DNA from: Terriglobales bacterium
Lineage (GTDB): Bacteria > Acidobacteriota > Terriglobia > Terriglobales > Acidobacteriaceae
Assembly: GCA_035651655.1 (NCBI GenBank)
Contig: DASRFG010000025.1
Coordinates: 124,001 to 188,000, forward strand
Length of the DNA: 64,000 nucleotides
Direction: 5' to 3'
The position numbers and the translations under genes were made by a program. The notes under the pieces were generated by a model that was given only the letters and a program-made list of their open reading frames with translations, did not search any database and was not told the origin of the DNA. Numbering within the stretch: position 1 is the first letter of the stretch; each line of letters opens with the position of its first letter. This document shows, one piece after another, positions 1 to 64,000 of the stretch.

Positions 1-1582
<1,582 letters not shown>

Positions 1583-1669
1583 AAACGATTCCTATCACAA
1601 GATGCCTTGAGCACCGCGGCAGCTTCTCTATTTTGCGGGGATAGTTTCCCGCCCTGTGATTACGGAATC

Positions 1670-1712
1670 TGATTCTCCTTCGTGTACTTCGTGTCCTTTG
1701 TGGTGAGCTCTT
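1670..1712. repeat. Half copy of a dispersed intergenic repeat
   Basis: The stretch ending gtgtcctttgtggtga reads, on the minus strand, as an accacaaaggacacgaag-type sequence. The same core is found at 17226-17243 in this window, where it forms one arm of a hairpin. Sequences of this type recur between genes in many soil-bacterial genomes. No function is assigned. Confidence 0.45.
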
Positions 1713-1799
1713 CTGTCCACATTTGCAATTCCTCCCTCAATTCGAGAACATAGCTGGTTTGCTTTCCTAACAAAATTCTCATAAGGAAGTCTCGAACTC

Positions 1800-3161
1800 A
1801 TGGCCACACGGCAGAAGAGTGCATCCTCGCAGTCCCGCAACCCAGATTCGGTCAAGATAGCGCCCGCCAAAGGCAAACTCGGAGTCATGATTCCCGGCAT
1901 GGGCGCGGTGGCGACCACTTTCGTCGCCGGCGTAGAAGCCGTCCGTCGCAAGATTGCCGAGCCTATCGGTTCGCTGACTCAGGGCGGTACCATCCGTCTC
2001 GGCAAGCGCACTGAGGCCCGCTCGCCCAAGATCCACGATTTCGTTCCGCTCGCCGGGTTGAACGATCTGGTATTCACTGGTTGGGACCTGTTTGAAGATG
2101 ACATGTACGCCTCGGCCGTCAACGCCGGCGTGCTCGAAACCAGCCTGCTCGACCAGATCAAGCCTTTTCTGCAGTCCATCAAGCCCCGCAAAGCTGTCTT
2201 CGACCGCAACTACGTACGCAAGCTCGACGGCCCCAACGTCAAGAAAGGCAAGAACAAAATGGACCTCGCCGAGCAGGTCCGTGACGACATTCGCGACTTC
2301 CGCAAGCGCTCCGGCGCCGATCGCCTGATCGTGATCTGGTGCGGTTCCACCGAAATTTTCCTGACCCCCGGCCCGGCGCACGCCAGCGTGGCGGCATTCG
2401 AGAAGGCGCTCGCCAAAAACGACGAGAGCATCGCGCCCTCCATGATTTATGCTTACGCGGCGCTCTCTGAAGGTGTGCCCTTTGCCAATGGCGCGCCCAA
2501 TCTCACCACCGACCTTCCCGCCATGCAGGAGCTCTCGCGCCGCAACCAGGCACCCATCTGCGGCAAGGACTTCAAAACCGGCCAGACTTTACTCAAGACC
2601 ATTCTCGCCCCGGGATTCAAGGCCCGCGTGTTGGGCCTCAGCGGCTGGTACTCCACCAACATTCTGGGTAACCGCGACGGCGAGGTGCTCGAAGATCCGG
2701 ATTCCTTCAAGACCAAGGAGGAATCCAAGCTCGGCGTCCTCGACCAGATTCTCCAGCCCAAGCTTTACCCTCATTTGTACGGCGATCTCTATCACAAGGT
2801 AAGCATCAACTATTACCCTCCGCGCGGTGACAACAAAGAGGGTTGGGACAACATTGATATCTTCGGCTGGTTGGGCTACCCCATGCAGATCAAGGTGAAT
2901 TTTCTCTGTCGCGACTCCATCCTCGCAGCCCCGCTCGTACTCGATCTCGTGCTCTTTCTCGACCTGGCGCAGCGCACTCCAGAACTGCGTGGCCGCGGCA
3001 TACAGGAATGGCTCAGCTTTTATTTCAAGTCGCCGATGACCGCTCCCGGCCTCTATCCCGAGCACGACCTCTTCATCCAGCTCATGAAGCTCAAGAACAC
3101 CTTGCGCCACTTGAAAGGCGAGGAACTCATTACCCACCTCGGCCTCGAATACTACGATTGA
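1800..3161 (+). CDS. ino1: Inositol-3-phosphate synthase
   Basis: This cytosolic enzyme isomerises glucose-6-phosphate to myo-inositol-3-phosphate using bound NAD, the first step to inositol lipids or compatible solutes. The N-terminal NAD-binding segment is KLGVMIPGMGAVATTF (around residues 26-41). The central Inos-1-P synthase domain carries GWDNIDIFGWLGYPMQIKVN and CRDSILAAPLVLDLVLF, both hallmark stretches. At 453 residues it is longer than actinobacterial forms (about 360) and shorter than eukaryotic ones (about 510), like the enzymes of Acidobacteriota and Bacteroidota. The ATG at 1800 has an aaggaag ribosome site about 10 nt upstream. It stands alone on this strand. Confidence 0.95.
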   Translation: MATRQKSASSQSRNPDSVKIAPAKGKLGVMIPGMGAVATTFVAGVEAVRRKIAEPIGSLTQGGTIRLGKRTEARSPKIHDFVPLAGLNDLVFTGWDLFEDDMYASAVNAGVLETSLLDQIKPFLQSIKPRKAVFDRNYVRKLDGPNVKKGKNKMDLAEQVRDDIRDFRKRSGADRLIVIWCGSTEIFLTPGPAHASVAAFEKALAKNDESIAPSMIYAYAALSEGVPFANGAPNLTTDLPAMQELSRRNQAPICGKDFKTGQTLLKTILAPGFKARVLGLSGWYSTNILGNRDGEVLEDPDSFKTKEESKLGVLDQILQPKLYPHLYGDLYHKVSINYYPPRGDNKEGWDNIDIFGWLGYPMQIKVNFLCRDSILAAPLVLDLVLFLDLAQRTPELRGRGIQEWLSFYFKSPMTAPGLYPEHDLFIQLMKLKNTLRHLKGEELITHLGLEYYD

Positions 3162-3293
3162 GTTCGCCGGGAGAAACAGGCCCACTGAAACCGGCCCTCC
3201 AGGCCGAGTTCCAGAGGACGTGCCCGTGAATCCGCCCTCCAAAACCGGAAAAATAAGGCCGCTTTGCGCACACTTCGAGCATCTTAGTTGCGC

Positions 3294-3734
3294 ATGTGGT
3301 TGCTGCGCACACGATCACTGGGCCTGATTTCATTCCTCCTGTTCAGCGGCAGCGCTCTTTTGGCCGGTACCTCGGGTACTTTTCGCGGCACCATCGTTTC
3401 TCCGCCCGAAGGCGACAAGAAACCCGGCTGGATCTACGTTCAGGGACAGAACGGCAATCTCCGCCGCGCCGAGATCACCAATGCCCGTGTTTTCTACAGC
3501 ACCGACGTTCCTCTGAGGTCCCGCCAGAAGCAGCCGCGGCACGGTCTGAAGCGGGGAACTGAGGTCCGGGTCACGGCACAGCAAGACGGAAATGGCGAGT
3601 GGCGCGCTGAGAGCGTGGAGATCCTCAAGAAACCCGGCAAGATGGTCCACCGTCGCCAGCCGCCACCTGCCGAGGAAAGTGAAGACCCCGAATTTGATCC
3701 GATCCACCCCAAGCCTTGGCCCACTAAAACCTAG
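3294..3734 (+). CDS. Secreted hypothetical protein
   Basis: A protein of 146 residues with an N-terminal signal peptide (basic start, hydrophobic core to about residue 25, cleavage likely after an Ala-Gly segment). The mature part is a small basic beta-rich domain (GTFRGTIVSPPEGDKKPGW, then repeated short strands) followed by a Pro/Glu-rich tail. The beginning resembles small OB-like extracytoplasmic domains, but I do not recognise the family. A TTG two codons earlier (3288) could also start it. It precedes the M48 protease gene by about 135 nt on the same strand. Confidence 0.7.
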   Translation: MWLLRTRSLGLISFLLFSGSALLAGTSGTFRGTIVSPPEGDKKPGWIYVQGQNGNLRRAEITNARVFYSTDVPLRSRQKQPRHGLKRGTEVRVTAQQDGNGEWRAESVEILKKPGKMVHRRQPPPAEESEDPEFDPIHPKPWPTKT

Positions 3735-3869
3735 TTTTTCGGCAGTTCTCGCTCCACAACTTGGTATCTTTAGGCCCTTATCCCGCGTCCAACTGGTTAG
3801 AAGTTTGTGAGTAGGTGCGGAACTCCCCCCGGGTATAATCCCCTGCAGGGAAGCTCACAGGAGACCCTT

Positions 3870-5006
3870 ATGAAGTACCGCCGGGCGGCAGTGGCGCTGT
3901 TCTTTTTGCTTCTCACCAGCCAGTGGATGATCGGGCAGTCCGATCAGAAGCAGCCAAATCAAACTTCCAGCGACCAGGGGGTGCAGGCGCAAGGCCCAAC
4001 TCCGGTGCAGGTGGACCAGACTCAGCCGCCCCCGGATTCAACACCGCCGGCAACTTCAGCCGATGACTCCGCCGACAAAGGCAAGCCCAAGCATGCAGGA
4101 AAAAACAATGTGGACGCCATCGGCAACCGCAGTGTCGGTAACGGCCTCAGCTTCTACTCCATCGAGAAAGAAATCCGCATTGGTAAGCAGTACGCCCAGG
4201 AAGTCGAAGCCAGCGTCAAGTTAGTTCAGGATCCCGTCATTAACGAGTATGTGAACCGCATCGGCCAGAACCTGGTGCGCAACTCCGACGCCAAGGTCCC
4301 GTTCACCATTAAGGTCATTGACACCGACGTGGTCAACGCCATGGCGCTGCCCGGCGGATTCTTTTACGTGAATTCAGGTCTCATCCTCGCGGCCGACGAA
4401 GAAGCAGAACTTGCCGGCGTAATGTCGCATGAGATCGCGCACGTCGCCGCGCGTCACTGGGCCCACGCCATGACCAAGGGCCAGCTGTTGAACATCGCCT
4501 CCATCCCGCTCATCTTCGTGGGCGGCGGCATCGGATACGCGGTGCGCTCGGCCGCCGGCATCGGTCTCCCAATGACGTTCCTCACCTTCCAGCGCAGCCA
4601 GGAAGCTGAAGCCGATTATCTCGGCGTGCAGTACATGTACAAGACCGGATACGATCCCCAAGCCTTCATCAGCTTTTTCGAAAAGCTCAAAGCAAAAGAA
4701 AAGAAGAAGCCGGGATTCTGGGACAAGACTTTCGCTTCCCATCCCCAGACGCCCGACCGCATTGGCAAGAGCCAGGAAGAGATCGCGCGAATTCTTCCCG
4801 CTCGCAATCAGTATGTGGTGAGCACTTCAGAGTTCGACGAGGTCAAGGCGCGACTGGCTGCGCTCGAAAACCGCCGCAAGGGTCTTGATACCGAAAACGA
4901 TAATCGTCCCAGCCTCCGCCGCACCGCCGCCAAGAATAAAGACAAAGACGGAAAAGATGGCAAGGGCGACGATCGTCCCACCCTTAAGCGGCGTACCGAC
5001 GATTAA
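3870..5006 (+). CDS. Secreted M48-family metalloprotease (BepA/YfgC-like)
   Basis: A 378-residue periplasmic zinc protease related to BepA, which assists or degrades outer-membrane proteins. It has a signal peptide (residues 1-22), a low-complexity Gln/Pro linker, a motif IGNRSVGNGLSFYSIEKE before the catalytic domain, HEIAH zinc ligands at 187-191 and the third ligand Glu at about 247 (EAEADYLG). The C-terminus is a charged Lys/Asp/Arg tail. No TPR domain follows, so it is a short form. The ATG at 3870 is chosen over upstream in-frame codons because caggag lies 7 nt before it and the signal peptide then starts the protein. A close paralogue lies at 26610-27743. Confidence 0.93.
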   Translation: MKYRRAAVALFFLLLTSQWMIGQSDQKQPNQTSSDQGVQAQGPTPVQVDQTQPPPDSTPPATSADDSADKGKPKHAGKNNVDAIGNRSVGNGLSFYSIEKEIRIGKQYAQEVEASVKLVQDPVINEYVNRIGQNLVRNSDAKVPFTIKVIDTDVVNAMALPGGFFYVNSGLILAADEEAELAGVMSHEIAHVAARHWAHAMTKGQLLNIASIPLIFVGGGIGYAVRSAAGIGLPMTFLTFQRSQEAEADYLGVQYMYKTGYDPQAFISFFEKLKAKEKKKPGFWDKTFASHPQTPDRIGKSQEEIARILPARNQYVVSTSEFDEVKARLAALENRRKGLDTENDNRPSLRRTAAKNKDKDGKDGKGDDRPTLKRRTDD

Positions 5007-5537
5007 CCAAACCAATGATTAACTTAACCAACGATTGCTCATAAAACCGGGCGGCTGGCGCCCGCTGCTTTAACGCATTGCGGTCTAGATTTCTTCAGTC
5101 GCATGTCTTCCTATCGCCGCTACTCAGCTTTTCCGCCTCCCTTTTCCTTTTCCAGCTGAATTATGCTCGGCAAAAAGCAATTCGGCGGCAGCGGGCTGAA
5201 CGCATGAGACGTTTGCGTTCTTGGAGTGCATCCTTGATTGCATCCAGATTGTTTCTGGTCTCCTCACTCAGCAGCTTTTCTTCGAATGATGGCCGGTGAA
5301 AGTCTGGCCAGCACTCCTCGCCCAAAGTGGCCGCCGCCGCAGCCACGATCTCCAGCAGCCGGCAGCACAGCGTTGTTCAAGGGGAATCTGTAACGGCTTG
5401 TGCGCAATATCACACTGCAAGGTGACGCGGCCCACAGCCGCAGCATCTGGCCGGGTATGAAATTGGACACGCAATTGTAATCGCGCTCACTACGCCATTT
5501 TTGATTGGCCGTGAAATTTCACTCTAGGAGGTGTCCT
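5007..5537. other. Intergenic stretch without a convincing gene
   Basis: About 530 nt between the M48 protease and the universal stress gene. Only short open frames exist. One on the minus strand (5161-5346, 61 codons) has a plausible amphipathic helix but no ribosome site, so I do not call it. No hairpin terminator with a T-run was seen just after the M48 gene. The long 5' region probably holds the promoter of the stress gene. Confidence 0.5.
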
Positions 5538-6482
5538 GTGCCAACTCTCGAAGCGACGAGGACCAGTACCAAGATTTCTGTGAAGAACGTGTTATTTGCC
5601 ACTGATTTTTCCGAAGCCTCCCGCCAAGCTCTCCCCTATGCCATGGCGATTTGCCGTCATTACGGCAGCACGCTGCATGCGCTCCATGTCATACCGGAAA
5701 TGGTTTACCCACTGGCGCCCAGAATGATGGCGCCAATTGCCGCTACACCGACCTATGAGGCCGTACGCCAGGAAGCGCAAGGGGAACTCAGGCGCATGGC
5801 AATTCGCCTGGGGCATATTCCCAACCATAGTCACATCCGCACTGGGAGCGTATGGCAGGCAGTTTCGGAGATCATTCTCAAGGAAAATATTGATCTTCTG
5901 ATCATCGGCACCCACGGTCGCACCGGGGTAGGCAAGTTGCTGGTCGGCTCTGTGGCCGAAGAGATATTTCGCCAGGCGCCGTGCCCCGTGCTGACCGTCG
6001 GGCCGAACGTTTCCGGGAAAGCCCGCTTGCCAATGCTGGGAGGCGAAAGCCTTAACGTTGCGCCAATTTACGTTGAAATCGGTGAAATTCTCTACGCCAC
6101 CGACTTCCGATCAAAAACGCCGGCTGCGGCGGCTTTCGCCGTGTCCCTGGCACAAGAATTTCAAAGCCACCTCACGCTGTTGCACGTCATAGAGAAGCAC
6201 GAGGATTACGGAACACCAGGGCCAGTGGATTGGACGTTGAGCCGGTTGAGTGAACTCGTGCCCGATGATGCTGATCTGTGGTGCTCACCCGAACCGGTCG
6301 TCAAGTATGGCTCACCTGCCGATTGCATCCTGCAGACCGCCTCTGAAAGAAGTGCGGATCTGATCGTGCTCGGCGCGCGGCCTGCGGACGGCCACATGGG
6401 TGCCGCCATCCATCTTCCCTGGGCAACGGCGCACCGAGTGATTGCGCACGCCGCCTGCCCGGTGCTGACGGTTCGTGGTTGA
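5538..6482 (+). CDS. Tandem-domain universal stress protein
   Basis: A 314-residue UspA-family protein with two Usp domains (about residues 12-155 and 180-314). Domain 1 has an intact nucleotide-binding signature of the form G-2X-G-9X-G-S (GTHGRTGVGKLLVGS). In domain 2 the equivalent stretch (GARPADGHMG) has lost the second Gly, so only domain 1 is likely to bind ATP. The GTG at 5538 is taken as start because taggaggtg sits 7 nt upstream; an earlier in-frame ATG at 5505 lacks this. The gene converges on a P-type ATPase gene and shares a terminator with it. Usp proteins act in the cytosol under starvation, oxygen or energy stress. Confidence 0.93.
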   Translation: MPTLEATRTSTKISVKNVLFATDFSEASRQALPYAMAICRHYGSTLHALHVIPEMVYPLAPRMMAPIAATPTYEAVRQEAQGELRRMAIRLGHIPNHSHIRTGSVWQAVSEIILKENIDLLIIGTHGRTGVGKLLVGSVAEEIFRQAPCPVLTVGPNVSGKARLPMLGGESLNVAPIYVEIGEILYATDFRSKTPAAAAFAVSLAQEFQSHLTLLHVIEKHEDYGTPGPVDWTLSRLSELVPDDADLWCSPEPVVKYGSPADCILQTASERSADLIVLGARPADGHMGAAIHLPWATAHRVIAHAACPVLTVRG

Positions 6483-6497
6483 ATCCGAGCAACAATA

Positions 6498-6524
6498 AAA
6501 CCGGCGGCTTCGGCCGCCGGTTTC
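6498..6524. terminator. Bidirectional rho-independent terminator
   Basis: A perfect stem ccggcggc/gccgccgg with a ttcg tetraloop, extended by aaa/ttt, sits between the convergent universal stress and P-type ATPase genes. A T-rich run follows on the plus strand, and an A-rich stretch provides a T-run on the minus strand. It should stop transcription from both sides. Confidence 0.88.
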
Positions 6525-6538
6525 CTTTGCGTCTGGTG

Positions 6539-8365
6539 CTACTTGCCAAAATCAGTCAAGGTCCTCACTGGCAGTGCCATGCGCACGGCGTTCAACACGG
6601 CTGCGAAATCAATAATCTCCTGGGCGATGGCTCCCTCAAGCGGTGGTAAATAACCCAAGGCCGCCGCCGCCATCCCAACCGCGCTGGCAAACATGCCTCC
6701 AATTGCGCTCTGCAGCGCAATCTTCCGCAGTCGCGCGCCAATATGGAACAGTTCATCTACTTTACCGAGTGACGTGGTAAGAACTACGGCGTCGGCGGCT
6801 TCGGCAGTTATGTCGCTATTCACCCCAAAGGCCACCCCGACGGTGGCCGCCATGAGGGCTGGTGCGTCGTTAATTCCATCGCCGACGAACAATGTGGGTG
6901 CGCTCTTAACCTCCTGCTCAACCCGCTGCACTTTTTGCTCGGGAGTTTGCCCGGCGTGCACTTCCTCGATCCCAACTTGCGCAGCAAAGTAACGGACTTC
7001 AGATTCGCGGTCGCCCGAGATCAGCATTAGTTTCTCGACATTGTGCCGAGGTTTCAGATGGCGGAGGAACGGCTTGCTTTCGCCTCGCGGCACATCATGA
7101 AAGCGTAGCGCGCCGGCATACGCGCCCTCGATGAAAACCAGACACTCCAATCCGCTCACTACCGGCGGCAACGCAAGTTCCTTGTCTATTACTTTATTGC
7201 GCCCCGTGATGCGCACCGACCGACCACCCACCAGGCCTTCAAGTCCCTGACCCGGCTTCTCTGATACCTGGGTTACAGGATCGGAAACTATATGGGCGCG
7301 GCGCGCAGCTCGTAATACCGCTTCCGCCAAGGGGTGCTTGGAATAGCGCTCCAGACTCGCTGCCAGACGAAGCACTTCCTGGCTGTTGAAACCTGACGCG
7401 GGAATGATGTTATCGAGAGTCGGCTTTCCATAGGTAAGCGTTCCAGTCTTATCGAAGATCACAGTACGGCACCGGGAGATCTGCTCCAGCACCGCGGGGT
7501 TCTTGATGATGATGCCGCGCTGCGCAGCCAGCGAAATAGCGCCGATGATGGAGACAGGAATAGCCAGCAGCAACGGGCAAGGCGTAGCGATGACCACCAC
7601 GGCCAGAAACCTGAGTGGGTCGCCGCTGTAAGACCACGCAAGCGCCGCGATCCCGAGCGCGAGGGGTGTGTACCAGGCCCCCAGGCGATCGGCCATGCGC
7701 CGCAAGCGTGGCCGCTTCTGCTCGGTTTCCTGCATGACACGCATAATGCTGGCGTATCGCGAATCAACTGGAAGCTTCTCAGCTCTGATGGTGAGCCCGC
7801 TATCGCCGTTAATTGCACCGGAGAGTACTTTGGAGCCGAGGGTCTTCGAGATCACGTAGGGCTCACCTGTCAGATATGACTCATCCATCGCGCCATCGCC
7901 AGCTGTGACAACCCCATCAACCGGGCAGATCTCATGCGGAAAGACGACCAGTGTGTCGCCGATCGCTATCTGCTCCAGAGAAACATCTGCGATTGCGGAG
8001 CCGCGCTGGCGGTGCGCAATCTGGGGCATGCGTTGAGCCAGAGCATGAAGGACGGATGAGGCGCGACGAGAAGCATATTGTTCCAGGGCGGTTCCACCCG
8101 AGAGCATCAACACGATGATCGAGCCCACCAGATGCTGTCCCATTGCTACCGAGGCCAGGATGGAGATGCCAGCCAGCAAGTCAGAGCCGAAATCGCCAAC
8201 CGCAAGTTTTCGGCCCAAACCTATCAACAGTGGCACCCCTCCCGCTATGAGGGTTACGTACAGGGGAATGAGAAAGAAATCTCTGTGGACGCCGGCAAAG
8301 TAACGGAGGACCAGGTAGGTCAAAATGCTGGTTACGGCCAGAAGAGCTATGTAAGTCTCACCCAA
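6539..8365 (-). CDS. P1B-type heavy-metal-translocating ATPase (TPCP motif)
   Basis: A 608-residue inner-membrane cation pump. Visible elements in order: two N-terminal helix pairs, the actuator TGE (166-168), the transmembrane metal motif TPCP (261-264), phosphorylation site DKTGT (305-309), HP dipeptide (344-345) and GDGIND (495-500). It has no N-terminal heavy-metal-associated domain. The motif is TPCP rather than the CPC of Cu+/Zn2+ pumps, so the ion cannot be assigned; P1B subgroups with TPC have been linked to Ni or Fe. The annotated start is TTG at 8365. The frame stays open to 8446, where a CTG codon lies 8 nt after an aggag sequence, so an N-terminal extension of 27 residues is possible. 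Confidence 0.92.
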   Translation of the reverse strand: MGETYIALLAVTSILTYLVLRYFAGVHRDFFLIPLYVTLIAGGVPLLIGLGRKLAVGDFGSDLLAGISILASVAMGQHLVGSIIVLMLSGGTALEQYASRRASSVLHALAQRMPQIAHRQRGSAIADVSLEQIAIGDTLVVFPHEICPVDGVVTAGDGAMDESYLTGEPYVISKTLGSKVLSGAINGDSGLTIRAEKLPVDSRYASIMRVMQETEQKRPRLRRMADRLGAWYTPLALGIAALAWSYSGDPLRFLAVVVIATPCPLLLAIPVSIIGAISLAAQRGIIIKNPAVLEQISRCRTVIFDKTGTLTYGKPTLDNIIPASGFNSQEVLRLAASLERYSKHPLAEAVLRAARRAHIVSDPVTQVSEKPGQGLEGLVGGRSVRITGRNKVIDKELALPPVVSGLECLVFIEGAYAGALRFHDVPRGESKPFLRHLKPRHNVEKLMLISGDRESEVRYFAAQVGIEEVHAGQTPEQKVQRVEQEVKSAPTLFVGDGINDAPALMAATVGVAFGVNSDITAEAADAVVLTTSLGKVDELFHIGARLRKIALQSAIGGMFASAVGMAAAALGYLPPLEGAIAQEIIDFAAVLNAVRMALPVRTLTDFGK

Positions 8366-8707
8366 CTGCGACCAGGAGCGCTCCGGCCCCTTCCCAGGCG
8401 AAGGCCCCGGACTACGTGCCAGCTCGGAGGCTGAAGTCGTACTCAGAAACCGATCTCCTGATTACATATTGAGGGCGAAAACCAGGTGTAGACGTGACCC
8501 TTATCACCGCAGTCGGTGATCTCTTTCAGGGTAGTCTCATTTGATTTTGTTGGCCAATTGGAAGGCACAGGGGAGCGCTACGGAATTATCAGCTCTGGCA
8601 GGGTTCGCGTAAGACAGCAACAATGCAGATCGGGAGAATAGTGGCCGGCTCCCTAAACTCTTGCATTGTGGCGGGCAGGGTGTGACAGGCAGACGCGTAA
8701 GGCCGGT

Positions 8708-8947
8708 TTACTTCACCGCAAACGAATGCGCCGCTTTGGGCACAGCTGCGGGGGCTGGCTGAATCCGCGACACCACTTTCATCTGCCGCCAGTCATAGGC
8801 GAATTCCTGGCCACAATCCAGACACACCACATACGTCCCCGTCTCTGTGGCCGCGGCAGAGCGCTGCTTCACCGATTTACTGCTCATAGGAAAACTGTAG
8901 TTATTGTGATGGCAGCCGAAGAACACATCCCAAAGTGCGGACAACAT
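8708..8947 (-). CDS. Small zinc-ribbon-like protein
   Basis: A 79-residue cytosolic protein. It has FFGCHHNNYSFP near the N-terminus and TGTYVVCLDCGQEFAYDW in the middle, a layout I associate with small conserved acidobacterial proteins. One CxxC pair plus the upstream Cys-His-His could bind one metal ion. The ATG at 8947 is preceded by a G-rich ribosome-site-like stretch. The role is unknown. It is flanked by about 260 nt on each side in which I see no gene. Confidence 0.72.
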   Translation of the reverse strand: MLSALWDVFFGCHHNNYSFPMSSKSVKQRSAAATETGTYVVCLDCGQEFAYDWRQMKVVSRIQPAPAAVPKAAHSFAVK

Positions 8948-9236
8948 TTACCACCCCCGGAAGACAAACACTCAATGCTCAGCCCGCATTCCACGCCAAC
9001 CTGCTGTTCCCAGTCTGTGTGCTGGGTCACATGCAGTTAATTCAGCTACTCTCAATCCAGCTACTTAGATTCCGCGCCCGTCAAAAAGGTTTCTAATCAC
9101 TTCGCATCATATAAATGTATGTTGAAAGTGGGCTCGCCGCTGACCACGTTCCTCTACCTAACTTCTTGGCAGTCAAGGTATTATCGCCAATCAGGTGCTT
9201 CAAAACTGGAACTTGGAGCTAAAAGGTTACCCGAGA

Positions 9237-9698
9237 ATGGCAAACACTAACCCTCACCGCAAAAGAGACTTCATTCACCGGCACTCGCTCGGCATCGCCT
9301 CTGTCCTGATTCTCATATCTTGGATCGTGCTTTACAGTCTCTCCGACCAGAGCACCCACCTCGGATCTTTTTTCGGCAATGCCATTGCCGATTGGGCTGG
9401 TGTGGTGGTCATGGTTCTCGCGACCACATGTATGTACGAGGTCGGATCGGCTGAGAGCCGGCGCCCTCCTGGCGGACGGCTCCTCAGCCCGGTATGGGAA
9501 TTAATTCGTGATCACTCCCTCACCATTTTCCTGCTGCTGACGGGAATCGGCTGGGCGGTCGCTTACGCCATGATGAATTCGGAATCCAAATGGGGGCAGG
9601 TGGTGGGCAACATCGTTTCAGAATGGACGCAAATCTTCGGCCTGGTTATCTTGACCAAGCGCCTGATCGAGCGTCACTCGAAGGAGAGCAAACGTTAG
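9237..9698 (+). CDS. Four-helix membrane protein, unknown function
   Basis: A 153-residue protein with two similar halves, each containing a pair of hydrophobic segments: residues about 17-35 and 45-65, then 90-110 and 120-140. Both halves carry a GN(A/I)(I/V)(A/S)(D/E)W signature after the first helix, which suggests an internal duplication. The ATG at 9237 is preferred over an upstream in-frame ATG at 9195 because it starts directly before the basic residues and first helix. The family is not recognised. It converges on the anti-sigma gene. Confidence 0.7.
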   Translation: MANTNPHRKRDFIHRHSLGIASVLILISWIVLYSLSDQSTHLGSFFGNAIADWAGVVVMVLATTCMYEVGSAESRRPPGGRLLSPVWELIRDHSLTIFLLLTGIGWAVAYAMMNSESKWGQVVGNIVSEWTQIFGLVILTKRLIERHSKESKR

Positions 9699-9734
9699 GC
9701 CTTTTGAAAGAGAGCGGCTTGAGCCGCTGAGGGA

Positions 9735-9992
9735 TCAAGCGTCGTGCTGCCCAGCCTTCTTTTTCTCCGCGCATTTTTGCATGATGGCAGAGCGCAGCCG
9801 CCCTCTTAAATCTTCGGGGAGTTCGTAGAGTTGCTGATCGCGGTAGATCTCAATGGTCTTCTTGGTGGTATCGCAGACGACGTAGCAGTTGTGGCACCAG
9901 GCAAGATGATCTTCCAAATCTGCTCGCATTCGCTCGTCGAGAGCGTCGTCCAGGTAATCTGTAAGCTCCTTCAAAAACTCAGAGCAGGTCAC
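9735..9992 (-). CDS. Zinc-finger anti-sigma factor
   Basis: An 85-residue cytosolic protein that most likely holds the ECF sigma factor encoded just upstream in an inactive state. It shows the zinc-containing anti-sigma motif HxxxCxxC (HLAWCHNC, residues 29-36), preceded by a Cys near the N-terminus (MTCSEFLKEL). It lacks a transmembrane segment, so it would sense a cytosolic signal such as redox state. It starts at a GTG that overlaps the sigma-factor stop codon (GTGA), indicating translational coupling. Confidence 0.87.
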   Translation of the reverse strand: MTCSEFLKELTDYLDDALDERMRADLEDHLAWCHNCYVVCDTTKKTIEIYRDQQLYELPEDLRGRLRSAIMQKCAEKKKAGQHDA

Positions 9993-10708
9993 TGGTTCCC
10001 ATCTCCGCCTTGGCGTTTTCTGAAGTACCGGTTCAGTCGCTCGCGCAACTGAAGGCGGGCCCGCAGCAAACGTGATTTTACGGCAGGAATGCTCAAGTCA
10101 AGAGCCTCCGCGGTTTCTTCCGTTGAAAGTCCTTCTACGTCACGCAGCACGAACACGGTACGAAACCCTGCGGGCAACCCCTGTATGGTCTTCCGCAAAA
10201 TGTCGCCCAGTTCTGACTGGCTGTAAAGCTGCTCGGGATTCGGGCTCCAGTCCGCCACCTCGCGGGGCATGGAGTCTTCTTCCGTCTTCACTTCTTCGTC
10301 GAGCGAAACCATTCGCTCGGGCCGCCGGCGCCGCAACTTCATCAGCGCCTCGTTCACCGCGATGCGCACCAGCCAGGTGTAGAACTTGCTCTGCTCCTGG
10401 AACTGGGGAAGATTGCTGTAGGCCTTGAGGAACGCGTCCTGCACTACGTCTTCAGCGTCTTCACGGTTTTGCGTAATGTGCTGCGCAATCCGAAAGACGT
10501 TACGGTCGTAACGCCGAACCAGGTCCTCGAAGGCGCCTACATCGCCCTTCTTGGCGGCCCGAACCAGCTGCATCTCTTCGCTTACTGGTTCACTCACTTT
10601 GGATGGAAGGGTTCCCATGGTGGATTCAATTTCTGTGCTTGCGTCCGGGCCTGAAATCTGCGGATTCATTTTACCCGTTTCCTTAGTGTCCTGCTGAATT
10701 GGAGACAC
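9989..10708 (-). CDS. ECF RNA polymerase sigma factor (RpoE-like)
   Basis: A 239-residue sigma-70 family protein with region 2 (about residues 47-115, including AEDVVQDAFLKAY and the core-binding stretch before it) and region 4 (about 170-230, LSTEETAEALDLSIPAVKSR helix-turn-helix). It directs RNA polymerase to stress promoters. An extended N-terminal leader of about 45 residues precedes region 2. The GTG at 10708 gives the longest form; an ATG at codon 14 (10669) is an alternative. It is co-encoded with the zinc-finger anti-sigma factor by a 4-nt overlap, so the pair forms one regulatory unit. The 210 nt upstream, divergent from the amidohydrolase, should hold its promoter. Confidence 0.93.
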   Translation of the reverse strand: MSPIQQDTKETGKMNPQISGPDASTEIESTMGTLPSKVSEPVSEEMQLVRAAKKGDVGAFEDLVRRYDRNVFRIAQHITQNREDAEDVVQDAFLKAYSNLPQFQEQSKFYTWLVRIAVNEALMKLRRRRPERMVSLDEEVKTEEDSMPREVADWSPNPEQLYSQSELGDILRKTIQGLPAGFRTVFVLRDVEGLSTEETAEALDLSIPAVKSRLLRARLQLRERLNRYFRKRQGGDGNQ

Positions 10709-10920
10709 GCATTCCCTCTATTCTTTTGGACGTTTACAGTAGTCAATGGTTATAACTCCCAACTCTCTGTTTTTATTCAAATTGTGTATAGAAATCGTTC
10801 TCTCTGACGGGACGAACAAATAGCGAATATCGAGCACACATCTTTCATTTTCGGTGGGCTGTGGTACATTCCCCAGTCCCCAAGTTTAAGCTGTGCAATT
10901 CGAATCACGGAGATAGCGCC

Positions 10921-12177
10921 ATGCGCCTGCTGAAGCTTTGGCTGTCGGCATTCATGCTATTGGGGAGTTGCTTTGCCCAGAACATTGCTATTCGTGCCGG
11001 AAATCTGGTTGACCCCGCAACCGGAAAAATCTCCACCAATCAGACCATCCTGATTCAAGCCGGCAAAATCACTGCGGTTGGATCCAGCGCCTCAGTACCC
11101 GCCGGCACCGAGGTGATCAACCTACCCAATGCCTGGGTCTTGCCCGGGTTGATGGACGCCCACACTCACATCACCATGGCCCTTCCGCCCAACCCTCCGG
11201 GCGAGTCGCTTTGGGAGTCCTATTACGTAAAAGAGAGTCCGGCTTTGCGCGCCGCACGCGGGCTGCACAACAGCCGTATCTTGCTGGAGGCAGGCTTTAC
11301 CGCTCTCCGCGATGTAGGCAACTCTGCAAACTATGCCGATACCGCCGTGCGCCAGGCGATTGAAAAAGGCTGGTTCGACGGCCCCACCATCATTAGCGTG
11401 GGCAAGATCATCGGCCCGTATGGCGGACAGTTCCATGACATCGCTCCCGACCAGGGGCGCTTCTGGGGCTTCGAATATCTCGACGCCGACACACCCGATG
11501 AGGTGCGTAAGGCGGTTCGGCAAAACATCTTCTACGGAGCGACCGCAATCAAGCTGGTCGCTGACAACAGCCCTTATCACTACCGTGTGGAAGAAATTCA
11601 GGCGGCAACCGACGAGGCCCACCACGCGGGGCTCAAAGTTGCCGTGCACGTCTATGGTGGCGAGGCAGCGCGCAACGTGGTGCTGGGTGGGGCCGATTCC
11701 ATCGAGCACGGCTTCGATCTGAGCGATGATTTGCTGCAGCTCATGAAGCAGAAAGGCACGGTACTGGTGGGCACCGATTTTCCCTACGAGCACCTGGTTG
11801 CGCTGGGTAGCGTCGGTCCCGAGGATCCCAAAATCCTGAGCCAGAAAATTATTGATCGTCTGGGGCGCGCCTATCGCATGGGTACCAAGCTCGCTTTCGG
11901 CTCAGACACGGTCACCGATCTCCCAGGTAAAAGCCGCGCGGACATGGTCTTCGATTACTTCAAAGTCTGGCACGCCGCCGGTATTACCAACGCCGACATT
12001 TTGAAGGCCATGACCACCAACTGCGCCGAACTCCTCGGCATTCAAAAAACGCGCGGCGCCATTGTCCTCGGCCAGGCGGCAGATATCATCGCCGTGCCCG
12101 GCAATCCTTTGGACAATATCGAGATTCTCCGAAAAGTGAACTTCGTGATGAAAAACGGAAAGATAATCAAGCGATAG
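10921..12177 (+). CDS. Secreted amidohydrolase (imidazolonepropionase-like)
   Basis: A 418-residue metal-dependent hydrolase of the amidohydrolase superfamily with a signal peptide (first about 20 residues). The beta-sandwich start is AIRAGNLVDPATGKI. The first metal ligands are in DAHTHI, further His ligands in VAVHVYGG and SIEHGFD, and the catalytic Asp in FGSDTVTD. Proteins of this group in Acidobacteria are annotated as imidazolonepropionase-like or prolidase-like. The substrate is unknown. The ATG at 10921 follows a ggagat sequence and begins the signal peptide; an upstream in-frame start at 10861 would bury it. Confidence 0.9.
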   Translation: MRLLKLWLSAFMLLGSCFAQNIAIRAGNLVDPATGKISTNQTILIQAGKITAVGSSASVPAGTEVINLPNAWVLPGLMDAHTHITMALPPNPPGESLWESYYVKESPALRAARGLHNSRILLEAGFTALRDVGNSANYADTAVRQAIEKGWFDGPTIISVGKIIGPYGGQFHDIAPDQGRFWGFEYLDADTPDEVRKAVRQNIFYGATAIKLVADNSPYHYRVEEIQAATDEAHHAGLKVAVHVYGGEAARNVVLGGADSIEHGFDLSDDLLQLMKQKGTVLVGTDFPYEHLVALGSVGPEDPKILSQKIIDRLGRAYRMGTKLAFGSDTVTDLPGKSRADMVFDYFKVWHAAGITNADILKAMTTNCAELLGIQKTRGAIVLGQAADIIAVPGNPLDNIEILRKVNFVMKNGKIIKR

Positions 12178-12288
12178 CGCTCGCGGTGACAGCCACACCA
12201 ACGAATTAAAACCTGAAGCGTAAGCGCCGGGGTCGAACGAATAATCCTCTCAAGGTGCATAATGGTGCCGGATCCCGGCGGGAGGTGT

Positions 12289-12918
12289 ATGAATCGACAC
12301 TTGCGATTCGTGTTCGCAGCCGTAACCACGTTTGTACTGAGCTGCATCACCCTCGGCATCGGGTATGGAGCCGGGCTGTTGGCCGGCGGCCACATATATA
12401 CCGCGACCGCGCTGCCGATCAAACTTAGTGTTCCATTCGCGGGTATTGTTGGCATCATCGCCATGGCCTATCCGAATCGCAAGGACTCCCGCCAACACAA
12501 TGTTTTCATAGTGGCTGTAACGGGGGCTGCTACTGGGTGTGTCTACTGGTACTTGTCGGAGAGGGTGCTTGCGATGCAGTTTACCGGCCGCTGGCAGTGG
12601 GGCTTCCTGTCGCTGGATTACGAGCTTCAGATGGCCTTATGCTGGGTCGCCGCAGGTGCTTCCGCGATGTTGGTGGCAGTGATCCGCCGACCGTCAACAG
12701 TGCTGGTCCCAGTCGTCATCCTCTGCCTACTAGCAGTGGTGCTACCAGCTCCGATCTTCAACTACCTGGCAAAGAACCAAGAGCTTACTGTCGCATTGGC
12801 TATTCCTGTGGGTCCAGGTACGAGTGCGACGCGGCCGCCCGAAGTGATTGCGTCCGAATCGAAGGAGTTCGATGCCGAAATAGTTGTGCTCCATGTATTA
12901 TCGGTCTTGCGTTCATAG
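12289..12918 (+). CDS. Membrane protein, probably truncated by an in-frame TAG
   Basis: A 209-residue product with about five hydrophobic segments (residues 10-30, 38-58, 70-90, 112-130, 140-160). The ATG at 12289 has a strong ggaggt just upstream. The reading frame ends at TAG 12916-12918 but continues open in the same frame to 13218 with coherent protein sequence, including the segment called separately at 12940. The likely full-length protein is therefore about 309 residues: a membrane domain plus an extracytoplasmic domain. The family is not recognised. Confidence 0.6.
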   Translation: MNRHLRFVFAAVTTFVLSCITLGIGYGAGLLAGGHIYTATALPIKLSVPFAGIVGIIAMAYPNRKDSRQHNVFIVAVTGAATGCVYWYLSERVLAMQFTGRWQWGFLSLDYELQMALCWVAAGASAMLVAVIRRPSTVLVPVVILCLLAVVLPAPIFNYLAKNQELTVALAIPVGPGTSATRPPEVIASESKEFDAEIVVLHVLSVLRS

Positions 12919-12939
12919 GGACTCCCAGGGGACTACCGC

Positions 12940-13218
12940 GTGACCAACCTTTACCGCGTCGGCAAAGGCAAGAAGAGCCTTGAGATTGTCGTTGTGAGCG
13001 CGCCAGTGGTGAATCGTGCGCTACTGCCAGAACCTAATGGTACAGAGTTGATTTATGTCCAGAAACCGGAGGGTTGGAAGAGGATTCCCCTTCAGGCCCC
13101 AGCGCTGGCTCGTAGCGTTGAGATCTGGGGGCCTGGAAATCGCAACGATTCGCTGGCAAATTTCGGGATCCCCGATGCGTCCGGTATTAGTCTGATGGGA
13201 CGAATTCGACCTAACTGA
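12940..13218 (+). pseudogene. C-terminal part of the preceding membrane protein
   Basis: A 92-codon segment in the same frame as the preceding gene, separated from it only by one TAG codon and seven further codons. It starts at a GTG with a weak aggggac upstream, so reinitiation is conceivable. The sequence (RVGKGKKSLEIVVVSAPVVN and on) is ordinary folded-domain sequence. I favour a nonsense-mutated gene or a sequencing error over a separate gene. Confidence 0.5.
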
Positions 13219-13283
13219 GCTCTTCTCAACGTTATGGCGACCTACTCGCCAACGTGGTCAGCCGACCGTTTACGTGAGTGCTT

Positions 13284-13622
13284 TCAGTCGCAAAAATGTC
13301 TCTTTCTCCTATCCTCGGACGCAACGATGAATAATGGGTAGTTTGAGTTCGGTGCCTCCGCTCTCAGGTCCGACAATCTCAGAATCCCGGAGTAGATGGA
13401 CGTCGAATGCTCGATCTCAATGGCTGACTTAATTGAGTACGGACCGAATCCAGACAACGTCAATATTTTCAATGCTTCGGGTCCCCTCCATTTCGCTCCT
13501 GCGAAATGGGGAGGGAACTGCCTCATCTCCCCCCAGCCGATCAATCCTCCCTTCGTAACCTCTACCTGATCGGCGGTAACCCGAGGTAACTTGCCTCCCT
13601 GCCGAAAAGTGCGATAAGACAC
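13284..13622 (-). pseudogene. Fragment of a nuclease-like protein
   Basis: A 112-codon frame whose C-terminal half (IEIEHSTSIYSGILRLSDL and then PLFIVASEDRR) resembles proteins related to restriction-endonuclease folds, in which EHSTSIYSG is a conserved stretch. The N-terminal half does not fit that family, and the frame stops right after the ERR-type motif, where the relatives continue for tens of residues. It therefore looks like a frameshifted, truncated remnant. The family assignment comes from memory of the motif and is tentative. Confidence 0.4.
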
Positions 13623-13668
13623 ATAGATATCCGGCGGAAATTGATGTCCCTAAAGCGTTTACGAACCC

Positions 13669-14820
13669 ATGGCTGCAGTTAAAGACTGGATCCACCAACT
13701 CGTTGAAAAGATGGTCTCTCAGGTCCTGGAGAGCCACATTCCCACCCTCCGCGAAGAGCTGGTGCGGCGCGTGGTCCAGGAACTTCAGCCTGCCGTGGGT
13801 AAGAATCAAGAGACTGGGCAGCCGGCATCATCCGCGGGTCAGGGAAGCACCCCGCCACAGCTATTGAAGGCCATCTCCTCCATCCATCAGGCGACCGCAC
13901 AAAAAGAGATTCTCGCGGCACTGCTCGACGGGGTCAGTGGCTTTTGCAGCCGCACCGCCCTCTTCGTGGTGCGTTCGGGGGCAGCTGTGGGATGGCAGGG
14001 ACGCGGCTTCTCCAATCCGGACGCAGTCAAGAATTTCGCATTGGGGATGAACAGTTCCTTCGCAGCCAAGGCGCTCCAGGAAAAGAAAGTCCAGAGCGGA
14101 CCGAGCGCCGGCATGGATAAGCATTTCCTTGATGCCGTAGGCGCTCCCGAGCAGGACCAGGCTCTGATGCTGCCGCTAGTGCTCAAAGAGAAAGTAGCCG
14201 GTTTGCTCTATGCCGATGCCGGCCCGAAAGGCGGCAAGCTGGATGCTGCTGCGGTGGAGATGTTGGTGCTCTCCGCCGGACTCTGGCTGGAAGTCGTTAC
14301 CTTGCGCCGCAGCTCTACAGGCACCGCTCCAGCGCAGGAAGGCGTGGTGGAGCAAGCCCCGGTTTCGCCCAAAACGGAGCCGGTCGCGGTGCTGCAGGCG
14401 ACGCCAGCGGTGGTTGCGCCTCCCGCCCCTGTCCCCGTCGTTGCTCCCGAACCTGAGCCGCCAAAGGCCATGGCCGCGGCTGCCGGTGCCACAACCAGTC
14501 CAGTCCAAGCTCCGCCCAGCGAAGCTCCCGGCGCGGCTGACGGCGGGATGAGCGATGAAGAGGTCCACAAGAAAGCCAAGCGTTTTGCCAAGCTCTTAGT
14601 GGACGAGATAAAGCTTTACAACAAGGACAAGGTCGCCGAAGGCCGCAAAAAGAAGGACCTTTATAGCCGCCTCAAGGAAGACATTGATAAGAGCCGTGCT
14701 ACCTACGATAAACGATATGGCAAAACTGCCGCCGCTGAAGCCAAATACTTTGACCATGAAATTGTTCGCATCCTGGCGGAAAACGATAAGTCACTATTAG
14801 GCGCGAACTACTCGCAGTAA
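13669..14820 (+). CDS. GAF-like domain protein
   Basis: A 383-residue cytosolic protein. An N-terminal amphipathic helix region (1-45) is followed by a GAF-like domain (about 65-205: LLKAISSIHQATAQKEILAA, later LPLVLKEKVAGLLYAD). A long Pro/Ala/Val-rich linker (210-295) follows, then a Lys-rich helical C-terminal domain (DEEVHKKAKRFAKLLVDEI). GAF domains sense small ligands or act as interaction modules; the ligand is unknown. The ATG at 13669 begins the helix. It is 11 nt upstream of the lytic transglycosylase gene, so the two probably form an operon. Confidence 0.82.
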   Translation: MAAVKDWIHQLVEKMVSQVLESHIPTLREELVRRVVQELQPAVGKNQETGQPASSAGQGSTPPQLLKAISSIHQATAQKEILAALLDGVSGFCSRTALFVVRSGAAVGWQGRGFSNPDAVKNFALGMNSSFAAKALQEKKVQSGPSAGMDKHFLDAVGAPEQDQALMLPLVLKEKVAGLLYADAGPKGGKLDAAAVEMLVLSAGLWLEVVTLRRSSTGTAPAQEGVVEQAPVSPKTEPVAVLQATPAVVAPPAPVPVVAPEPEPPKAMAAAAGATTSPVQAPPSEAPGAADGGMSDEEVHKKAKRFAKLLVDEIKLYNKDKVAEGRKKKDLYSRLKEDIDKSRATYDKRYGKTAAAEAKYFDHEIVRILAENDKSLLGANYSQ

Positions 14821-14831
14821 AATAACCACAC

Positions 14832-17186
14832 GTGAACTCCTCCGTTTTATTTTTCGTGCTGATTGTGTCTCTGCTGGGTAACTGCGTACCTTTATATGCG
14901 CAGTCCTCCCGCGCGCAGCGCCAAAAACAAAGCCGTTCGCATCACAAAAAGAAAACTGCCCACCGCAAGCGCAAAGTATCGGCGCGAGTGCGCCGCATGG
15001 CGCGCGCTTTCGTGGCCTCCACTCAGCTAAAGCCCATGGCGCGCCAGCTACTTGAGAATCGCAGTCCTGCCGCCTACGCAGGTGTGCAAACTTATGCCCG
15101 CCAGCACGTACAAGATGATGCCGGTACCCTGGCCTGGCTGGTTGTGGGATACGCTCACATCCTCGATCACGATTACGCCAAGGCGATTCCTCCCCTGAAG
15201 CGCGCCAGCTTCCGGGCTGGGGACCTCAGCGATTACACTTCCTATTTTTTGGCGATGGCTTACGGTGGGACCGGCGACAGCGCTGGCGTGATTGCCACCT
15301 TGAAGAATTTCGAGCAGGACCACCCCGACTCACTCTTTGCGCGTGATGCCTACGTCGTCTATGCTGCGGCGCTGGTTGCAGGCGGGCAGGCGCAGCGGGC
15401 GATTTCGTTATTGGAAGCGCATCGCCAGCCTCCCCTGCCGGATGTCGAATTGGCCTTGGGTCGCGCGTATGCCGCCGCCGGAGACACTTCTAAAGCTGCG
15501 GAAACTTTCCATCGCTTATATTTTTCCATGCCGCTGGCTGAGGAAGCGGATGCTGCCAGCAACGAATTGAAAAAGCTTCCCGTAGTTTTTGTTCCGCAAC
15601 CCACTTTCACTGAGCGCAAGCTGCGTGCCGATCTGCTTTTGCAAGGCCGCCGCTATGCTGACGCAATCCAGGAATACCGCGATCTAGTGTCCCACGCCGC
15701 CGAAGCCGATCGCGCCAGCGTTCAGTTGTCCTTGGCCAGCGCGCTTCATCGCAGCGGTCGTGACAAGGACGCAAAGGACTTGCTGGACTCCATCTCTGGC
15801 GTTACCGGCGACCCCGAGGCGCAACGGCTGTATCAATTGGTGGAAATTGCTCGCACTGCCGAAGATGAGGATGCGGCCCTGAAGCTGGTCACCAATCTTC
15901 GCCAGACCGCTTCCACCAGTCCCTGGTTCGAAAAATCTTTATTGATCGCGGCGAACATGCGTTTGCTGAAGCGGGAATATGATCCGGCGATTGATCTCTT
16001 TCGCGAGCTTGAACAGCGCTTCCCGGAAGGGAATCGCGCCGCCTACGCGCATTGGAAAGTTGCGTGGCTGAGCATGCGACAGAACCGCAAAGACGAAGCC
16101 CGGAAGGAAATGGAAGATCAGATCGCCAAGTATCCCGGCTCGCCGCAAGTGCCCGCCGCTCTCTACTGGCGTGCCCGCATCGGAGAACAGGACCAGGACT
16201 TCACCAAGGCCGGCGCCTACTATCAGAAAATTACCGACCGCTTCAGCAATTACTATTACGCCGACCTTGCGCGCCAGCGTTTGAAGCAAATTCCCGCTAA
16301 TGCCGCGCTTGTGGCCAGTGTCGCCAATCATGGTAGCGCCGGCGGAGGTGCTGTCGCTGATCCGCCCACGGAGGCCGCGGGCAACACCGCTTCTACCACT
16401 CCGCAAAGCGACCCGCTGCTGGAGAAAATTCCCGCTGCGAACCTGCCTTCCACGCCTGACCCTGACGACCTGCCCGATGACGACTTGCGGGTACAGAAAG
16501 CCCTGCTGCTGCAAAATGGCGCGCTCACCAGCTTCGCCGTCCGCGAGCTGCAGGCAGCGGCGCCGTCAGGAAAAGTTGCTGGCTGGTGGACGATTAAAAC
16601 CGTCGAGCTTTATCAGGACGATAAGCACTACGACCGGGCGATCGAAGCGGTAAAACGGGTAGTTCCAGAATACTTCGCGGTGGATACCGCTGCGCTACCT
16701 CGCGCCTATTGGACGGCGCTTTTCCCCCGTCCTTATTGGACTGAGCTCAAGAAGCAGAGCGCGCGCAATCGCTTGGATCCCTTTCTGGTTGCCGCTCTCA
16801 TCCGCCAGGAATCCGCATTCAATCCCGGCGCCATCTCCAGCGCCAACGCTCTCGGACTGATGCAATTGCTCCCTGTAACCGGCCGCGCCATGGCGCGCCA
16901 GCTGCATGTTCGCCATTTCTCCAACAGTCTGCTGGTGGTCCCGAACGTCAACATGCAGCTCGGCACGCGTTACTTCCGCCAACTTATTGATCAGTTCGGT
17001 AGCGTGGAGTACGCGCTCGCCGCCTACAACGCCGGCCAGGACCGCGTTAAAGACTGGACTACGAATGGCAATTTTCAGGATGTCCCCGAGTTCGTGGAAT
17101 CCATCCCGTTCACGGAAACTCGTGAATACGTGCAGGCCATCATGCGCAATGCAACGGTTTACCGCAAGCTTTACGACACGCCTTAG
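14832..17186 (+). CDS. Soluble lytic murein transglycosylase (Slt-type)
   Basis: A 784-residue periplasmic enzyme that cleaves peptidoglycan glycan strands with 1,6-anhydro product formation. It has a signal peptide (1-23), a basic stretch, then a long alpha-helical TPR-like superhelix (about 70-560) as in Slt70. The C-terminal SLT domain has RLDPFLVAALIRQESAFNP with catalytic Glu at about 660, then ALGLMQLLPVTG and YALAAYNAG. It starts at a GTG 11 nt after the GAF-like gene, so translation is probably coupled. Confidence 0.93.
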   Translation: MNSSVLFFVLIVSLLGNCVPLYAQSSRAQRQKQSRSHHKKKTAHRKRKVSARVRRMARAFVASTQLKPMARQLLENRSPAAYAGVQTYARQHVQDDAGTLAWLVVGYAHILDHDYAKAIPPLKRASFRAGDLSDYTSYFLAMAYGGTGDSAGVIATLKNFEQDHPDSLFARDAYVVYAAALVAGGQAQRAISLLEAHRQPPLPDVELALGRAYAAAGDTSKAAETFHRLYFSMPLAEEADAASNELKKLPVVFVPQPTFTERKLRADLLLQGRRYADAIQEYRDLVSHAAEADRASVQLSLASALHRSGRDKDAKDLLDSISGVTGDPEAQRLYQLVEIARTAEDEDAALKLVTNLRQTASTSPWFEKSLLIAANMRLLKREYDPAIDLFRELEQRFPEGNRAAYAHWKVAWLSMRQNRKDEARKEMEDQIAKYPGSPQVPAALYWRARIGEQDQDFTKAGAYYQKITDRFSNYYYADLARQRLKQIPANAALVASVANHGSAGGGAVADPPTEAAGNTASTTPQSDPLLEKIPAANLPSTPDPDDLPDDDLRVQKALLLQNGALTSFAVRELQAAAPSGKVAGWWTIKTVELYQDDKHYDRAIEAVKRVVPEYFAVDTAALPRAYWTALFPRPYWTELKKQSARNRLDPFLVAALIRQESAFNPGAISSANALGLMQLLPVTGRAMARQLHVRHFSNSLLVVPNVNMQLGTRYFRQLIDQFGSVEYALAAYNAGQDRVKDWTTNGNFQDVPEFVESIPFTETREYVQAIMRNATVYRKLYDTP

Positions 17187-17190
17187 ACAC

Positions 17191-17243
17191 GTTCACCACA
17201 AAAGATCACCGCCATCTCTGGCTTGGTGTCCTTTGTGGTGAAC
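17191..17243. repeat. Long inverted repeat between convergent genes
   Basis: Perfect 12-bp arms (gttcaccacaaa at 17191-17202 and its complement at 17232-17243) with a 29-nt loop lie right after the transglycosylase stop codon. The right arm carries the gtgtcctttgtggtga core also seen at 1697-1710. It may act as a terminator for both flanking genes or be a mobile palindromic repeat. Confidence 0.6.
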
Positions 17244-17264
17244 CATGTCGCCTTCCAAGTTCGG

Positions 17265-17732
17265 CTAGGGCTGGGTCGAAGTGTTGCTGGCGCGCGAGGT
17301 GGTGCGATCCGGATTCATCGCCTTCCACGCCACGGTGCCGCCACCGCCGATCAGCGCGCCTGCCACTGCCCCATCGTCGCAGCCGCAGAGCGTCCAGCCG
17401 ATGCCCGTGCCCAGCGCCGTGTGCGACAGGACGTACGCCCAGTCGCGATTCGGTTCGCCGGCCCTGCGATGGGAGCTCAGGTACAGGGATGAAAATGCCC
17501 CGCCGCCGAGTAACGCGCCTTTTGTCAGGTCGTTGCCGCTGCCGAGCAGAGCGCCCACTCCCGCTCCCAGAGCCGCCCCACCGAGCACCGTGAAAATATA
17601 GCGGTGGCGTTTAGGGCTGATGCCGCTCAAATCCCGCTTGGGATCAAGCGGGCGATCGCCGGCGAAAGCTGGTAGGGCAACCAGCGCCATGCATAATGTG
17701 AGAACTAAGGCCAGAATTTTTTTTACCGCCAT
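17265..17732 (-). CDS. Secreted glycine-rich (glycine-zipper-like) protein
   Basis: A 155-residue protein with a clear signal peptide (about 1-24, ending AFA). The mature part alternates Gly/Ala-rich hydrophobic segments (LGGAALGAGVGALLGSG and AVAGALIGGGG) that resemble glycine-zipper membrane-inserting repeats. A Cys-Gly-Cys lies in the second half. The ATG at 17732 has caggag at proper spacing; an upstream in-frame start at 17759 would precede it. The function is unknown. Confidence 0.75.
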   Translation of the reverse strand: MAVKKILALVLTLCMALVALPAFAGDRPLDPKRDLSGISPKRHRYIFTVLGGAALGAGVGALLGSGNDLTKGALLGGGAFSSLYLSSHRRAGEPNRDWAYVLSHTALGTGIGWTLCGCDDGAVAGALIGGGGTVAWKAMNPDRTTSRASNTSTQP

Positions 17733-17947
17733 GGTTAAAGTCTCCTGTGGGTCTTTCATTAATTTTTAGGATGCGTTACACCGGGCGGGGATGTGCCTCA
17801 AAACAGGTGTAACTCTGGAAATGTGCTACAGGCGGGCTTTTCAGGGCAGCAGCAGTTTCGGCCAGAGCTGCCGAGCGGAGCCGAACGCCAGCGTTAGAGA
17901 AGAGGAATCAGGCCCGACTTTTCGGGATCCTGTTCGGGGTAGCTCGA

Positions 17948-18298
17948 CTAGGCTGCATCGTCCACTTGAATTTCTAAGACGCGGATTTCCTCTCCGCCTA
18001 TGGGCTCTGTAACCGGATGTCCGCACTCAGGGCAGGGAAGATCGCTGGCTGTGCCTTCAAAATCAGCGCCGCAGTTGCGGCAGTGGTGCCGCACCGGCAA
18101 TATTTTTACGTTCAGCGCAGCGCCCTCAGCCACGGTGCCGCGGGCAACAGTATCGAACACGCTGCTCAGCCGCTCAAGATCAATAACCCGCCGCCCACCA
18201 ATGGCCAGATGCACACCCAGTACCTTGCCCACCGACTGGCGGTACGCCGCCTGGTCCACCAGCTCCAGCACGTGATTGGCAAGCTCGCGCTCGTCCAT
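17948..18298 (-). CDS. hypA: HypA-like nickel metallochaperone homologue without His2
   Basis: A 116-residue protein aligned end to end with HypA/HybF, the factor that delivers nickel to [NiFe]-hydrogenase (and urease in some species). The zinc site is intact: CRNC (Cys73, Cys76) and CPEC (Cys89, Cys92). The N-terminus reads MDERELANHV, whereas HypA proteins start MHE, with His2 and the N-terminal amine forming the nickel site. His2 is thus replaced by Asp. No alternative start supplying a His is visible in frame. No hydrogenase or other hyp gene lies in this window. It is either a HypA with changed metal handling or a decayed orphan. Confidence 0.85.
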   Translation of the reverse strand: MDERELANHVLELVDQAAYRQSVGKVLGVHLAIGGRRVIDLERLSSVFDTVARGTVAEGAALNVKILPVRHHCRNCGADFEGTASDLPCPECGHPVTEPIGGEEIRVLEIQVDDAA

Positions 18299-18438
18299 GA
18301 AATTGCCCCTTTGGCCCCGTATTCCCGCGAAGCGGGAGAATACACTGCTCCGCCCGAATGATTCAAATCAGCTGCTCGCAGGCGAATCATCAGGCAACTG
18401 CTTCCGCCGCCCGGGAAGTCGTGGTACTCTGCCGCACC

Positions 18439-18747
18439 ATGTCGCGAATCTTGCTGGGCGTGATCTGCGGTCTGGCCTTTGGCGCGGTGGATGTCGGCAT
18501 CATGCTGCCTATGAGTTTTCCCGACAAGACCGCAGCCATTCTGGGCGCGTTCATCAACCGCTTTGCCATCGGATTCGTTGTCGGCGCGGTCGCGCTTCCC
18601 TGGCCGGGATGGCTGGTCGGCCTGGTCATCGGCCTGCTGCTCAGCCTTCCTGACGCCATCATCACCAAAGCCTATGGCCCGATTATCGGCTTCGGCGCTC
18701 TCGGCGGCGTGATCATCGGCATCATCATTAGCCGCTTCGGCAGATAG
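18439..18747 (+). CDS. Small membrane protein, unknown function
   Basis: A 102-residue, very hydrophobic protein with about four helices, rich in Gly and Ile (GLVIGLLLSLPDAIITKAYG). The ATG at 18439 begins the first helix. Similar small proteins occur in Acidobacteria as uncharacterised membrane proteins. It is followed 13 nt later by the next gene on the same strand, so they may share a transcript. Confidence 0.72.
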   Translation: MSRILLGVICGLAFGAVDVGIMLPMSFPDKTAAILGAFINRFAIGFVVGAVALPWPGWLVGLVIGLLLSLPDAIITKAYGPIIGFGALGGVIIGIIISRFGR

Positions 18748-18760
18748 CCCAGGCTACAGA

Positions 18761-19054
18761 ATGTCACTGAGTGAGTTACGTCCCTTCATCGCCACCGAAA
18801 TCGAGCGCATTCCCGAAGACGCCGGGGTTTTCGTGCTCTTCCAAATTCAAATTCCGATCCATGCCGACCACGCCCGCAACTTGCGCCAGCATCTGCTCCT
18901 AGCTAAGAAAGAGTTTCCGAACGCCAGCCATTTCGCCGTCGAGCCCGGCAAATATGGGGAGGAGACCGCGCGCCGCGTTGAAAACCTCCGCAACGACCTG
19001 CGCCTGGTGCGCGCCAAAGGATTTGTGGGGACGCCCCAGAAGGCCTCGCGCTAG
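18761..19054 (+). CDS. Hypothetical cytosolic protein
   Basis: A 97-residue protein without signal or membrane segment. The start (IERIPEDAGVFVLFQIQIP) faintly recalls the first strand of GIY-YIG-type domains, P..AGVY..., but the catalytic GIY and YIG motifs are absent, so I do not assign a function. The ATG is 13 nt after the preceding membrane-protein stop. Confidence 0.62.
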   Translation: MSLSELRPFIATEIERIPEDAGVFVLFQIQIPIHADHARNLRQHLLLAKKEFPNASHFAVEPGKYGEETARRVENLRNDLRLVRAKGFVGTPQKASR

Positions 19055-19089
19055 GACCTTGCGATTGGTTTGCCGCTTCAGTTTGTGTC

Positions 19090-19170
19090 GCCCCTCCGGG
19101 GCTCGGTTTGTTTGGTGCGCCTACCCAGCGCTGACGCGCTGGGCTAAAGGCTGTTCCGCCCCTGCGGGGC
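19090..19170. repeat. Cluster of three palindromic (REP-like) units
   Basis: Three consecutive hairpins follow the gene ending at 19054: gcccctccggggc (19090-19102), cccagcgc-tgac-gcgctggg (19124-19143, 8-bp stem) and gcccctgcggggc (19158-19170). Composite palindromes of this style are common between acidobacterial genes and probably spread as REP/BIME-like elements. They may also serve as a terminator. Confidence 0.65.
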
Positions 19171-19321
19171 TGGATTCCGGTTACGCGAGCGGTGTGTGAT
19201 CTTCGGAAGATCTCATTCATGGGTGGGAAGCCCGCCAACCCCCGCCTCTAACCGACGCAGATTCTGCCGCGCATGGCGGGCGAGCCGCAGCGCAGTCCGG
19301 TGACGTGGAAGTGCTGGCATT

Positions 19322-19627
19322 GTGGCCTTGGCGGTTTATGATAGGCCGGAGAATGGAGGCAATGGAGACGGGCTAATTGACGCTCATGACGCAATCTATT
19401 CCAAACTGCTCCTCTGGATAGATAAAAACCAGGACGGAATATCTCAGTCCGACGAGCTACACACCCTTCCCGAGATCGGCATTGCGCGAATTGATTTGCA
19501 GTACAAAGTCAAGCTCCGCCTAGACGAATACAACAATGCGTTTTACCTCCGAAGTCGAGTTTGGGATACCAAAGGGAACCAGAGCGGCCGCTGGGCATGG
19601 GATGTCTACCTGCGAAGAGAACCTTAG
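19322..19627 (+). pseudogene. Truncated EF-hand-type secreted protein remnant
   Basis: A 101-codon frame beginning at a GTG without a ribosome site. It contains two Asp/Asn-rich calcium-loop-like stretches (NGGNGDGLIDAHD and DKNQDGISQSDEL) followed by a conserved-looking ending (GRWAWDVYLRR). I associate this layout with the C-terminal end of large secreted acidobacterial proteins. No signal peptide or upstream domain is in frame, so the 5' part appears lost. It overlaps the start region of the VWFA gene by 26 nt. Confidence 0.5.
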
Positions 19628-21605
19628 GGACGTGTCGAAATATTTTCGCGCCCGGATAAAGGGGGCTGTTCTGGCTGGGACAATTATCTTCTGGAGCGCA
19701 TCTGTTTCGGCTGCGCTCCAGAACGTTAATCAATCATTGCAAGCTCAAACAAATCTTGTTCAGTTGAATGCAATCTTCATTGACAAGCATGGAAGGGTCG
19801 TTTCGGATATTCAACCGAACGAGGTTTCGATTACAGACCAAGACAGATCGCAACCCATTAGCGTATTTGAGCCGCCTCTAGTTGAAAGGAAATTCCCTGA
19901 TAATTTCTCGACTACCTCCGACTTGAAATTGCCTGTTGCCGAACAACAGCGGGATTCCATCCTTTATGTGCTGATCGCAATACCCGGCATGGGGTTTACG
20001 TCTCGTATTGCGGCTATCAACGCCGTAAGCAAATACGCACGGCGCACAGCTCGGTTGTCCACAACCTTTGTTGCGGTTGCCGACGCCTCGGGGGCGGTTC
20101 TGCCATTCACGGACGATCCTCAACAACTTAGAGAATTTACGGAGTATGCCCTTAGGCCTGCGATCTCAGGATATGAGACGGCATCCTTCTTACCCGCCGC
20201 GATGAAGCTGCTTGAGGATATGAGGAAGTTTGGGGGACGCAAAGCACTGGTTGTGTTCACCGATTTTTTCGTGCCGAATAATCCAATCATGTGGACTTCG
20301 CCCGCATCGGTTTTTGTCCCGAAGGCTTTGGACGTTGGAGCTTCCGTTTACCCCACCGACGTGCGTGGTGTAACCACCGTTATCCCATACGGGGACGCGA
20401 GTAAGGACTCGGAGGACGTGAACATCTCGCCTGGATTTAGTTCTCACCCTGGGCCTGAAGTTTTAAATCAGGTCACAGCCGAGGTTTGGTCGTACACTTT
20501 GCAACAGCAGCAGCTAATGTCCGTAGCACGGGCTACAGGAGGCAAGTACGACGGAAGCAATGATAGCAGCGCGATTTTTGACAGAGTGGAGACTGATTTA
20601 AGATCGACTTATGTGCTCGGGTACTACATCCATGACCTCCCTGCCGATGGTCGATTCCACTCCATCAGAATCAATGTGAGCCGTCACGGAATACAAACCC
20701 GAGCAAGGATTGGCTATTTTGCACCCGTGCGGTTGCAAACTGACCTATCCGGCCTGAACTCAGTGCTGGTTGCAGATAGACCTCTCAACGATATCCAGAC
20801 AATCCCTCGACTTTTATTCTTTCCAATTTCAGACCGTGACCAGCAGCGAATCGTTCTAAACCTTGACTTTAGATGGTCGCTGGAATCTGTCAACTCCAGC
20901 ACGGTGCACGAGCTGACTATTGCCGGTCGTATCTGGTCGAATTCCGGTGCTACGGTCGCGTCGTTCAATGATAGACGACATTGCGGAATCGTCGCCGTGA
21001 ACCTCGGCGGGGTCTCCCCTTTCGTTACATGCCAATATAATGTTGTGGTCGATCTTGCACCAGGCAACTATAGGGCGAAGGTTGCATCGCTGTCCGCTAC
21101 TGGACAGCCAGGCAGCGCGTTTTTCCAATTCTCCGTCCGCAAGCAAGAGCGCAAGTCTATTAGGACAAGCTCTTTGGTACTTTCAGACCATTTATTGCCA
21201 TCCCAGCAACATACCCCTCCAGATGTTGCCGATCCATTGATCGTAGCTGGCGACCGAGTGGTTCCCCAATCGGTACACGAATTTGCAGCCAAGGACACGA
21301 TAATTCTCTTTGCTCGTGTCACAAGTAGCCGCGATAAGTCTACTTTTCATGCGGATCTGCTGGTAAAGGACGGGTCTGACCGTACGATCTTCGGTCCGAT
21401 ACCTGTTCCACTCGTTGAGAGAAGACACGATACTTCGGGATTAGGTTTACCAATTTTGTATAAACTCAATCCCGCTGGGCTTAAGACTGGCTATTTTGTC
21501 GCTGAGCTTAGGATAAAACAACTGCACGGCGGTGCGGCGACCGCCAAGACTTCTTTCAGGATCATTGATTCTCCGCACGAGCCACAAACCACGGAATCGC
21601 CATAA
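19602..21605 (+). CDS. VWFA-related Acidobacterial-type secreted protein
   Basis: A 667-residue exported protein with an N-terminal hydrophobic signal (about residues 20-38). It then has the acidobacterial VWFA-related pattern: TNLVQLNAIFIDKHGRVVSD, a Rossmann-like VWFA fold with GRKALVVFTDFF, SVARATGGKY and STYVLGYYIHD, and a beta-rich C-terminal region. The metal site DxSxS of classical VWFA domains is replaced here (LIAIPGMGFTS), so metal-dependent ligand binding is doubtful. The ATG at 19602 is used because it precedes the signal closely. Base composition is visibly more AT-rich than the flanks, as for the next gene, suggesting an accessory patch. Confidence 0.82.
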   Translation: MSTCEENLRDVSKYFRARIKGAVLAGTIIFWSASVSAALQNVNQSLQAQTNLVQLNAIFIDKHGRVVSDIQPNEVSITDQDRSQPISVFEPPLVERKFPDNFSTTSDLKLPVAEQQRDSILYVLIAIPGMGFTSRIAAINAVSKYARRTARLSTTFVAVADASGAVLPFTDDPQQLREFTEYALRPAISGYETASFLPAAMKLLEDMRKFGGRKALVVFTDFFVPNNPIMWTSPASVFVPKALDVGASVYPTDVRGVTTVIPYGDASKDSEDVNISPGFSSHPGPEVLNQVTAEVWSYTLQQQQLMSVARATGGKYDGSNDSSAIFDRVETDLRSTYVLGYYIHDLPADGRFHSIRINVSRHGIQTRARIGYFAPVRLQTDLSGLNSVLVADRPLNDIQTIPRLLFFPISDRDQQRIVLNLDFRWSLESVNSSTVHELTIAGRIWSNSGATVASFNDRRHCGIVAVNLGGVSPFVTCQYNVVVDLAPGNYRAKVASLSATGQPGSAFFQFSVRKQERKSIRTSSLVLSDHLLPSQQHTPPDVADPLIVAGDRVVPQSVHEFAAKDTIILFARVTSSRDKSTFHADLLVKDGSDRTIFGPIPVPLVERRHDTSGLGLPILYKLNPAGLKTGYFVAELRIKQLHGGAATAKTSFRIIDSPHEPQTTESP

Positions 21606-21615
21606 CGTAACATCA

Positions 21616-22362
21616 ATGCAACTGGCTATGCCCCGCCTCTTTCTGCTGCCGTTGTTTCTAATTTGCTACGTCAACATGCTTGTCGCTGCGAAGGGCCAGC
21701 TCCAAGGGGAAGCACTTACCTTTAATAAACAGCATCGTAAATATTACTTATTCGTTCCGGATTCTGTTACTGACCGCGCACCTTTGCTCGTGTTGTTTCA
21801 CGGTGCGGGCCGGAACGGGATGTCACTTATCAATGCATGGCAAGAATTGGCTTCGAAGAAGGGAATCATTCTGGCAGCGCCAGATTCTGCGCACTCTAGG
21901 GAGTGGAATCCCCAGAATGACAGCCCTGAATTTGTGCACGAGATCGTAGAGGCTGTGAAAACAAAGTGCCAGGTGCGCCCGCAGAGAGTGTACCTTTTCG
22001 GCCACTCAGCCGGTGCAGTTTACGCCCTCTATTTGTCATTGGCCGAGTCGGAATATTTCGCGGCAGCAGCGATACACGCAGGCGAGTTGCTGGGAAATGA
22101 TGATCGTCTGATCCGAGGCGCGAGGCGTAAGATTCCAATCGCGATTTGGATCGGAACTCGCGATGAGTATTTCTCTCTTGCCGATGTCCGCGCAACGGCT
22201 AACGCATTGACAAAAAATGGCTTTCCAGTACAGCTCAAGGAAATGCCGGGGGAAGGGCACAATTACTACATCCATTCCGGAGAAGTGAACAGAGCAGCCT
22301 GGGATTTTCTCAGCAAGTACGAGCTTCAAGGAGAACCCTACTATCAGTCCTATAGCAAGTAG
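21616..22362 (+). CDS. Secreted alpha/beta hydrolase (esterase/depolymerase-like)
   Basis: A 248-residue protein with a signal peptide (1-22) and an alpha/beta-hydrolase fold. The nucleophile elbow is GHSAG with Ser at about 131. The Asp is probably in IGTRDEYF and the His in MPGEGHNYY. The oxyanion region is LFHGAGRNG. It resembles LpqC/poly(3-hydroxybutyrate) depolymerase-type and feruloyl-esterase-type enzymes, but the substrate is not known. The start is 10 nt after the VWFA stop, suggesting an operon. Confidence 0.85.
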   Translation: MQLAMPRLFLLPLFLICYVNMLVAAKGQLQGEALTFNKQHRKYYLFVPDSVTDRAPLLVLFHGAGRNGMSLINAWQELASKKGIILAAPDSAHSREWNPQNDSPEFVHEIVEAVKTKCQVRPQRVYLFGHSAGAVYALYLSLAESEYFAAAAIHAGELLGNDDRLIRGARRKIPIAIWIGTRDEYFSLADVRATANALTKNGFPVQLKEMPGEGHNYYIHSGEVNRAAWDFLSKYELQGEPYYQSYSK

Positions 22363-22829
22363 CTGGTAGAAGAGTCAGCTTGCATTGTGAAAGGCAGAGT
22401 GGAATGAAGATCTCACTTTCGCCATTCCGAACCGCGCTTCAGTGTGGGATTGCAGTAGGGCTTTACTGGAACAGGGATGCTCATACCGAGTTACTCTCTT
22501 GTCACAGATTCAACGATCGCGGCTCAAACAGAACCGAATGCCCACCAGATTGGGTTTCCCCCACGAACTCGATTGCTCCATTGAGGATCAGAGCATCCTC
22601 GACGAAACCAAGGATTAACGATTGGAACACCTCTAACTCCACCTACCCTACATCGCATTTCTTTGTTCTGAGCAAGCGACATATGCATGCGGACAGCCCG
22701 AACTGCCTGCTGGGAGCCGGCGCGTGAAAGGTCCTGAAACAGCTTGGACCTTCTGGAAATTGGCTGAGCCTTGGCCAGAGTCCCTGGAGTTGGTTTCTCT
22801 CAAGGTTAGGGAAACAGAGCCTGGTCTCT
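22363..22829. other. Intergenic stretch without a convincing gene
   Basis: About 470 nt between the esterase and a convergent membrane-protein gene. Short frames on both strands show no recognisable domain or ribosome site; the best is a 50-codon minus-strand frame near 22505-22657. I saw no strong terminator. It is probably decayed accessory DNA. Confidence 0.4.
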
Positions 22830-23438
22830 TCAAGATAATGAGTCATCCTCATGCAATGACGTCCCAAGACCGTCGATGCGATGTCGGATCAAGTGGATAA
22901 GGCCCTTCCTTTCCGCCACAGTTCCGAGAGCATAAGCCAAGGCCCCATAAAATGGTCCCGTTACAAGTAACTGATCCATGCAGACGGGACCACCGCGATA
23001 TCGTAATTCCTCAATCGAGGACGAAAATGAACAGCCGCTTCCAAAGAAGTGATCGAATACAGAACTGAACCGATGGGGGCTTAAGACACTTGAAGCAGGA
23101 TCGTGCCAGAAAAAGATCCTCAAGCCGAGATAGATGGCGGGAAGGACCCAAACCCAGTTTGCTACCGAGTGGTGGTATAGACGGCTGCTTCCCCACCCGA
23201 ATGCCAAGCCCAGGACGAGCTGGAAAATCCATATGTACTTCGATTGAAATTCTCCCAACCACATTGACCTGCCCACCCCGAATTGATAAAAAAGCGCGGA
23301 CAACTTTAACGCACAAACTCCCACAACTCCCGCTGCAATCGCGAGGTGGAACAGCAAGAGAGCAAAGTTGATCGCTGATCCGTAGTGCTGCCCTTCATGC
23401 TGCATTACGCGGCGACAAGCCGGAACAGGAATAATCAT
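22830..23438 (-). CDS. Multi-pass membrane protein, unknown function
   Basis: A protein of up to 202 residues with at least four hydrophobic segments (about residues 25-50, 68-85, 92-110, 155-175). The first ATG (23438) gives a polar Cys/Arg N-terminus; an ATG at 23405 would start closer to the first helix. The family is not recognised. It is followed upstream on the same strand by another small membrane-protein gene, so the two may be cotranscribed. Confidence 0.6.
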   Translation of the reverse strand: MIIPVPACRRVMQHEGQHYGSAINFALLLFHLAIAAGVVGVCALKLSALFYQFGVGRSMWLGEFQSKYIWIFQLVLGLAFGWGSSRLYHHSVANWVWVLPAIYLGLRIFFWHDPASSVLSPHRFSSVFDHFFGSGCSFSSSIEELRYRGGPVCMDQLLVTGPFYGALAYALGTVAERKGLIHLIRHRIDGLGTSLHEDDSLS

Positions 23439-23486
23439 TTTGTCCGCCTCGAAGGAGCCAAGAACATCGGCACAGAAAGGGAGTTT

Positions 23487-23720
23487 TCATCGCGAAGAAC
23501 GCTTCTTGCCCTTCGAAGAATGCCACCCCCGCCGCCAATAGTAGACGATGCCAGTATGAGCCACGAACATCCCAAAAATCACGAAAAATAATGCCGCAGC
23601 AAAGCCGAGAAAATGCGAGTCTGCAGACCCAAACTGATCTAACTCTTGCGCTCGGGTCTGCAGCTCCCCAACAAGCACCATAACGCCGAAGAGAAAGAAA
23701 GTGCAGCCCAGAACGATCAT
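23487..23720 (-). CDS. Small two-helix membrane protein
   Basis: A 77-residue protein with two hydrophobic helices (about residues 2-18 and 38-58) and a very basic C-terminus (KGKKRSSR). The ATG at 23720 begins the first helix. The function is unknown. It lies 48 nt upstream of the larger membrane-protein gene in the same orientation. Confidence 0.6.
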   Translation of the reverse strand: MIVLGCTFFLFGVMVLVGELQTRAQELDQFGSADSHFLGFAAALFFVIFGMFVAHTGIVYYWRRGWHSSKGKKRSSR

Positions 23721-24040
23721 GACAAAGTGCCGATAGGTAGGTAGCTTATCTGGATCTTCGTAGGGATCAAGACCAATCCCCTTAGGATGTCGTGGCGCGC
23801 CCAGAGCTAACCTCCCGCAGAAATTTTATGGTACTAATTGCTTCATGCAATTGCTCCAGTCAGCCTGGTACTGGATCTGCGGAGCTGCGAGCGCCCCTAA
23901 GGCACCGACTGCGCCCGCGCCCGGATTAAGGGTCCTCGTACCCCGGTTGGTTCCTTGAGATACCGAGAGGTTATGCGATCAGTTACGCGCTTTGCGTTGT
24001 GACTTCGCGGCCAAGAGCTCGCCGCACGTTCTCTCCCAAT

Positions 24041-24070
24041 CAAAAAAAGCCCCGCCTTTCGGCGGGGCTT
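24041..24070 (-). terminator. Rho-independent terminator of groES-groEL
   Basis: On the minus strand the stem aagccccgcc/ggcggggctt with a 4-nt loop is followed by a run of seven T residues. It lies 38 nt past the groEL stop codon. Confidence 0.92.
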
Positions 24071-24107
24071 GGATTTGTTCCAGGCTCGTAGGCCTGGACA
24101 GCTAGTC

Positions 24108-25790
<1,683 letters not shown>

Positions 25791-25872
25791 CTATTTCTTT
25801 TCTGTGGCGACCTTGCGGCCGCGAATTTCGGATCGCTTAAATAATGAACATTAATAATGAGCGAGCAGGGAA

Positions 25873-26214
25873 CTAGCGTCCCCGGCCAGCCGCGGCGTGC
25901 TCTTTCTCGCCCTTGCGAGCACCGGAGAAAACGCCGAGCACTTCGTCTTCACGCAGGATGACGAAATCGTCGCCCTCAATCTTGATGTCGTTGCCGGCGT
26001 ACTTGCCAAACAGGACGCGATCCCCCTCTTTTACTGCCAGGGGACGAACGTCGCCCTTGTCGTTGATCCGTCCGGTTCCGACGGAGATCACTTCACCTTC
26101 TTGGTTCTTCTCTTTTGCGGTGTCTGGAATGATGATGCCACCACGGGAGGTCTCAGCTTCCTCGACGCGACGTACCAGGATGCGGTCATGCAGCGGGGTG
26201 AACTTCGTTGCCAT
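25873..26214 (-). CDS. groES: Co-chaperonin GroES (Hsp10)
   Basis: A protein of 113 residues that forms the heptameric lid of GroEL. It shows [20 protein letters not shown], the mobile loop region [12 protein letters not shown] and [15 protein letters not shown]. The family is usually about 97 residues; here an Ala/Lys/Gly-rich basic tail of about 15 residues is added. The ATG at 26214 has aaaggagt at ideal spacing and is preferred to the in-frame ATG at 26232. It is the first gene of the operon, about 95 nt before groEL. Confidence 0.97.
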
Positions 26215-26321
26215 GCGTTTGACTCCTTTCAATGTGAGCGATACGTGTGATTGCCAGGATGAAAACTCTGTCAGGGAGTGCTCTTAATCGGGGTCCCGCG
26301 AGCGATGTGAGCTGCTGGTTG

Positions 26322-26348
26322 TTAGCACTCTTTCCTGTCGAGTGCTAA
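26322..26348. promoter_or_regulatory. CIRCE operator (HrcA-binding site)
   Basis: A perfect match to the CIRCE consensus: TTAGCACTC, 9-nt spacer, GAGTGCTAA. It overlaps the start region of the groES promoter, so the HrcA repressor should block transcription until heat stress. hrcA itself is not in the window. Confidence 0.97.
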
Positions 26349-26376
26349 TCCTACTAACGATGCCGTGAATTGTCAA
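26348..26376 (-). promoter_or_regulatory. Sigma70-type promoter of groESL
   Basis: On the minus strand TTGACA (26371-26376) and TAGGAT (26348-26353) are separated by exactly 17 nt. The -10 box abuts the CIRCE operator, and groES starts about 135 nt further on. Confidence 0.88.
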
Positions 26377-26609
26377 GTAGCTCGAGCATACGAGCGCTGG
26401 AAGTTATTGCAAAGTAGTAACTTAGTGAAATGTTTTGCATAAGCAAAGTAGCTGGTTCGGGCAACGGCAAGCAGGGTTCCTGTTTCTAATGAAAAGGCGC
26501 GAAGTTCCACTAGACAGCAGGAATCAGAGTGGTAAAGTGCCAAGAACGCTCTTTGGCAATAAAAGAGCACGGCGGGCGGCAGTCCGTCGAAACCCAGGGT
26601 GGTAAGGTC

Positions 26610-27743
26610 ATGCGCTCCTCTTCCTTCCGTTGTGCGCCGGCGGTATTCCCGAGAAATCTTCTGAGCAGCATAAAGCTTGCGGGCCGCGGTTCGCGGCGAT
26701 GGGGCGGCGTGTGGCTGCTCGCGCTCCTCATGAGTGCGGCTCTCGGCGGGCGTGCGCGGGCGCAAATGGCTCCGGATGCGAATGCCGGGTCGGGTGGAGG
26801 ACCTGCGGAATCGGCGGTAGCGACGCCGGCAGTGGTGACCCCCACGGTGCAGCCGCGAACAGGGAAGTACGATGTGACGCGCATCGGCGAGCGCGGCATC
26901 GGCAATGGGCTGAACTTATATTCGCTGGAAAAAGAGCGCGGGCTGGGGCGGCGGCTGGCGGAAGAAGTGGAGGGCCAATCGCGGCTGATCAGCGATCCGG
27001 TGATTACCGAGTATGTGAATCGCGTGGGGCAGAGCATTGTGCGCAACTCGGACGCGCATGTGCCGTTCACCATCAAGGTGATTGACGACGATGAGGTGAA
27101 CGCCTTCGCGCTCCCCGGTGGATATTTTTATGTAGACAGCGGTCTGATCCTGGCAGCAGAGACGGAATCGGAGTTGGCGGGCGTGATGGCGCATGAGATC
27201 GCGCACGTGGCGGCGCGGCACGCGACCAAGAATGCGACGCGGGCGCAGCTGTTTAATCTGGCGTCCATTCCGTTGATTTTTGTGGGCGGACCAATTGGCT
27301 ACGCGGTGCGGCAGGTGGCTGGGCTGGCGGTGCCGATGTCGTTCCTGAAATTCAATCGCGACGCGGAGCGCGAGGCCGATCTGCTGGGCCTGGAGTACGA
27401 GTACGCCGCGGGATACGATCCGCAATCGTTTGTGCAGTTCTTCGAAAAGCTGGACGCGCATGAAAAAGAGAAGCGCAGTTTTATCGCCAAGGCGTTCAGC
27501 ACCCATCCCATGAACAACGACCGCATCAAGCGGGCGCAAAAGGAAATTGAAGCGCTGCTGCCGGCGCGCGGGCAATACGTGGTGGACACCAGCGAGTTTC
27601 AGGAAATGAAAGAGCGCCTGGCCAAGCTGGAGAACATGCGGCGTCCGGAAGAAGGCGGCGTGCCGCAGTTACGGCGTCGCGGTCCCGAATCCAATAAGAA
27701 GGATGGCGGCGGCCCGGTGCTGAGGAAACCCCCGAAGCAGTAG
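26610..27743 (+). CDS. Secreted M48-family metalloprotease (paralogue)
   Basis: A 377-residue periplasmic zinc protease very similar to the one at 3870-5006: the same pre-catalytic motif (GIGNGLNLYSLEKE), HEIAH at 195-199, third ligand Glu at about 255 (EREADLLGLEY) and the same ending order. The signal sequence is long, with a basic first 25 residues and a hydrophobic core to about 50. The last 39 codons and the stop are duplicated, 95% identical, at 38776-38903. The ATG at 26610 follows ggtaagg. It is probably an outer-membrane quality-control protease of the BepA type. Confidence 0.93.
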   Translation: MRSSSFRCAPAVFPRNLLSSIKLAGRGSRRWGGVWLLALLMSAALGGRARAQMAPDANAGSGGGPAESAVATPAVVTPTVQPRTGKYDVTRIGERGIGNGLNLYSLEKERGLGRRLAEEVEGQSRLISDPVITEYVNRVGQSIVRNSDAHVPFTIKVIDDDEVNAFALPGGYFYVDSGLILAAETESELAGVMAHEIAHVAARHATKNATRAQLFNLASIPLIFVGGPIGYAVRQVAGLAVPMSFLKFNRDAEREADLLGLEYEYAAGYDPQSFVQFFEKLDAHEKEKRSFIAKAFSTHPMNNDRIKRAQKEIEALLPARGQYVVDTSEFQEMKERLAKLENMRRPEEGGVPQLRRRGPESNKKDGGGPVLRKPPKQ

Positions 27744-27755
27744 AGTCTCTTCGTT
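27628..27755 (+). repeat. Direct repeat, left copy (3' end of M48 gene)
   Basis: These 128 nt cover the last 38-39 codons, the stop and 12 nt past it. They match 38776-38903 without gaps at 121 of 128 positions (hand count). The two copies bound an 11-kb accessory segment. Confidence 0.93.
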
Positions 27756-28011
27756 CCACCTTTGCAAGCCCCGCCAGGTGGACTACGCGGCCAATAAATG
27801 AAATCCGTTCCTGATTGTGGCCGCCTGTTTGGCGTCGATGAGCAGCGCGGTTGCTTCCTCGATTTTTGACTTTATATGGCGCTGCCAACCAGAAAATGAT
27901 TTAAGCAGTCAGGTTCCGGAATCTGGAACAGGCCCAAGATTCCTGTTGACAGGCTCAAGTCCTGCGCTTAGCTTTGCTCCGATCTTGGAACGTGGTCTAA
28001 CCGGAGGCATT

Positions 28012-28806
28012 GTGCCGCGACTAACAATTCTTGTTCTGCCATATCTCATCGCGTGCTCGGGTTTGCCACGTGCCGAAGCGCAATATTTCCCTCCAAAAGA
28101 CTCTCAGGGTATGACAGTTGCCCAGACAGCGATCAACGCGATGGGCGGCGCGGCGGCGCTGCAGATGTACCAAGACTCGCTAGCCACAGGCACACTCACC
28201 GACTATGCCAATGACTCGGCAGTGAGCTACTCCGTCACGTATAAGACCAAAGGGACACAAGAGACACGGATTGAGGTACAAATGCCCGATGGGCTACATA
28301 TTCGGATCGTCAACCAAGGCGTGGGAGAAATTCAAAAACCAAATGGAACCGTGCTGAATTTGCTTTGGAACAACACTTTCGGTGAGACCGTCAACCACAT
28401 TCCGATCCTCTCGCTTCTTAGTCAATATCAAAACAGCAACGTAGGCGTGCAATCACAAGGGACCGCGCTAGCGAACAATCAAAATACTAATGTGGTAGCT
28501 CTCACTTATGTTCCCACAACTGATCCTAACCAGGCTCCCGCATATGCCGACATGACGAAAACTCTGTTTTATGTTGACCAAACAACAGGGTTAGTCGACG
28601 AAGTTCAATATACAAACTACGCTGAAGACAATCCCGATAGTACAGCGATTATGCAGGTTTATTTCGCGAATTACCAAGCGATCAATGGCATGTTAGTTCC
28701 TTTTCATCAGACGATCTACGACGACGGGACGCTGGAAGCAGACATTCTTTTGAGCACCGTGTCGTTTAATGTCGGCCTGACGGATTCAGTGTTTGGACTG
28801 AGGTGA
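28012..28806 (+). CDS. Secreted LolA-like protein next to the RHS gene
   Basis: A 264-residue exported protein. The GTG at 28012 is chosen because ggagg lies 4 nt upstream and it begins a signal peptide ending around residue 25 (AEA). The mature part is a continuous beta-rich domain (strand-rich pattern, late segment TKTLFYVDQTTGLVDEVQYT) that looks like the LolA/LppX half-barrel fold seen in lipoprotein carriers. Similar genes often lie directly before acidobacterial YD-repeat genes. It ends 5 nt before the RHS signal-peptide start, so the two are almost certainly co-transcribed. A TTGACA box lies at about 27945. Confidence 0.68.
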   Translation: MPRLTILVLPYLIACSGLPRAEAQYFPPKDSQGMTVAQTAINAMGGAAALQMYQDSLATGTLTDYANDSAVSYSVTYKTKGTQETRIEVQMPDGLHIRIVNQGVGEIQKPNGTVLNLLWNNTFGETVNHIPILSLLSQYQNSNVGVQSQGTALANNQNTNVVALTYVPTTDPNQAPAYADMTKTLFYVDQTTGLVDEVQYTNYAEDNPDSTAIMQVYFANYQAINGMLVPFHQTIYDDGTLEADILLSTVSFNVGLTDSVFGLR

Positions 28807-30466
28807 TCACCATGCGGACCAAACGACTCCTTGCCGTTATCTGTTTCCTTTGCGTTCCATTGCTCGCTACGGCGATGGCTCAAGATACAAGCTAAGATGG
28901 GATTTCCATTAGATGGGGTATTTAGTGGCTCTTCATTCGATATTGTGAATGTTCAAAACGGTAACCTTCACCTTGAAATACCACTGTATACGATTAAGGG
29001 AAGGGGCCTTCCGGTCGGAATGAAAATGTTCTATGACAGCAAGGGCTGGACGGTGCACATGCGATGCAACAAGTTCACCGGAAACTGTCCTGCATTTGCC
29101 GGCGGTGTACTGAATAACCACCTTATTCTCGCAGTCGTGAATCCGCTTGCTTACAACTTTCAAGGTGGAAGGACAGTAAACCCCTCCGCATGCGGCTCAA
29201 GCGTTTTGGCTTGGGGTAATTATCGTCTTATCGAGCCAGACGGCACCGCTCACCATTTTGTTCCGGATCCAGCTACCACTACTCCCACCCAGTTTTGTGG
29301 TGCTGTCGCAACTCTGTACGCTGACGATGGTTCTGGTTGGGTAATGCAGAACAATCCATCAAATGGAGTGAGGATTGGAGCCCTGCGAAAAGACGGCTTG
29401 TTCGTGAGTTTTAATCTCGTGAGGGACGCCAATGGCAACCAAATTACGTTGTCTGGAACGCCACCCGTAATTAATGATACGGCGGGAAGGACTTACGCAC
29501 TCGACGGAAGCTACAAAGATTCAAATGGGGTTTTGAGAGGCATGGCGACCACATACACAACGGTTCCCGTATTGACTAATTTGTGCCCATATGCACCCCC
29601 CGATAACACTAGTTGCAGAGAATATTCTGCTACATGGACCGTCCCGCGCGTAATTACGTTGCCCAATGGCCTTAACTACACATTTCAGTACGTGCCATCG
29701 AAGTATGGCCAGCTCAGTTCAGTGACGTTACCCACAGGGGGGCAGATAAGCTGGACTTGGAACGGAGCTTTGGATCCGAGTGGGCCTTGGGTTGCCACAC
29801 GCACTGAGACGGTGAACGGTTCCAGTTCGACATGGTTCTACGTCGATACCTTTAGCACAGCCAACCCGCTGACTTTCTTCCCGCATATCGTTACTTCTAC
29901 CGTCACAGACCCTGCTGGAAATGCCGTCGTGACGACATATTCTCTGTCTCCTTACAGTAGGCAGGAAAAGAGCTACCGGGGTTCGCCCACCGGAGGGACA
30001 TTGCTGAAGACTGTGGACAGGGCTTATACCTTCCTCGACGCGCTTACGGTACCGTTACTGACCTCTGAAACCACAACGTTAGATCCGGGAACTCCGTCAA
30101 GTGTAAGCCGCACAGTGCAGACGGATTGGGATTCAATGGTCGTCTATACCAGCCCGGTTAATCCTAGCTACAACGTAAGCACAACATGGCGGAATGTGAA
30201 AGCACGCCGCGAATATGGGTATGACGGGACACTTAAACGGTCAACGGTCCTCAATTATTTGCACCTCGACAGCTCTAACCCCGCTCCCTATCGTGCCGCC
30301 AATGTGGCCGATCAGGTGATAGAAAAGTGGATCTACAACGGTAGCGGTGGAGCGCCCATTTCGAGCACTCAGTACACATACGACGGCTCTTTGCTGGCAC
30401 GAACGGATGGCACTCCCGCACCAAATCACGATTATACCAAGTACTCCTACACTAACAACAGACGCG

Positions 30467-30474
30467 GAAATCTG
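30467..30474 (+). repeat. 8-bp target site duplication (left)
   Basis: gaaatctg directly before the left inverted repeat. The same 8 bp follow the right inverted repeat at 34833-34840, and both belong to the RHS coding sequence. Confidence 0.92.
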
Positions 30475-30498
30475 GGTAGTGTCCTAAATCTGCGTTGA
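30475..30498 (+). repeat. Left terminal inverted repeat of IS1-like element
   Basis: 24 bp beginning GGTAGTGTCC, an exact complement of 34809-34832. It supplies the stop codon of the truncated RHS 5' part. Confidence 0.94.
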
Positions 30499-30505
30499 TG
30501 CCAAA

Positions 30506-30520
30506 CAGCAAGCGCTTGCA
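30506..30520. promoter_or_regulatory. Palindrome shared with transposase promoter
   Basis: CAGCAAGCGCTTGCA lies 7 nt inside the left terminus. Fourteen of its bases are repeated as the full palindrome at 32836-32851 just before the transposase gene. It could be a binding site for transposase or an element-encoded regulator. Confidence 0.5.
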
Positions 30521-30552
30521 TTCAGCCTTCCGGCGATGCTACGTTTTGGCTC

Positions 30553-30831
30553 ATGGGAAGAAAAGACAACGATCTCAAAGCGCTCCGCGACATGATAGGC
30601 GAAGCGCACGACATACTTCGCACGGTGGAACTTCCTGAAGAGCGGTCCAAGCGAGCTTACGAACTGCTCAGTGCATGTCTTCATCTTGCGGACCACCTTT
30701 TGGAGTTATCTCCGGCTGCGTCCCTTGGCGCTAAGGGCGGAAGTGAGACTGCAAAGCGTGGTTCGGCGTACTTTCGGAAAATCGCATCGATGCGAAAGCA
30801 GAAAAAGGGCGGACGGCCTAAGCCCAATTGA
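30553..30831 (+). CDS. Small helical protein in IS1-like element
   Basis: A 92-residue, largely alpha-helical cytosolic protein. The first 55 residues (LKALRDMIGEAHDILRTVEL and on) form amphipathic helices, and the C-terminus is very basic (RKQKKGGRPKPN), which could bind nucleic acid. The ribosome site is weak. The family is not recognised. It faces the minus-strand tRNA-like gene, whose 3' end is 26 nt away. Confidence 0.58.
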   Translation: MGRKDNDLKALRDMIGEAHDILRTVELPEERSKRAYELLSACLHLADHLLELSPAASLGAKGGSETAKRGSAYFRKIASMRKQKKGGRPKPN

Positions 30832-30856
30832 CACTAGCGTTAAAATAGAAAGTGAA

Positions 30857-30941
30857 CGGAGGGCGGGGGAATCGGACCCCAATCGCTCTGACACGATCTG
30901 CGGTTTATAAGACCGCCCCTAGCACCTGCTAGACGCCCTCC
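30857..30941 (-). tRNA. Class II tRNA-like gene, anticodon UAU, 8/4 fold
   Basis: Folding by hand gives an 8-bp acceptor stem (GGAGGGCG/CGCCCTCC), a D-stem of 5-6 bp with a 4-nt loop AGGT, a 5-bp anticodon stem GCGGT/ACCGC with loop CTTATAA (anticodon UAU at 30909-30907, U33 present), a long variable arm (GATCG/CGATT stem) and a 4-bp T-stem GGGG/CCCC with loop TCCGATT. The discriminator is G73 and CCA is not encoded. 8/4 class II tRNAs are the known allo-tRNA type; G73 plus a long variable arm suggests serine identity, while UAU reads AUA (Ile). U55 of the T-loop is C here. The gene starts 16 nt after the HTH-ImmA/IrrE stop codon, so it is probably in that transcript. Confidence 0.8.
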
Positions 30942-30957
30942 ATTTTTTTACTCCCCT

Positions 30958-32103
30958 TTACTTTTTAACCAGAGACAAATTTGGACGCTTGCCGCGATTC
31001 GATGTGTCCTGTCCCTTCCCTTCGATGCTGGTCATCGTTAAACCAAACATATACTCTTCTAACTCTGAGGGCGGGAGATGAAGAGCACGCGCTAGAGCAC
31101 CTCGTGTGATTCCCTCGCGATAAAGTTCGCTGAGCATTGTTGGTAGTAACTGTGAAGTTTCACGCGGAGCTGAATCAGGCTCAAATGTCCTATACCCACG
31201 CTTCGCGATTTGAATGCTAAGGGTCCGGTATTGCCACTCTGACATCATGCCGACTTCGTGTAATCGATAGTTCAGCGCAGCGACAGATACATTCCAGATT
31301 CTCTTCAGTCGAATCAGATCATCAATTACGGCGAATCGGGGTGAACGGGCAATAACGCTGGCCTTGGGCATGAGAAATGCACCAGCGAAAATGTCCGCTT
31401 CCCGCTCTGCCTCCCGGCCTTGGGGAGAGCTGTGTCGATGCAGAAGCAAATGGCCTAGCTCGTGCGCTGCGTCGTAGCGGCTGCGCTCCGACGATTTGTT
31501 ATTGTTCAAGAAAACAAAGGGAGTATTCTCTCGCCACATAGAAAAAGCATCGACTTCACGCGTATCAATCGCAAGCGAGAAAACGCGAATCCCCTGGGCC
31601 TCCAAGAGATGAACAATGTTGCGGATCGGCATTTCGCCGATCCCCCAGATTTGCCGAATGGCTGCTGCTGCCGTTTCCGGCGATCTCTCACGGCCCAGAT
31701 CAGGCAAGTCAGCCGTGGGCAGTTCAAACTTAGATTCGAGCCAATCATTCAAATATAGGGCAATCGCGCCCTGAGCGAGTGCCATATCCCGGCGCATCGG
31801 CTTCAGTCTGGACAACGAACGGAAACTGGCTACATCGGGACGCGGCCTTTCCAGGTCGCTACCTTGAAAAAATGACGCGGGGAAGCCCAAGACCATTTCA
31901 AGACGACGGCGTGTTTCAGGCGAGGGACAGAACTCGCCTGATTCGTACGCCACAATCGTCCTGAGATCAACGTCAATTGCTTCCGCTAATTCGCTTTTGG
32001 ATAACCCTTTCCGCTCGCGAATCAAAGTCAAGCGGCGAGGGTTAAACTCCTCAGGCGCGTCGCTTGACATTGACAGTGATGTTTGGAGATTGCGGAATGT
32101 CAT
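30958..32103 (-). CDS. XRE-type HTH with ImmA/IrrE metallopeptidase domain
   Basis: A 381-residue cytosolic protein. Residues about 22-75 form a lambda-repressor-like HTH (RLTLIRERKGLSKSELAEA). Residues about 160-250 form an ImmA/IrrE (DUF955/COG2856) zinc peptidase with HELGH at 214-218 and a Glu ligand at 235 (EREADIFAGAF). Such proteins usually sense stress and cleave a repressor or act in toxin-antitoxin-like modules. It overlaps the upstream 221-residue gene by up to 53 nt (an ATG at 32070 would reduce this to 20 nt), so the two are translationally coupled. The tRNA-like gene follows 16 nt downstream. Confidence 0.88.
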   Translation of the reverse strand: MTFRNLQTSLSMSSDAPEEFNPRRLTLIRERKGLSKSELAEAIDVDLRTIVAYESGEFCPSPETRRRLEMVLGFPASFFQGSDLERPRPDVASFRSLSRLKPMRRDMALAQGAIALYLNDWLESKFELPTADLPDLGRERSPETAAAAIRQIWGIGEMPIRNIVHLLEAQGIRVFSLAIDTREVDAFSMWRENTPFVFLNNNKSSERSRYDAAHELGHLLLHRHSSPQGREAEREADIFAGAFLMPKASVIARSPRFAVIDDLIRLKRIWNVSVAALNYRLHEVGMMSEWQYRTLSIQIAKRGYRTFEPDSAPRETSQLLPTMLSELYREGITRGALARALHLPPSELEEYMFGLTMTSIEGKGQDTSNRGKRPNLSLVKK

Positions 32104-32716
32104 CGTTCGGAACCTTCAAAGTATCAGCATCGAACGGCGTTGATCCCAAGATGATCCGCTTGGCCCATCCATCAACTCGTCCCTCTTGGTTCATGCCGAT
32201 CGGAAGGGACAACTCACACCTGAGTTCGCGCTTTACTTCATCGGAATGAATTAACAGCAGCCAAGTAACAATCCCCGTTTTGGCTGTCTGCTCGTATGCA
32301 GCGATGGCCAGTTCCTCATTCGGGAACAGCTTAAGCTGGTTATTGGAAATGTTGCTCTTCATTTGCGGCCCTTTGGGGCATTTGGTGCACGGGTCAAACT
32401 CGCGGTTTCCCGTCGCATCATCGCCAGTCGCGACTGTGATGGCGATCTTCCTATTGTGGTGGTAGACGATCGGAAGCCCACGAGGGTTATCAATGAGCCA
32501 TCCCTCGGGAACCAGGATGTCTCTGGCCGTCTTTATTGTTTCCGCCCACGCAGAAAGTGCAGGGAAAGACGGGGGGTGATGCGGCGTACAGTTAGCTCTC
32601 TGAAGCTGCCCGACCCGCGCGGCGTTTAAGAGCCAGTCTTCCTCAAGGCCGAGATGCGCGAGCTGATTGTGAACGTCGTGTGGCTCCCAGTAGATTTTCG
32701 GATTTGCCAGGGCCAA
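32051..32716 (-). CDS. Partner protein of HTH-ImmA/IrrE module, unknown
   Basis: A 221-residue cytosolic protein. A start region with WEPHDVHNQLAHLGLEEDWL is followed by a block with Trp, Pro and Thr-rich conserved-looking segments (VPEGWLIDNPRGLPIVYHH, VATGDDATG, PCTKCPKGPQM), then a strand-rich C-terminus. Proteins with this VATGD...TKxPKG pattern are, to my knowledge, encoded next to ImmA/IrrE genes in many bacteria and are uncharacterised. It starts at TTG 32716 with aaggaggg about 10 nt upstream. It could be the substrate, toxin or sensor partner of the peptidase; this is inference from coupling. Confidence 0.78.
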   Translation of the reverse strand: MALANPKIYWEPHDVHNQLAHLGLEEDWLLNAARVGQLQRANCTPHHPPSFPALSAWAETIKTARDILVPEGWLIDNPRGLPIVYHHNRKIAITVATGDDATGNREFDPCTKCPKGPQMKSNISNNQLKLFPNEELAIAAYEQTAKTGIVTWLLLIHSDEVKRELRCELSLPIGMNQEGRVDGWAKRIILGSTPFDADTLKVPNDDIPQSPNITVNVKRRA

Positions 32717-32744
32717 AGTTTGGACCCTCCTTAGAATCGTTTGA

Positions 32745-32786
32745 CTTCCTAAAAAGCTACCTCAAATGAGGTTGGTTTATAGGAAG
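32745..32786. promoter_or_regulatory. Nested inverted repeats in divergent promoter region
   Basis: An inner palindrome ACCTCA-AA-TGAGGT (32759-32772) lies inside an outer pair CTTCCTA (32745-32751) and TAGGAAG (32780-32786). The region separates the minus-strand ImmA/IrrE operon from the plus-strand transposase. It is a good candidate operator for the XRE-type HTH protein. Confidence 0.6.
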
Positions 32787-32835
32787 TATATAGACCTAAC
32801 TATTGTTGAAATCAAGAGAAATCGTGATTGACTTT

Positions 32836-32851
32836 CAGCAAGCGCTTGCTG
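32836..32851. promoter_or_regulatory. 16-bp palindrome before transposase gene
   Basis: CAGCAAGCGCTTGCTG is a perfect palindrome 13 nt before the transposase ATG; 14-15 of its bases recur near the left end of the element. It may let the transposase or another DNA-binding protein repress transposase expression. Confidence 0.55.
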
Positions 32852-32863
32852 TATATTGTACGC

Positions 32864-33820
32864 ATGAACTGCGAGACGTGCAACATCGAGTGCCAGCGTT
32901 TCGGTAAGCATCGCAATGGTTTACAGCGCTTCCGCTGTTCACAATGCCATAAAACATTCACGCAAGAGCACCACGCTCTGTTTGCTCCCATGATTCTCCC
33001 TGAAGAAAAAGCTCTGCTGGCAATTCAACTTTTGATCGAAGGAACTAGCATCCGCGCAGTCGAACGCATTACCGGGCTGCACCGGGATACGATCACCCGA
33101 CTGCTGGTCCTTGCTGGCGAGCGCTGCATAGCGCTCATGGACACGCGGATGCGGAATCTGCGGTGCAAGCATGTACAGGCCGATGAAATCTGGAGCTTCA
33201 TTGGGAAGAAACAGCGAAACGTGAAAGTCGAAGACCCCGATGAATTTGGCGACGCTTGGGTATTCGTCTCGCTGGATGCGGAAACAAAGCTGATTCCTGC
33301 ATATGCCGTCGGACGCCGTGACCGTGAAACGACCTATAGATTCCTCACTGATCTTCGGGATCGCATGGCGGAAGAGCATCGCTTCCAAATCACGACGGAC
33401 GGCTTTGTGTTCTACCGTAATGGAGTTGAAGATGTATTCGCTGGACGGGCCGATTTCGCTCAGATGATAAAGTTGTACGGCGATTACGGACAACATGATG
33501 CGGCTGGCCGCTACTCTCCCTCTCCGATGATAGAAACGATAATCAAGATACGGGATGGTCGCCCTGACCTACGCCACATAAGCACCAGCTTTGTCGAGCG
33601 CCAGAATCTCACGATCCGAATGGCAATTCGCAGGTTTACTCGACTGACAAATGCCTTCTCCAAAAAGCTAGACAATCACAAAGCCGCTTGCGCTTTGCAC
33701 TTTGCGTATTACAATTTTTGCCGGATACACAAAAGCCTGCGGATCACGCCTGCAATGGAAGCGGGATTGACAGACCACGTATGGACAATCAAAGAACTGC
33801 TGCAACCCGTTGATAATTAG
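32864..33820 (+). CDS. IS1-like DDE transposase
   Basis: A 318-residue single-frame transposase. The N-terminal zinc ribbon has CETC (Cys3, Cys6) and CSQC (Cys25, Cys28), followed by an HTH-like stretch (TSIRAVERITGLHRDTITR). The catalytic triad is visible: Asp107 (QADEIWSFIGKK), Asp179 (ITTDGFVFY) and Glu245 (SFVERQN), which is the IS1 pattern. Classical IS1 needs a programmed frameshift between InsA and InsB; here both parts are fused, as in the ISMhu11-type subgroup. The ATG at 32864 starts right at the zinc ribbon. By hand count 7 of 23 Ile codons are ATA, unusual for this GC-rich genome. Confidence 0.92.
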   Translation: MNCETCNIECQRFGKHRNGLQRFRCSQCHKTFTQEHHALFAPMILPEEKALLAIQLLIEGTSIRAVERITGLHRDTITRLLVLAGERCIALMDTRMRNLRCKHVQADEIWSFIGKKQRNVKVEDPDEFGDAWVFVSLDAETKLIPAYAVGRRDRETTYRFLTDLRDRMAEEHRFQITTDGFVFYRNGVEDVFAGRADFAQMIKLYGDYGQHDAAGRYSPSPMIETIIKIRDGRPDLRHISTSFVERQNLTIRMAIRRFTRLTNAFSKKLDNHKAACALHFAYYNFCRIHKSLRITPAMEAGLTDHVWTIKELLQPVDN

Positions 33821-33884
33821 CTGTTTCACAATTGAGTTGAACCACTAGGTAAAAGACCCTAAAATAAAACAACCGAGGCAAACC

Positions 33885-34325
33885 ATGTCACTCCGCGCGC
33901 GAGCCGTGGACGTTGCGGACTATATCCTCCTTCGCTTAGGCCCAACGTCTGCAATGAAGTTACAAAAACTCGTGTATTACTCCCAGGCTTGGTCGCTGGC
34001 CTGGACGGACGCGCCTTTGTTTGCAGAGGAAATTGAAGCTTGGTCAGATGGGCCAGTCGTGCGCTCTTTGTATAACAAGCATCGCGGCCGTTATCGGCTG
34101 CCTCGCAGATTTTTTGATGGCGAGACAGAAAGGTTAAATCCAGACCAGCGAGATGTTATTGAAAGGGTTCTTAAGTTCTATGGCCCCAAAGACCCTCAGT
34201 GGCTTAGCAATTTAACGCACATCGAAGAGCCGTGGAAGAATGCGCGTGTTGGCCTGCAAGCGGGCGAGCGCGGCCACAACATCATTCCCAAAGAAGCCAT
34301 GCTGAACTACTACGCCAATCTTTAA
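33885..34325 (+). CDS. Panacea-domain (SocA-like, DUF4065) antitoxin
   Basis: A 146-residue cytosolic protein with the Panacea/SocA pattern: VADYILLRLGPTSAMKLQKL, VYYSQAWSLAW, EEIEAWSDGPVV and a late AMLNYYA segment. Panacea domains neutralise many unrelated toxins and are encoded next to them. The ATG at 33885 has a gagg site upstream. It lies just after the transposase and is followed, 3 nt later, by the candidate toxin gene. Confidence 0.87.
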   Translation: MSLRARAVDVADYILLRLGPTSAMKLQKLVYYSQAWSLAWTDAPLFAEEIEAWSDGPVVRSLYNKHRGRYRLPRRFFDGETERLNPDQRDVIERVLKFYGPKDPQWLSNLTHIEEPWKNARVGLQAGERGHNIIPKEAMLNYYANL

Positions 34326-34328
34326 GCC

Positions 34329-34799
34329 ATGGCGATTGCTCCAGAACACAGACAACCCAAAACTGCTCAGGAAATAGCGCCTCGGCAGGTCAGAACTGGT
34401 GGTGATCCGGGAAGCCTTGATCGAGAAACCATTGCATGGCACTTTCATCGGTTAGATAATCCGCACGCACAGTGGGGCTGGCAGAAACTTAGGCCAGCGG
34501 ACTGGCGGGATATTTTAAGCCACCTGATATCGTTCGAAGGGCTAACGTGGGCCAGGCTAAAGGAACAAGCGGGTGGCAGAAGGCGCGGTACAAATCATCA
34601 TTCCATCGAAATAGCAGAGTTTACGGCGGCTGCACGGCGAAGGTTATCCGAATTACATTTGGACGAGTTTGATTCGCTTTTCTCACTGCGCATCACAAAC
34701 ACCTTGCGCCTTTATGGAATTAGGGATGGAAGAGTGTTACAACTAGTCTGGCATGATCCCCACCACGGGTCTGGACGCGGTGCCTGTCCAACTCAATAA
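34329..34799 (+). CDS. Candidate toxin partner of the Panacea antitoxin
   Basis: A 156-residue protein whose ATG is 3 nt after the antitoxin stop codon. A disordered-like start is followed by a Trp-rich segment (WGWQKLRPADWRDILSHL), and the C-terminus has the pattern LRITNTLRLYGIRDGRVLQLVWHDPHHG. That pattern is typical of small uncharacterised proteins ending in R.WG.R.G..F.ILWWDP.H, often beside antitoxins, and may be an RNase-like fold. Toxic activity is inferred from position and pattern only. The gene ends 9 nt before the right terminal repeat. Confidence 0.72.
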   Translation: MAIAPEHRQPKTAQEIAPRQVRTGGDPGSLDRETIAWHFHRLDNPHAQWGWQKLRPADWRDILSHLISFEGLTWARLKEQAGGRRRGTNHHSIEIAEFTAAARRRLSELHLDEFDSLFSLRITNTLRLYGIRDGRVLQLVWHDPHHGSGRGACPTQ

Positions 34800-34808
34800 G
34801 ATTTGCTT

Positions 34809-34832
34809 TCAACGCAGATTTAGGACACTACC
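34809..34832 (-). repeat. Right terminal inverted repeat of IS1-like element
   Basis: An exact 24-bp complement of the left end at 30475-30498. It is followed at once by the 8-bp target duplicate. Confidence 0.94.
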
Positions 34833-37800
34833 GAAATCTGACCAAAACAAGCCGTTGGCTTAGCACGACTAATACTTGGCTGGACACGGTGAACACCTAT
34901 GATGATCTGGGCAATCTCTTGTCAACCAAGGATCCGGGACAGCATACGACAACGTTTGGCTACTCGGATCGATGGGCAAATGCCGCCTGTGTGGGAGCAG
35001 CCAACACTCGCGCGTATTTAACATTGACCACTGACCCGCTCAGCCACAGGACACAACGCAGCTACTATCCTTGCACGGGGCTACCAGCAAGCAATCAGAA
35101 CGAGAATGATCTCCAGGCTGGCCGGGCGGGCACAACATTTGCCTATGACCTAATGAATCGGCGCCTGACAGCTAATTACCCGGACGGTGGGCAGATAAGT
35201 GACACGTACGGCGACGCCATCCCCGCGAGTATCACGCAGACTAGTTTGATCGACAACACTTCAGGCCTCAACCTAGTGCATACCAAAGTATTAGACGACC
35301 TCGGGCGTGTGAAACAGGTCCAATTGCAAGATCCTGACTGTGCTGGCCCCGTCAATGTTGACTACACGTATGGTTACGATCCAGCCGCACACAACCGCTT
35401 CACTACGGTGTCAAACCCTTATTGCGGAATCACCGATCCAACATATGGCATCACTACAACACGTTACGACGCTCTCGACCGTCTTTTTCGAGCAGTGCCG
35501 ACGGATGGCTCAGATACCGCGAATAACATTTCTACGGTATATGCGGGAAACGTGGCGACGGCCACAGACCAAGTCGGGAACAAGAGGCAAACGGTGTCAG
35601 ACTCGTTGGGTCGCCTGATCACAGCTTGGGAGCCGAACTCTAGCGGCGCATTCGTAAATGAAACCGATTACGTGTATGACACCCTAGACAACCTGACCAG
35701 TGTCACCCAAAAGGGCAACGCAGCCTCTTCGAGCTGGCGCACACGCTCTTTTGCTTATGACTCGCTCTCGCGCCTGACCAGCGCCACCAACCCCGAATCA
35801 GGGACGACCACGTACACCTACGACGCCGACGGAAATGTCCTTACCAAAGTAGCCCCCAAACCAAACCAGACCAGCTCAGCCACAGTGACCGCGACATATG
35901 GCTATGACGCCGATCACCGCCTCACCCAGAAAAGCTATTCCGACACAACTCCGCTTGTGAAGTACGGCTACGACGGCATTTCGCCGGCCGGTTGCACCGC
36001 AGGCTTGACGCCTACAAACCCGGTCGGGTTGCGCACGGTCATGTGTGATGGATCGGGCACGAGTTCCTGGAGTTACGATCCCATGGGGCGGGCGGTAACC
36101 CTACAGCGCACGGTAAACGGATTCACGAGATCAGCTACCTATCAATACAATCAGGACGGGTCACTTAACAACCTCGCCGGCTTTGATGCGGGGCAGTTCC
36201 TGTACTACGGCTACAATGCCGCCGCCAGGCCGGTGTCCCTGAGGGATCGAAGCAATAATTACGTGAGTTCAGCTCACTACTCTTCAGACGGACAGATCAC
36301 CAGCGCGCTCTACGATTTCTGTCCAAACGGCTTGAGTTGGTGTGGTGGCGGTTTTGCTGGCCTCAGCATAACCAACAGCTACAACAAGCGACTGCAACCG
36401 GTGATTCTCTCCGGCGCCTCGCCCAGCCAGACAGTTTTCAGTCTTAGCTACGATTTTCATCTCGGGACGGCGAACAATGGCAACGTTTATCAAATTGTGA
36501 ACAATCGGGACAATAATCGCACCCAAACATTCACATTTGATCAGCTGAATCGTGTGGCCTCTGCCTCCAGCCAGGGCCCGCTCTGGGGTAATTCATACGT
36601 ATATGACGCCTGGGGTAACCTGCTCCAAAAGAATGTCACCAAGGGCACTTCGGAAACCCTGAACGTGGCGGTCAGCGCCAAGAACCAGATCGTTGGGGCG
36701 ACATACGACGCGGCCGGTAACATGATCAATGATGGTGGGGGGCACGCTTTTACTTACGATGCCGAGAACCGCCTGCTTACCGCTGGCGGATACACCTACA
36801 CTTATGACGGCGACGGTGAACGCGTCAAAAAGACCAATGGCGCCACCGGCAAACTGTACTGGTATGACCCCCAGGGTAATGCGCCGCTGGAGACTGACCT
36901 GGCAAACAATACAGCTAACTGGTACATGTTTTTCAACGGAAGGCTGGCCAGCTTAGGTAACACCGGACTTGCTTACTACTTTTCGGATCACCTAGGCTCG
37001 TCCAGCGTGATTACAAACGGGACGGGCACCATTCAAGATGAATCCGACTACTACCCCTTCGGCGGCGAGCGGGTAATCACTAGCGCCACGGGACAACGGT
37101 ACAAGTTTACCGGTAAAGAGAGAGACACGGAATCCGGCCTGGACATGTTTGGTGCCCGCTACTACGCCAGCAGCCTCGGCAGGTTCATGCAGACCGACCC
37201 TAAGGCTAAGAGCGCTCACATGCTTAACCCGCAGAGTTGGAATCGTTATGCGTACACGCTCAACAATCCGCTAAAGTACGTCGATCCCGATGGCATGGAT
37301 GTTGTTTTGGCAGCGAACCTCAGCGCGAAAGACCGCGCCTACATCGTGAACAACCTTGCCCGAATGTACGCGACTCCTGCTGGCAAGGCGATGCTCCAAC
37401 GAGCTGACGCAAGCAAGTTCACAATAACCGTGGGAACGGGACACCTTGGGCGCACCGATCTAACCAATGCGCCTCCTGGGACAGTGGTCTTTGGGGGGCA
37501 AACCAAAGTTGAAGGTGGAACCACTACCTACGGAGTCGCACAAGCAGACGGACACAAGATGCTTGTCGCTCAGAGTCCGGACTCGCCGACAGCGCCCCCG
37601 ATACAAGTCACTATCGACAAATCTCAGGCTGCTGAGATCGGGAAAGACCCGGCAACAGTGTTTGCTCACGAGCTTGGCGGCCACACAGCTGACGTGCTGA
37701 ACGCCGCCGAGAGCAATCCCAATCAGTTCATCGACAGCGTGAATCCCAAAGATGAAAGCAGCTCCGAAGCTGCCGAGAAGGCGCTCGGTAAGCTCCCGAA

Positions 37801-37894
37801 TCAGCCCAGCCAGCAGGACGTACAAGCTGTTGAGCAGATTGTTAAACCGCTGTGCACCACAGATGACAAAGGGAAGAAAGTGTGCTCTCAATGA
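34833..37894 (+). pseudogene. RHS/YD-repeat protein, 3' part with zincin-like tip
   Basis: This continues the RHS gene split at 30474; with the element removed the frame reads NRRGNLTKTSRWLS. A long YD-repeat shell (FTYDAENRLLT, YTYDGDGERVKK) ends in the RHS-associated core (YYFSDHLGSSSVITNG to GARYYASSLGRFMQTDP). After DPDGM a variable C-terminal domain of about 200 residues follows, with HELGGH at codons 927-932 counted from GTG 34889. Such tips are released toxin domains in polymorphic toxins; HExxH-type motifs suggest a metallopeptidase. As it stands, only 34889-37894 could be expressed as a 1,001-residue product without a signal peptide. Confidence 0.85.
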
Positions 37895-38454
37895 ATCATC
37901 GAATCGCGATCCTGTGCTTGCTGGGTTCCACACTCAACCTTGGGGTATGCCAGACGTCTGTGCAATCTCAAGTTGAATCGATACTGGATTCTGGTTCCAG
38001 CCGCTCTGAGACTCGTGATCTGATCCTGAAGATCAGCGATCATCCCGTACCCGTGCTCTTGAGTATCGCCCAGTCGACTGGGGAGTCGCATGTGCGGCGA
38101 ACACGTGCAATCAATCTCATGGCTGCGTTCAAAACCGAAGAGTCCGAACGTGCTCTTGCTGAAATAGCAGAGCATGGTAATGCTAGGCTTCGCTGCTCGG
38201 CATTGCAGGCGTTTGTGGAACTGAAATCCCGCGACGCCATCCCGATGCTCATCAAGAAGCTGGACGATCAAGCCGTTTGCATGCAGACCGTTGAAACCGA
38301 TCCCGCACGACAGTACGACGTATATGTGTCGGACGAGGCGGTGCGCCTTCTAGAACAGATCACGAGGCAGTCGTTCGGTGAAAAGTCAGCCGACGGTCAT
38401 CGAGCTACAAAGCCGTGGAAGGAATGGTGGTCCAAGCAGGGGGCTGCGTCGTGA
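37891..38454 (+). CDS. Exported HEAT-repeat protein, candidate immunity protein
   Basis: A 187-residue protein with a signal peptide (about 1-20). The rest shows HEAT-like helical repeats: AINLMAAFKTEESERALAEI, then LRCSALQAFVELKSRDAIP. Its ATG overlaps the RHS stop codon (ATGA), so it is made with the RHS protein. HEAT-type proteins are among the known immunity families of polymorphic toxins, and the periplasmic location would fit protection from a toxin acting outside the cytosol. The immunity role is inferred from gene order. Confidence 0.7.
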   Translation: MNHRIAILCLLGSTLNLGVCQTSVQSQVESILDSGSSRSETRDLILKISDHPVPVLLSIAQSTGESHVRRTRAINLMAAFKTEESERALAEIAEHGNARLRCSALQAFVELKSRDAIPMLIKKLDDQAVCMQTVETDPARQYDVYVSDEAVRLLEQITRQSFGEKSADGHRATKPWKEWWSKQGAAS

Positions 38455-38775
38455 ACGGGCAAACCTCGGAAGCAGTGGTTTCCTGTTCCGGTGGCCGAGC
38501 AGAGTACCTGCCGTTCGCGTTCCTGGACGGCCAGGGCGAACGCTCCCGGAGCGGGTGAGGGTCGTCAGGGTACTTTCTGGTTCTCCGGGCTGTCCCTGAG
38601 AGTTTTTTCTTTAGCTGCCGGCTTGGTTCTCTGACCGCGCCGGGGTGTGGCGCGGCCTTGATGTCTGGGGGTGAGCCGCCGCTCCGCGTCCTGCCCCACC
38701 TCGCCGTAAGCATAATTGCGGAAGCTACTTTAGGCCCACTGCTCGGGCTCATTTACCAGTCCCCGCCGCACCGGG
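38455..38775. other. Non-coding end of the RHS island
   Basis: About 320 nt between the HEAT gene and the right direct repeat. It is GC-rich with several short palindromic pieces (for example cgcgccggggtgtggcgcg around 38636-38655). I see no gene and no integrase. Confidence 0.5.
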
Positions 38776-38903
38776 TGGAGAACATGCGGCGTCCGGAAGA
38801 AGGCGGCGTGCCGCAGTTACGGCGTCGTGGTTCCGAAGCCAATAAGAAGGACGGCGACGGCCCGCTGCTGAGGAAACCTCCGAAGCAGTAGAGTCTCTTC
38901 GTT
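38776..38903 (+). repeat. Direct repeat, right copy (M48 3' end remnant)
   Basis: A gap-free duplicate of 27628-27755 at 121 of 128 positions. It still encodes the last M48 residues (VPQLRRRG and KPPKQ) and the stop, with four amino-acid changes, but no protease sequence precedes it. It is therefore a 5'-less gene fragment marking the right border of the 11-kb segment. Confidence 0.92.
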
Positions 38904-38929
38904 AACCCAACCTTGCACTGTCGGCCCAC

Positions 38930-38954
38930 CCATTTCGCAAAGAACGCGAAATGG
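38930..38954. repeat. Intergenic hairpin
   Basis: A perfect 9-bp stem ccatttcgc/gcgaaatgg with loop aaagaac, flanked by cccac and ggggcaccc. It differs in sequence from the three related hairpins further on but has the same ...ggggcaccc flank, so it may belong to a wider family. A decayed version lies near 40266-40304. Confidence 0.6.
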
Positions 38955-39033
38955 ATGGGGCACCCGTCAGCGTTCGGGATGTACTCGCGCGGCGGGAAGG
39001 AGTGGGCCGCCCGGCCAAAGCGAAATAGATTCT

Positions 39034-39336
39034 TTACCGAGCGGATTTTGAAGCGAGAATTTCCGGCTTAGCAATCTCCGGAGGTTTGGAAAACAGATCT
39101 TTCGCCTTAGCGAAGAGAGCTTTTGCGATCTCTCCGTTGAGGTGAGCATTGCGGCCAGCTTCGTCGGCAAAAGTGTCGAAGATACCGTATTTTCCGGGCC
39201 CCATCTTGATCGCGTACCAGCTAATCGTGCCCGCCTCACGCTGCGCCAGAGGCTGCGCGGATTTCAAAAATTCTTCTACTTCTTTTTCTTTCCCCGGCTT
39301 GGCTTCAAGCTGCGCCCAGATGGCTAGTTTTCCCAT
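39034..39336 (-). CDS. Antibiotic biosynthesis monooxygenase (ABM/YgiN-like)
   Basis: A 100-residue protein of the dimeric alpha/beta-barrel ABM family, related to YgiN quinol monooxygenase. Segments seen: AIWAQLEAKPGKEKEVEEFL, EAGTISWYAIKM and YGIFDTFADEAGRNAHL. It acts in the cytosol; the substrate is unknown. The ATG at 39336 has a gaggaggaaaa site upstream. The 110 nt upstream to PhzF contain one palindromic repeat. Confidence 0.9.
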   Translation of the reverse strand: MGKLAIWAQLEAKPGKEKEVEEFLKSAQPLAQREAGTISWYAIKMGPGKYGIFDTFADEAGRNAHLNGEIAKALFAKAKDLFSKPPEIAKPEILASKSAR

Positions 39337-39386
39337 TGTGTTTTCCTCCTCTCAATCTGATGCGTACCCCAGGTGTTTGGTACCGT

Positions 39387-39425
39387 GGTCCCAAGTCTCG
39401 AAAAGCGCGAGACCTGGGGTACCCC
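39387..39425. repeat. Dispersed hairpin repeat, copy 1
   Basis: ggtcccaagtctcg-aaaagcg-cgagacctgggg followed by tacccc. It is related to copies at 41925 and 44616, with one mismatch in the left arm. All three lie between genes in a 5.3-kb span. Confidence 0.75.
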
Positions 39426-39447
39426 GTTCAAGTAAGGAAGATCAAAG

Positions 39448-40239
39448 TCAGATGTTAATGGCGCCTTGTAGATAAAGCTTGGTTTCGCCGGCGATCTTTA
39501 CGCGGTCGCCCGCTAGCGTGCACCACATTCGAGCGCCACGAGGACTGAGTTGCTGCACGCGGAATGTTTGCTTGCCCGTGCGTCCGGCCCAGTAAGGGAC
39601 GAGGGTGCACTGGATCGATCCGGTGGCGGGATCTTCGTTAATCCCCTCGCGGGGAGCGAAAAACCTGCAGACGTAATCGAAATTATCCTCGCCGGGAGCG
39701 GTAACAATTACGCCGCCAAAAGCCATCTCGATTTTGGCCAGGGCAGCTATATCGGGCTTGAGGTTTTCGACTACTCTGGCGTGGTTGGTGACAATAAGAA
39801 AGTCGCGAGGTTCGCGCATGACCTCTGCCTTCTCCAGACCCAGGGCGGAGAGAAGGCCGCTTGGGATTTCGCAGGGCGCTGCCGGCCGAGCGGGAAAATC
39901 CATTTCAAAGCGTTCGTGATCGCGATTCACCGTCAATAAGCCACTGACGGTATGGAAGCGCACCGGCCAGGAGTCATGTCCTCGCAACGAAAGTGCGTAC
40001 GCAGAAGCCAGAGTGGCATGGCCGCATAGGTCATCTTCCACGATCGGTGTGAACCAACGCAGGTCGAAATCGCCATCAGCGCGGGCCACCACAAAAGCGG
40101 TTTCGCTGTGACGGTTCTCGGCAGCGATTTTCTGCATTACGTCGTTCGTGAGAAATGCGGGAAGGAAGCATACACCGGCGGGATTGCCTGCAAACAGTTC
40201 GCTCGCGAAGGAATCAATGTGGTAATACGAAATTGACAT
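39448..40239 (-). CDS. PhzF-family isomerase/epimerase
   Basis: A 263-residue cytosolic protein with the diaminopimelate-epimerase-like double fold of PhzF. Family marks: YYHIDSFASELFAGNPAGVC at the start, the catalytic Glu46 in NRHSETAFV, DLCGHATLASAYAL and EDPATGS. PhzF of phenazine makers isomerises a shikimate-derived intermediate, but most homologues, including those outside phenazine clusters, have unknown substrates; no phenazine genes are seen here. The ATG at 40239 fits the family start; an in-frame TTG/ATG 9 nt earlier is possible. Confidence 0.92.
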   Translation of the reverse strand: MSISYYHIDSFASELFAGNPAGVCFLPAFLTNDVMQKIAAENRHSETAFVVARADGDFDLRWFTPIVEDDLCGHATLASAYALSLRGHDSWPVRFHTVSGLLTVNRDHERFEMDFPARPAAPCEIPSGLLSALGLEKAEVMREPRDFLIVTNHARVVENLKPDIAALAKIEMAFGGVIVTAPGEDNFDYVCRFFAPREGINEDPATGSIQCTLVPYWAGRTGKQTFRVQQLSPRGARMWCTLAGDRVKIAGETKLYLQGAINI

Positions 40240-40376
40240 GGTGAGCAAGTATCACAGGCCGGCGGGCACCCTTTTACAAAGAACGCGAAAGCATGGGGGC
40301 ACGCGCAGCTTGAAGTTTTGAACTCCTTGTAGTATTGCGGTCGAACAATGATCTAGATGGCCAAGGAGAACAAAGG

Positions 40377-41855
40377 ATGCGAAGCATTACGACTATTCTC
40401 GGGGCAGTGCTAGCGATATTGACAGCACAGGGTCAGTGTTTTCCGGCAGCCGCGACTTCTCCTGACAGGGAGGAGATTACATCGGGCGAGTTCGCCGCGC
40501 GCCGTGATGCGCTGGCAACCCGCATTCGTGATGGGGTAGTCGTCGCATTCGGGGGCCGCCGGCCCGTGAACGACTTCAGTGGGTTCTTCCAGCTCCCTTC
40601 GTTTTACTACCTGACGAATTTCGAGGAGCCAGACGCCGTTTTCGTCATGGTGGTTCGGCAGGGAAAGGGGACGAGCACACTGTTTGTCGCGTCCCCCAGT
40701 TGGATTGAGCAGGATTTCTATGGTTGGGGGCTGCAGAAGCCTACCGTGCTGGAGCATTTGCTGGGCATGGCCGTCCGTCCCTTGAGCGAATTGGAAGCTA
40801 CCCTCACGTCATTAAGCAGTTCCAAAATTTCTTTCTATGTGGTTCCCGATTTCGAGGACGCTGATTACGCGGGCATTGATACCCTAACGCGGGGCAGCGT
40901 TTTCATGCGTGATTTTGTGGCACGCCACCGGCGGGTAGTGATCAAGGACGGGCGGCAAATTGTCGAGCAGCTTCGGGCGAAGCGTAGCCCGGCGGAGATG
41001 GCGTTGCTGCGCCGCGCGGCGGCGATTACTTCGGAGGCATACGGTGTGGTGATGCGAGGACCGATACCACAGCATGAATATGAGGTAGCGGCCTTATGGG
41101 AATACACGTTTAAACGGTTAGGCGCCGCGCGGCCAGGTTTCGCTTCCATTGTCGGCGCTGGCGCGAACGGAATGATCCTCCACTACAGCAAGGATTCGGC
41201 GGACATCGCGCCCGGCGACCTCATCATGATTGATGGCGGCGCCGAGTACAAACATTATGCCTCAGACATGGCGCGAACGATTCCGGTGAGCGGAACCTAC
41301 TCGCCGACACAGCGGCAGATTTATCAGCTGGTACGTGATGCACAGACTGCAGCAGAGCAGGTTGCAAAACCAGGTGTGCCATGGAAGGTTTTGACAGATG
41401 CCGCTTTCGCAGTTCGCGCCCGTGGACTGGTGGCGCTTGGGTTAATCGAGAGCGCCGACGCCAGGTACGATCCGGGGCAAGCGACGGATTGCAGAAAGGA
41501 GCCGAGATCCTGCCAACAGGCGAATTTCTGGATGATCCACGACATTAGTCACGGAGTCGGGCTGGCGGTGCATGACGTGAGGCATGAGGTCATCTCGAGC
41601 GGCGATGTCTTTGTCATTGAGCCGGGCGTGTACATCAGTTTGCCCCGATTGGAGTCGCTACCGCATACGCCGAAGAACCGGGCATTTGTCGCAAAAGTAA
41701 AAACTGCGGTTTCAAAGTACGACAATACCTTCGCCCGTATCGAAGATGAGTACGCAGTGACAGAAAGCGGCATAGAACGCATCAGCCCAGCCCCGCGCGA
41801 GATCAATGAGATCGAAAAGCTGATGCGCGACCGACCGGGCGTTCCGGCACCGTAA
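40377..41855 (+). CDS. Secreted M24-family Xaa-Pro aminopeptidase
   Basis: A 492-residue exported dinuclear metallopeptidase of the aminopeptidase P type. It has a signal peptide (1-21), a creatinase-like N-terminal domain (about 30-190) and the pita-bread catalytic domain. Metal ligands are visible in order: Asp in LIMIDGGAEYKHYASD (two Asp), His in DISHGVGLAVHD, Glu in VFVIEPGVYI and Glu in ARIEDEYAVTESG. It removes N-terminal residues preceding proline. The ATG at 40377 follows aaggag/aaagg. A Cys pair in the insert DCRKEPRSCQQ may form a disulfide. Confidence 0.93.
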   Translation: MRSITTILGAVLAILTAQGQCFPAAATSPDREEITSGEFAARRDALATRIRDGVVVAFGGRRPVNDFSGFFQLPSFYYLTNFEEPDAVFVMVVRQGKGTSTLFVASPSWIEQDFYGWGLQKPTVLEHLLGMAVRPLSELEATLTSLSSSKISFYVVPDFEDADYAGIDTLTRGSVFMRDFVARHRRVVIKDGRQIVEQLRAKRSPAEMALLRRAAAITSEAYGVVMRGPIPQHEYEVAALWEYTFKRLGAARPGFASIVGAGANGMILHYSKDSADIAPGDLIMIDGGAEYKHYASDMARTIPVSGTYSPTQRQIYQLVRDAQTAAEQVAKPGVPWKVLTDAAFAVRARGLVALGLIESADARYDPGQATDCRKEPRSCQQANFWMIHDISHGVGLAVHDVRHEVISSGDVFVIEPGVYISLPRLESLPHTPKNRAFVAKVKTAVSKYDNTFARIEDEYAVTESGIERISPAPREINEIEKLMRDRPGVPAP

Positions 41856-42250
41856 ATTCTGCGTGCCAGATGGTCTCCAAACATATCTCTCAGCAAGAAG
41901 AGAAGATCCAGCCCTGTTGTTGAAGGCTCCCAGGTCTCGAAAAACGCGCGACCTGGGGCACCCGCCTGGTTTCCCAACGAACTGCAGGGGATCTGCCAAC
42001 GGTCAAAAAGTCTTCCGCCGGGTACAACCGGGGTACCCCGGTTGGCATCTTTGTTGCCCGTTGCCAATATGCGAGTTCAGCGGAACCAAAAACAGTTCTG
42101 CTACATAGCAGCGCCGTCTTTTATCTACAACGCACCAAGTCGGCTTATTTCATTTCCCGTAGGAAATTGCTTTACGGCTTATTCGACGTCATTTGTGCCA
42201 TTTGCGACTAGCTGCGGCTCGTCTCGAAGGCGAGGCCGAGAGGAGAGAAG
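41856..42250. other. Intergenic stretch with palindromes, no gene
   Basis: About 395 nt. It holds hairpin copy 2 (41925-41964) and an 18-bp perfect palindrome AACCGGGGTACCCCGGTT (42026-42043). The 3' part should carry the promoter of the following secreted protein. No open frame with a domain was seen. Confidence 0.6.
41925..41964. repeat. Dispersed hairpin repeat, copy 2
   Basis: ggctcccaggtctcg-aaaaacg-cgcgacctggggcacccg, nearly identical to copy 3 at 44616 and similar to copy 1. Confidence 0.78.
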
Positions 42251-44593
42251 ATGAAGAAGCTGCTGATGTTGTCGTTTTGGGGAGCTGTATTGCTGCTTAG
42301 CGTGGCTCCTGTTGCCGCTCAGAACAGCGTTGACGTACTGAATAGTGGACCACAACCGGCGAATACTGCCGGCTGTGCGGTGAACCCAAAGTGTATTCCG
42401 GCAACCTGGTCCACCACTTCCAACGCGGGCTCAGACATTAGCTCGCCGATTACCGCGAACTTCGTTTTTGCCAGCAATGGCGGCGCTCTGCCTACCGACT
42501 TTCCATCTGCAACGAGGGGGCAAATCTGTCTGGCCGATACCCGTGACCTGACCGGGACCACCCTGTTCGCCCAAATAGCTGGGAACTGCCAGGCCGCGGG
42601 AGGCCAGGCCCTTCTGCTCATACGCGACAGCGGAGTCACCGCCCCTGGTGCCATCCCGGTATTTACGATATCTACTGCCAACGGCGACTTCTTGCGGAAC
42701 ACTGTGGGCTTTAGTTCCTCAACCGGAGTTTCCAACTTTCCCATCCGCATCAATCCAGCCAAACCCAATCCGCCCAGCAATCCTACCGGTCAGCACAACT
42801 GCCCGAATGGCCAGGCGGTGCCGGCGTACGTGGGTCCGGGAACCGCAACTTACACGCCCAATGAAAGCTTATGTCTACCGGCGGGCGCAGGCCAGGCGGT
42901 CGAGCCCAGCATGACGGTTGACTCCCAGGGCGACATCTACATCGAGTCTATCCGCGGAGTTCCAGGGGGACTTGATTTGTGGCGCTGGTATCAAACTGCG
43001 GATGGCGGACCTAACGCTGACGGAACGCTGCCCTTTAAATACGAAGGTCAGCCGGACTGCGGCATGTTCGTAACTGACTTTTGCAAATCGAGCGGGTTCG
43101 CGCCGGGAGGAGGCGACGGCGATGTGGCCGTGAACGCTCCCGACCCGTCGAACCATAATGTTCCGAATCTGGCCGTGGTCAGCCTTAGCGCTGCCCAAAT
43201 TACGGGCAGCGACTCCACCAATCGCGCGGATACTTTCAGTACGCCGAACGTGGCCGCCGCCGGAGTTCCCTTCGACGATCGCATGTGGCTGGACGGCATC
43301 AACGATCCCGCACACGTATACATGGAGTACCACGATTTTGGGACCACCTCCCAAATCTTCGTGCAACGCTCGGGTGATGGAGGCAAGAGCTACAATGACG
43401 GGTTCGGAACGGTAGTTGATGCTGCGACCGAACCGAGTGTCGGCCCTCCTACCGGCAACATCGCAGGGCAAATCAAAGTGGATCGTAGCAGCTGCTCAAG
43501 CCACGGCAACTTGTACCAAATCTTCGTGGGTCCTGATAATCCGCTGGACAATGCACAAAACAGCAGCGCCTACATGAATGCTGCGTATGTGGGCGTGGCC
43601 ACGGGCGTTAGTCTCAGCAATCCCACGCTGACCTTCACCGACCACAAGATTTTCAGTTGTGGCGCGGGTTCGACGTGTCCGTCGAAAGTCGGTCTGGGGA
43701 ACTTATTCCCCGGGCTCGCGGTGGACAACTTCGGGTACGTGTATGCGACGTGGTCGGACAACAATGACGTCTACTACTCGTTCTCGACCAATCACGGCAC
43801 GCGCTGGTCTCCCGCAATTAAGGTGACGCAGAACACGCCGCAAGCCGGCAAGTCGAACGTATTCCCCTGGATCGCGGCCGATGCTAATGGCCACGTGGCG
43901 ATCGCGTGGTATGGCGCCGATCAAGTAGGCAATTCGAATACTGTTCCAGCGGACAGCACTCACTGGAACGTGTTTGTTGCGGAGACCGTGAATGGCCATG
44001 CTATCTCGCCGGTATTCACGTTCAGCCAAGCCACCGACCACTCCAACCATACGGGTCAGATCTCGACTGGAGGCCTGCTGGGCAGCTCCGACCGCAGCCT
44101 GGCCGACTTTTTCCAGATCGGTATGGATCCGAGCCACCGTGTGAACATTGCCTATGCGGACAATCATGCCGGCCCGTCGGTCACGTACTTCACGCGACAA
44201 AAGGCGGCGGCCGCGGGCATTGCTACCAAGGGCAAATGTGCGGGTACCGGTCACGAAGCCGGCGGCGATGGCGACGAACACGGCAAGAACGGCGGCAACG
44301 CCCATTTCGACTTCAACTATGACGATTCCGGTCAGGGGTCGAACAGCGCGTCGTTCAGCGATCCTGGCGCGAGCGTTAACTTCCAAGCCGCGCAGTTCAC
44401 CGCCGCGACGTTCGACGACGTTGCACATACCGTGACTCTCACGGGTAGCGGCACCAACAACGGGAAGCCGGTAGCGTTCACCATCGTAGGTGCTGACAGC
44501 TCGCTGGCTGCGCCAGGATTGTTTGGCATCACGCTGAGCGATGGGTACAGCAACAGCGGGAAGCTGGTGTCCGGGAGTATTACGGTCTACTGA
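42251..44593 (+). CDS. Large secreted BNR/sialidase-like propeller protein
   Basis: A 780-residue exported protein with a signal peptide (1-23). The N-terminal 180 residues resemble a protease-associated-like insert (TRGQICLADTRDLTGTTLFA and on). A beta-propeller-like region follows, with Asp-box-like repeats (SGDGGKSYNDG, STNHGTRWSP) and VFPWIAADANGHVAIAWYG. The C-terminal 110 residues, after a Gly/His-rich linker, form a beta-sandwich. Enzymatic activity is not evident. The ATG at 42251 follows gaggagag. A related protein is encoded at 47781-49892. Confidence 0.8.
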   Translation: MKKLLMLSFWGAVLLLSVAPVAAQNSVDVLNSGPQPANTAGCAVNPKCIPATWSTTSNAGSDISSPITANFVFASNGGALPTDFPSATRGQICLADTRDLTGTTLFAQIAGNCQAAGGQALLLIRDSGVTAPGAIPVFTISTANGDFLRNTVGFSSSTGVSNFPIRINPAKPNPPSNPTGQHNCPNGQAVPAYVGPGTATYTPNESLCLPAGAGQAVEPSMTVDSQGDIYIESIRGVPGGLDLWRWYQTADGGPNADGTLPFKYEGQPDCGMFVTDFCKSSGFAPGGGDGDVAVNAPDPSNHNVPNLAVVSLSAAQITGSDSTNRADTFSTPNVAAAGVPFDDRMWLDGINDPAHVYMEYHDFGTTSQIFVQRSGDGGKSYNDGFGTVVDAATEPSVGPPTGNIAGQIKVDRSSCSSHGNLYQIFVGPDNPLDNAQNSSAYMNAAYVGVATGVSLSNPTLTFTDHKIFSCGAGSTCPSKVGLGNLFPGLAVDNFGYVYATWSDNNDVYYSFSTNHGTRWSPAIKVTQNTPQAGKSNVFPWIAADANGHVAIAWYGADQVGNSNTVPADSTHWNVFVAETVNGHAISPVFTFSQATDHSNHTGQISTGGLLGSSDRSLADFFQIGMDPSHRVNIAYADNHAGPSVTYFTRQKAAAAGIATKGKCAGTGHEAGGDGDEHGKNGGNAHFDFNYDDSGQGSNSASFSDPGASVNFQAAQFTAATFDDVAHTVTLTGSGTNNGKPVAFTIVGADSSLAAPGLFGITLSDGYSNSGKLVSGSITVY

Positions 44594-44934
44594 AAAGGAA
44601 CTTCCCTGTAACGAGGAGTCCCAGGTCTCGAAAAACGCGAGACCTGGGGCACCCGCGTTGGATAGTTTTACACTTGTATTTAATTCACTGGCTCGCAATT
44701 CTATTTGCTGTTCTGTGGCACCAACCTGTCCGCTGGGCTGTTTGATGGAGTGATTTTCGGGGACACGCCGGCTGGATATAGGACAACCTCCTTGAGCTGC
44801 TGCTCTGGTCGGCAACTCACCATTGAAGTGTGTGCGAAGTTCGGCAGAGCCAACCTCTGTAGGCGCATGCGCACCGAAACAGATGCGCACACAAACCACA
44901 CGAACCGAACTCGAAGTACTTTTGGGGGATGCTA
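44594..44934. other. Intergenic stretch with hairpin copy 3
   Basis: About 340 nt after the BNR-type gene. Hairpin copy 3 lies right after the stop codon and may terminate transcription. No gene was seen in the remainder, which should contain the promoter of the HhH-protein gene. Confidence 0.55.
44616..44655. repeat. Dispersed hairpin repeat, copy 3
   Basis: gagtcccaggtctcg-aaaaa-cgcgagacctggggcacccg. The stem ccaggtctcg/cgagacctgg is perfect. It is the same family as 39387 and 41925. Confidence 0.8.
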
Positions 44935-45408
44935 ATGAGAACATTTGTTGGTGGATTGGCAATCGGCTGGCTGGTGGGACTGGCCATCGCACCGGCAAAG
45001 GGCGATGAGACGAGGCGGAGGTTGCGGTCCGAGGCTGAAGAGTGGAAGCGCAGAGCGAGAGAGCAAGCGGAACGATTGAAAGACGGCTTCCAAGAGGCGT
45101 TTAATGAAGTGCGCAACACCTCCCGCGACATGCCGGAATTGCAGAGTTCCCGAAGAGCGCCAAGGGGCGAGCAACCTGAGAATAACGATAACCAGGAGTG
45201 GGAGGCGCACGGCAGTCCATTGTCGTTGTTGAATCACGGCAGCCGCGAGCAACTCATGGCCATTAAGGGTATTGGGCCGGTGCTCGCGACCAGAATCATT
45301 GAGGGTCGGCCGTATGAGTCTGAGGACCAGGTACTAGAGAATAAGGAGCTGCCGCCATCCGTGTTTGAGTTGGCGAAGGCCGAGTGGTCGAGGCGAAGGG
45401 CAGGATGA
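44935..45408 (+). CDS. YtxH-like/helix-hairpin-helix protein
   Basis: A 157-residue protein. The first helix (FVGGLAIGWLVGLAIAPAKG) anchors it in the membrane, followed by a charged coiled helix (about 25-65) as in YtxH-type proteins, a polar linker and a C-terminal helix-hairpin-helix domain of ComEA type (EQLMAIKGIGPVLATRIIEG). HhH domains bind DNA non-specifically. The combination suggests a membrane-tethered DNA-binding protein. The ATG at 44935 is chosen over 44929 because the gggggat site then has normal spacing. Its stop overlaps the next gene. Confidence 0.78.
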   Translation: MRTFVGGLAIGWLVGLAIAPAKGDETRRRLRSEAEEWKRRAREQAERLKDGFQEAFNEVRNTSRDMPELQSSRRAPRGEQPENNDNQEWEAHGSPLSLLNHGSREQLMAIKGIGPVLATRIIEGRPYESEDQVLENKELPPSVFELAKAEWSRRRAG

Positions 45409-45851
45409 GCGACGTCCGGGTGAGAGGAAACAGCCGCAAAAAGCTCCTGTTGTGTATTGACGACCACGCCGAGGTGCTCGAACTTCTGCGGGAGTTTCTG
45501 GAAGTCTCCGGCTTCTCAGTCTTGACGGCAGTCAACGGCCGGCAGGGCTTGAAGGCACTTGAGAAGAATCCAGTTGATGCGGTGCTGGTGGACTACGACA
45601 TGCCGGGCATGAAGGGCGATGCCGTGGCCGCGCAAATACAAAAGACCCAACCCGACGTTCCTATCCTCATTTTTTCAGGGTATGCGGCTGACCTGCCGGC
45701 CAGGATTCATTCCGTGGCCGATGGCGTATTCATGAAGGGGGAAAAGGCCACGGCTTTGCTTGCGGCTATCCGTCGCCTGTTCCGGACCCCAAGAAAGAGA
45801 CCCGCGGTGCGCGCCAGCAGGGAAGCGGTTCGCAGGCGAAGAGCGAGCTAG
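45405..45851 (+). CDS. Single-domain response regulator
   Basis: A 148-residue CheY-like receiver: LLCIDDHAEVLELLREFL gives the acidic pocket, DAVLVDYDMPGMKG the phospho-acceptor Asp, then the conserved Ser in LIFSGYA and Lys in FMKGEK. A basic tail (RTPRKRPAVRASREAVRRRR) follows. No output domain is present. The ATG overlaps the stop of the HhH gene (ATGA), so the two are translationally coupled. No kinase is nearby. Confidence 0.9.
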   Translation: MSDVRVRGNSRKKLLLCIDDHAEVLELLREFLEVSGFSVLTAVNGRQGLKALEKNPVDAVLVDYDMPGMKGDAVAAQIQKTQPDVPILIFSGYAADLPARIHSVADGVFMKGEKATALLAAIRRLFRTPRKRPAVRASREAVRRRRAS

Positions 45852-45918
45852 CATCTGGGTTGGTGGAAAAGAAAAATCCCCGCCCCAGCGGAGCCTGAGC
45901 GGGCACCCTCAAATGCAG

Positions 45919-47508
45919 CTATTGCTGCGAGTCAGTGGAGCTAGAGGCAGACTGATTTTTGTCACCGCTGCCGATGGCCTCGCCAGAGAGCACCAGTTCC
46001 ACTCGGCGATTTTGCTGCCGGCCTTCAGAAGTGTCGTTGGTTGCCACCGGCGCGCTTTTTCCCAAACCGCGGGCCACGATGGTGTCGTTTGAGATCCCCT
46101 GCTGAACCAGGTAATCGCGTACAGCTTCAGCACGGCGCTCAGAAAGCTGCAGATTGTAAGCGTCGGTGCCAATGCTATCGGTATGGCCTTCGACCTCCAG
46201 GTGCAGGCTGGGATAGGCGAGCACGATTCCGGAAACCTTGGCCAGGCGCTCGCGGGCGCCGGGCAGAAGTTCGAAGCTGCCGCTCCTGAACAGCACATCA
46301 GACATGTTGGCGATCAAGCCGCGCGCGCTGTCGCGGGTGGCGAGAATGTTATTGAGTTGCTGCAGCAGCCGGGCGCGCAGCTCCTGCTTGTCTCTCTCTG
46401 CCTGCTGGCGAAGTTGTTCTGACTCCTGCGCAGCACGGCGGGCTTTTTCCGCCTCAACGGCCAGGGCTTGTTGTTGAGCTAGCGCTTCGGCTTTGGCTTG
46501 TTCGGCTGCCTGGCGCTGACGGGTTGCTTCCTGGGCGGCCTGCATCGCTTCCTGTTTGGCGCGTATGGCATCCGCCTTGGCGGCCTCCGCCTGAGCGCGA
46601 GCAGCATCGGCTTCGGCTCGCTGCCGTGCTTCGGATGCGGCATCGGCGCGGGCTTTGGCTTCACGAGCAGCAGCTTCGGCGTGAGCTTCTTCTTCGGCCT
46701 TCTGCTTGACCGCCATGACGCGCGCTTCCTCGGCAGTTTGCACAGCTTCGCGTGCTGCTGCTTCTACAACGCTGCGGTTCTGATGTTGACGGTACGTGTC
46801 CTCGGCGTGCTTCAGTTGCTGGTCAGCTTTGCCGATAATGGCGGCGGCATACTTGTCCGCCAAAGCGTTGTGAGCAATTCGCAGCGCGTTGCGGGCTTCG
46901 AAGAGGGCCAGTGGCGTCCTGCTGTCAATTCCGAAAATTGCGTTTTCAATGCGAGTGTTGGTGGAGGAGTAAGTGCCGCGGGCTACGAGCTCGTAGTTGG
47001 CGTCAATGTCCTGGCCGGCAGCCATGCCAGCCGGAGCCGAGCTTTCCATAACGACCATGTTGCCGGGTTGCGAGACGGCAAAATAGGGCTCGGCGGTCAC
47101 GATCATGCCGAAGGTCTGCATGTCAGTAAATGCCTTCAGGTGGGCGTTGCCGTGATCGAGAATCACTTCTCCCAGGTTCACTGGACGCCCCTGCGGCGAA
47201 ACTGCCCATAATACGTACGTCAGATATTCAAGGCCGAACTTGGTGGCGTCTTCCAGGGAAGTGAGTTTGGCTTCAATCTCAATGCGAGTTTTCTTGCCTT
47301 TGACCTCGGCTTCGCCGGAGGCCTGTGACAGCAATTCGGTTCCATGGAAAGCGACCTTCACGCTGCCGCCCTGCTGGCGGTAGTGCACAGCCTTGGTGAC
47401 ACGCGAGACCGCTTTCGGGGCTGCGGAGGTGGCAGCCACATTCTCCCCAGCGGAACAAACAGCTGTAGCGCAAAAAAGTATCGCGATGACTAATAGATGT
47501 TTTCTCAC
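45919..47508 (-). CDS. OmpA-family protein with long coiled coil
   Basis: A 529-residue exported protein with a signal peptide (1-20), an N-terminal beta domain (about 30-200), a long Ala/Glu/Gln/Arg coiled coil (about 215-405) and a C-terminal OmpA/MotB peptidoglycan-binding domain (about 415-515: DVLFRSGSFELLPGARERL, LEVEGHTDSIGTDAYN, LSERRAEAVRDYL). It likely ties the envelope to peptidoglycan. The GTG at 47508 has aggaat upstream and starts the signal peptide; an in-frame ATG at 47556 gives 16 extra residues. Confidence 0.9.
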   Translation of the reverse strand: MRKHLLVIAILFCATAVCSAGENVAATSAAPKAVSRVTKAVHYRQQGGSVKVAFHGTELLSQASGEAEVKGKKTRIEIEAKLTSLEDATKFGLEYLTYVLWAVSPQGRPVNLGEVILDHGNAHLKAFTDMQTFGMIVTAEPYFAVSQPGNMVVMESSAPAGMAAGQDIDANYELVARGTYSSTNTRIENAIFGIDSRTPLALFEARNALRIAHNALADKYAAAIIGKADQQLKHAEDTYRQHQNRSVVEAAAREAVQTAEEARVMAVKQKAEEEAHAEAAAREAKARADAASEARQRAEADAARAQAEAAKADAIRAKQEAMQAAQEATRQRQAAEQAKAEALAQQQALAVEAEKARRAAQESEQLRQQAERDKQELRARLLQQLNNILATRDSARGLIANMSDVLFRSGSFELLPGARERLAKVSGIVLAYPSLHLEVEGHTDSIGTDAYNLQLSERRAEAVRDYLVQQGISNDTIVARGLGKSAPVATNDTSEGRQQNRRVELVLSGEAIGSGDKNQSASSSTDSQQ

Positions 47509-47780
47509 GGCATTCCTGTTCCGGGGGAGTACAGAAGAGGGAAACCTCACAAACATGATGTGCTAGTCGGGTGCAAATGAAAAGGACAGGTAGTACAGGG
47601 GATAGGTAGTCCTTTAGTTTGCCGGATCGCTTCACCTGAGCCACCCCAATTTTTCCCGCTACTTGCGGACAACGTGGAGATAGAAGGTATGCATCTGCGT
47701 GCTTGTCAACAAAGGTGCCTTCCAAATTCTGCAGCAACACGTCGCTGCACTATGCCGTGCGATTCGAAAGGAGATACACG

Positions 47781-49892
47781 ATGCGAAAGTTAACGATGGG
47801 GCTGACGCTAGCCATGCTTACAGCTTGGGTATTGGCGCCGAAACTCAACGCCTGGACTCCGGCGTTCGGCCGGGTGGTCATTGTGGATCACCAACGAGTC
47901 AGCGGCGAACCGAGCATTGCCATTGACGGACAGGACCGGATCTATGTAGCGGCGCCCTACGGATTTTCTACCACGGCAAGCTTCGTGTGGCGCTCGACTG
48001 ATCACGGTATGAGCTTTCATCTGGTCCCGGGCAATGCCTCGCCATTTGGAAAACCTTCGGTGACGTGTGTGGGCGGCGGGGATTCCGCGCTGGCGATTGA
48101 CAGCAAGAACCGCCTGTATTTTGCTGACCTTCAAGGACTGACCAACGTCAGCAACAGCGTGAGCTCGGACCAGGGATCCACCTGGCTTACGACATGTAAT
48201 GCCGCCAATGATGCTGGAGTGGACCGGCAGTGGATAGCGGCTTTCGGCGATCCGCAATCAGGTGGCGCACTCTACCAGACGGTGGACCAGGTGGGGCAGT
48301 GCATTGGGGCGTGTGAGCCGAATTTGGGGCAAGTCGGCGCCAACATCGTAGAGATCACACGATCGCAGGATGGCGTAACCTTCAGCCCGCTGCCGGCACA
48401 GCAGATTGAACCCGACGGAATCGTTTCAGGAATCGTGACCGATGCGAGCGGCGGCGTGTACATCGCGCATACGGGGCTGGTGGATGCGTCCGGGAAGTTG
48501 ATTGGGGGAACGGATGCGAATGGGAATGATAACGCTTTAGTGGTGGTGCGCTTTCCGAATGGATACAACGCCAAAACGGCAACGCCGCTGATCAATGGCC
48601 AGACGCTGTGTGAGATGTCACCTACGACCTGCAAGACCTACGTTGCATACCGTGCTCCGCTGGACGCAAACGGCAACAGCACGGTGACCGTGGCGCAGGA
48701 TTTTGCGCCGATTGCAATTGATCGCGGCGGGAACCTCTATCTGACGTGGGCACAGGCACCAGTGGATAAGGCGACGGGCAATGTCGCCGGATCGAGCCAA
48801 ATCTATATGACGGTCTCAACGGACCATGGAGCAACCTGGGGCGCGCCGGTGCGGGTGACCGCAGCAACCCCGAGTTTGAAAACCAATCTGTTTCCGTGGA
48901 TTGCGGCCGGAGATCCGGGGCGAGTCGATATCGTGTGGTACGGCACGCCAACTCTCGGGTCATGCCCGAGCCAACCTTGCGGATCGAGCGCCATTCAAGC
49001 GCACTGGTCGGTGATGATGGCGCAAAGTCTGAACGCAGTCGCGAGTGGAAAGCCCAATACAGCCGCCACTTTCACCACCACGCAGGTGTCAGAAGTCTCC
49101 AACCATTTTGGGGCGATTTGTACGATGGGCATCGGCTGCTCGACCGGAGGAGATCGCGGGCTGGTGGATTTTCTAAGCGTCACAGTTGGCTTGAAAGGCG
49201 AGGCTAACGTGGTGTGGGCGGACGCCGTGAATCAGAACTTTAACGGTGGAGAATCCTCAGCACTGATCGCTTTTAATCGGCAGATCGCGGGCCCTAGTCT
49301 CTACGCCAGCGTTGGACAGGTTACAGGACCAGCGGCAGCGAGCGGAAGCGGCGCGGGATCGCCAGATGCGTTTTACTCTGCCGATGGCTTGACCATAGGA
49401 GCGTCGGGAAACATGACGCTGAAGTCGGCCTCAGTTAGCAAGCCGGATGCAACCCACTATCGTTTCAAGATCGCGGTCAAGGACCTGAGCACAATGCTGG
49501 TTTCGCCCACGCTGGGTGGCGCCAATGCCGTGTGGCTGGTGCGTTGGGAGGTGCCCGATCCTGCCGGAGCAGGGCACACCTACTTCGCGGCCATGGAATC
49601 GGATGCCGGGCAGGCGCCGAGTTTCTTTGACGGGGAGACGGGGTCCATCAATACCAGTCATGGGAAGTTTCTGACCTATCCGCCCGCGCACAACATTCAA
49701 GGAAGCTTTACTGCGTCCAGCTCAGGAGGAGTAATCACGCTTAATGTGCCGATTGCGGACGTGGGAAACAACGGAACGGCGACCTTATTCTCAATAACCG
49801 GGGTGACGGCAACGCAAACGGCGCCATCCTCAAGTGGGAACGCAATCTTCAACCAGATCAACGCGACGGCGCCATTCGATTTCAAGCCGTGA
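47781..49892 (+). CDS. Secreted BNR-type propeller protein (paralogue)
   Basis: A 703-residue exported protein with a signal peptide (1-24). It has Asp-box-like repeats (RSTDHGMSFHL, SSDQGSTWLTT, STDHGATWGAP), a LFPWIAAGDPGRVDIVWYG stretch shared with the 42251 gene, and a C-terminal beta-rich domain of about 190 residues. A Cys-rich segment (GQCIGACEP) is present. The ATG at 47781 has aaaggag upstream. The role may be recognition or binding of an extracellular polymer; no catalytic residues are certain. Confidence 0.8.
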   Translation: MRKLTMGLTLAMLTAWVLAPKLNAWTPAFGRVVIVDHQRVSGEPSIAIDGQDRIYVAAPYGFSTTASFVWRSTDHGMSFHLVPGNASPFGKPSVTCVGGGDSALAIDSKNRLYFADLQGLTNVSNSVSSDQGSTWLTTCNAANDAGVDRQWIAAFGDPQSGGALYQTVDQVGQCIGACEPNLGQVGANIVEITRSQDGVTFSPLPAQQIEPDGIVSGIVTDASGGVYIAHTGLVDASGKLIGGTDANGNDNALVVVRFPNGYNAKTATPLINGQTLCEMSPTTCKTYVAYRAPLDANGNSTVTVAQDFAPIAIDRGGNLYLTWAQAPVDKATGNVAGSSQIYMTVSTDHGATWGAPVRVTAATPSLKTNLFPWIAAGDPGRVDIVWYGTPTLGSCPSQPCGSSAIQAHWSVMMAQSLNAVASGKPNTAATFTTTQVSEVSNHFGAICTMGIGCSTGGDRGLVDFLSVTVGLKGEANVVWADAVNQNFNGGESSALIAFNRQIAGPSLYASVGQVTGPAAASGSGAGSPDAFYSADGLTIGASGNMTLKSASVSKPDATHYRFKIAVKDLSTMLVSPTLGGANAVWLVRWEVPDPAGAGHTYFAAMESDAGQAPSFFDGETGSINTSHGKFLTYPPAHNIQGSFTASSSGGVITLNVPIADVGNNGTATLFSITGVTATQTAPSSSGNAIFNQINATAPFDFKP

Positions 49893-50034
49893 AGAGAGGG
49901 GAATCGGGATACCCTGGCAGGTCTAGCCCGGGGGTACGCAGGTAGTGCGGGTGCGCACTAAGGGCGCCGGCTGGCCCGGGGAGTGACCTGGGTAACGTTT
50001 CTGTTAGAGCGCAGTCGCGGTAATCTCCTACGCA

Positions 50035-50406
50035 ATGGGAGCAGAGCGCCGAAAACACCCACGCACCAGAATGATCTTGCCTTTACGTGCCTTCCTAAGC
50101 ACGGACGGGGGCGCTGCCAAGCCGGTCGAGTTTGTGCATACGCTTGACGTGGGCCAGGTCGGAGCCCGCCTGGGTGGACTGCGTTCTTGCCTAAAACTGG
50201 GCGAAACCATCACCCTGCAACGGGGCCAACAAAAAGCAAAGTTTAAGGTGGTATGGATCCATCAGGTGGGCGCGAATGAAGTCCAGGCCGGCGTGGAAGC
50301 GCTAAACGGATCGCCGGATTTTTGGGGCGTGGATTTGTCCGCCGACCGAGCAGCAAAAGAACCTGGCATGGGATTGCTGCTGAAAGTCCTCAAAGCCGGC
50401 AAGTAA
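50035..50406 (+). CDS. PilZ-like domain protein
   Basis: A 123-residue cytosolic protein with the start of a PilZ domain: RRKHPRTRMILPLRAF supplies the RxxxR-type motif, and DVGQVGARLGG replaces the usual (D/N)xSxxG. PilZ proteins bind cyclic di-GMP; the second motif is altered (Gly for Ser), so binding may be weak. The ATG at 50035 is taken. It converges on a response regulator gene. Confidence 0.8.
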   Translation: MGAERRKHPRTRMILPLRAFLSTDGGAAKPVEFVHTLDVGQVGARLGGLRSCLKLGETITLQRGQQKAKFKVVWIHQVGANEVQAGVEALNGSPDFWGVDLSADRAAKEPGMGLLLKVLKAGK

Positions 50407-50432
50407 ACAGCCAGATCGCGCGGCCGAGGTCC

Positions 50433-51308
50433 TCAGGCTGCGTTCTTCGATTCCAAGTAGGCCTGGAGCGAGGCTTGCAGCTGTGAGTCAAGCGCGTAGT
50501 TCAACCGCTTCAAATCCGGCATTAAGTTGCTGATATCGAGCACGAGCAGATTGTCCTGGATGACACTGTAGAGTACCTGCTCGACACAGCGCAGATCCTC
50601 CACCAGAAGTGCCGCAGTGTAACCCTGCTCGCGGCGCACTCTTCCGTGTTCGGCAGCAGATTCGCTAACTTTCTGGGGAAGCTGATTGCGGTGAGTTTGC
50701 AATTGTGTAGAAAGCTGCTTGAGGAGCTTGGGCATGTGATCCACGCGACCCCGGTCAGAGATGGGAATTGCGGCAAGTAATGGATTCTCCTTCATGCTGC
50801 GCAGGGTATCGGCGATGATCGGGTCAATGTTCTCCAGCAGGATTTCAGCAATCTGCTTGCGGGGAAGCGGGCGGTGCGGAACTGGCCGGGCGAGTTTCTG
50901 CTTAATGTTATTAATCAGGGTGGCGACATCAGCAGGTTTAACCAGATAGTCGTCGACCTGGGCGCGAATGGCTTGCAATGCGGTTTCAAATGCGGGATAC
51001 CCGGTAAGGATGAAATTTATACACGAGGGCTGCATGCGGCGCATGGCGCTGACCACAATGAAGCCGTCTCCAGGCTCGCCGATGTTTAAGTCTGAGATGA
51101 GAACCCCATAAGGGCGCAATTTGATTTCGTCAAGCGCTTCCGGAACGGAGGCAACGGCGGTGACTTCGAAGCTTTCCTGTTCCAAAATACGGGGGAGGGT
51201 CTGGAGAATGCCGGGCTCGTCATCCACCAACAACAAGCGAGTGCGTGTCCGAGGGCTCTTATCGGGCACTTTGAAGTCCTTTCCGGGCACAGCGTGACTC
51301 GGCGCCAT
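50433..51308 (-). CDS. Response regulator with RsbRD_N-like output domain
   Basis: A 291-residue protein. Residues about 22-140 are a receiver (RLLLVDDEPGILQTLPRIL, VLISDLNIGEPGDG, YLVKPAD). Residues about 150-285 resemble the helical N-terminal domain of RsbR/RsbU-type stress regulators (LLENIDPIIADTLRSMKEN, HGRVRREQGYTAALLVEDLR). Such domains sense signals or dock partners, so this looks like an adaptor linking phosphorelay to a stress cascade. The partner kinase is not in the window. Confidence 0.85.
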   Translation of the reverse strand: MAPSHAVPGKDFKVPDKSPRTRTRLLLVDDEPGILQTLPRILEQESFEVTAVASVPEALDEIKLRPYGVLISDLNIGEPGDGFIVVSAMRRMQPSCINFILTGYPAFETALQAIRAQVDDYLVKPADVATLINNIKQKLARPVPHRPLPRKQIAEILLENIDPIIADTLRSMKENPLLAAIPISDRGRVDHMPKLLKQLSTQLQTHRNQLPQKVSESAAEHGRVRREQGYTAALLVEDLRCVEQVLYSVIQDNLLVLDISNLMPDLKRLNYALDSQLQASLQAYLESKNAA

Positions 51309-51550
51309 CGCCTAAAAGTACGCTAGAAGTGGGGTGTTTTTACAAAAGCAGTATACCTTTGGATCAGCTACTTGCAATCAGGAAAGATGGGCCGGATGGA
51401 GCGGCGACGGAGCGACGTAACCTCTGGATCCGGCCCCTATCGCGGTGGTTGCGATCACCGCGATCACTGAGGTGTGTGGGATGGGTAGCCTGCGCGGAGG
51501 GGTTGCTCAGCGGATATAGACTGATATCACCTGATGAGCACAAAAGCCGT

Positions 51551-51904
51551 TTAGAAGCGTGTTTGAGCGCCGATGGAACGCAACGCGGCGACCAGGTGTT
51601 CCAGATGTTTCCAATCCTCGACGGTGACCCCGTTGGTAAATTGAATGCCTATCCCGTCGGCGTCACGCCGCCGTACCACTCCCCAAAGATCGGCACGCAA
51701 GTCGGCGGTATTGAGGAGGATTCGAAGTCGTGTGTTCTCTGGGATGGCGGTTGGACCCTGCAGGTAGCAGCCGCTCAAACTTATGTTGCGTAGGGTTGCC
51801 GACACTGCGGCGCTGGCGTCGGGAGGCTGCAACTCCACGTTCGCTGCAAGAGAATAGCGGGGATGTTGAAGGTCGTTCTTGGCGGATTTGACCTTGCTGG
51901 ACAT
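51551..51904 (-). CDS. PilZ-domain protein
   Basis: A 117-residue cytosolic protein with a full PilZ pattern: QHPRYSLAANVEL and LRNISLSGCYLQG, then a beta-barrel ending in GVVRRRDADGIGIQF. It should bind cyclic di-GMP or act as an adaptor. The ATG at 51904 starts it. A plus-strand open frame over the same region (51329-51793) is its shadow. Confidence 0.85.
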   Translation of the reverse strand: MSSKVKSAKNDLQHPRYSLAANVELQPPDASAAVSATLRNISLSGCYLQGPTAIPENTRLRILLNTADLRADLWGVVRRRDADGIGIQFTNGVTVEDWKHLEHLVAALRSIGAQTRF

Positions 51905-52070
51905 GGTGGCAAGACCGAGTGAGTCAATGAATCAATGAATGAATGAAGCAATGAGTCCAATAGAACCGTAGGCGAAGCCAGGTAAGGTGTCCAAATTACG
52001 TTGGTGCAGGGGCTAAGCGGGCAACGGGCGCATAGCGGTTGTGAAATGGGAAACGGCACGGGGCAAAGAA

Positions 52071-52096
52071 AAAAGCCGAGGGCGCTGGCCCTCGGC
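52071..52096 (-). terminator. Rho-independent terminator
   Basis: On the minus strand gccgagggc-cag-cgccctcggc-type stem followed by six T. It lies about 22 nt after the stop of the Asp/Arg-repeat protein gene. Confidence 0.88.
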
Positions 52097-52117
52097 AAAG
52101 TCGTTTAAAGATATTGG

Positions 52118-52495
52118 TTAGACCTTGTGGCGAAGTTGGCGGTGATCTTTGCGGACATCGCGGCGGTCGTGACGGATGTCGCGACGGTCGTGACGAATAT
52201 CGCGACGGTCGTGGCGGAGGTCACGCTTGTCGGCGCGAATGTCGCGCATTTCCTTGTGAGCGGCAGCCTTGTTACCGTTCTTCAGGTCCTGGCGCAACGC
52301 GCGGCGGTCCTTGGCAATGTCGCGTCTGTCTTTATTAATGTCACGACGGTCCTGACGGCGATCCATGCGGTCGTGACGAAGATCGCGGCGGTCGTGGCGG
52401 AGATCCTTGCGGTCGGCCTCTTGGCCGAGTGCCGCGGCAACGCTGAGTGTGGCTGCCAATAAGAGCAGCGTAATGCGAGTTAAAAGTCGAATCAT
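52118..52495 (-). CDS. Secreted Asp/Arg-repeat protein
   Basis: A 125-residue exported protein. The signal peptide (1-23) ends before QEADRKD. The mature part is almost only charged heptads of the type RRDIRHD, with variants RRDINKD and KRDLRHD, predicted as one long alpha-helix with alternating Asp/Arg faces. No Cys and few hydrophobic residues are present. The ATG at 52495 has ggagg at good spacing; an upstream in-frame ATG at 52603 is not needed. Relatives occur as uncharacterised acidobacterial periplasmic proteins. A role in envelope or acid/desiccation protection is only a guess. Confidence 0.82.
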   Translation of the reverse strand: MIRLLTRITLLLLAATLSVAAALGQEADRKDLRHDRRDLRHDRMDRRQDRRDINKDRRDIAKDRRALRQDLKNGNKAAAHKEMRDIRADKRDLRHDRRDIRHDRRDIRHDRRDVRKDHRQLRHKV

Positions 52496-52722
52496 ATGTC
52501 GGCCTCCCTGCCTGACAATCTGTACGGTTATAACCCTGAAGGCCGAAATAGTTGTGTTACGGGGGTAACTGAGAAGGGAAGTGGTGGGCTGATTTGCGGC
52601 CAAACATCGAGAGGACGTATTTCCGCGCGAAAGGGCGGACTAGTACGACGGTAATTTGCGGAGAGGAATATCTCTATATACGATATATGTGTTGTTCTAC
52701 CCGCAGAAGCTTCGCATCCGAG

Positions 52723-52757
52723 GGAAACCCGCTGCTCAGGGCGCAGCGGGTTTTTTA
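52723..52757 (+). terminator. Orphan rho-independent terminator
   Basis: aaacccgctgc-tcagggc-gcagcgggttt followed by more T on the plus strand. No plus-strand gene lies upstream (the nearest gene is on the minus strand), so it could end a small RNA that starts within 52600-52700. Confidence 0.7.
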
Positions 52758-52774
52758 TTTCGAGCTGACAGCTG

Positions 52775-53182
52775 TTAACGCAAGACGCTGGTCAGTGAAC
52801 GCAGCAGGGCTGGGCCTTCAGATCGCAACTCCTTAAAACTGTATATAACCAATCTCTCGAGGGTCCTTTCGCCGCGGGGCGTAAGGCTCACGAGAACAAC
52901 CCGGCGATCGTTGGCGTCGCGCTGCCGGTGCAACAGGCCGCGGAACTCTAACTTCGCGATGATGGCGATGGCGGTATGGTGGGCAATCTGGAGGCGCTGC
53001 GCAATAGCTGTGATGGTAGGCTGCTGCCCCGAGGGTAGCCCTTTAATGGCGAGCATCAACTGGTATTGCGTGGGTTCGATGCCCACGGCGCGGCCGGCTT
53101 CGGCGCGGCGCCGCAAAAAGCAGGCAAGCTGATAGCGAAATTCGGCCAGCGTCCGGTATTCGGAAAGCTCGAGGTCGTGCAT
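52775..53182 (-). CDS. MarR-family transcriptional regulator
   Basis: A 135-residue winged-helix dimeric repressor. The DNA-binding part is PTITAIAQRLQIAHHTAIAI (recognition helix) and the wing is LLHRQRDANDRRVVLVSLTPRG. The ATG at 53182 starts at the usual place before the first dimerisation helix (LSEYRTLAEFRYQLACFL); the longer open frame to 53323 has no ribosome site and a composition unlike protein. The ligand and targets are unknown. Confidence 0.88.
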   Translation of the reverse strand: MHDLELSEYRTLAEFRYQLACFLRRRAEAGRAVGIEPTQYQLMLAIKGLPSGQQPTITAIAQRLQIAHHTAIAIIAKLEFRGLLHRQRDANDRRVVLVSLTPRGERTLERLVIYSFKELRSEGPALLRSLTSVLR

Positions 53183-53330
53183 CCGGCATGAGGGTAGCAG
53201 GATGCCGGCGGCGCTTTGTAGTAAGTGGGAAGGTTCGCCGGGCGGGTGGAATGCGGAAAAACCGGCTCCGAGGCCGCGCGCCGCACGAGGGAAGCAACTA
53301 GGAGAATGATGCTGGAATCCCACTACTTTG

Positions 53331-53627
53331 ATGAACCACGATTTCGAGCGTCGAAGAGTCCTGAAAAGCAGTGGGGAGGTTCTCGGCTCCTACTGTCAGC
53401 GCTGCGGCCACCTGGTGGCAGTGAGTCCCAGCGGGGTCACCCTCGACATGGGCGAAAAAATGCATAAATGCAACGGAACCCTCTCTGCCGCCCAGTACGC
53501 TGGCCAACCGCGGCGGCGTAGTCGAAAAGGGCCCAAACAGGTACGGGCGATTCTTCGCCAGAAAATCGCAAAGGTGCGGACGCGACGACAGAGACGCGGG
53601 GCGCGCATCACCCCGGGGAGTAAATGA
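53331..53627 (+). CDS. Small zinc-ribbon-like basic protein
   Basis: A 98-residue protein. One CxxC (YCQRCGHLV) and a later Cys (HKCNG) suggest a degenerate zinc ribbon in the first half. The second half is very basic (PRRRSRKGPKQVRAIL, RTRRQRRGARI), as in nucleic-acid-binding tails. The start is uncertain, since only weak ribosome-site sequence precedes ATG 53331. The function is unknown. Confidence 0.6.
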   Translation: MNHDFERRRVLKSSGEVLGSYCQRCGHLVAVSPSGVTLDMGEKMHKCNGTLSAAQYAGQPRRRSRKGPKQVRAILRQKIAKVRTRRQRRGARITPGSK

Positions 53628-53673
53628 GAGCGTTAACGATGGCGCTGGAGTGATGGAAACAGGGTGGGCGGCT

Positions 53674-53868
53674 TCAGGCCACGTTCTCTTCTTCTTTGTA
53701 ACCCTTGGCTTGCAGTATTTGGTTCAAGCGCAACTTGAGCTCTTCAAGCCGCGTTTTTTCTGATTCTTCTTCTTCCCGTTTGGAGCGGTTGTGTATAAGC
53801 TGACGAATGATCGAGGATGGGGCTGCGGCTTCGATTGGCATCTCTGGTGTCGGTCTGTGTCGCGTCAT
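53674..53868 (-). CDS. Small coiled-coil protein
   Basis: A 64-residue protein, mostly one charged helix (SKREEEESEKTRLEELKLRL), with no known domain. The ATG at 53868 starts it. It may be a small regulatory or structural protein. Confidence 0.5.
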   Translation of the reverse strand: MTRHRPTPEMPIEAAAPSSIIRQLIHNRSKREEEESEKTRLEELKLRLNQILQAKGYKEEENVA

Positions 53869-53960
53869 GCGGAGCAGATTGTAGGTAAATTCCAGAGCGG
53901 GGACAAGTACCCAAAAATGGTGCAGTGCGGGGAAGTCCGCTGCCGAACCATTATAAGCCC

Positions 53961-55478
53961 ATGGACAGCTCTGAACGAGTGATCTTCTCGCCTAGTTATT
54001 TCGCAAGACACCGGCAAATCGCGATTCTCATTTACATTGCGCTGGCCACCATTATCTGTCACTTACTCACGGGCGGTCGCTACGGTTTTCACCGTGACGA
54101 ATTGGCCACGCTGGACGATGCGCGTCACCTGGCTTGGGGCTACGTTGCCTACCCACCCGTCACCCCTTTCTTTGGTCGTTTAGCGCTGATCCTGTTTGGG
54201 ACATCCTTGCGAGGATTTCGATTCTTTGCCGCTTTGGCGGAGGCGATTGCGGTAGTGCTCACCGGCCTGATAGCCCGCGAGCTTGGCGGAGGGCGCAAAG
54301 CGCAGCTAATGGCGGCGGCAGCGGCGGTGCCGTTTTGTCTGGCGGGCGGTGCTTTGATGCAGTACGTGTCTTTCGATTATCTCTGGTGGGTACTAACGGC
54401 GTTCTTTGTTGTCCGATTGCTTAGGTCGGAGGAGCCTAAATGGTGGATCGCGATTGGGTCCGCGATCGGCATCGGAATGTTGACTAAATACACTATGGGA
54501 TTCTTTGCGCTGGGGGTGGCGGCCGGTGTTCTTCTGACCGATGCACGACGTCAGCTCAGGAGCAAAACGCTGTGGCTGGGTGTGGTGGTAGCGGTGCTTA
54601 TTTTCCTTCCTAATGTTCTCTGGCAGTGGCAGCACCGATTTATTTCACTCGCTTTCCTGCGGCACATCCACGAACGGGATGTGCGTATTGGGCGGACCAC
54701 AAACTTCCTTCCCGACCAGCTGGAACTCACGCTGTTTGCTTTTCCCCTTGCGATTGCGGGACTGTGTTTTTATTTCTCACCCAAGCGCCGACGGTTTCGC
54801 GCACTGGGGTGGATGTACGTCGTACCGCTCGTGTTATTTGTGCTCGCCAAGGGACGCGCGTACTACCTGGCGGCAGCCTATCCCATGCTGTATGCGGCGG
54901 GGGCGGTCTGGTTCGAGCAGTCGCTCAATTCGATCCGGTGGAGACCGATGGTTGAAGCAGTGGCTTGGATCGCGCTCGCTGCGGATATCGTAATCACGGC
55001 CGCGGTCGCTCTGCCCATGGCGCCGCCCGGAAGCCGCTGGTGGGCCATGGCTACTCGATTTGATGGTGATCTGGTTGAGGAAATCGGATGGCCGGAGTTG
55101 GTACAAGAGGTGGCGAGAATTCGTGACTCACTACCGCGGGAGGATCGCCGGCGGCTTGGGGTGCTTGCGGCCAATTATGGAGAGGCCGGGGCGATTAATC
55201 TTTATGGTCCCGCTTACGAACTGCCAACGGCAATCAGCGGCATCAATTCATTTTGGCAACGCGGCTATGGGAACCCTCCGCCGGAGACTCTGATCGTTCT
55301 TGGGCTTTCGAGACAGTTCGTAGAAAAGAATTTCGAGAGTTGCAGGTTGGCTGGTCAGGTTTCCAATCCTTACAACGTGAAGAACGAGGAGAGTGGCGAT
55401 CATCCTGATATCTTTTTCTGCCGGGGCCTGGTACGGAGTTGGCCAGAGTTCTGGAAAGATTTTCAGTACTTTGGTTGA
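53961..55478 (+). CDS. GT39/ArnT-like membrane glycosyltransferase
   Basis: A 505-residue inner-membrane protein with about 11-12 hydrophobic helices. The first periplasmic loop has HRDELATLDDARHLAWGY, containing the acidic residues typical of the polyprenyl-phosphate-dependent GT-C (PMT_2) family, followed by YPPVTPFF. It would transfer a sugar from a lipid-linked donor to an extracytoplasmic acceptor. The ATG at 53961 fits the family start. A C-terminal soluble domain of about 150 residues follows. Confidence 0.88.
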   Translation: MDSSERVIFSPSYFARHRQIAILIYIALATIICHLLTGGRYGFHRDELATLDDARHLAWGYVAYPPVTPFFGRLALILFGTSLRGFRFFAALAEAIAVVLTGLIARELGGGRKAQLMAAAAAVPFCLAGGALMQYVSFDYLWWVLTAFFVVRLLRSEEPKWWIAIGSAIGIGMLTKYTMGFFALGVAAGVLLTDARRQLRSKTLWLGVVVAVLIFLPNVLWQWQHRFISLAFLRHIHERDVRIGRTTNFLPDQLELTLFAFPLAIAGLCFYFSPKRRRFRALGWMYVVPLVLFVLAKGRAYYLAAAYPMLYAAGAVWFEQSLNSIRWRPMVEAVAWIALAADIVITAAVALPMAPPGSRWWAMATRFDGDLVEEIGWPELVQEVARIRDSLPREDRRRLGVLAANYGEAGAINLYGPAYELPTAISGINSFWQRGYGNPPPETLIVLGLSRQFVEKNFESCRLAGQVSNPYNVKNEESGDHPDIFFCRGLVRSWPEFWKDFQYFG

Positions 55479-55627
55479 TGGAGGGCGGGTGGCCCAGGTT
55501 TGCGGGTGCAGGAAACAACGGAAGGAAGAACGCACAGGTGAAGCCCACGTGCTGAGAAGAACGGCGGAAACAGCACCTCTCAGCAATCGGGTGATGAGTG
55601 AGATGGGCGCGGGTAATGAACTGTGCC

Positions 55628-55704
55628 TGGAGGGGCTGGGCGGAGTCGAACCGCCGACCTAGAGTTTAGGAAACTCTTGCTCTATCCATCTGAGCTACAG
55701 CCCC
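55628..55704 (-). tRNA. tRNA-Arg (anticodon CCT)
   Basis: A complete cloverleaf: acceptor GGGGCTG/CAGCCCC, D-arm GCTC...GAGC, anticodon stem AGAGT/ACTCT with loop TTCCTAA (CCU), variable loop AGGTC, T-arm GGCGG-TTCGACT-CCGCC. The 3' CCA is encoded. The discriminator is U, unusual for Arg. It decodes AGG. Confidence 0.95.
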
Positions 55705-56127
55705 ACCACATTTCAAGCTGTAATAACCTCTCCATTGTAACCCCTTCTCTGCGAGAGCATGACGGAGTTCTGCGAGGATTGACCGTAACGGCTCTGCAGA
55801 TAAGGAAATGCCGGCGGCAGACCGACGGAAACAACCGGCACACGACTCAGATGGTGATCAGTTTGACCTGACCCGAGCGCCGATGTTCCTAAAGGGCGCG
55901 AGGATGACGCACGAGAGAGGGCTGCTGGTGACGCTGCGGCTAGAGAACGTCTTGCGACATTGCAGAAATCAGGGTTTCAGCAGTCAGCTCAGTCCAAATA
56001 GTCCTAGCTGAGGCGGGGTTACTGTGCATTGCAAGTCTGTCGAGCCTTGTGATGATGGCGGGGTTTTTATTGCCTGTTACTGTCGTCACTTCCGACAATT
56101 TGAGACATCGAACTACGATGTTTCGTA
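55705..56127. other. Intergenic stretch without a gene
   Basis: About 420 nt between tRNA-Arg and a receiver-like gene. It contains only short frames with no domain. No integrase or att-like repeat of the tRNA 3' end is visible. Confidence 0.5.
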
Positions 56128-56514
56128 ATGCCGAGTAAAATACTTCCTTACAAACGGGAAATGTCCAGATCCCGCACAATTCTGATTGTTGATGGTTCGA
56201 GCGATCAGATGTTCCGGCTGTTGCATGGGGTTAGTGACGCCGGTTGGTCTGTTCTTTTGGCCGATTCCGCTGCTGCCTGCCTATCACTCGCAGCTCAGCA
56301 CAAGCCTGCGGCTGTGTTGCTCGATGAGACCTTGGCGACCGTAGATCAATGGTCAATCTCTGAACTGGTTCATCTGGTCAGTGCAAAGAGTGTGGTTGTG
56401 CTGGTCGCAGAGGAACCTAACAACTGGCGAGACTTGCCGAAATTTGTCAGTAGGGTCGTACCACGCTCAGACCCTACCAATGCCATCTCTGTCCTGCGAG
56501 AGATTCTGGCCTGA
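56128..56514 (+). CDS. Degenerate receiver-domain protein
   Basis: A 128-residue protein with a CheY-like fold: ILIVDGSSDQMFRLLHGV replaces the DD pocket with DG, and AAVLLDETLATVDQW keeps one Asp at the phospho-acceptor position. The Lys of switch strand 5 is not evident (SRVVPRSDP). It may work without phosphorylation. The start may also be ATG 56161. It converges on a normal receiver gene only 3 nt away. Confidence 0.72.
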   Translation: MPSKILPYKREMSRSRTILIVDGSSDQMFRLLHGVSDAGWSVLLADSAAACLSLAAQHKPAAVLLDETLATVDQWSISELVHLVSAKSVVVLVAEEPNNWRDLPKFVSRVVPRSDPTNAISVLREILA

Positions 56515-56517
56515 AAA

Positions 56518-56889
56518 TCAAGTACGTGGTTGAGCTTTGGGCTTGCTGAATTGTTGCAGTTCGCTTAACAGAACGCTTGGCGACTCGCTCTTATCGATAC
56601 ATTTGTTTGCGAGCTTAACTAAGCAGCCAGGAATACGTTTACAAGAACCTGTGAGCACGATGATCGGAACTGTGGGCCACCGATTCTTGAGGATAACGGC
56701 CACTTCTTCGCCGTCCATTCCGGGCATTTCGTAGTCGAGCAGGACTACGTCAATGGCGTGCTGCTCTGCCAGCTTGATTGCAGCCAGGCCGCTCGTAGCT
56801 ATCAGGGTTTGGTAGCCGAAGGCCTCCAGAAACACCTTCCGTACGGCAAGGCCGTCCGCGTTATCATCCACGCACAGTATGAGGGCCAC
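56518..56889 (-). CDS. Single-domain response regulator
   Basis: A 123-residue receiver: LILCVDDNADGLAVRKVFLE, VVLLDYEMPGMDG with the phospho-acceptor Asp, and IIVLTGS. The expected Lys region reads CIDKSES. No output domain is present. The partner kinase is unknown. Confidence 0.9.
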   Translation of the reverse strand: MALILCVDDNADGLAVRKVFLEAFGYQTLIATSGLAAIKLAEQHAIDVVLLDYEMPGMDGEEVAVILKNRWPTVPIIVLTGSCKRIPGCLVKLANKCIDKSESPSVLLSELQQFSKPKAQPRT

Positions 56890-57050
56890 CTAAGCCTAAA
56901 CGTCAGCCACGCCGGTTCAGATTTCGATTGTGCAAAAAACAAGGCGGTCTGATTCAAGGTGTTTACTAGTCTAGCAATGCGTGTGATGCTTGGCTGCTGG
57001 CACGCACGCGGCTACACCCGCGAACCGGGTTCGGCGTGGCTGCTGATTTC

Positions 57051-57794
57051 TTACCAGGCGGCATAGCGCGAGCGCTGCTGGCGGACAGGGAAGAGTTTGA
57101 CCAGCAGCATCCCGGTAATGAATCCGCCGACGTGGGCCCAGAAGGCGACGCCGCCTATGCCGGCGCTAGTCTGGCTGGAAACTGCGACCGAGGTGGCGGC
57201 CCCGCTGAAGAAATTTAGAAGGAACCAATAGCCCAATACCACCCACGCCGGCAGCCACCAAAAGGTAAAAAAGAAAATCAGCGGCACCAGGGTAAGCACG
57301 CGCGCCCGCGGATAGAGCACGAAGTAGGCCCCCATCACGCCGGCGATGGCCCCGCTGGCGCCGACGCTGGGCACGGCGGAGGTCAAGTTCAAAAGTGTGT
57401 GGGTAACGGCGGCGCCGATTCCGCAGAGCAGATAGAAGAGGATGTAGGCGAAGTGTCCCAGATGGTCTTCGACGTTGTCGCCGAAGATCCACAGCCCCCA
57501 CATGTTGCCGATCAGATGAAGCCAGGAGGCGTGCAGAAACATGGAAGTGAAGATGGGAATAATAGCGGACTGCGCGTTGACCGGGACCAGCGCGCCACCC
57601 AGGTCAATGGCATGCGCGCCCTCGAGCAGAGCCGTGATCTTGAGGGGAACGAATCCGAAAACGTTAACTACCACCTGCGCGGGTGCGGGAACGCCAGCCC
57701 ACATCGCCAAAAAAATGGCGGTGTTCAGCGCGATGAGGAAATAATTCATCCAGGGAGTGCTGAAGCGAGGCGCGTCGTCGCGAAGTGGAATCAT
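57051..57794 (-). CDS. Rhomboid-family intramembrane serine protease
   Basis: A 247-residue membrane protein with six or seven helices. It has the catalytic Ser148 in GASGAIAG, His221 in WAHVGGF and the HLIGNMWGLWIFGDNVED loop (Asn97 in the oxyanion site). It cleaves transmembrane segments of other proteins. The ATG at 57794 is divergent from truB, with about 120 nt between them. Confidence 0.94.
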   Translation of the reverse strand: MIPLRDDAPRFSTPWMNYFLIALNTAIFLAMWAGVPAPAQVVVNVFGFVPLKITALLEGAHAIDLGGALVPVNAQSAIIPIFTSMFLHASWLHLIGNMWGLWIFGDNVEDHLGHFAYILFYLLCGIGAAVTHTLLNLTSAVPSVGASGAIAGVMGAYFVLYPRARVLTLVPLIFFFTFWWLPAWVVLGYWFLLNFFSGAATSVAVSSQTSAGIGGVAFWAHVGGFITGMLLVKLFPVRQQRSRYAAW

Positions 57795-57917
57795 GCTCTA
57801 TCTCGGATGCGGGGCCGGTAATGACGGCACCTAAAAATGTTGTGAGCGATCGGGGAGAGTTGACCGGAAAGGCATGCGACCCTCACGATAGCAGAGGTGG
57901 CGAATTCTGGCGCAACT

Positions 57918-58826
57918 ATGAATGGCGTGCTGGTTGTGGACAAGCCGCAAGGCATGACGTCGCATGACGTCGTCAATCGTGTGCGGCGGCTGCTGGCTGA
58001 GCGCTCGGTGGGGCACTTGGGCACGCTCGATCCGCTGGCGACGGGTGTGCTGCCGCTGGTGATTGGGCGCATGACGCGGCTGGCGCAGTTCTATATGGGC
58101 TCGGAGAAGACATACGAGGGGAGTATCCGTTTTGGCTTTGCCACCGATACGTACGATGCCGATGGCGAGATGGTGGGAGCCGAAAAGATAGTTAAAGTAA
58201 CGCTTGAAGAGTTGCAGGAGTTGGCAGGGAAGTACCGGGGTCGTATCCAGCAGATGCCGCCGCCGTTCTCGGCCAAGAAGATTAAGGGAGTCCCGGCTTA
58301 CAAGTTGGCGCGAAAACAGCAGGAGGTGGAGCTGAAGCCCATCGAGGTGGAGGTCAAGGAATTCGAGCTGCTGAAGTGGGAGGCCAAGTGCGCTGAGTTC
58401 CGGGCGCGTGTGGCGTCAGGTACATATATGAGGTCGGTGGCGCACGAGATGGGAGAACAACTAGGTTGCGGGGCGCATCTGGCGTCGCTGCGGCGGACGG
58501 CGTTGGGCGAGTTCGGGATTGCGGAGGCGCACACGCTGGAGGAGCTGGAAAGCGCCGCCGAAAAGAGGGAAGCCGAGGAGCTGTTCGTTCATCCGCGGAA
58601 GCTGCTGCCGGAGATGCCGAGCGTCACGGCTAATGAGGAGATGATGGCGAAGATCCGAGTGGGGCGGCCGGTGAATCTGCCAGAGCTCTCGCGGGCACGC
58701 CAGGTGAAGGTGTTTGCGGGACAGAACGATTTGATCGCCATTGCGACGCGGGTGGCGGGGACGTTGTTTCATCCGAAAATCGTGCTGGCTGCGCAGACCG
58801 AGTCGGAGAGAGTGCAAGCGAGGTAG
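57918..58826 (+). CDS. truB: tRNA pseudouridine(55) synthase TruB
   Basis: A 302-residue cytosolic enzyme that makes pseudouridine-55 in the T-loop of tRNAs. Visible marks: GVLVVDKPQGMTSHDVV at the start, catalytic Asp38 in GHLGTLDPLATG, YEGSIRFG, and KKIKGVPAYKLAR-type RNA-contact segment. The C-terminal PUA-like part is present. The ATG at 57918 matches the family start; an in-frame GTG at 57897 would add seven residues. Confidence 0.95.
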   Translation: MNGVLVVDKPQGMTSHDVVNRVRRLLAERSVGHLGTLDPLATGVLPLVIGRMTRLAQFYMGSEKTYEGSIRFGFATDTYDADGEMVGAEKIVKVTLEELQELAGKYRGRIQQMPPPFSAKKIKGVPAYKLARKQQEVELKPIEVEVKEFELLKWEAKCAEFRARVASGTYMRSVAHEMGEQLGCGAHLASLRRTALGEFGIAEAHTLEELESAAEKREAEELFVHPRKLLPEMPSVTANEEMMAKIRVGRPVNLPELSRARQVKVFAGQNDLIAIATRVAGTLFHPKIVLAAQTESERVQAR

Positions 58827-58873
58827 ATACCGGAGGGATGGTGGGCTTAGGTTTGGCCGCCGAGATGGCGGCG

Positions 58874-59800
58874 CTATCGGAGCATGGGTGAGCAGCAGGG
58901 CTTTTTCACTGGCTTGGGTTCCATAAGTTCCACGCGGGTAAAGTTAGGGTCGTAGAGATTGAACTGCCACTTACCGTCGCGGCCGATTTCGGGTTTCTCG
59001 TACGGCTCGTAGCCGCGAGAGACGACGGTCTTGTAACCGGCTTTGACATTGGGGACGCCCAGAGCCAAGTGGTGCATCACGCCCAGTTCCTTGGGGTCAG
59101 GATCTTTGACGTTCAGCATGTACTCCAGCCAGTCGGTGCCATCGGGCACGCGCATATCCACCCAGTCGGTGTCGGAATCCTTCATGCCGCCGTGCCAGGT
59201 CTCCCGAAATCCGAGAATGTCCTTATAGAAGTGGTCAGCGGCGGCACGGTCGCGGACTACTACACCGACGTGAATCATGTGCTGCGCGATGCGGGAGTCG
59301 GGCAGGAACTTTCCGAAATTCTTGCTGTGCAGTGAGCCGGGCATGAGCTGGACAAATTCAACATCGTGGCCGTCGGGATCGTCCACGTCGAAGCCGCGAT
59401 TGCCATCGAGCATGGGCTCGAGGTTGTCCGGGACCTTGACGCCGCGACTGGCGAGATAGGCGCGGAGCTGCTCGGCGTCGGTAGTCTCAAAGGAGATGTG
59501 AGAGAGGCGGTCCTGCTTGAAATCCTTGAGCTCGGGAAAAACTTCAACGTATTGGTGGTCGTTGACCTTGAAATAGGTCAGCATGAGGCCGCCACCTTCG
59601 TCGGGTGGTTTGTCCATGGTGAAAGGCTCCTGGAAGCCGAGAACGTGGCCGTAAAATGCGCGCGATTTTGCGAGGTCGTCAGTGCGCAGGCCAATGTGCG
59701 AAATCCCGATAATGGGTGGGCGAGCGACCGGGGCCGGGGGGTGGTGTTGCGCCGCGACTGCGCCGGCAAGCAGAAGGAGAAAAAGAGGAGCCGATCTCAT
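58874..59800 (-). CDS. Secreted two-domain VOC (glyoxalase-like) protein
   Basis: A 308-residue exported protein with a signal peptide (1-17) and two VOC domains (about 30-150 and 165-300). Start segment GISHIGLRTDDLAKSRAFYG and later MIHVGVVVRDRAAADHFYKD are the family starts. His and Glu residues that could hold a metal (SHI, EVF, MIHVG, VELME) are present. The C-terminal CC (KKPCCSPM) is odd. The substrate is unknown. Confidence 0.88.
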   Translation of the reverse strand: MRSAPLFLLLLAGAVAAQHHPPAPVARPPIIGISHIGLRTDDLAKSRAFYGHVLGFQEPFTMDKPPDEGGGLMLTYFKVNDHQYVEVFPELKDFKQDRLSHISFETTDAEQLRAYLASRGVKVPDNLEPMLDGNRGFDVDDPDGHDVEFVQLMPGSLHSKNFGKFLPDSRIAQHMIHVGVVVRDRAAADHFYKDILGFRETWHGGMKDSDTDWVDMRVPDGTDWLEYMLNVKDPDPKELGVMHHLALGVPNVKAGYKTVVSRGYEPYEKPEIGRDGKWQFNLYDPNFTRVELMEPKPVKKPCCSPMLR

Positions 59801-60046
59801 GGATGGGGATAGTGAGGGGTGGGCGGAGAGAGTGTCAAGGGCAGGATTACCGGAGGGGATGCAATGTCCGATAACAGGTATCGCTTGTTAAATCGGAACC
59901 GATTGACGCCAAGGGACTTAGGTTTTTTACTGCTTGACACTGTGCTGATGCCCAAAAACAGTGCAGCAGCTATTAATGGTATGTAGCAGAGCTGGATTGT
60001 GGATTGCAAGCCTTTTTTGTACAATCCGTTGCGCCCTGAGGTTCCG

Positions 60047-60508
60047 ATGCGAACCCTTGTTTTTCCCATGTTGTTTGGTTGTCTCCTATTCAAACAATGC
60101 AGCATGCCAACCGAAGCTGTTAGCCCCGAGAGTGTGCGACAAAAAACTGAGGACGGATTGCGGCAGTACTTTCCGCACGTGCACGCGGCCGTGGACCCAC
60201 AACGTCATGCCATCTTGGCCCTTACCTGCACGGCTAACATTGGCAGATCCGCAATCGAAAAAATGGCACCAATGATGCAAAATGACCCGGACATCGGACA
60301 ACTTAAAACGCTTCGCGTGTGGGGTCCGGCAATCGGAGCGCCTACCTACAAATATCTGTTTCTCGGGTTCGATGAATACGCGATCGGGTTGGACGTGGAC
60401 ACGTGGCAAGTGAGTGTACTGCAAGGCGAGCGCATCATTCATGGATACCAGCATATGTATGCTCAGACTTGCGAACTCAGCAGCCGGTCCGCTTCAACCG
60501 GAGACTAG
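60047..60508 (+). CDS. Small exported/lipoprotein-like protein
   Basis: A 153-residue protein with an N-terminal hydrophobic segment holding two Cys (FGCLLFKQCS), perhaps a lipobox. The mature part is a small alpha/beta domain (RHAILALTCTANIGRSAIE, then YKYLFLGFDEYAIGLDVD). The family is not recognised. The ATG at 60047 starts at the hydrophobic segment. Confidence 0.6.
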   Translation: MRTLVFPMLFGCLLFKQCSMPTEAVSPESVRQKTEDGLRQYFPHVHAAVDPQRHAILALTCTANIGRSAIEKMAPMMQNDPDIGQLKTLRVWGPAIGAPTYKYLFLGFDEYAIGLDVDTWQVSVLQGERIIHGYQHMYAQTCELSSRSASTGD

Positions 60509-60564
60509 AAACCACAATACTGAAAGAGCCAGAATCCAGGCCCAAAACTGCTTTCAAGTACATC

Positions 60565-60954
60565 TCACTTTCCAATCTCCAACACGACGAGCATCAGAAT
60601 TAAAAGCACAACGATTACAATTGCCTTTCCCGCAAATGAAACAGCCGACGCAGCATCAGGAAAAAGGCCGGTACGGATGAATTTATTTGCGTAGACATCA
60701 ATCGCGTTCGTCGCACCTGGATTCTGCGCCTTCAGTGAATCTATTTGTGAGTGGCTCAATTCGGGGTACAGCTTCAAACCACCAAGGGAATGAGCAGCAC
60801 TGCTGAAAAGATCGCCAGTCGTTGTCCCTGGAGGATTGCCGCCACACATCGGGTCGCTATTGTCGAATAGTCCCTTCCAGAATGGACACGGACCCCAAAA
60901 TATCGTGCTCCAATAATCCGCCGAGAATGGGTTGCGCGGTACCGTGTCGTCCAT
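60565..60954 (-). CDS. Small protein with C-terminal membrane helix
   Basis: A 129-residue protein. The N-terminal part is polar with Pro, Trp and Cys (FWGPCPFWKGLFDN), then comes a membrane helix at about 110-127 (AIVIVVLLILMLVVLEI). It is the last gene of the overlapping operon and starts 1 nt after the preceding stop codon. The family is unknown. Confidence 0.55.
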   Translation of the reverse strand: MDDTVPRNPFSADYWSTIFWGPCPFWKGLFDNSDPMCGGNPPGTTTGDLFSSAAHSLGGLKLYPELSHSQIDSLKAQNPGATNAIDVYANKFIRTGLFPDAASAVSFAGKAIVIVVLLILMLVVLEIGK

Positions 60955-60955
60955 C

Positions 60956-61165
60956 TCACCCCGCCGCAAAGATCAGAACTGTTTTGCCGTGAATGGTCGC
61001 ACGCATCAGACAATTGCTCGCACCCGGCGAGCTCGCGGCCGCTGCCAGTTCCTTTAGCGCGTCCTCAGTCTCGGCACCAGGCGCAAGGTGCTGCTCAATC
61101 ATTCCAAGCTGCTTTTTCATGGCCTTTGCTAGAGGCTCGAATGCTCCAAAATCTATGCCTAACAT
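60956..61165 (-). CDS. Small operon protein, unknown
   Basis: A 69-residue mostly helical protein (FGAFEPLAKAMKKQLGMIEQ), ending in a short hydrophobic stretch (TVLIFAAG). The ATG at 61165 lies 3 nt after the upstream stop. The family is unknown. Confidence 0.55.
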   Translation of the reverse strand: MLGIDFGAFEPLAKAMKKQLGMIEQHLAPGAETEDALKELAAAASSPGASNCLMRATIHGKTVLIFAAG

Positions 61166-61168
61166 TTT

Positions 61169-61465
61169 TCACAGTCTCCGTGGACGTTCCCCAAGTGCCT
61201 CGCCGCCACCAGGGGCAAATCCGGAAGCAGCAAAATCGAATAGCTGTTCTTTGTTGATAAATTGAGAGCCGAACCGCTCCGGCCGATGGCCTGGTACGGG
61301 CGGCCGCGCACGCAATATATTCTCCGCACGCGCCGGCGCAAGCACTCCAGGCAACGCTTTCAAACCGGCCGGCCCTGGTGCCGGCGTGCTGGCTGGTTGC
61401 GGCGTGCGATGCTGCCACCAATAAATTGCGAGCACAGCAAGCGCGATATAAACGTAAGTTTTCAT
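61169..61465 (-). CDS. Small single-helix membrane protein
   Basis: A 98-residue protein with an N-terminal membrane helix (KTYVYIALAVLAIYWW) and a Pro-rich tail. The ATG overlaps the upstream stop by 4 nt (ATGA), so it is translationally coupled to the gene before it. The family is unknown. Confidence 0.58.
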   Translation of the reverse strand: MKTYVYIALAVLAIYWWQHRTPQPASTPAPGPAGLKALPGVLAPARAENILRARPPVPGHRPERFGSQFINKEQLFDFAASGFAPGGGEALGERPRRL

Positions 61466-61761
61466 GTGAGCAACCAAAGCAGCAAAAGTGCTGCAACCCA
61501 CCAGCCCCACCTCGGAATTGAGGATCCTGTGGTCCCCGGTGCCTTAACCGACAAAAGCGAAACGCCCCGAGAGCCATGACGCGGAATTTCTCTGAATCCA
61601 ACGATTGAAGAATGATCGCTCGGATCGCTCCCCGGCAGATTGTGTGGCAGCGGAACATAACCGCCTTCCCACGGACCTAAACCCGTTGCATCCTCGGGAA
61701 AGTAGCCGGTGCCCCCGCCATCTCCCCCGCCCACAAGCCGCTGTGATAACGGTTGACTCAC
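61462..61761 (-). CDS. Small protein with C-terminal membrane helix
   Basis: A 99-residue protein. It is Gly-rich at the start (RLVGGGDGGGTGYF), with a C-terminal helix (IPRWGWWVAALLLLWLLT) that ends the protein. It overlaps the preceding gene by 4 nt. The family is unknown. Confidence 0.58.
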   Translation of the reverse strand: MSQPLSQRLVGGGDGGGTGYFPEDATGLGPWEGGYVPLPHNLPGSDPSDHSSIVGFREIPRHGSRGVSLLSVKAPGTTGSSIPRWGWWVAALLLLWLLT

Positions 61762-63950
61762 TGGAGTACAACCGCCGTGGGCGCTGCTCCGGTACTCCAG
61801 GCATCCGCGGGAGGTGAAATCGGGTCTGCAATCACGCCGCCGGCAGAGGTTCCCGCGCCTAAATTCGGAGAAAACGAAATCGGAGAACTGCCACCGGCCG
61901 CGAGCACGGCGGTGCCGGCGTTCGTGGTGTACACGAAATAATACTGACCCGGCAGCAGTAGATTCGACGTAAGCCAGCTCAGCGTTTTGAAACCAGTTGA
62001 GGGCGCAAAGGTAGTCCCCGCAGTCGCGCCCAGGTGCACCATCAGCTTTCCATCCGATTTTCGCGCCACGCCAAGGTCGTAGAGGTTGGCGCTGTTATCG
62101 GCCGTGGTTACGTCATAAACCACTTTCGAAGTGAGCAGAGCGCAACCTAGTTGGAATCCCCACGTCTTGTCATTGTTCGCCGTGAAAGCGACCGTCGCGT
62201 TTGCCAGATCGGCCACTTTGTAGTACGCGCACAAGGTCGCGCCGTCAATGCTTACAACCCCGCCCTGGTACTCGTATTTCAGAGAGGGAAAATTCGCTTG
62301 CGACAGCACCAGGCCGTTGATGTGATCGTTTAAGGTGGTGGCCATCGGACCGCCGCTTGAAACTGTACCCTCGTTGCCAATGTCGAGAACGCGAATATCG
62401 GTGCTGGTTGCGGTACCCGCCCCACAGCTAGAAACGCAAGTTTGGCTCAAATCAAAAGCTGTGCCGGTATTGCTCGCGGCCGCTCCAGAAACGGAAAGCC
62501 GCCCGATGCGGAGGTGGTGAATATCGTGCGCCTTTATACCGATGGGCGCAGGATCTGCAGAATTGGGCTCGATATGCACGTCCGGTAAGTCAACCCCGCG
62601 CAGCCCGTTGGTTGCACTGGTGGAGCCATTCCCATCCAAAGTAATTTGAGGCTGACCGTCGCCGGCATTCTCCGGATTCAACATCCCGTGGCCGGAAACG
62701 TCCTTGACTAACAAGTTGTCATTCACAGAGAAAACCATCGGCCGCGCATGCAACCTGGTGGTGCTGTTGCCGTTCATGTTCACAACAAGCGGCCCCACCA
62801 GGTCAAACACCGATGAGCCATTGAAAACGGTAACGGGATTCTCTTTACTGGTGCCGTCAAGGGTGAAAGTGCCGGACCCGGTGAGCCCCGCAACAGCAAT
62901 ATCAACAGTCGTGTTGCTGGTGGGAACTGCCGTACACGCGCCTCCCGTGCACACAGCCGTAGGATTCACCGCTGCGCCGGTCCATGTGCCGGTGAGGTTC
63001 ACTTGCTGCCCGTAAAACAGGTGATGACCGTCAGGAGTTGCGGTCGAGCTTGCCGCCACTGTCAGGTGTGCGACCCCCGGCGTCCACGTTGCTGAAGTTA
63101 CAACGATGCCGGTTGAATCGGGATTATCCATCAGCAATCCAACTTGGCTGTCACAGCCGGCCGCATTGATGCTAATTGGACCGATGGAGGATTGCGATTG
63201 CACGCCGCGCAGGTGCACGACGCCATCATCAGTGCATCCCGGCGATTGCACTACAAATTCCAAACCTGAAACGCTGAAACTGCCGCCACGTCCGTCCCCT
63301 TGACCCGTTTGCAGCAGCGAGCTCACGTGACACGAACCCTTGCAAACGATGCCCGGACTAAACACCCCGGCCGGCTTACTCCCTACTGAGCCACTATTCG
63401 GCGCATTAAGCGTGCTGCCACTGTTGAGAATCACAGCCGGCGAGCCGTCCGTCATGGTGGGAGCGAGGTAAGCGTTGCCAGTAAACCAGGCATTGCACTG
63501 CAAGCCGGTGCCAGTAATGGGAGTCCCAAAAGAAAGCGTCGCCGAATGCGAGTAGGACTGCGGAGCGGAAAAATAGAGATTTCCTCCGGTCAGATTGCAG
63601 TCATTCACTGCCGCATTCACACTGCTATAGCTGCTCGCAAAGTAGCTCCCGCCGTTCGCCTTGAGCGCAGTGATTCCATTCAGAAACGCAACGACGCCGG
63701 CATTGCGGTAATCAATCCACGTGCAATTCGCGCAGGGATTCGGCATATTGCCGCTAGGAAAAACTGCAAGCATCGGATCGAGCACGATCACACACGGAAT
63801 GCTCGTGTCAGGCAGACAGGCATTTTGCGCGGCCGTCACCTTGTCGCCCACCGTGCTGCCGGGAAACTGAGTGGCCCGAAGTGTGTTGCCAGTTTGAGCA
63901 GCCGCCATTGCCGGCAGAATAAGCAAAGCAAAAATGCGAATGAATTTCAC
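61758..63950 (-). CDS. Large secreted fibre-like/beta-rich protein
   Basis: A 730-residue exported protein with a signal peptide (1-19). The N-terminal 150 residues contain paired Cys (NPCANCTWIDYRNAG); then come long Ser/Gly/Thr/Val beta repeats that look like a right-handed beta-helix or adhesin-like region, and a C-terminal domain (LLLPGQYYFVYTTNAGTAV) similar in style to phage tail-spike tips. It is the first visible gene of a five-gene overlapping operon whose upstream context is off the window. It could be a surface fibre, an adhesin or a prophage-derived spike. Confidence 0.72.
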   Translation of the reverse strand: MKFIRIFALLILPAMAAAQTGNTLRATQFPGSTVGDKVTAAQNACLPDTSIPCVIVLDPMLAVFPSGNMPNPCANCTWIDYRNAGVVAFLNGITALKANGGSYFASSYSSVNAAVNDCNLTGGNLYFSAPQSYSHSATLSFGTPITGTGLQCNAWFTGNAYLAPTMTDGSPAVILNSGSTLNAPNSGSVGSKPAGVFSPGIVCKGSCHVSSLLQTGQGDGRGGSFSVSGLEFVVQSPGCTDDGVVHLRGVQSQSSIGPISINAAGCDSQVGLLMDNPDSTGIVVTSATWTPGVAHLTVAASSTATPDGHHLFYGQQVNLTGTWTGAAVNPTAVCTGGACTAVPTSNTTVDIAVAGLTGSGTFTLDGTSKENPVTVFNGSSVFDLVGPLVVNMNGNSTTRLHARPMVFSVNDNLLVKDVSGHGMLNPENAGDGQPQITLDGNGSTSATNGLRGVDLPDVHIEPNSADPAPIGIKAHDIHHLRIGRLSVSGAAASNTGTAFDLSQTCVSSCGAGTATSTDIRVLDIGNEGTVSSGGPMATTLNDHINGLVLSQANFPSLKYEYQGGVVSIDGATLCAYYKVADLANATVAFTANNDKTWGFQLGCALLTSKVVYDVTTADNSANLYDLGVARKSDGKLMVHLGATAGTTFAPSTGFKTLSWLTSNLLLPGQYYFVYTTNAGTAVLAAGGSSPISFSPNLGAGTSAGGVIADPISPPADAWSTGAAPTAVVLQ

Positions 63951-64000
63951 AGCTACACCTCGCGGAAAATGAAATCTGCGGAGCGAGGGGAGGGAAGTGC

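What the first reader, a model, noticed from the sequence alone, without database searches (positions are those of the whole stretch)
30857..30941. Allo-tRNA-like gene (8/4 class II, anticodon UAU, G73) on a transposable element
By hand folding, this sequence has an 8-bp acceptor stem and 4-bp T-stem, a long variable arm, a 4-nt D-loop and discriminator G73. This matches the known allo-tRNA class (8/4 or 9/3 class II tRNAs). G73 plus a long variable arm suggests SerRS charging, while anticodon UAU pairs with AUA (Ile). If used, it would put Ser (or another residue) at AUA codons, or serve as a non-decoding RNA. It lies 16 nt after an HTH-ImmA/IrrE gene inside an IS1-like element, which is an unusual carrier for a tRNA gene.
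Basis: partly seen in the sequence, partly recalled or inferred. Interest (0 to 1): 0.9.

Follow-up and report, generated by a model that had tools for sequence, protein, structure and literature searches.

The report
Transposon carrying its own AUA-reading tRNA
A small bacterial jumping gene carries an odd tRNA that reads the codon AUA, and in related jumping genes the codon such a tRNA reads sits at fixed places in the jumping enzyme and is no longer interchangeable with its normal synonyms, which suggests that these elements use a private bit of genetic code.

Summary
Window 30857-30941 (-) is an 8/4 class II allo-tRNA with anticodon UAU and G73, conserved with compensatory changes. It lies in an intact 4,358-bp IS1-like transposon (24-bp inverted repeats, 8-bp target duplication) that also carries a RosmerTA defence pair and a Panacea gene.

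The carrier is typical: 16 of 41 loci show such bounded elements around the tRNA, most with IS1595-type transposases. A review already guessed a transposon link.

The new result concerns the transposase. In IS1595 elements with tRNA(UAU), AUA codons sit at fixed columns and hardly mix with AUC/AUU (36 mixed pairs against about 1,011 expected). Elements with tRNA(UAA) have UUA at two of the same columns. In transposases without such a tRNA, AUA and UUA mix like ordinary synonyms. The tRNAs look serine-type.

Best reading: the element's tRNA decodes a private codon in its own transposase, probably as serine in IS1595 elements. In the window's IS1-like group AUA is also segregated, but aligned residues are Val/Ile, so the amino acid there is open. 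UAU allo-tRNAs were reported inactive in E. coli. Nothing was tested at the bench.

The parts
30467..30474 (.). left copy of the 8-bp target-site duplication GAAATCTG
30475..30498 (+). left terminal inverted repeat, 24 bp, perfect match to the right one
30475..34832 (.). whole element, 4,358 bp, inserted in an RHS-repeat gene
   Evidence: the window scores 24, and 0 of 410 dinucleotide shuffles of the 41 loci reach 12
30553..30831 (+). 92-aa small protein without Pfam match, convergent with the tRNA; relatives are placed the same way in L042, L107 and L109, and one lies in the L130 locus
30857..30941 (-). allo-tRNA, 8/4 acceptor branch, anticodon UAU, G73, long variable arm
30958..32103 (-). 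HTH + ImmA/IrrE protease, RmrA of RosmerTA, ends 16 nt before the tRNA
   Evidence: Pfam PF06114 3.6e-26; PADLOC RmrA 4.5e-146
32051..32716 (-). RmrT, toxin partner of RosmerTA, 221 aa
   Evidence: PADLOC RmrT 2.2e-57
32828..33820 (+). IS1-like transposase; 7 ATA codons, at codons 101, 214, 235, 238, 241, 251, 300 (first bases 33128, 33467, 33530, 33539, 33548, 33578, 33725), beside 10 ATC and 7 ATT
   Evidence: NCBIfam transpos_IS1 6.5e-26, below its cut-off; Pfam DDE_Tnp_IS1 1.4e-7; codons
33885..34325 (+). SocA/Panacea antitoxin domain protein
   Evidence: PF13274 3.6e-18
34329..34799 (+). 156-aa protein, presumed toxin partner of the Panacea protein (by position only)
   Evidence: no Pfam match; weak NCBIfam MAG6450 0.0062
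34809..34832 (-). right terminal inverted repeat
34833..34840 (.). right copy of the target-site duplication GAAATCTG

Best explanation
The RNA is a passenger tRNA of a defence-carrying transposon. It reads AUA codons that have been placed in the element's own transposase, so that correct transposase is made only when the element's own tRNA competes with the host's AUA-reading tRNA-Ile. The codon and the tRNA are locked to each other and travel together. In the IS1595-type relatives the inserted amino acid is most likely serine, and a sister clade has the same arrangement with UUA and a UAA-anticodon, serine-type tRNA. In the window's IS1-like clade the same lock is likely, but which amino acid AUA gives there is open. 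Shown by sequence: the tRNA family, the bounded element, the codon segregation and the codon-anticodon match. Inferred: expression, charging with Ser, the effect on transposase activity, and self-limitation of transposition.
For: Structure conserved by covariation. 38 matches of 56 bits or more in 36 of 398 family genomes. Element bounded by inverted repeats and 8-bp duplication around the tRNA in 16 of 41 loci, and around transposase plus tRNA in 11 of 16 further loci with long-arm UAU or UAA tRNAs (lower score threshold). IS1595 transposases from tRNA(UAU) loci, 29 rows: 9 columns with 3 or more ATA hold 93 ATA and 0 ATC/ATT; 16 columns with 10 or more ATC/ATT hold 263 of these and 1 ATA. 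Mixed pairs 36 against shuffle mean 1,011, minimum 859 of 2,000 shuffles; thinned to 15 rows under 65% identity, 15 against 245, minimum 172 of 5,000. tRNA(UAA) clade, 7 rows (for L229 no tRNA was found in its 5-kb locus): 14 of 15 TTA at two of the columns where the UAU rows have ATA, and 186 other Leu codons at neither; mixed 5 against 71.5, minimum 49. Column 500: UAU rows 24 of 31 ATA; UAA rows 6 of 6 TTA; rows without such a tRNA 0 of 65; column 492: 22 of 31, 0 of 6, 0 of 65. Controls: in 56 rows without such a tRNA ATA and TTA mix as synonyms; TTA, CTA, GTA and AGG in the UAU rows stay within the shuffle range for mixed pairs. Neighbouring synonymous sites vary freely. The 14 tRNAs that ARAGORN called with UAU or UAA in L196-L255, and 34 of 38 of the first set, have G73. 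Window clade, 8 rows: mixed 20 against 126, minimum 92.
Against: In the window's IS1-like clade the ATA columns look like Val/Ile (log-likelihood V 10.2, I 6.6, S -5.7), and only 4 of its 8 rows (window, L109, L130, L289) have a clear tRNA. One IS1-like column is ATA in 18 of 23 rows including rows without a tRNA. The 92-aa protein shows ATA exchanged for ATC/ATT at two columns. In 9 near IS1595 relatives without tRNA, columns 99 and 492 are aliphatic in every non-ATA row, and at column 99, 6 of 64 rows without such a tRNA have ATA or TTA. Over all references the best meaning of AUA is R then T, with S at -0.3; at the two UAA-clade columns P and A lead and S is -2.6, L -2.4. In members with an AUUUAUAC loop the anticodon register is ambiguous; ARAGORN calls L045 tta, and L115 has a UAC-like loop. 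UAU allo-tRNAs failed in translation in E. coli (PMC7609411). All 8 rows of L196-L229 left out of the tests carry ATA at one or more key columns although no UAU tRNA was recovered; 3 lie within 0.5 kb of a contig end and 3 more within 1.7 kb. The host has TilS, so AUA is also read as Ile.
Confidence: 0.6

Rival explanations
1. Codon gating without recoding, like bldA of Streptomyces (recalled): AUA still means Ile and UUA still Leu, but the transposase uses these rare codons so that its translation depends on the element's tRNA.
For: The codon matches the element's anticodon. Columns 99 and 492 are aliphatic in near relatives without tRNA. IS1-like ATA columns look Val/Ile.
Against: AUA is nearly absent from Ile columns of the same genes: at 17 columns defined from rows without tRNA, 1 of 232 against 18 of 522, Fisher p 0.011; with stricter column cut-offs (6 and 2 columns) 0 of 113 and 0 of 52, not significant, p 0.18 and 0.55. 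Minor ATA columns are polar (Ser in 15 of 23 non-ATA rows at column 455, Thr leading at 222). tRNAs have G73 and serine-type ends, not Ile or Leu features (identity rules recalled).
Confidence: 0.25
2. The tRNA-like RNA is a non-decoding RNA of the toxin-antitoxin cargo (RNA antitoxin, decoy or processing signal).
For: It lies beside or between TA and defence genes of many kinds. In four loci the upstream ORF ends inside its D-stem. A review suggests a TA link.
Against: The cargo differs from element to element while the tRNA stays. The loop core TTATA is kept in 35 of 41 rows. Its anticodon matches the transposase codon.
Confidence: 0.1
3. A hitch-hiking tRNA without function; the ATA pattern is clade history.
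For: Some copies have broken stems by eye (L037/L047, L126, L128).
Against: Covariation; the pattern survives thinning to under 65% identity; synonymous sites around ATA are scrambled; a separate clade has the UUA/UAA version.
Confidence: 0.05

Closest known systems
Allo-tRNAs of Acidobacteria (Mukai et al. 2017, known here only through the review PMC7609411, section 7 read)
   Same: 8/4 branch, long variable arm, SerRS identity elements, UAU as a leading anticodon, Acidobacteria, a suspected link to transposable elements or TA systems; two S. bohemicum allo-tRNAs put Ser at Leu codons CUC and UUA in E. coli
   Different: Here the tRNA is placed in bounded transposons and its anticodon is tied to a codon at fixed places in their transposases; the review reports UAU forms inactive in E. 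coli
IS1 / IS1595 transposons with passenger genes (family facts recalled)
   Same: DDE transposase families, inverted repeats, 8-bp target duplication, passengers
   Different: The passenger is a tRNA matched to the transposase's own codon; no such report seen in the listings
Phages and plasmids with own tRNAs; code-locking in recoded E. coli (PMC12269064, passages)
   Same: A mobile element brings its tRNA and competes with the host's decoding
   Different: That work is synthetic (TCG/TCA reassigned); here a natural transposon appears to lock its own gene to its own tRNA
bldA tRNA-Leu(UAA) gating of TTA genes in Streptomyces (recalled)
   Same: A rare codon makes gene expression depend on one tRNA
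   Different: Chromosomal, true tRNA-Leu, amino acid unchanged; here serine-type tRNAs and non-synonymous behaviour of the codon
RosmerTA (RmrT/RmrA) anti-phage TA system (PMC10440598, passages)
   Same: The window cargo matches both proteins
   Different: Ordinary member; not the source of the novelty

Membership tests
allo-tRNA (8/4 type) | 8-bp acceptor and 4-bp T-stem with compensatory support | tested here: met
   both helices 97-100% paired, with changes on both sides
allo-tRNA (8/4 type) | long variable arm and G73 (SerRS identity) | tested here: met
   window G73; 34 of 38 relatives G73, 3 U, 1 A
allo-tRNA (8/4 type) | charged with Ser and active in translation | not testable with these tools
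   needs biochemistry; review says UAU forms inactive in E. coli
tRNA-Sec | UCA anticodon | tested here: not met
   anticodon UAU; the Rfam tRNA-Sec match reflects shape; a better-scoring tRNA-Sec match, 66.8 bits, lies elsewhere in the genome, its anticodon not checked
IS1/IS1595-type transposon | terminal inverted repeats with 8-bp target duplication | tested here: met
   window 24 bp / GAAATCTG
IS1/IS1595-type transposon | IS1 or IS1595 transposase | tested here: inconclusive
   window protein: Pfam DDE_Tnp_IS1 32.4 bits over cut-off 24.1 but NCBIfam transpos_IS1 91.5 under cut-off 100; relatives L045, L048 pass the IS1595 cut-off
RosmerTA | RmrT next to ImmA-domain RmrA | tested here: met
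   PADLOC 2.2e-57 and 4.5e-146
codon reassignment | codon not interchangeable with its standard synonyms | tested here: met
   IS1595 UAU and UAA groups and IS1-like window clade
codon reassignment | a definite other amino acid at the codon | tested here: inconclusive
   IS1595: Ser best with tRNA-bearing references (1.0, I -13.0); R and T best with all references; UAA columns P/A; IS1-like: Val/Ile
bldA-type codon gating | tRNA carries the standard amino acid of the codon | tested here: inconclusive
   G73 serine-type ends speak against it; no charging data

The most novel reading that the evidence does not exclude
Acidobacterial IS1595/IS1 transposons carry a private genetic code: an element-borne serine-type tRNA reassigns one sense codon (AUA, or UUA in a sister clade) at a few conserved places of the element's own transposase, in a host that still reads that codon the standard way. 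Transposase activity thus depends on a tRNA that moves with it, so element and code are locked together and transposition is self-limited by competition with the host tRNA.
Probability: 0.45. Interest if true: 0.97.

Novelty: categorically new. Interest (0 to 1): 0.9.

Why it matters
The function of allo-tRNAs in Acidobacteria was left speculative in the review seen here. This gives them a concrete, testable client: the transposase of the element that carries them. It would be a natural case of a mobile element that changes the meaning of a sense codon for its own gene only. The Codetta screen for alternative codes excluded transposon proteins from its input (PMC8629427, one passage), so such cases would not have been seen there. 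Practical use: a natural, evolved set of tRNA and codon pairs for recoding AUA or UUA.

Tried and rejected
tRNA-Sec identity: rejected by the anticodon; a better-scoring tRNA-Sec match lies elsewhere in the same genome. The RF01852 screen of 299 genomes was useless for finding relatives because all 299 have some match.

Recoding in cargo genes: the ImmA, DUF5343, HigBA-like and DUF3467 clusters show few ATA codons and no clear segregation by eye. The higher ATA rate of ORFs near the tRNA (6.85 per 1000) mixes real and spurious ORFs and is not used.

A DNA-level cause of the fixed ATA codons: not supported, flanking synonymous sites vary.

Hidden tRNAs in IS1-like elements that keep one ATA: none found by ARAGORN and model R1 (20 loci), by Rfam (6 of these 20 loci) or by an own hairpin scan, which also missed the ARAGORN-called tRNAs of L130 and L289.

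Anticodon UAC in L115: its transposase has 0 GTA codons, so no support from that single case.

AlphaFold2 model of an IS1595 transposase: mean pLDDT 52.7, not used. Two earlier meaning estimates with other reference sets (A best, I -13.2; T 1.0, S 0.4, I -8.6) are superseded.

An earlier count said 17 of 41 bounded loci; the correct count is 16.

Full report
What is there. The tRNA at 30857-30941 (-) is real. ARAGORN and Rfam find it, it folds as an 8/4 class II tRNA, and it has one match in its own 4.07-Mb genome. A DNA search of 200 genomes of the order gave matches in 11, some of them short. A covariance model from nine of these sequences gave 38 matches of 56 bits or more in 36 of 398 family genomes; below that come a few at 46-53 bits and then a mass at about 40-45. 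In 396 phylum genomes the matches above 56 bits lie in the same family only. A pattern scan of named genomes found 7 stretches, all from Acidobacteria MAGs, one titled 'Terriglobia subdivision3', and the viral set gave one contig. Stems covary: 16 of 29 pairs on a plain MAFFT alignment, 25 of 28 on the model alignment of 41. TTATA occurs in 35 of 41 rows, and the discriminator is G in 34 of 38 of the closer set, U in three (L109, L044, L122) and A in one (L135).

The element. The RHS-repeat gene is cut at 30474/34833 by a 4,358-bp element with 24-bp perfect inverted repeats and the 8-bp duplication GAAATCTG. Inside are a 92-aa protein, the tRNA, RmrA and RmrT of the RosmerTA defence system (the system is described in PMC10440598, passages), an IS1-like transposase, a Panacea protein and a 156-aa protein. 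The same test finds bounded elements around the tRNA in 16 of 41 loci, and none of 410 shuffles reaches half the window's score. An IS1595 transposase lies in 21 of 41 loci and an IS1-like one in 4, of which L118 has only a 68-aa fragment. Neighbouring cargo includes Gp49/RelE-like, PBECR2, Abi_2, Zeta, Beta/PD-Lambda-2, DUF3800, DUF5343 and DUF3467 proteins; 20 of the 40 proteins scanned had no Pfam match (PADLOC names).

The codon pattern. ATA codons are more frequent in the IS1595 and IS1-like transposases of these loci (12.9 per 1000) than in ORFs more than 3.5 kb away (2.7). In the IS1595 transposases they fall on fixed columns. To test this I took 30 family IS1595 transposases found without regard to tRNA (no R1 match in these loci, which reach about 1.5 kb each side), six alphaproteobacterial ones, and 60 more loci from a profile search of 348 genomes. 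Several of the latter carry other tRNAs beside the transposase: long-arm tRNAs, mostly 7/5, with anticodon UAU, and a set with anticodon UAA. The 14 that ARAGORN named tat or taa all have G73 and start GGA, GGG or GGC, unlike tRNA-Leu, which has A73 (recalled).

Segregation. In 29 IS1595 rows from tRNA(UAU) loci (one of them, L115, has a UAC-like loop) there are 93 ATA against 0 ATC/ATT at nine columns, and 1 ATA against 263 ATC/ATT at sixteen Ile columns. In seven rows of the UAA clade, 14 of 15 TTA lie at two of the same columns, MNL[codon]DV and S[codon]KHL, and 186 other Leu codons at neither. A permutation test that keeps each row's codon counts gives 36 mixed pairs against 1,011 expected (minimum 859) for UAU, and 5 against 71.5 (minimum 49) for UAA. 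56 rows without such a tRNA mix like synonyms (ATA 517 against 630, minimum 389; TTA 1,100 against 1,102). Four other codons in the UAU rows stay within the shuffle range for mixed pairs, though AGG-AGG pairs slightly exceed all shuffles (47 against a maximum of 45). The result survives thinning to 15 rows under 65% identity. At column 500, 24 of 31 UAU rows have ATA, 6 of 6 UAA rows have TTA, and 0 of 65 rows without such a tRNA have either; at column 492 it is 22 of 31, 0 of 6 and 0 of 65; at column 99 it is 20 of 30 ATA, 6 of 6 TTA, and 6 of 64 rows without such a tRNA with one of the two. In the tree the UAA rows form one supported clade, the two UAU tRNA shapes are interleaved, and three rows without tRNA (L205, L213, L214) are nested among UAU rows; they have 1, 2 and 2 ATA codons against a mean of 3.84 in UAU rows. 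The depth at which tRNAs were looked for differs: about 1.5 kb each side for the 30 rows, by model R1 only; about 4 kb for the others where the contig allowed, by R1 and ARAGORN.

Rows left out. Of the 34 rows L196-L229, eight were not used in the tests (L198, L202, L204, L206, L210, L211, L223, L224): cut contigs, broken frames or no clear tRNA. All eight have ATA at one or more of the five key columns. L206, L210 and L211 lie within 0.5 kb of a contig end, L198, L202 and L204 within 1.7 kb; L223 has two stops inside. L210 has a tRNA-Gln call and L204 only a weak R1 match of 27.5 bits. They neither confirm nor exclude a strict rule.

Which amino acid. With tRNA-bearing rows as reference, Ser scores best (1.0) and Ile is at -13.0. 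With all rows as reference R (2.2) and T (0.9) lead, S is -0.3 and I -6.4. For the two UAA-clade columns P and A lead, S is -2.6 and L -2.4. Column 455 has Ser in 15 of 23 non-ATA rows. Column 492 is Thr or Asn in the UAA clade but aliphatic in near rows without tRNA. Together with G73, a long variable arm, and the reported insertion of Ser at UUA and CUC by S. bohemicum allo-tRNAs (PMC7609411, section 7 read), Ser is the best guess for IS1595 elements. Against it, the same review says UAU allo-tRNAs could not be used in E. coli. AUA is rarer at Ile columns of UAU rows than of rows without tRNA (1 of 232 against 18 of 522, p 0.011), but with stricter column cut-offs the difference is not significant.

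The window's own clade. Its IS1-like transposase has 7 ATA of 24 Ile-box codons. In its eight-row clade ATA is segregated (20 mixed pairs against 126, minimum 92), but the columns look Val/Ile, ATA meets ATC/ATT at a few columns, and only four rows have a clear tRNA: window, L109, L130, L289. Some of the other rows are partial transposases. In 15 further IS1-like rows ATA mixes within the shuffle range (88 against 120, minimum 67), yet one column is ATA in 18 of all 23 rows, also without a tRNA, which I cannot explain. So for the window element I claim the tRNA-codon link with less confidence and leave the amino acid open.

How it may work. The host has TilS, so its tRNA-Ile(LAU) should also read AUA. 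With both tRNAs present each AUA would be read two ways. If only one reading gives active transposase, activity falls steeply with the number of AUA codons; the element then depends on its own tRNA and limits its own jumping. This is inference.

Literature. Eight paper searches on this question (listings seen) showed no report of transposon-borne tRNAs matched to transposase codons. The library lacks most subscription papers, and the DOI I recalled for Mukai 2017 is not held. The Codetta screen excluded transposon proteins (PMC8629427, one passage).

Noticed in passing
window 19124-19171 (+); L218 7966-8011; L220 2158-2203; L291 10505-10554: Acido-Lenti-1 RNA (RF01687) in the window and also in three of the fetched loci around transposase copies.
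   Followed up: no
L286-L305 and window, IS1-like transposase alignment column 252 (E[TV][ATA]SK): One AUA codon is kept in 18 of 23 IS1-like transposases, also in elements without a local tRNA, while neighbours vary at synonymous sites.
   Followed up: partly
L146 about 6347-6431: A viral contig (IMGVR_UViG_3300036781_000806) holds a UAU allo-tRNA-like sequence (not called by ARAGORN) between a 240-aa ORF that resembles DUF5343 by eye and a 161-aa ORF, near a 1,295-aa ORF; no IS1/IS1595 transposase in the 13 kb held.
   Followed up: partly
L042, L047, L112, L129: The upstream ORF ends with its stop codon inside the tRNA D-stem, at tRNA nucleotide 13.
   Followed up: no
L045, L048, L049, L120, L122, L124: By eye, members with an apparent 8-nt anticodon loop AUUUAUAC that still holds UUAUA; 8-nt loops are known from frameshift suppressors (recalled).
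   Followed up: no
L115 and L126: 8/4 relatives with anticodon loops CUUACAA and CUGCAAA instead of one with UUAUA.
   Followed up: partly
L201 3711-3785, L208 3681-3756: A second tRNA-like gene, called tRNA-Ala, directly beside the UAU tRNA in two IS1595 loci.
   Followed up: no
L140 4986-5930 and 7829-7914: A 'Terriglobia bacterium isolate subdivision3' MAG has an IS1595 transposase with 5 ATA, at MNL[ATA]DV among others, and a UAU tRNA 1.9 kb away.
   Followed up: partly
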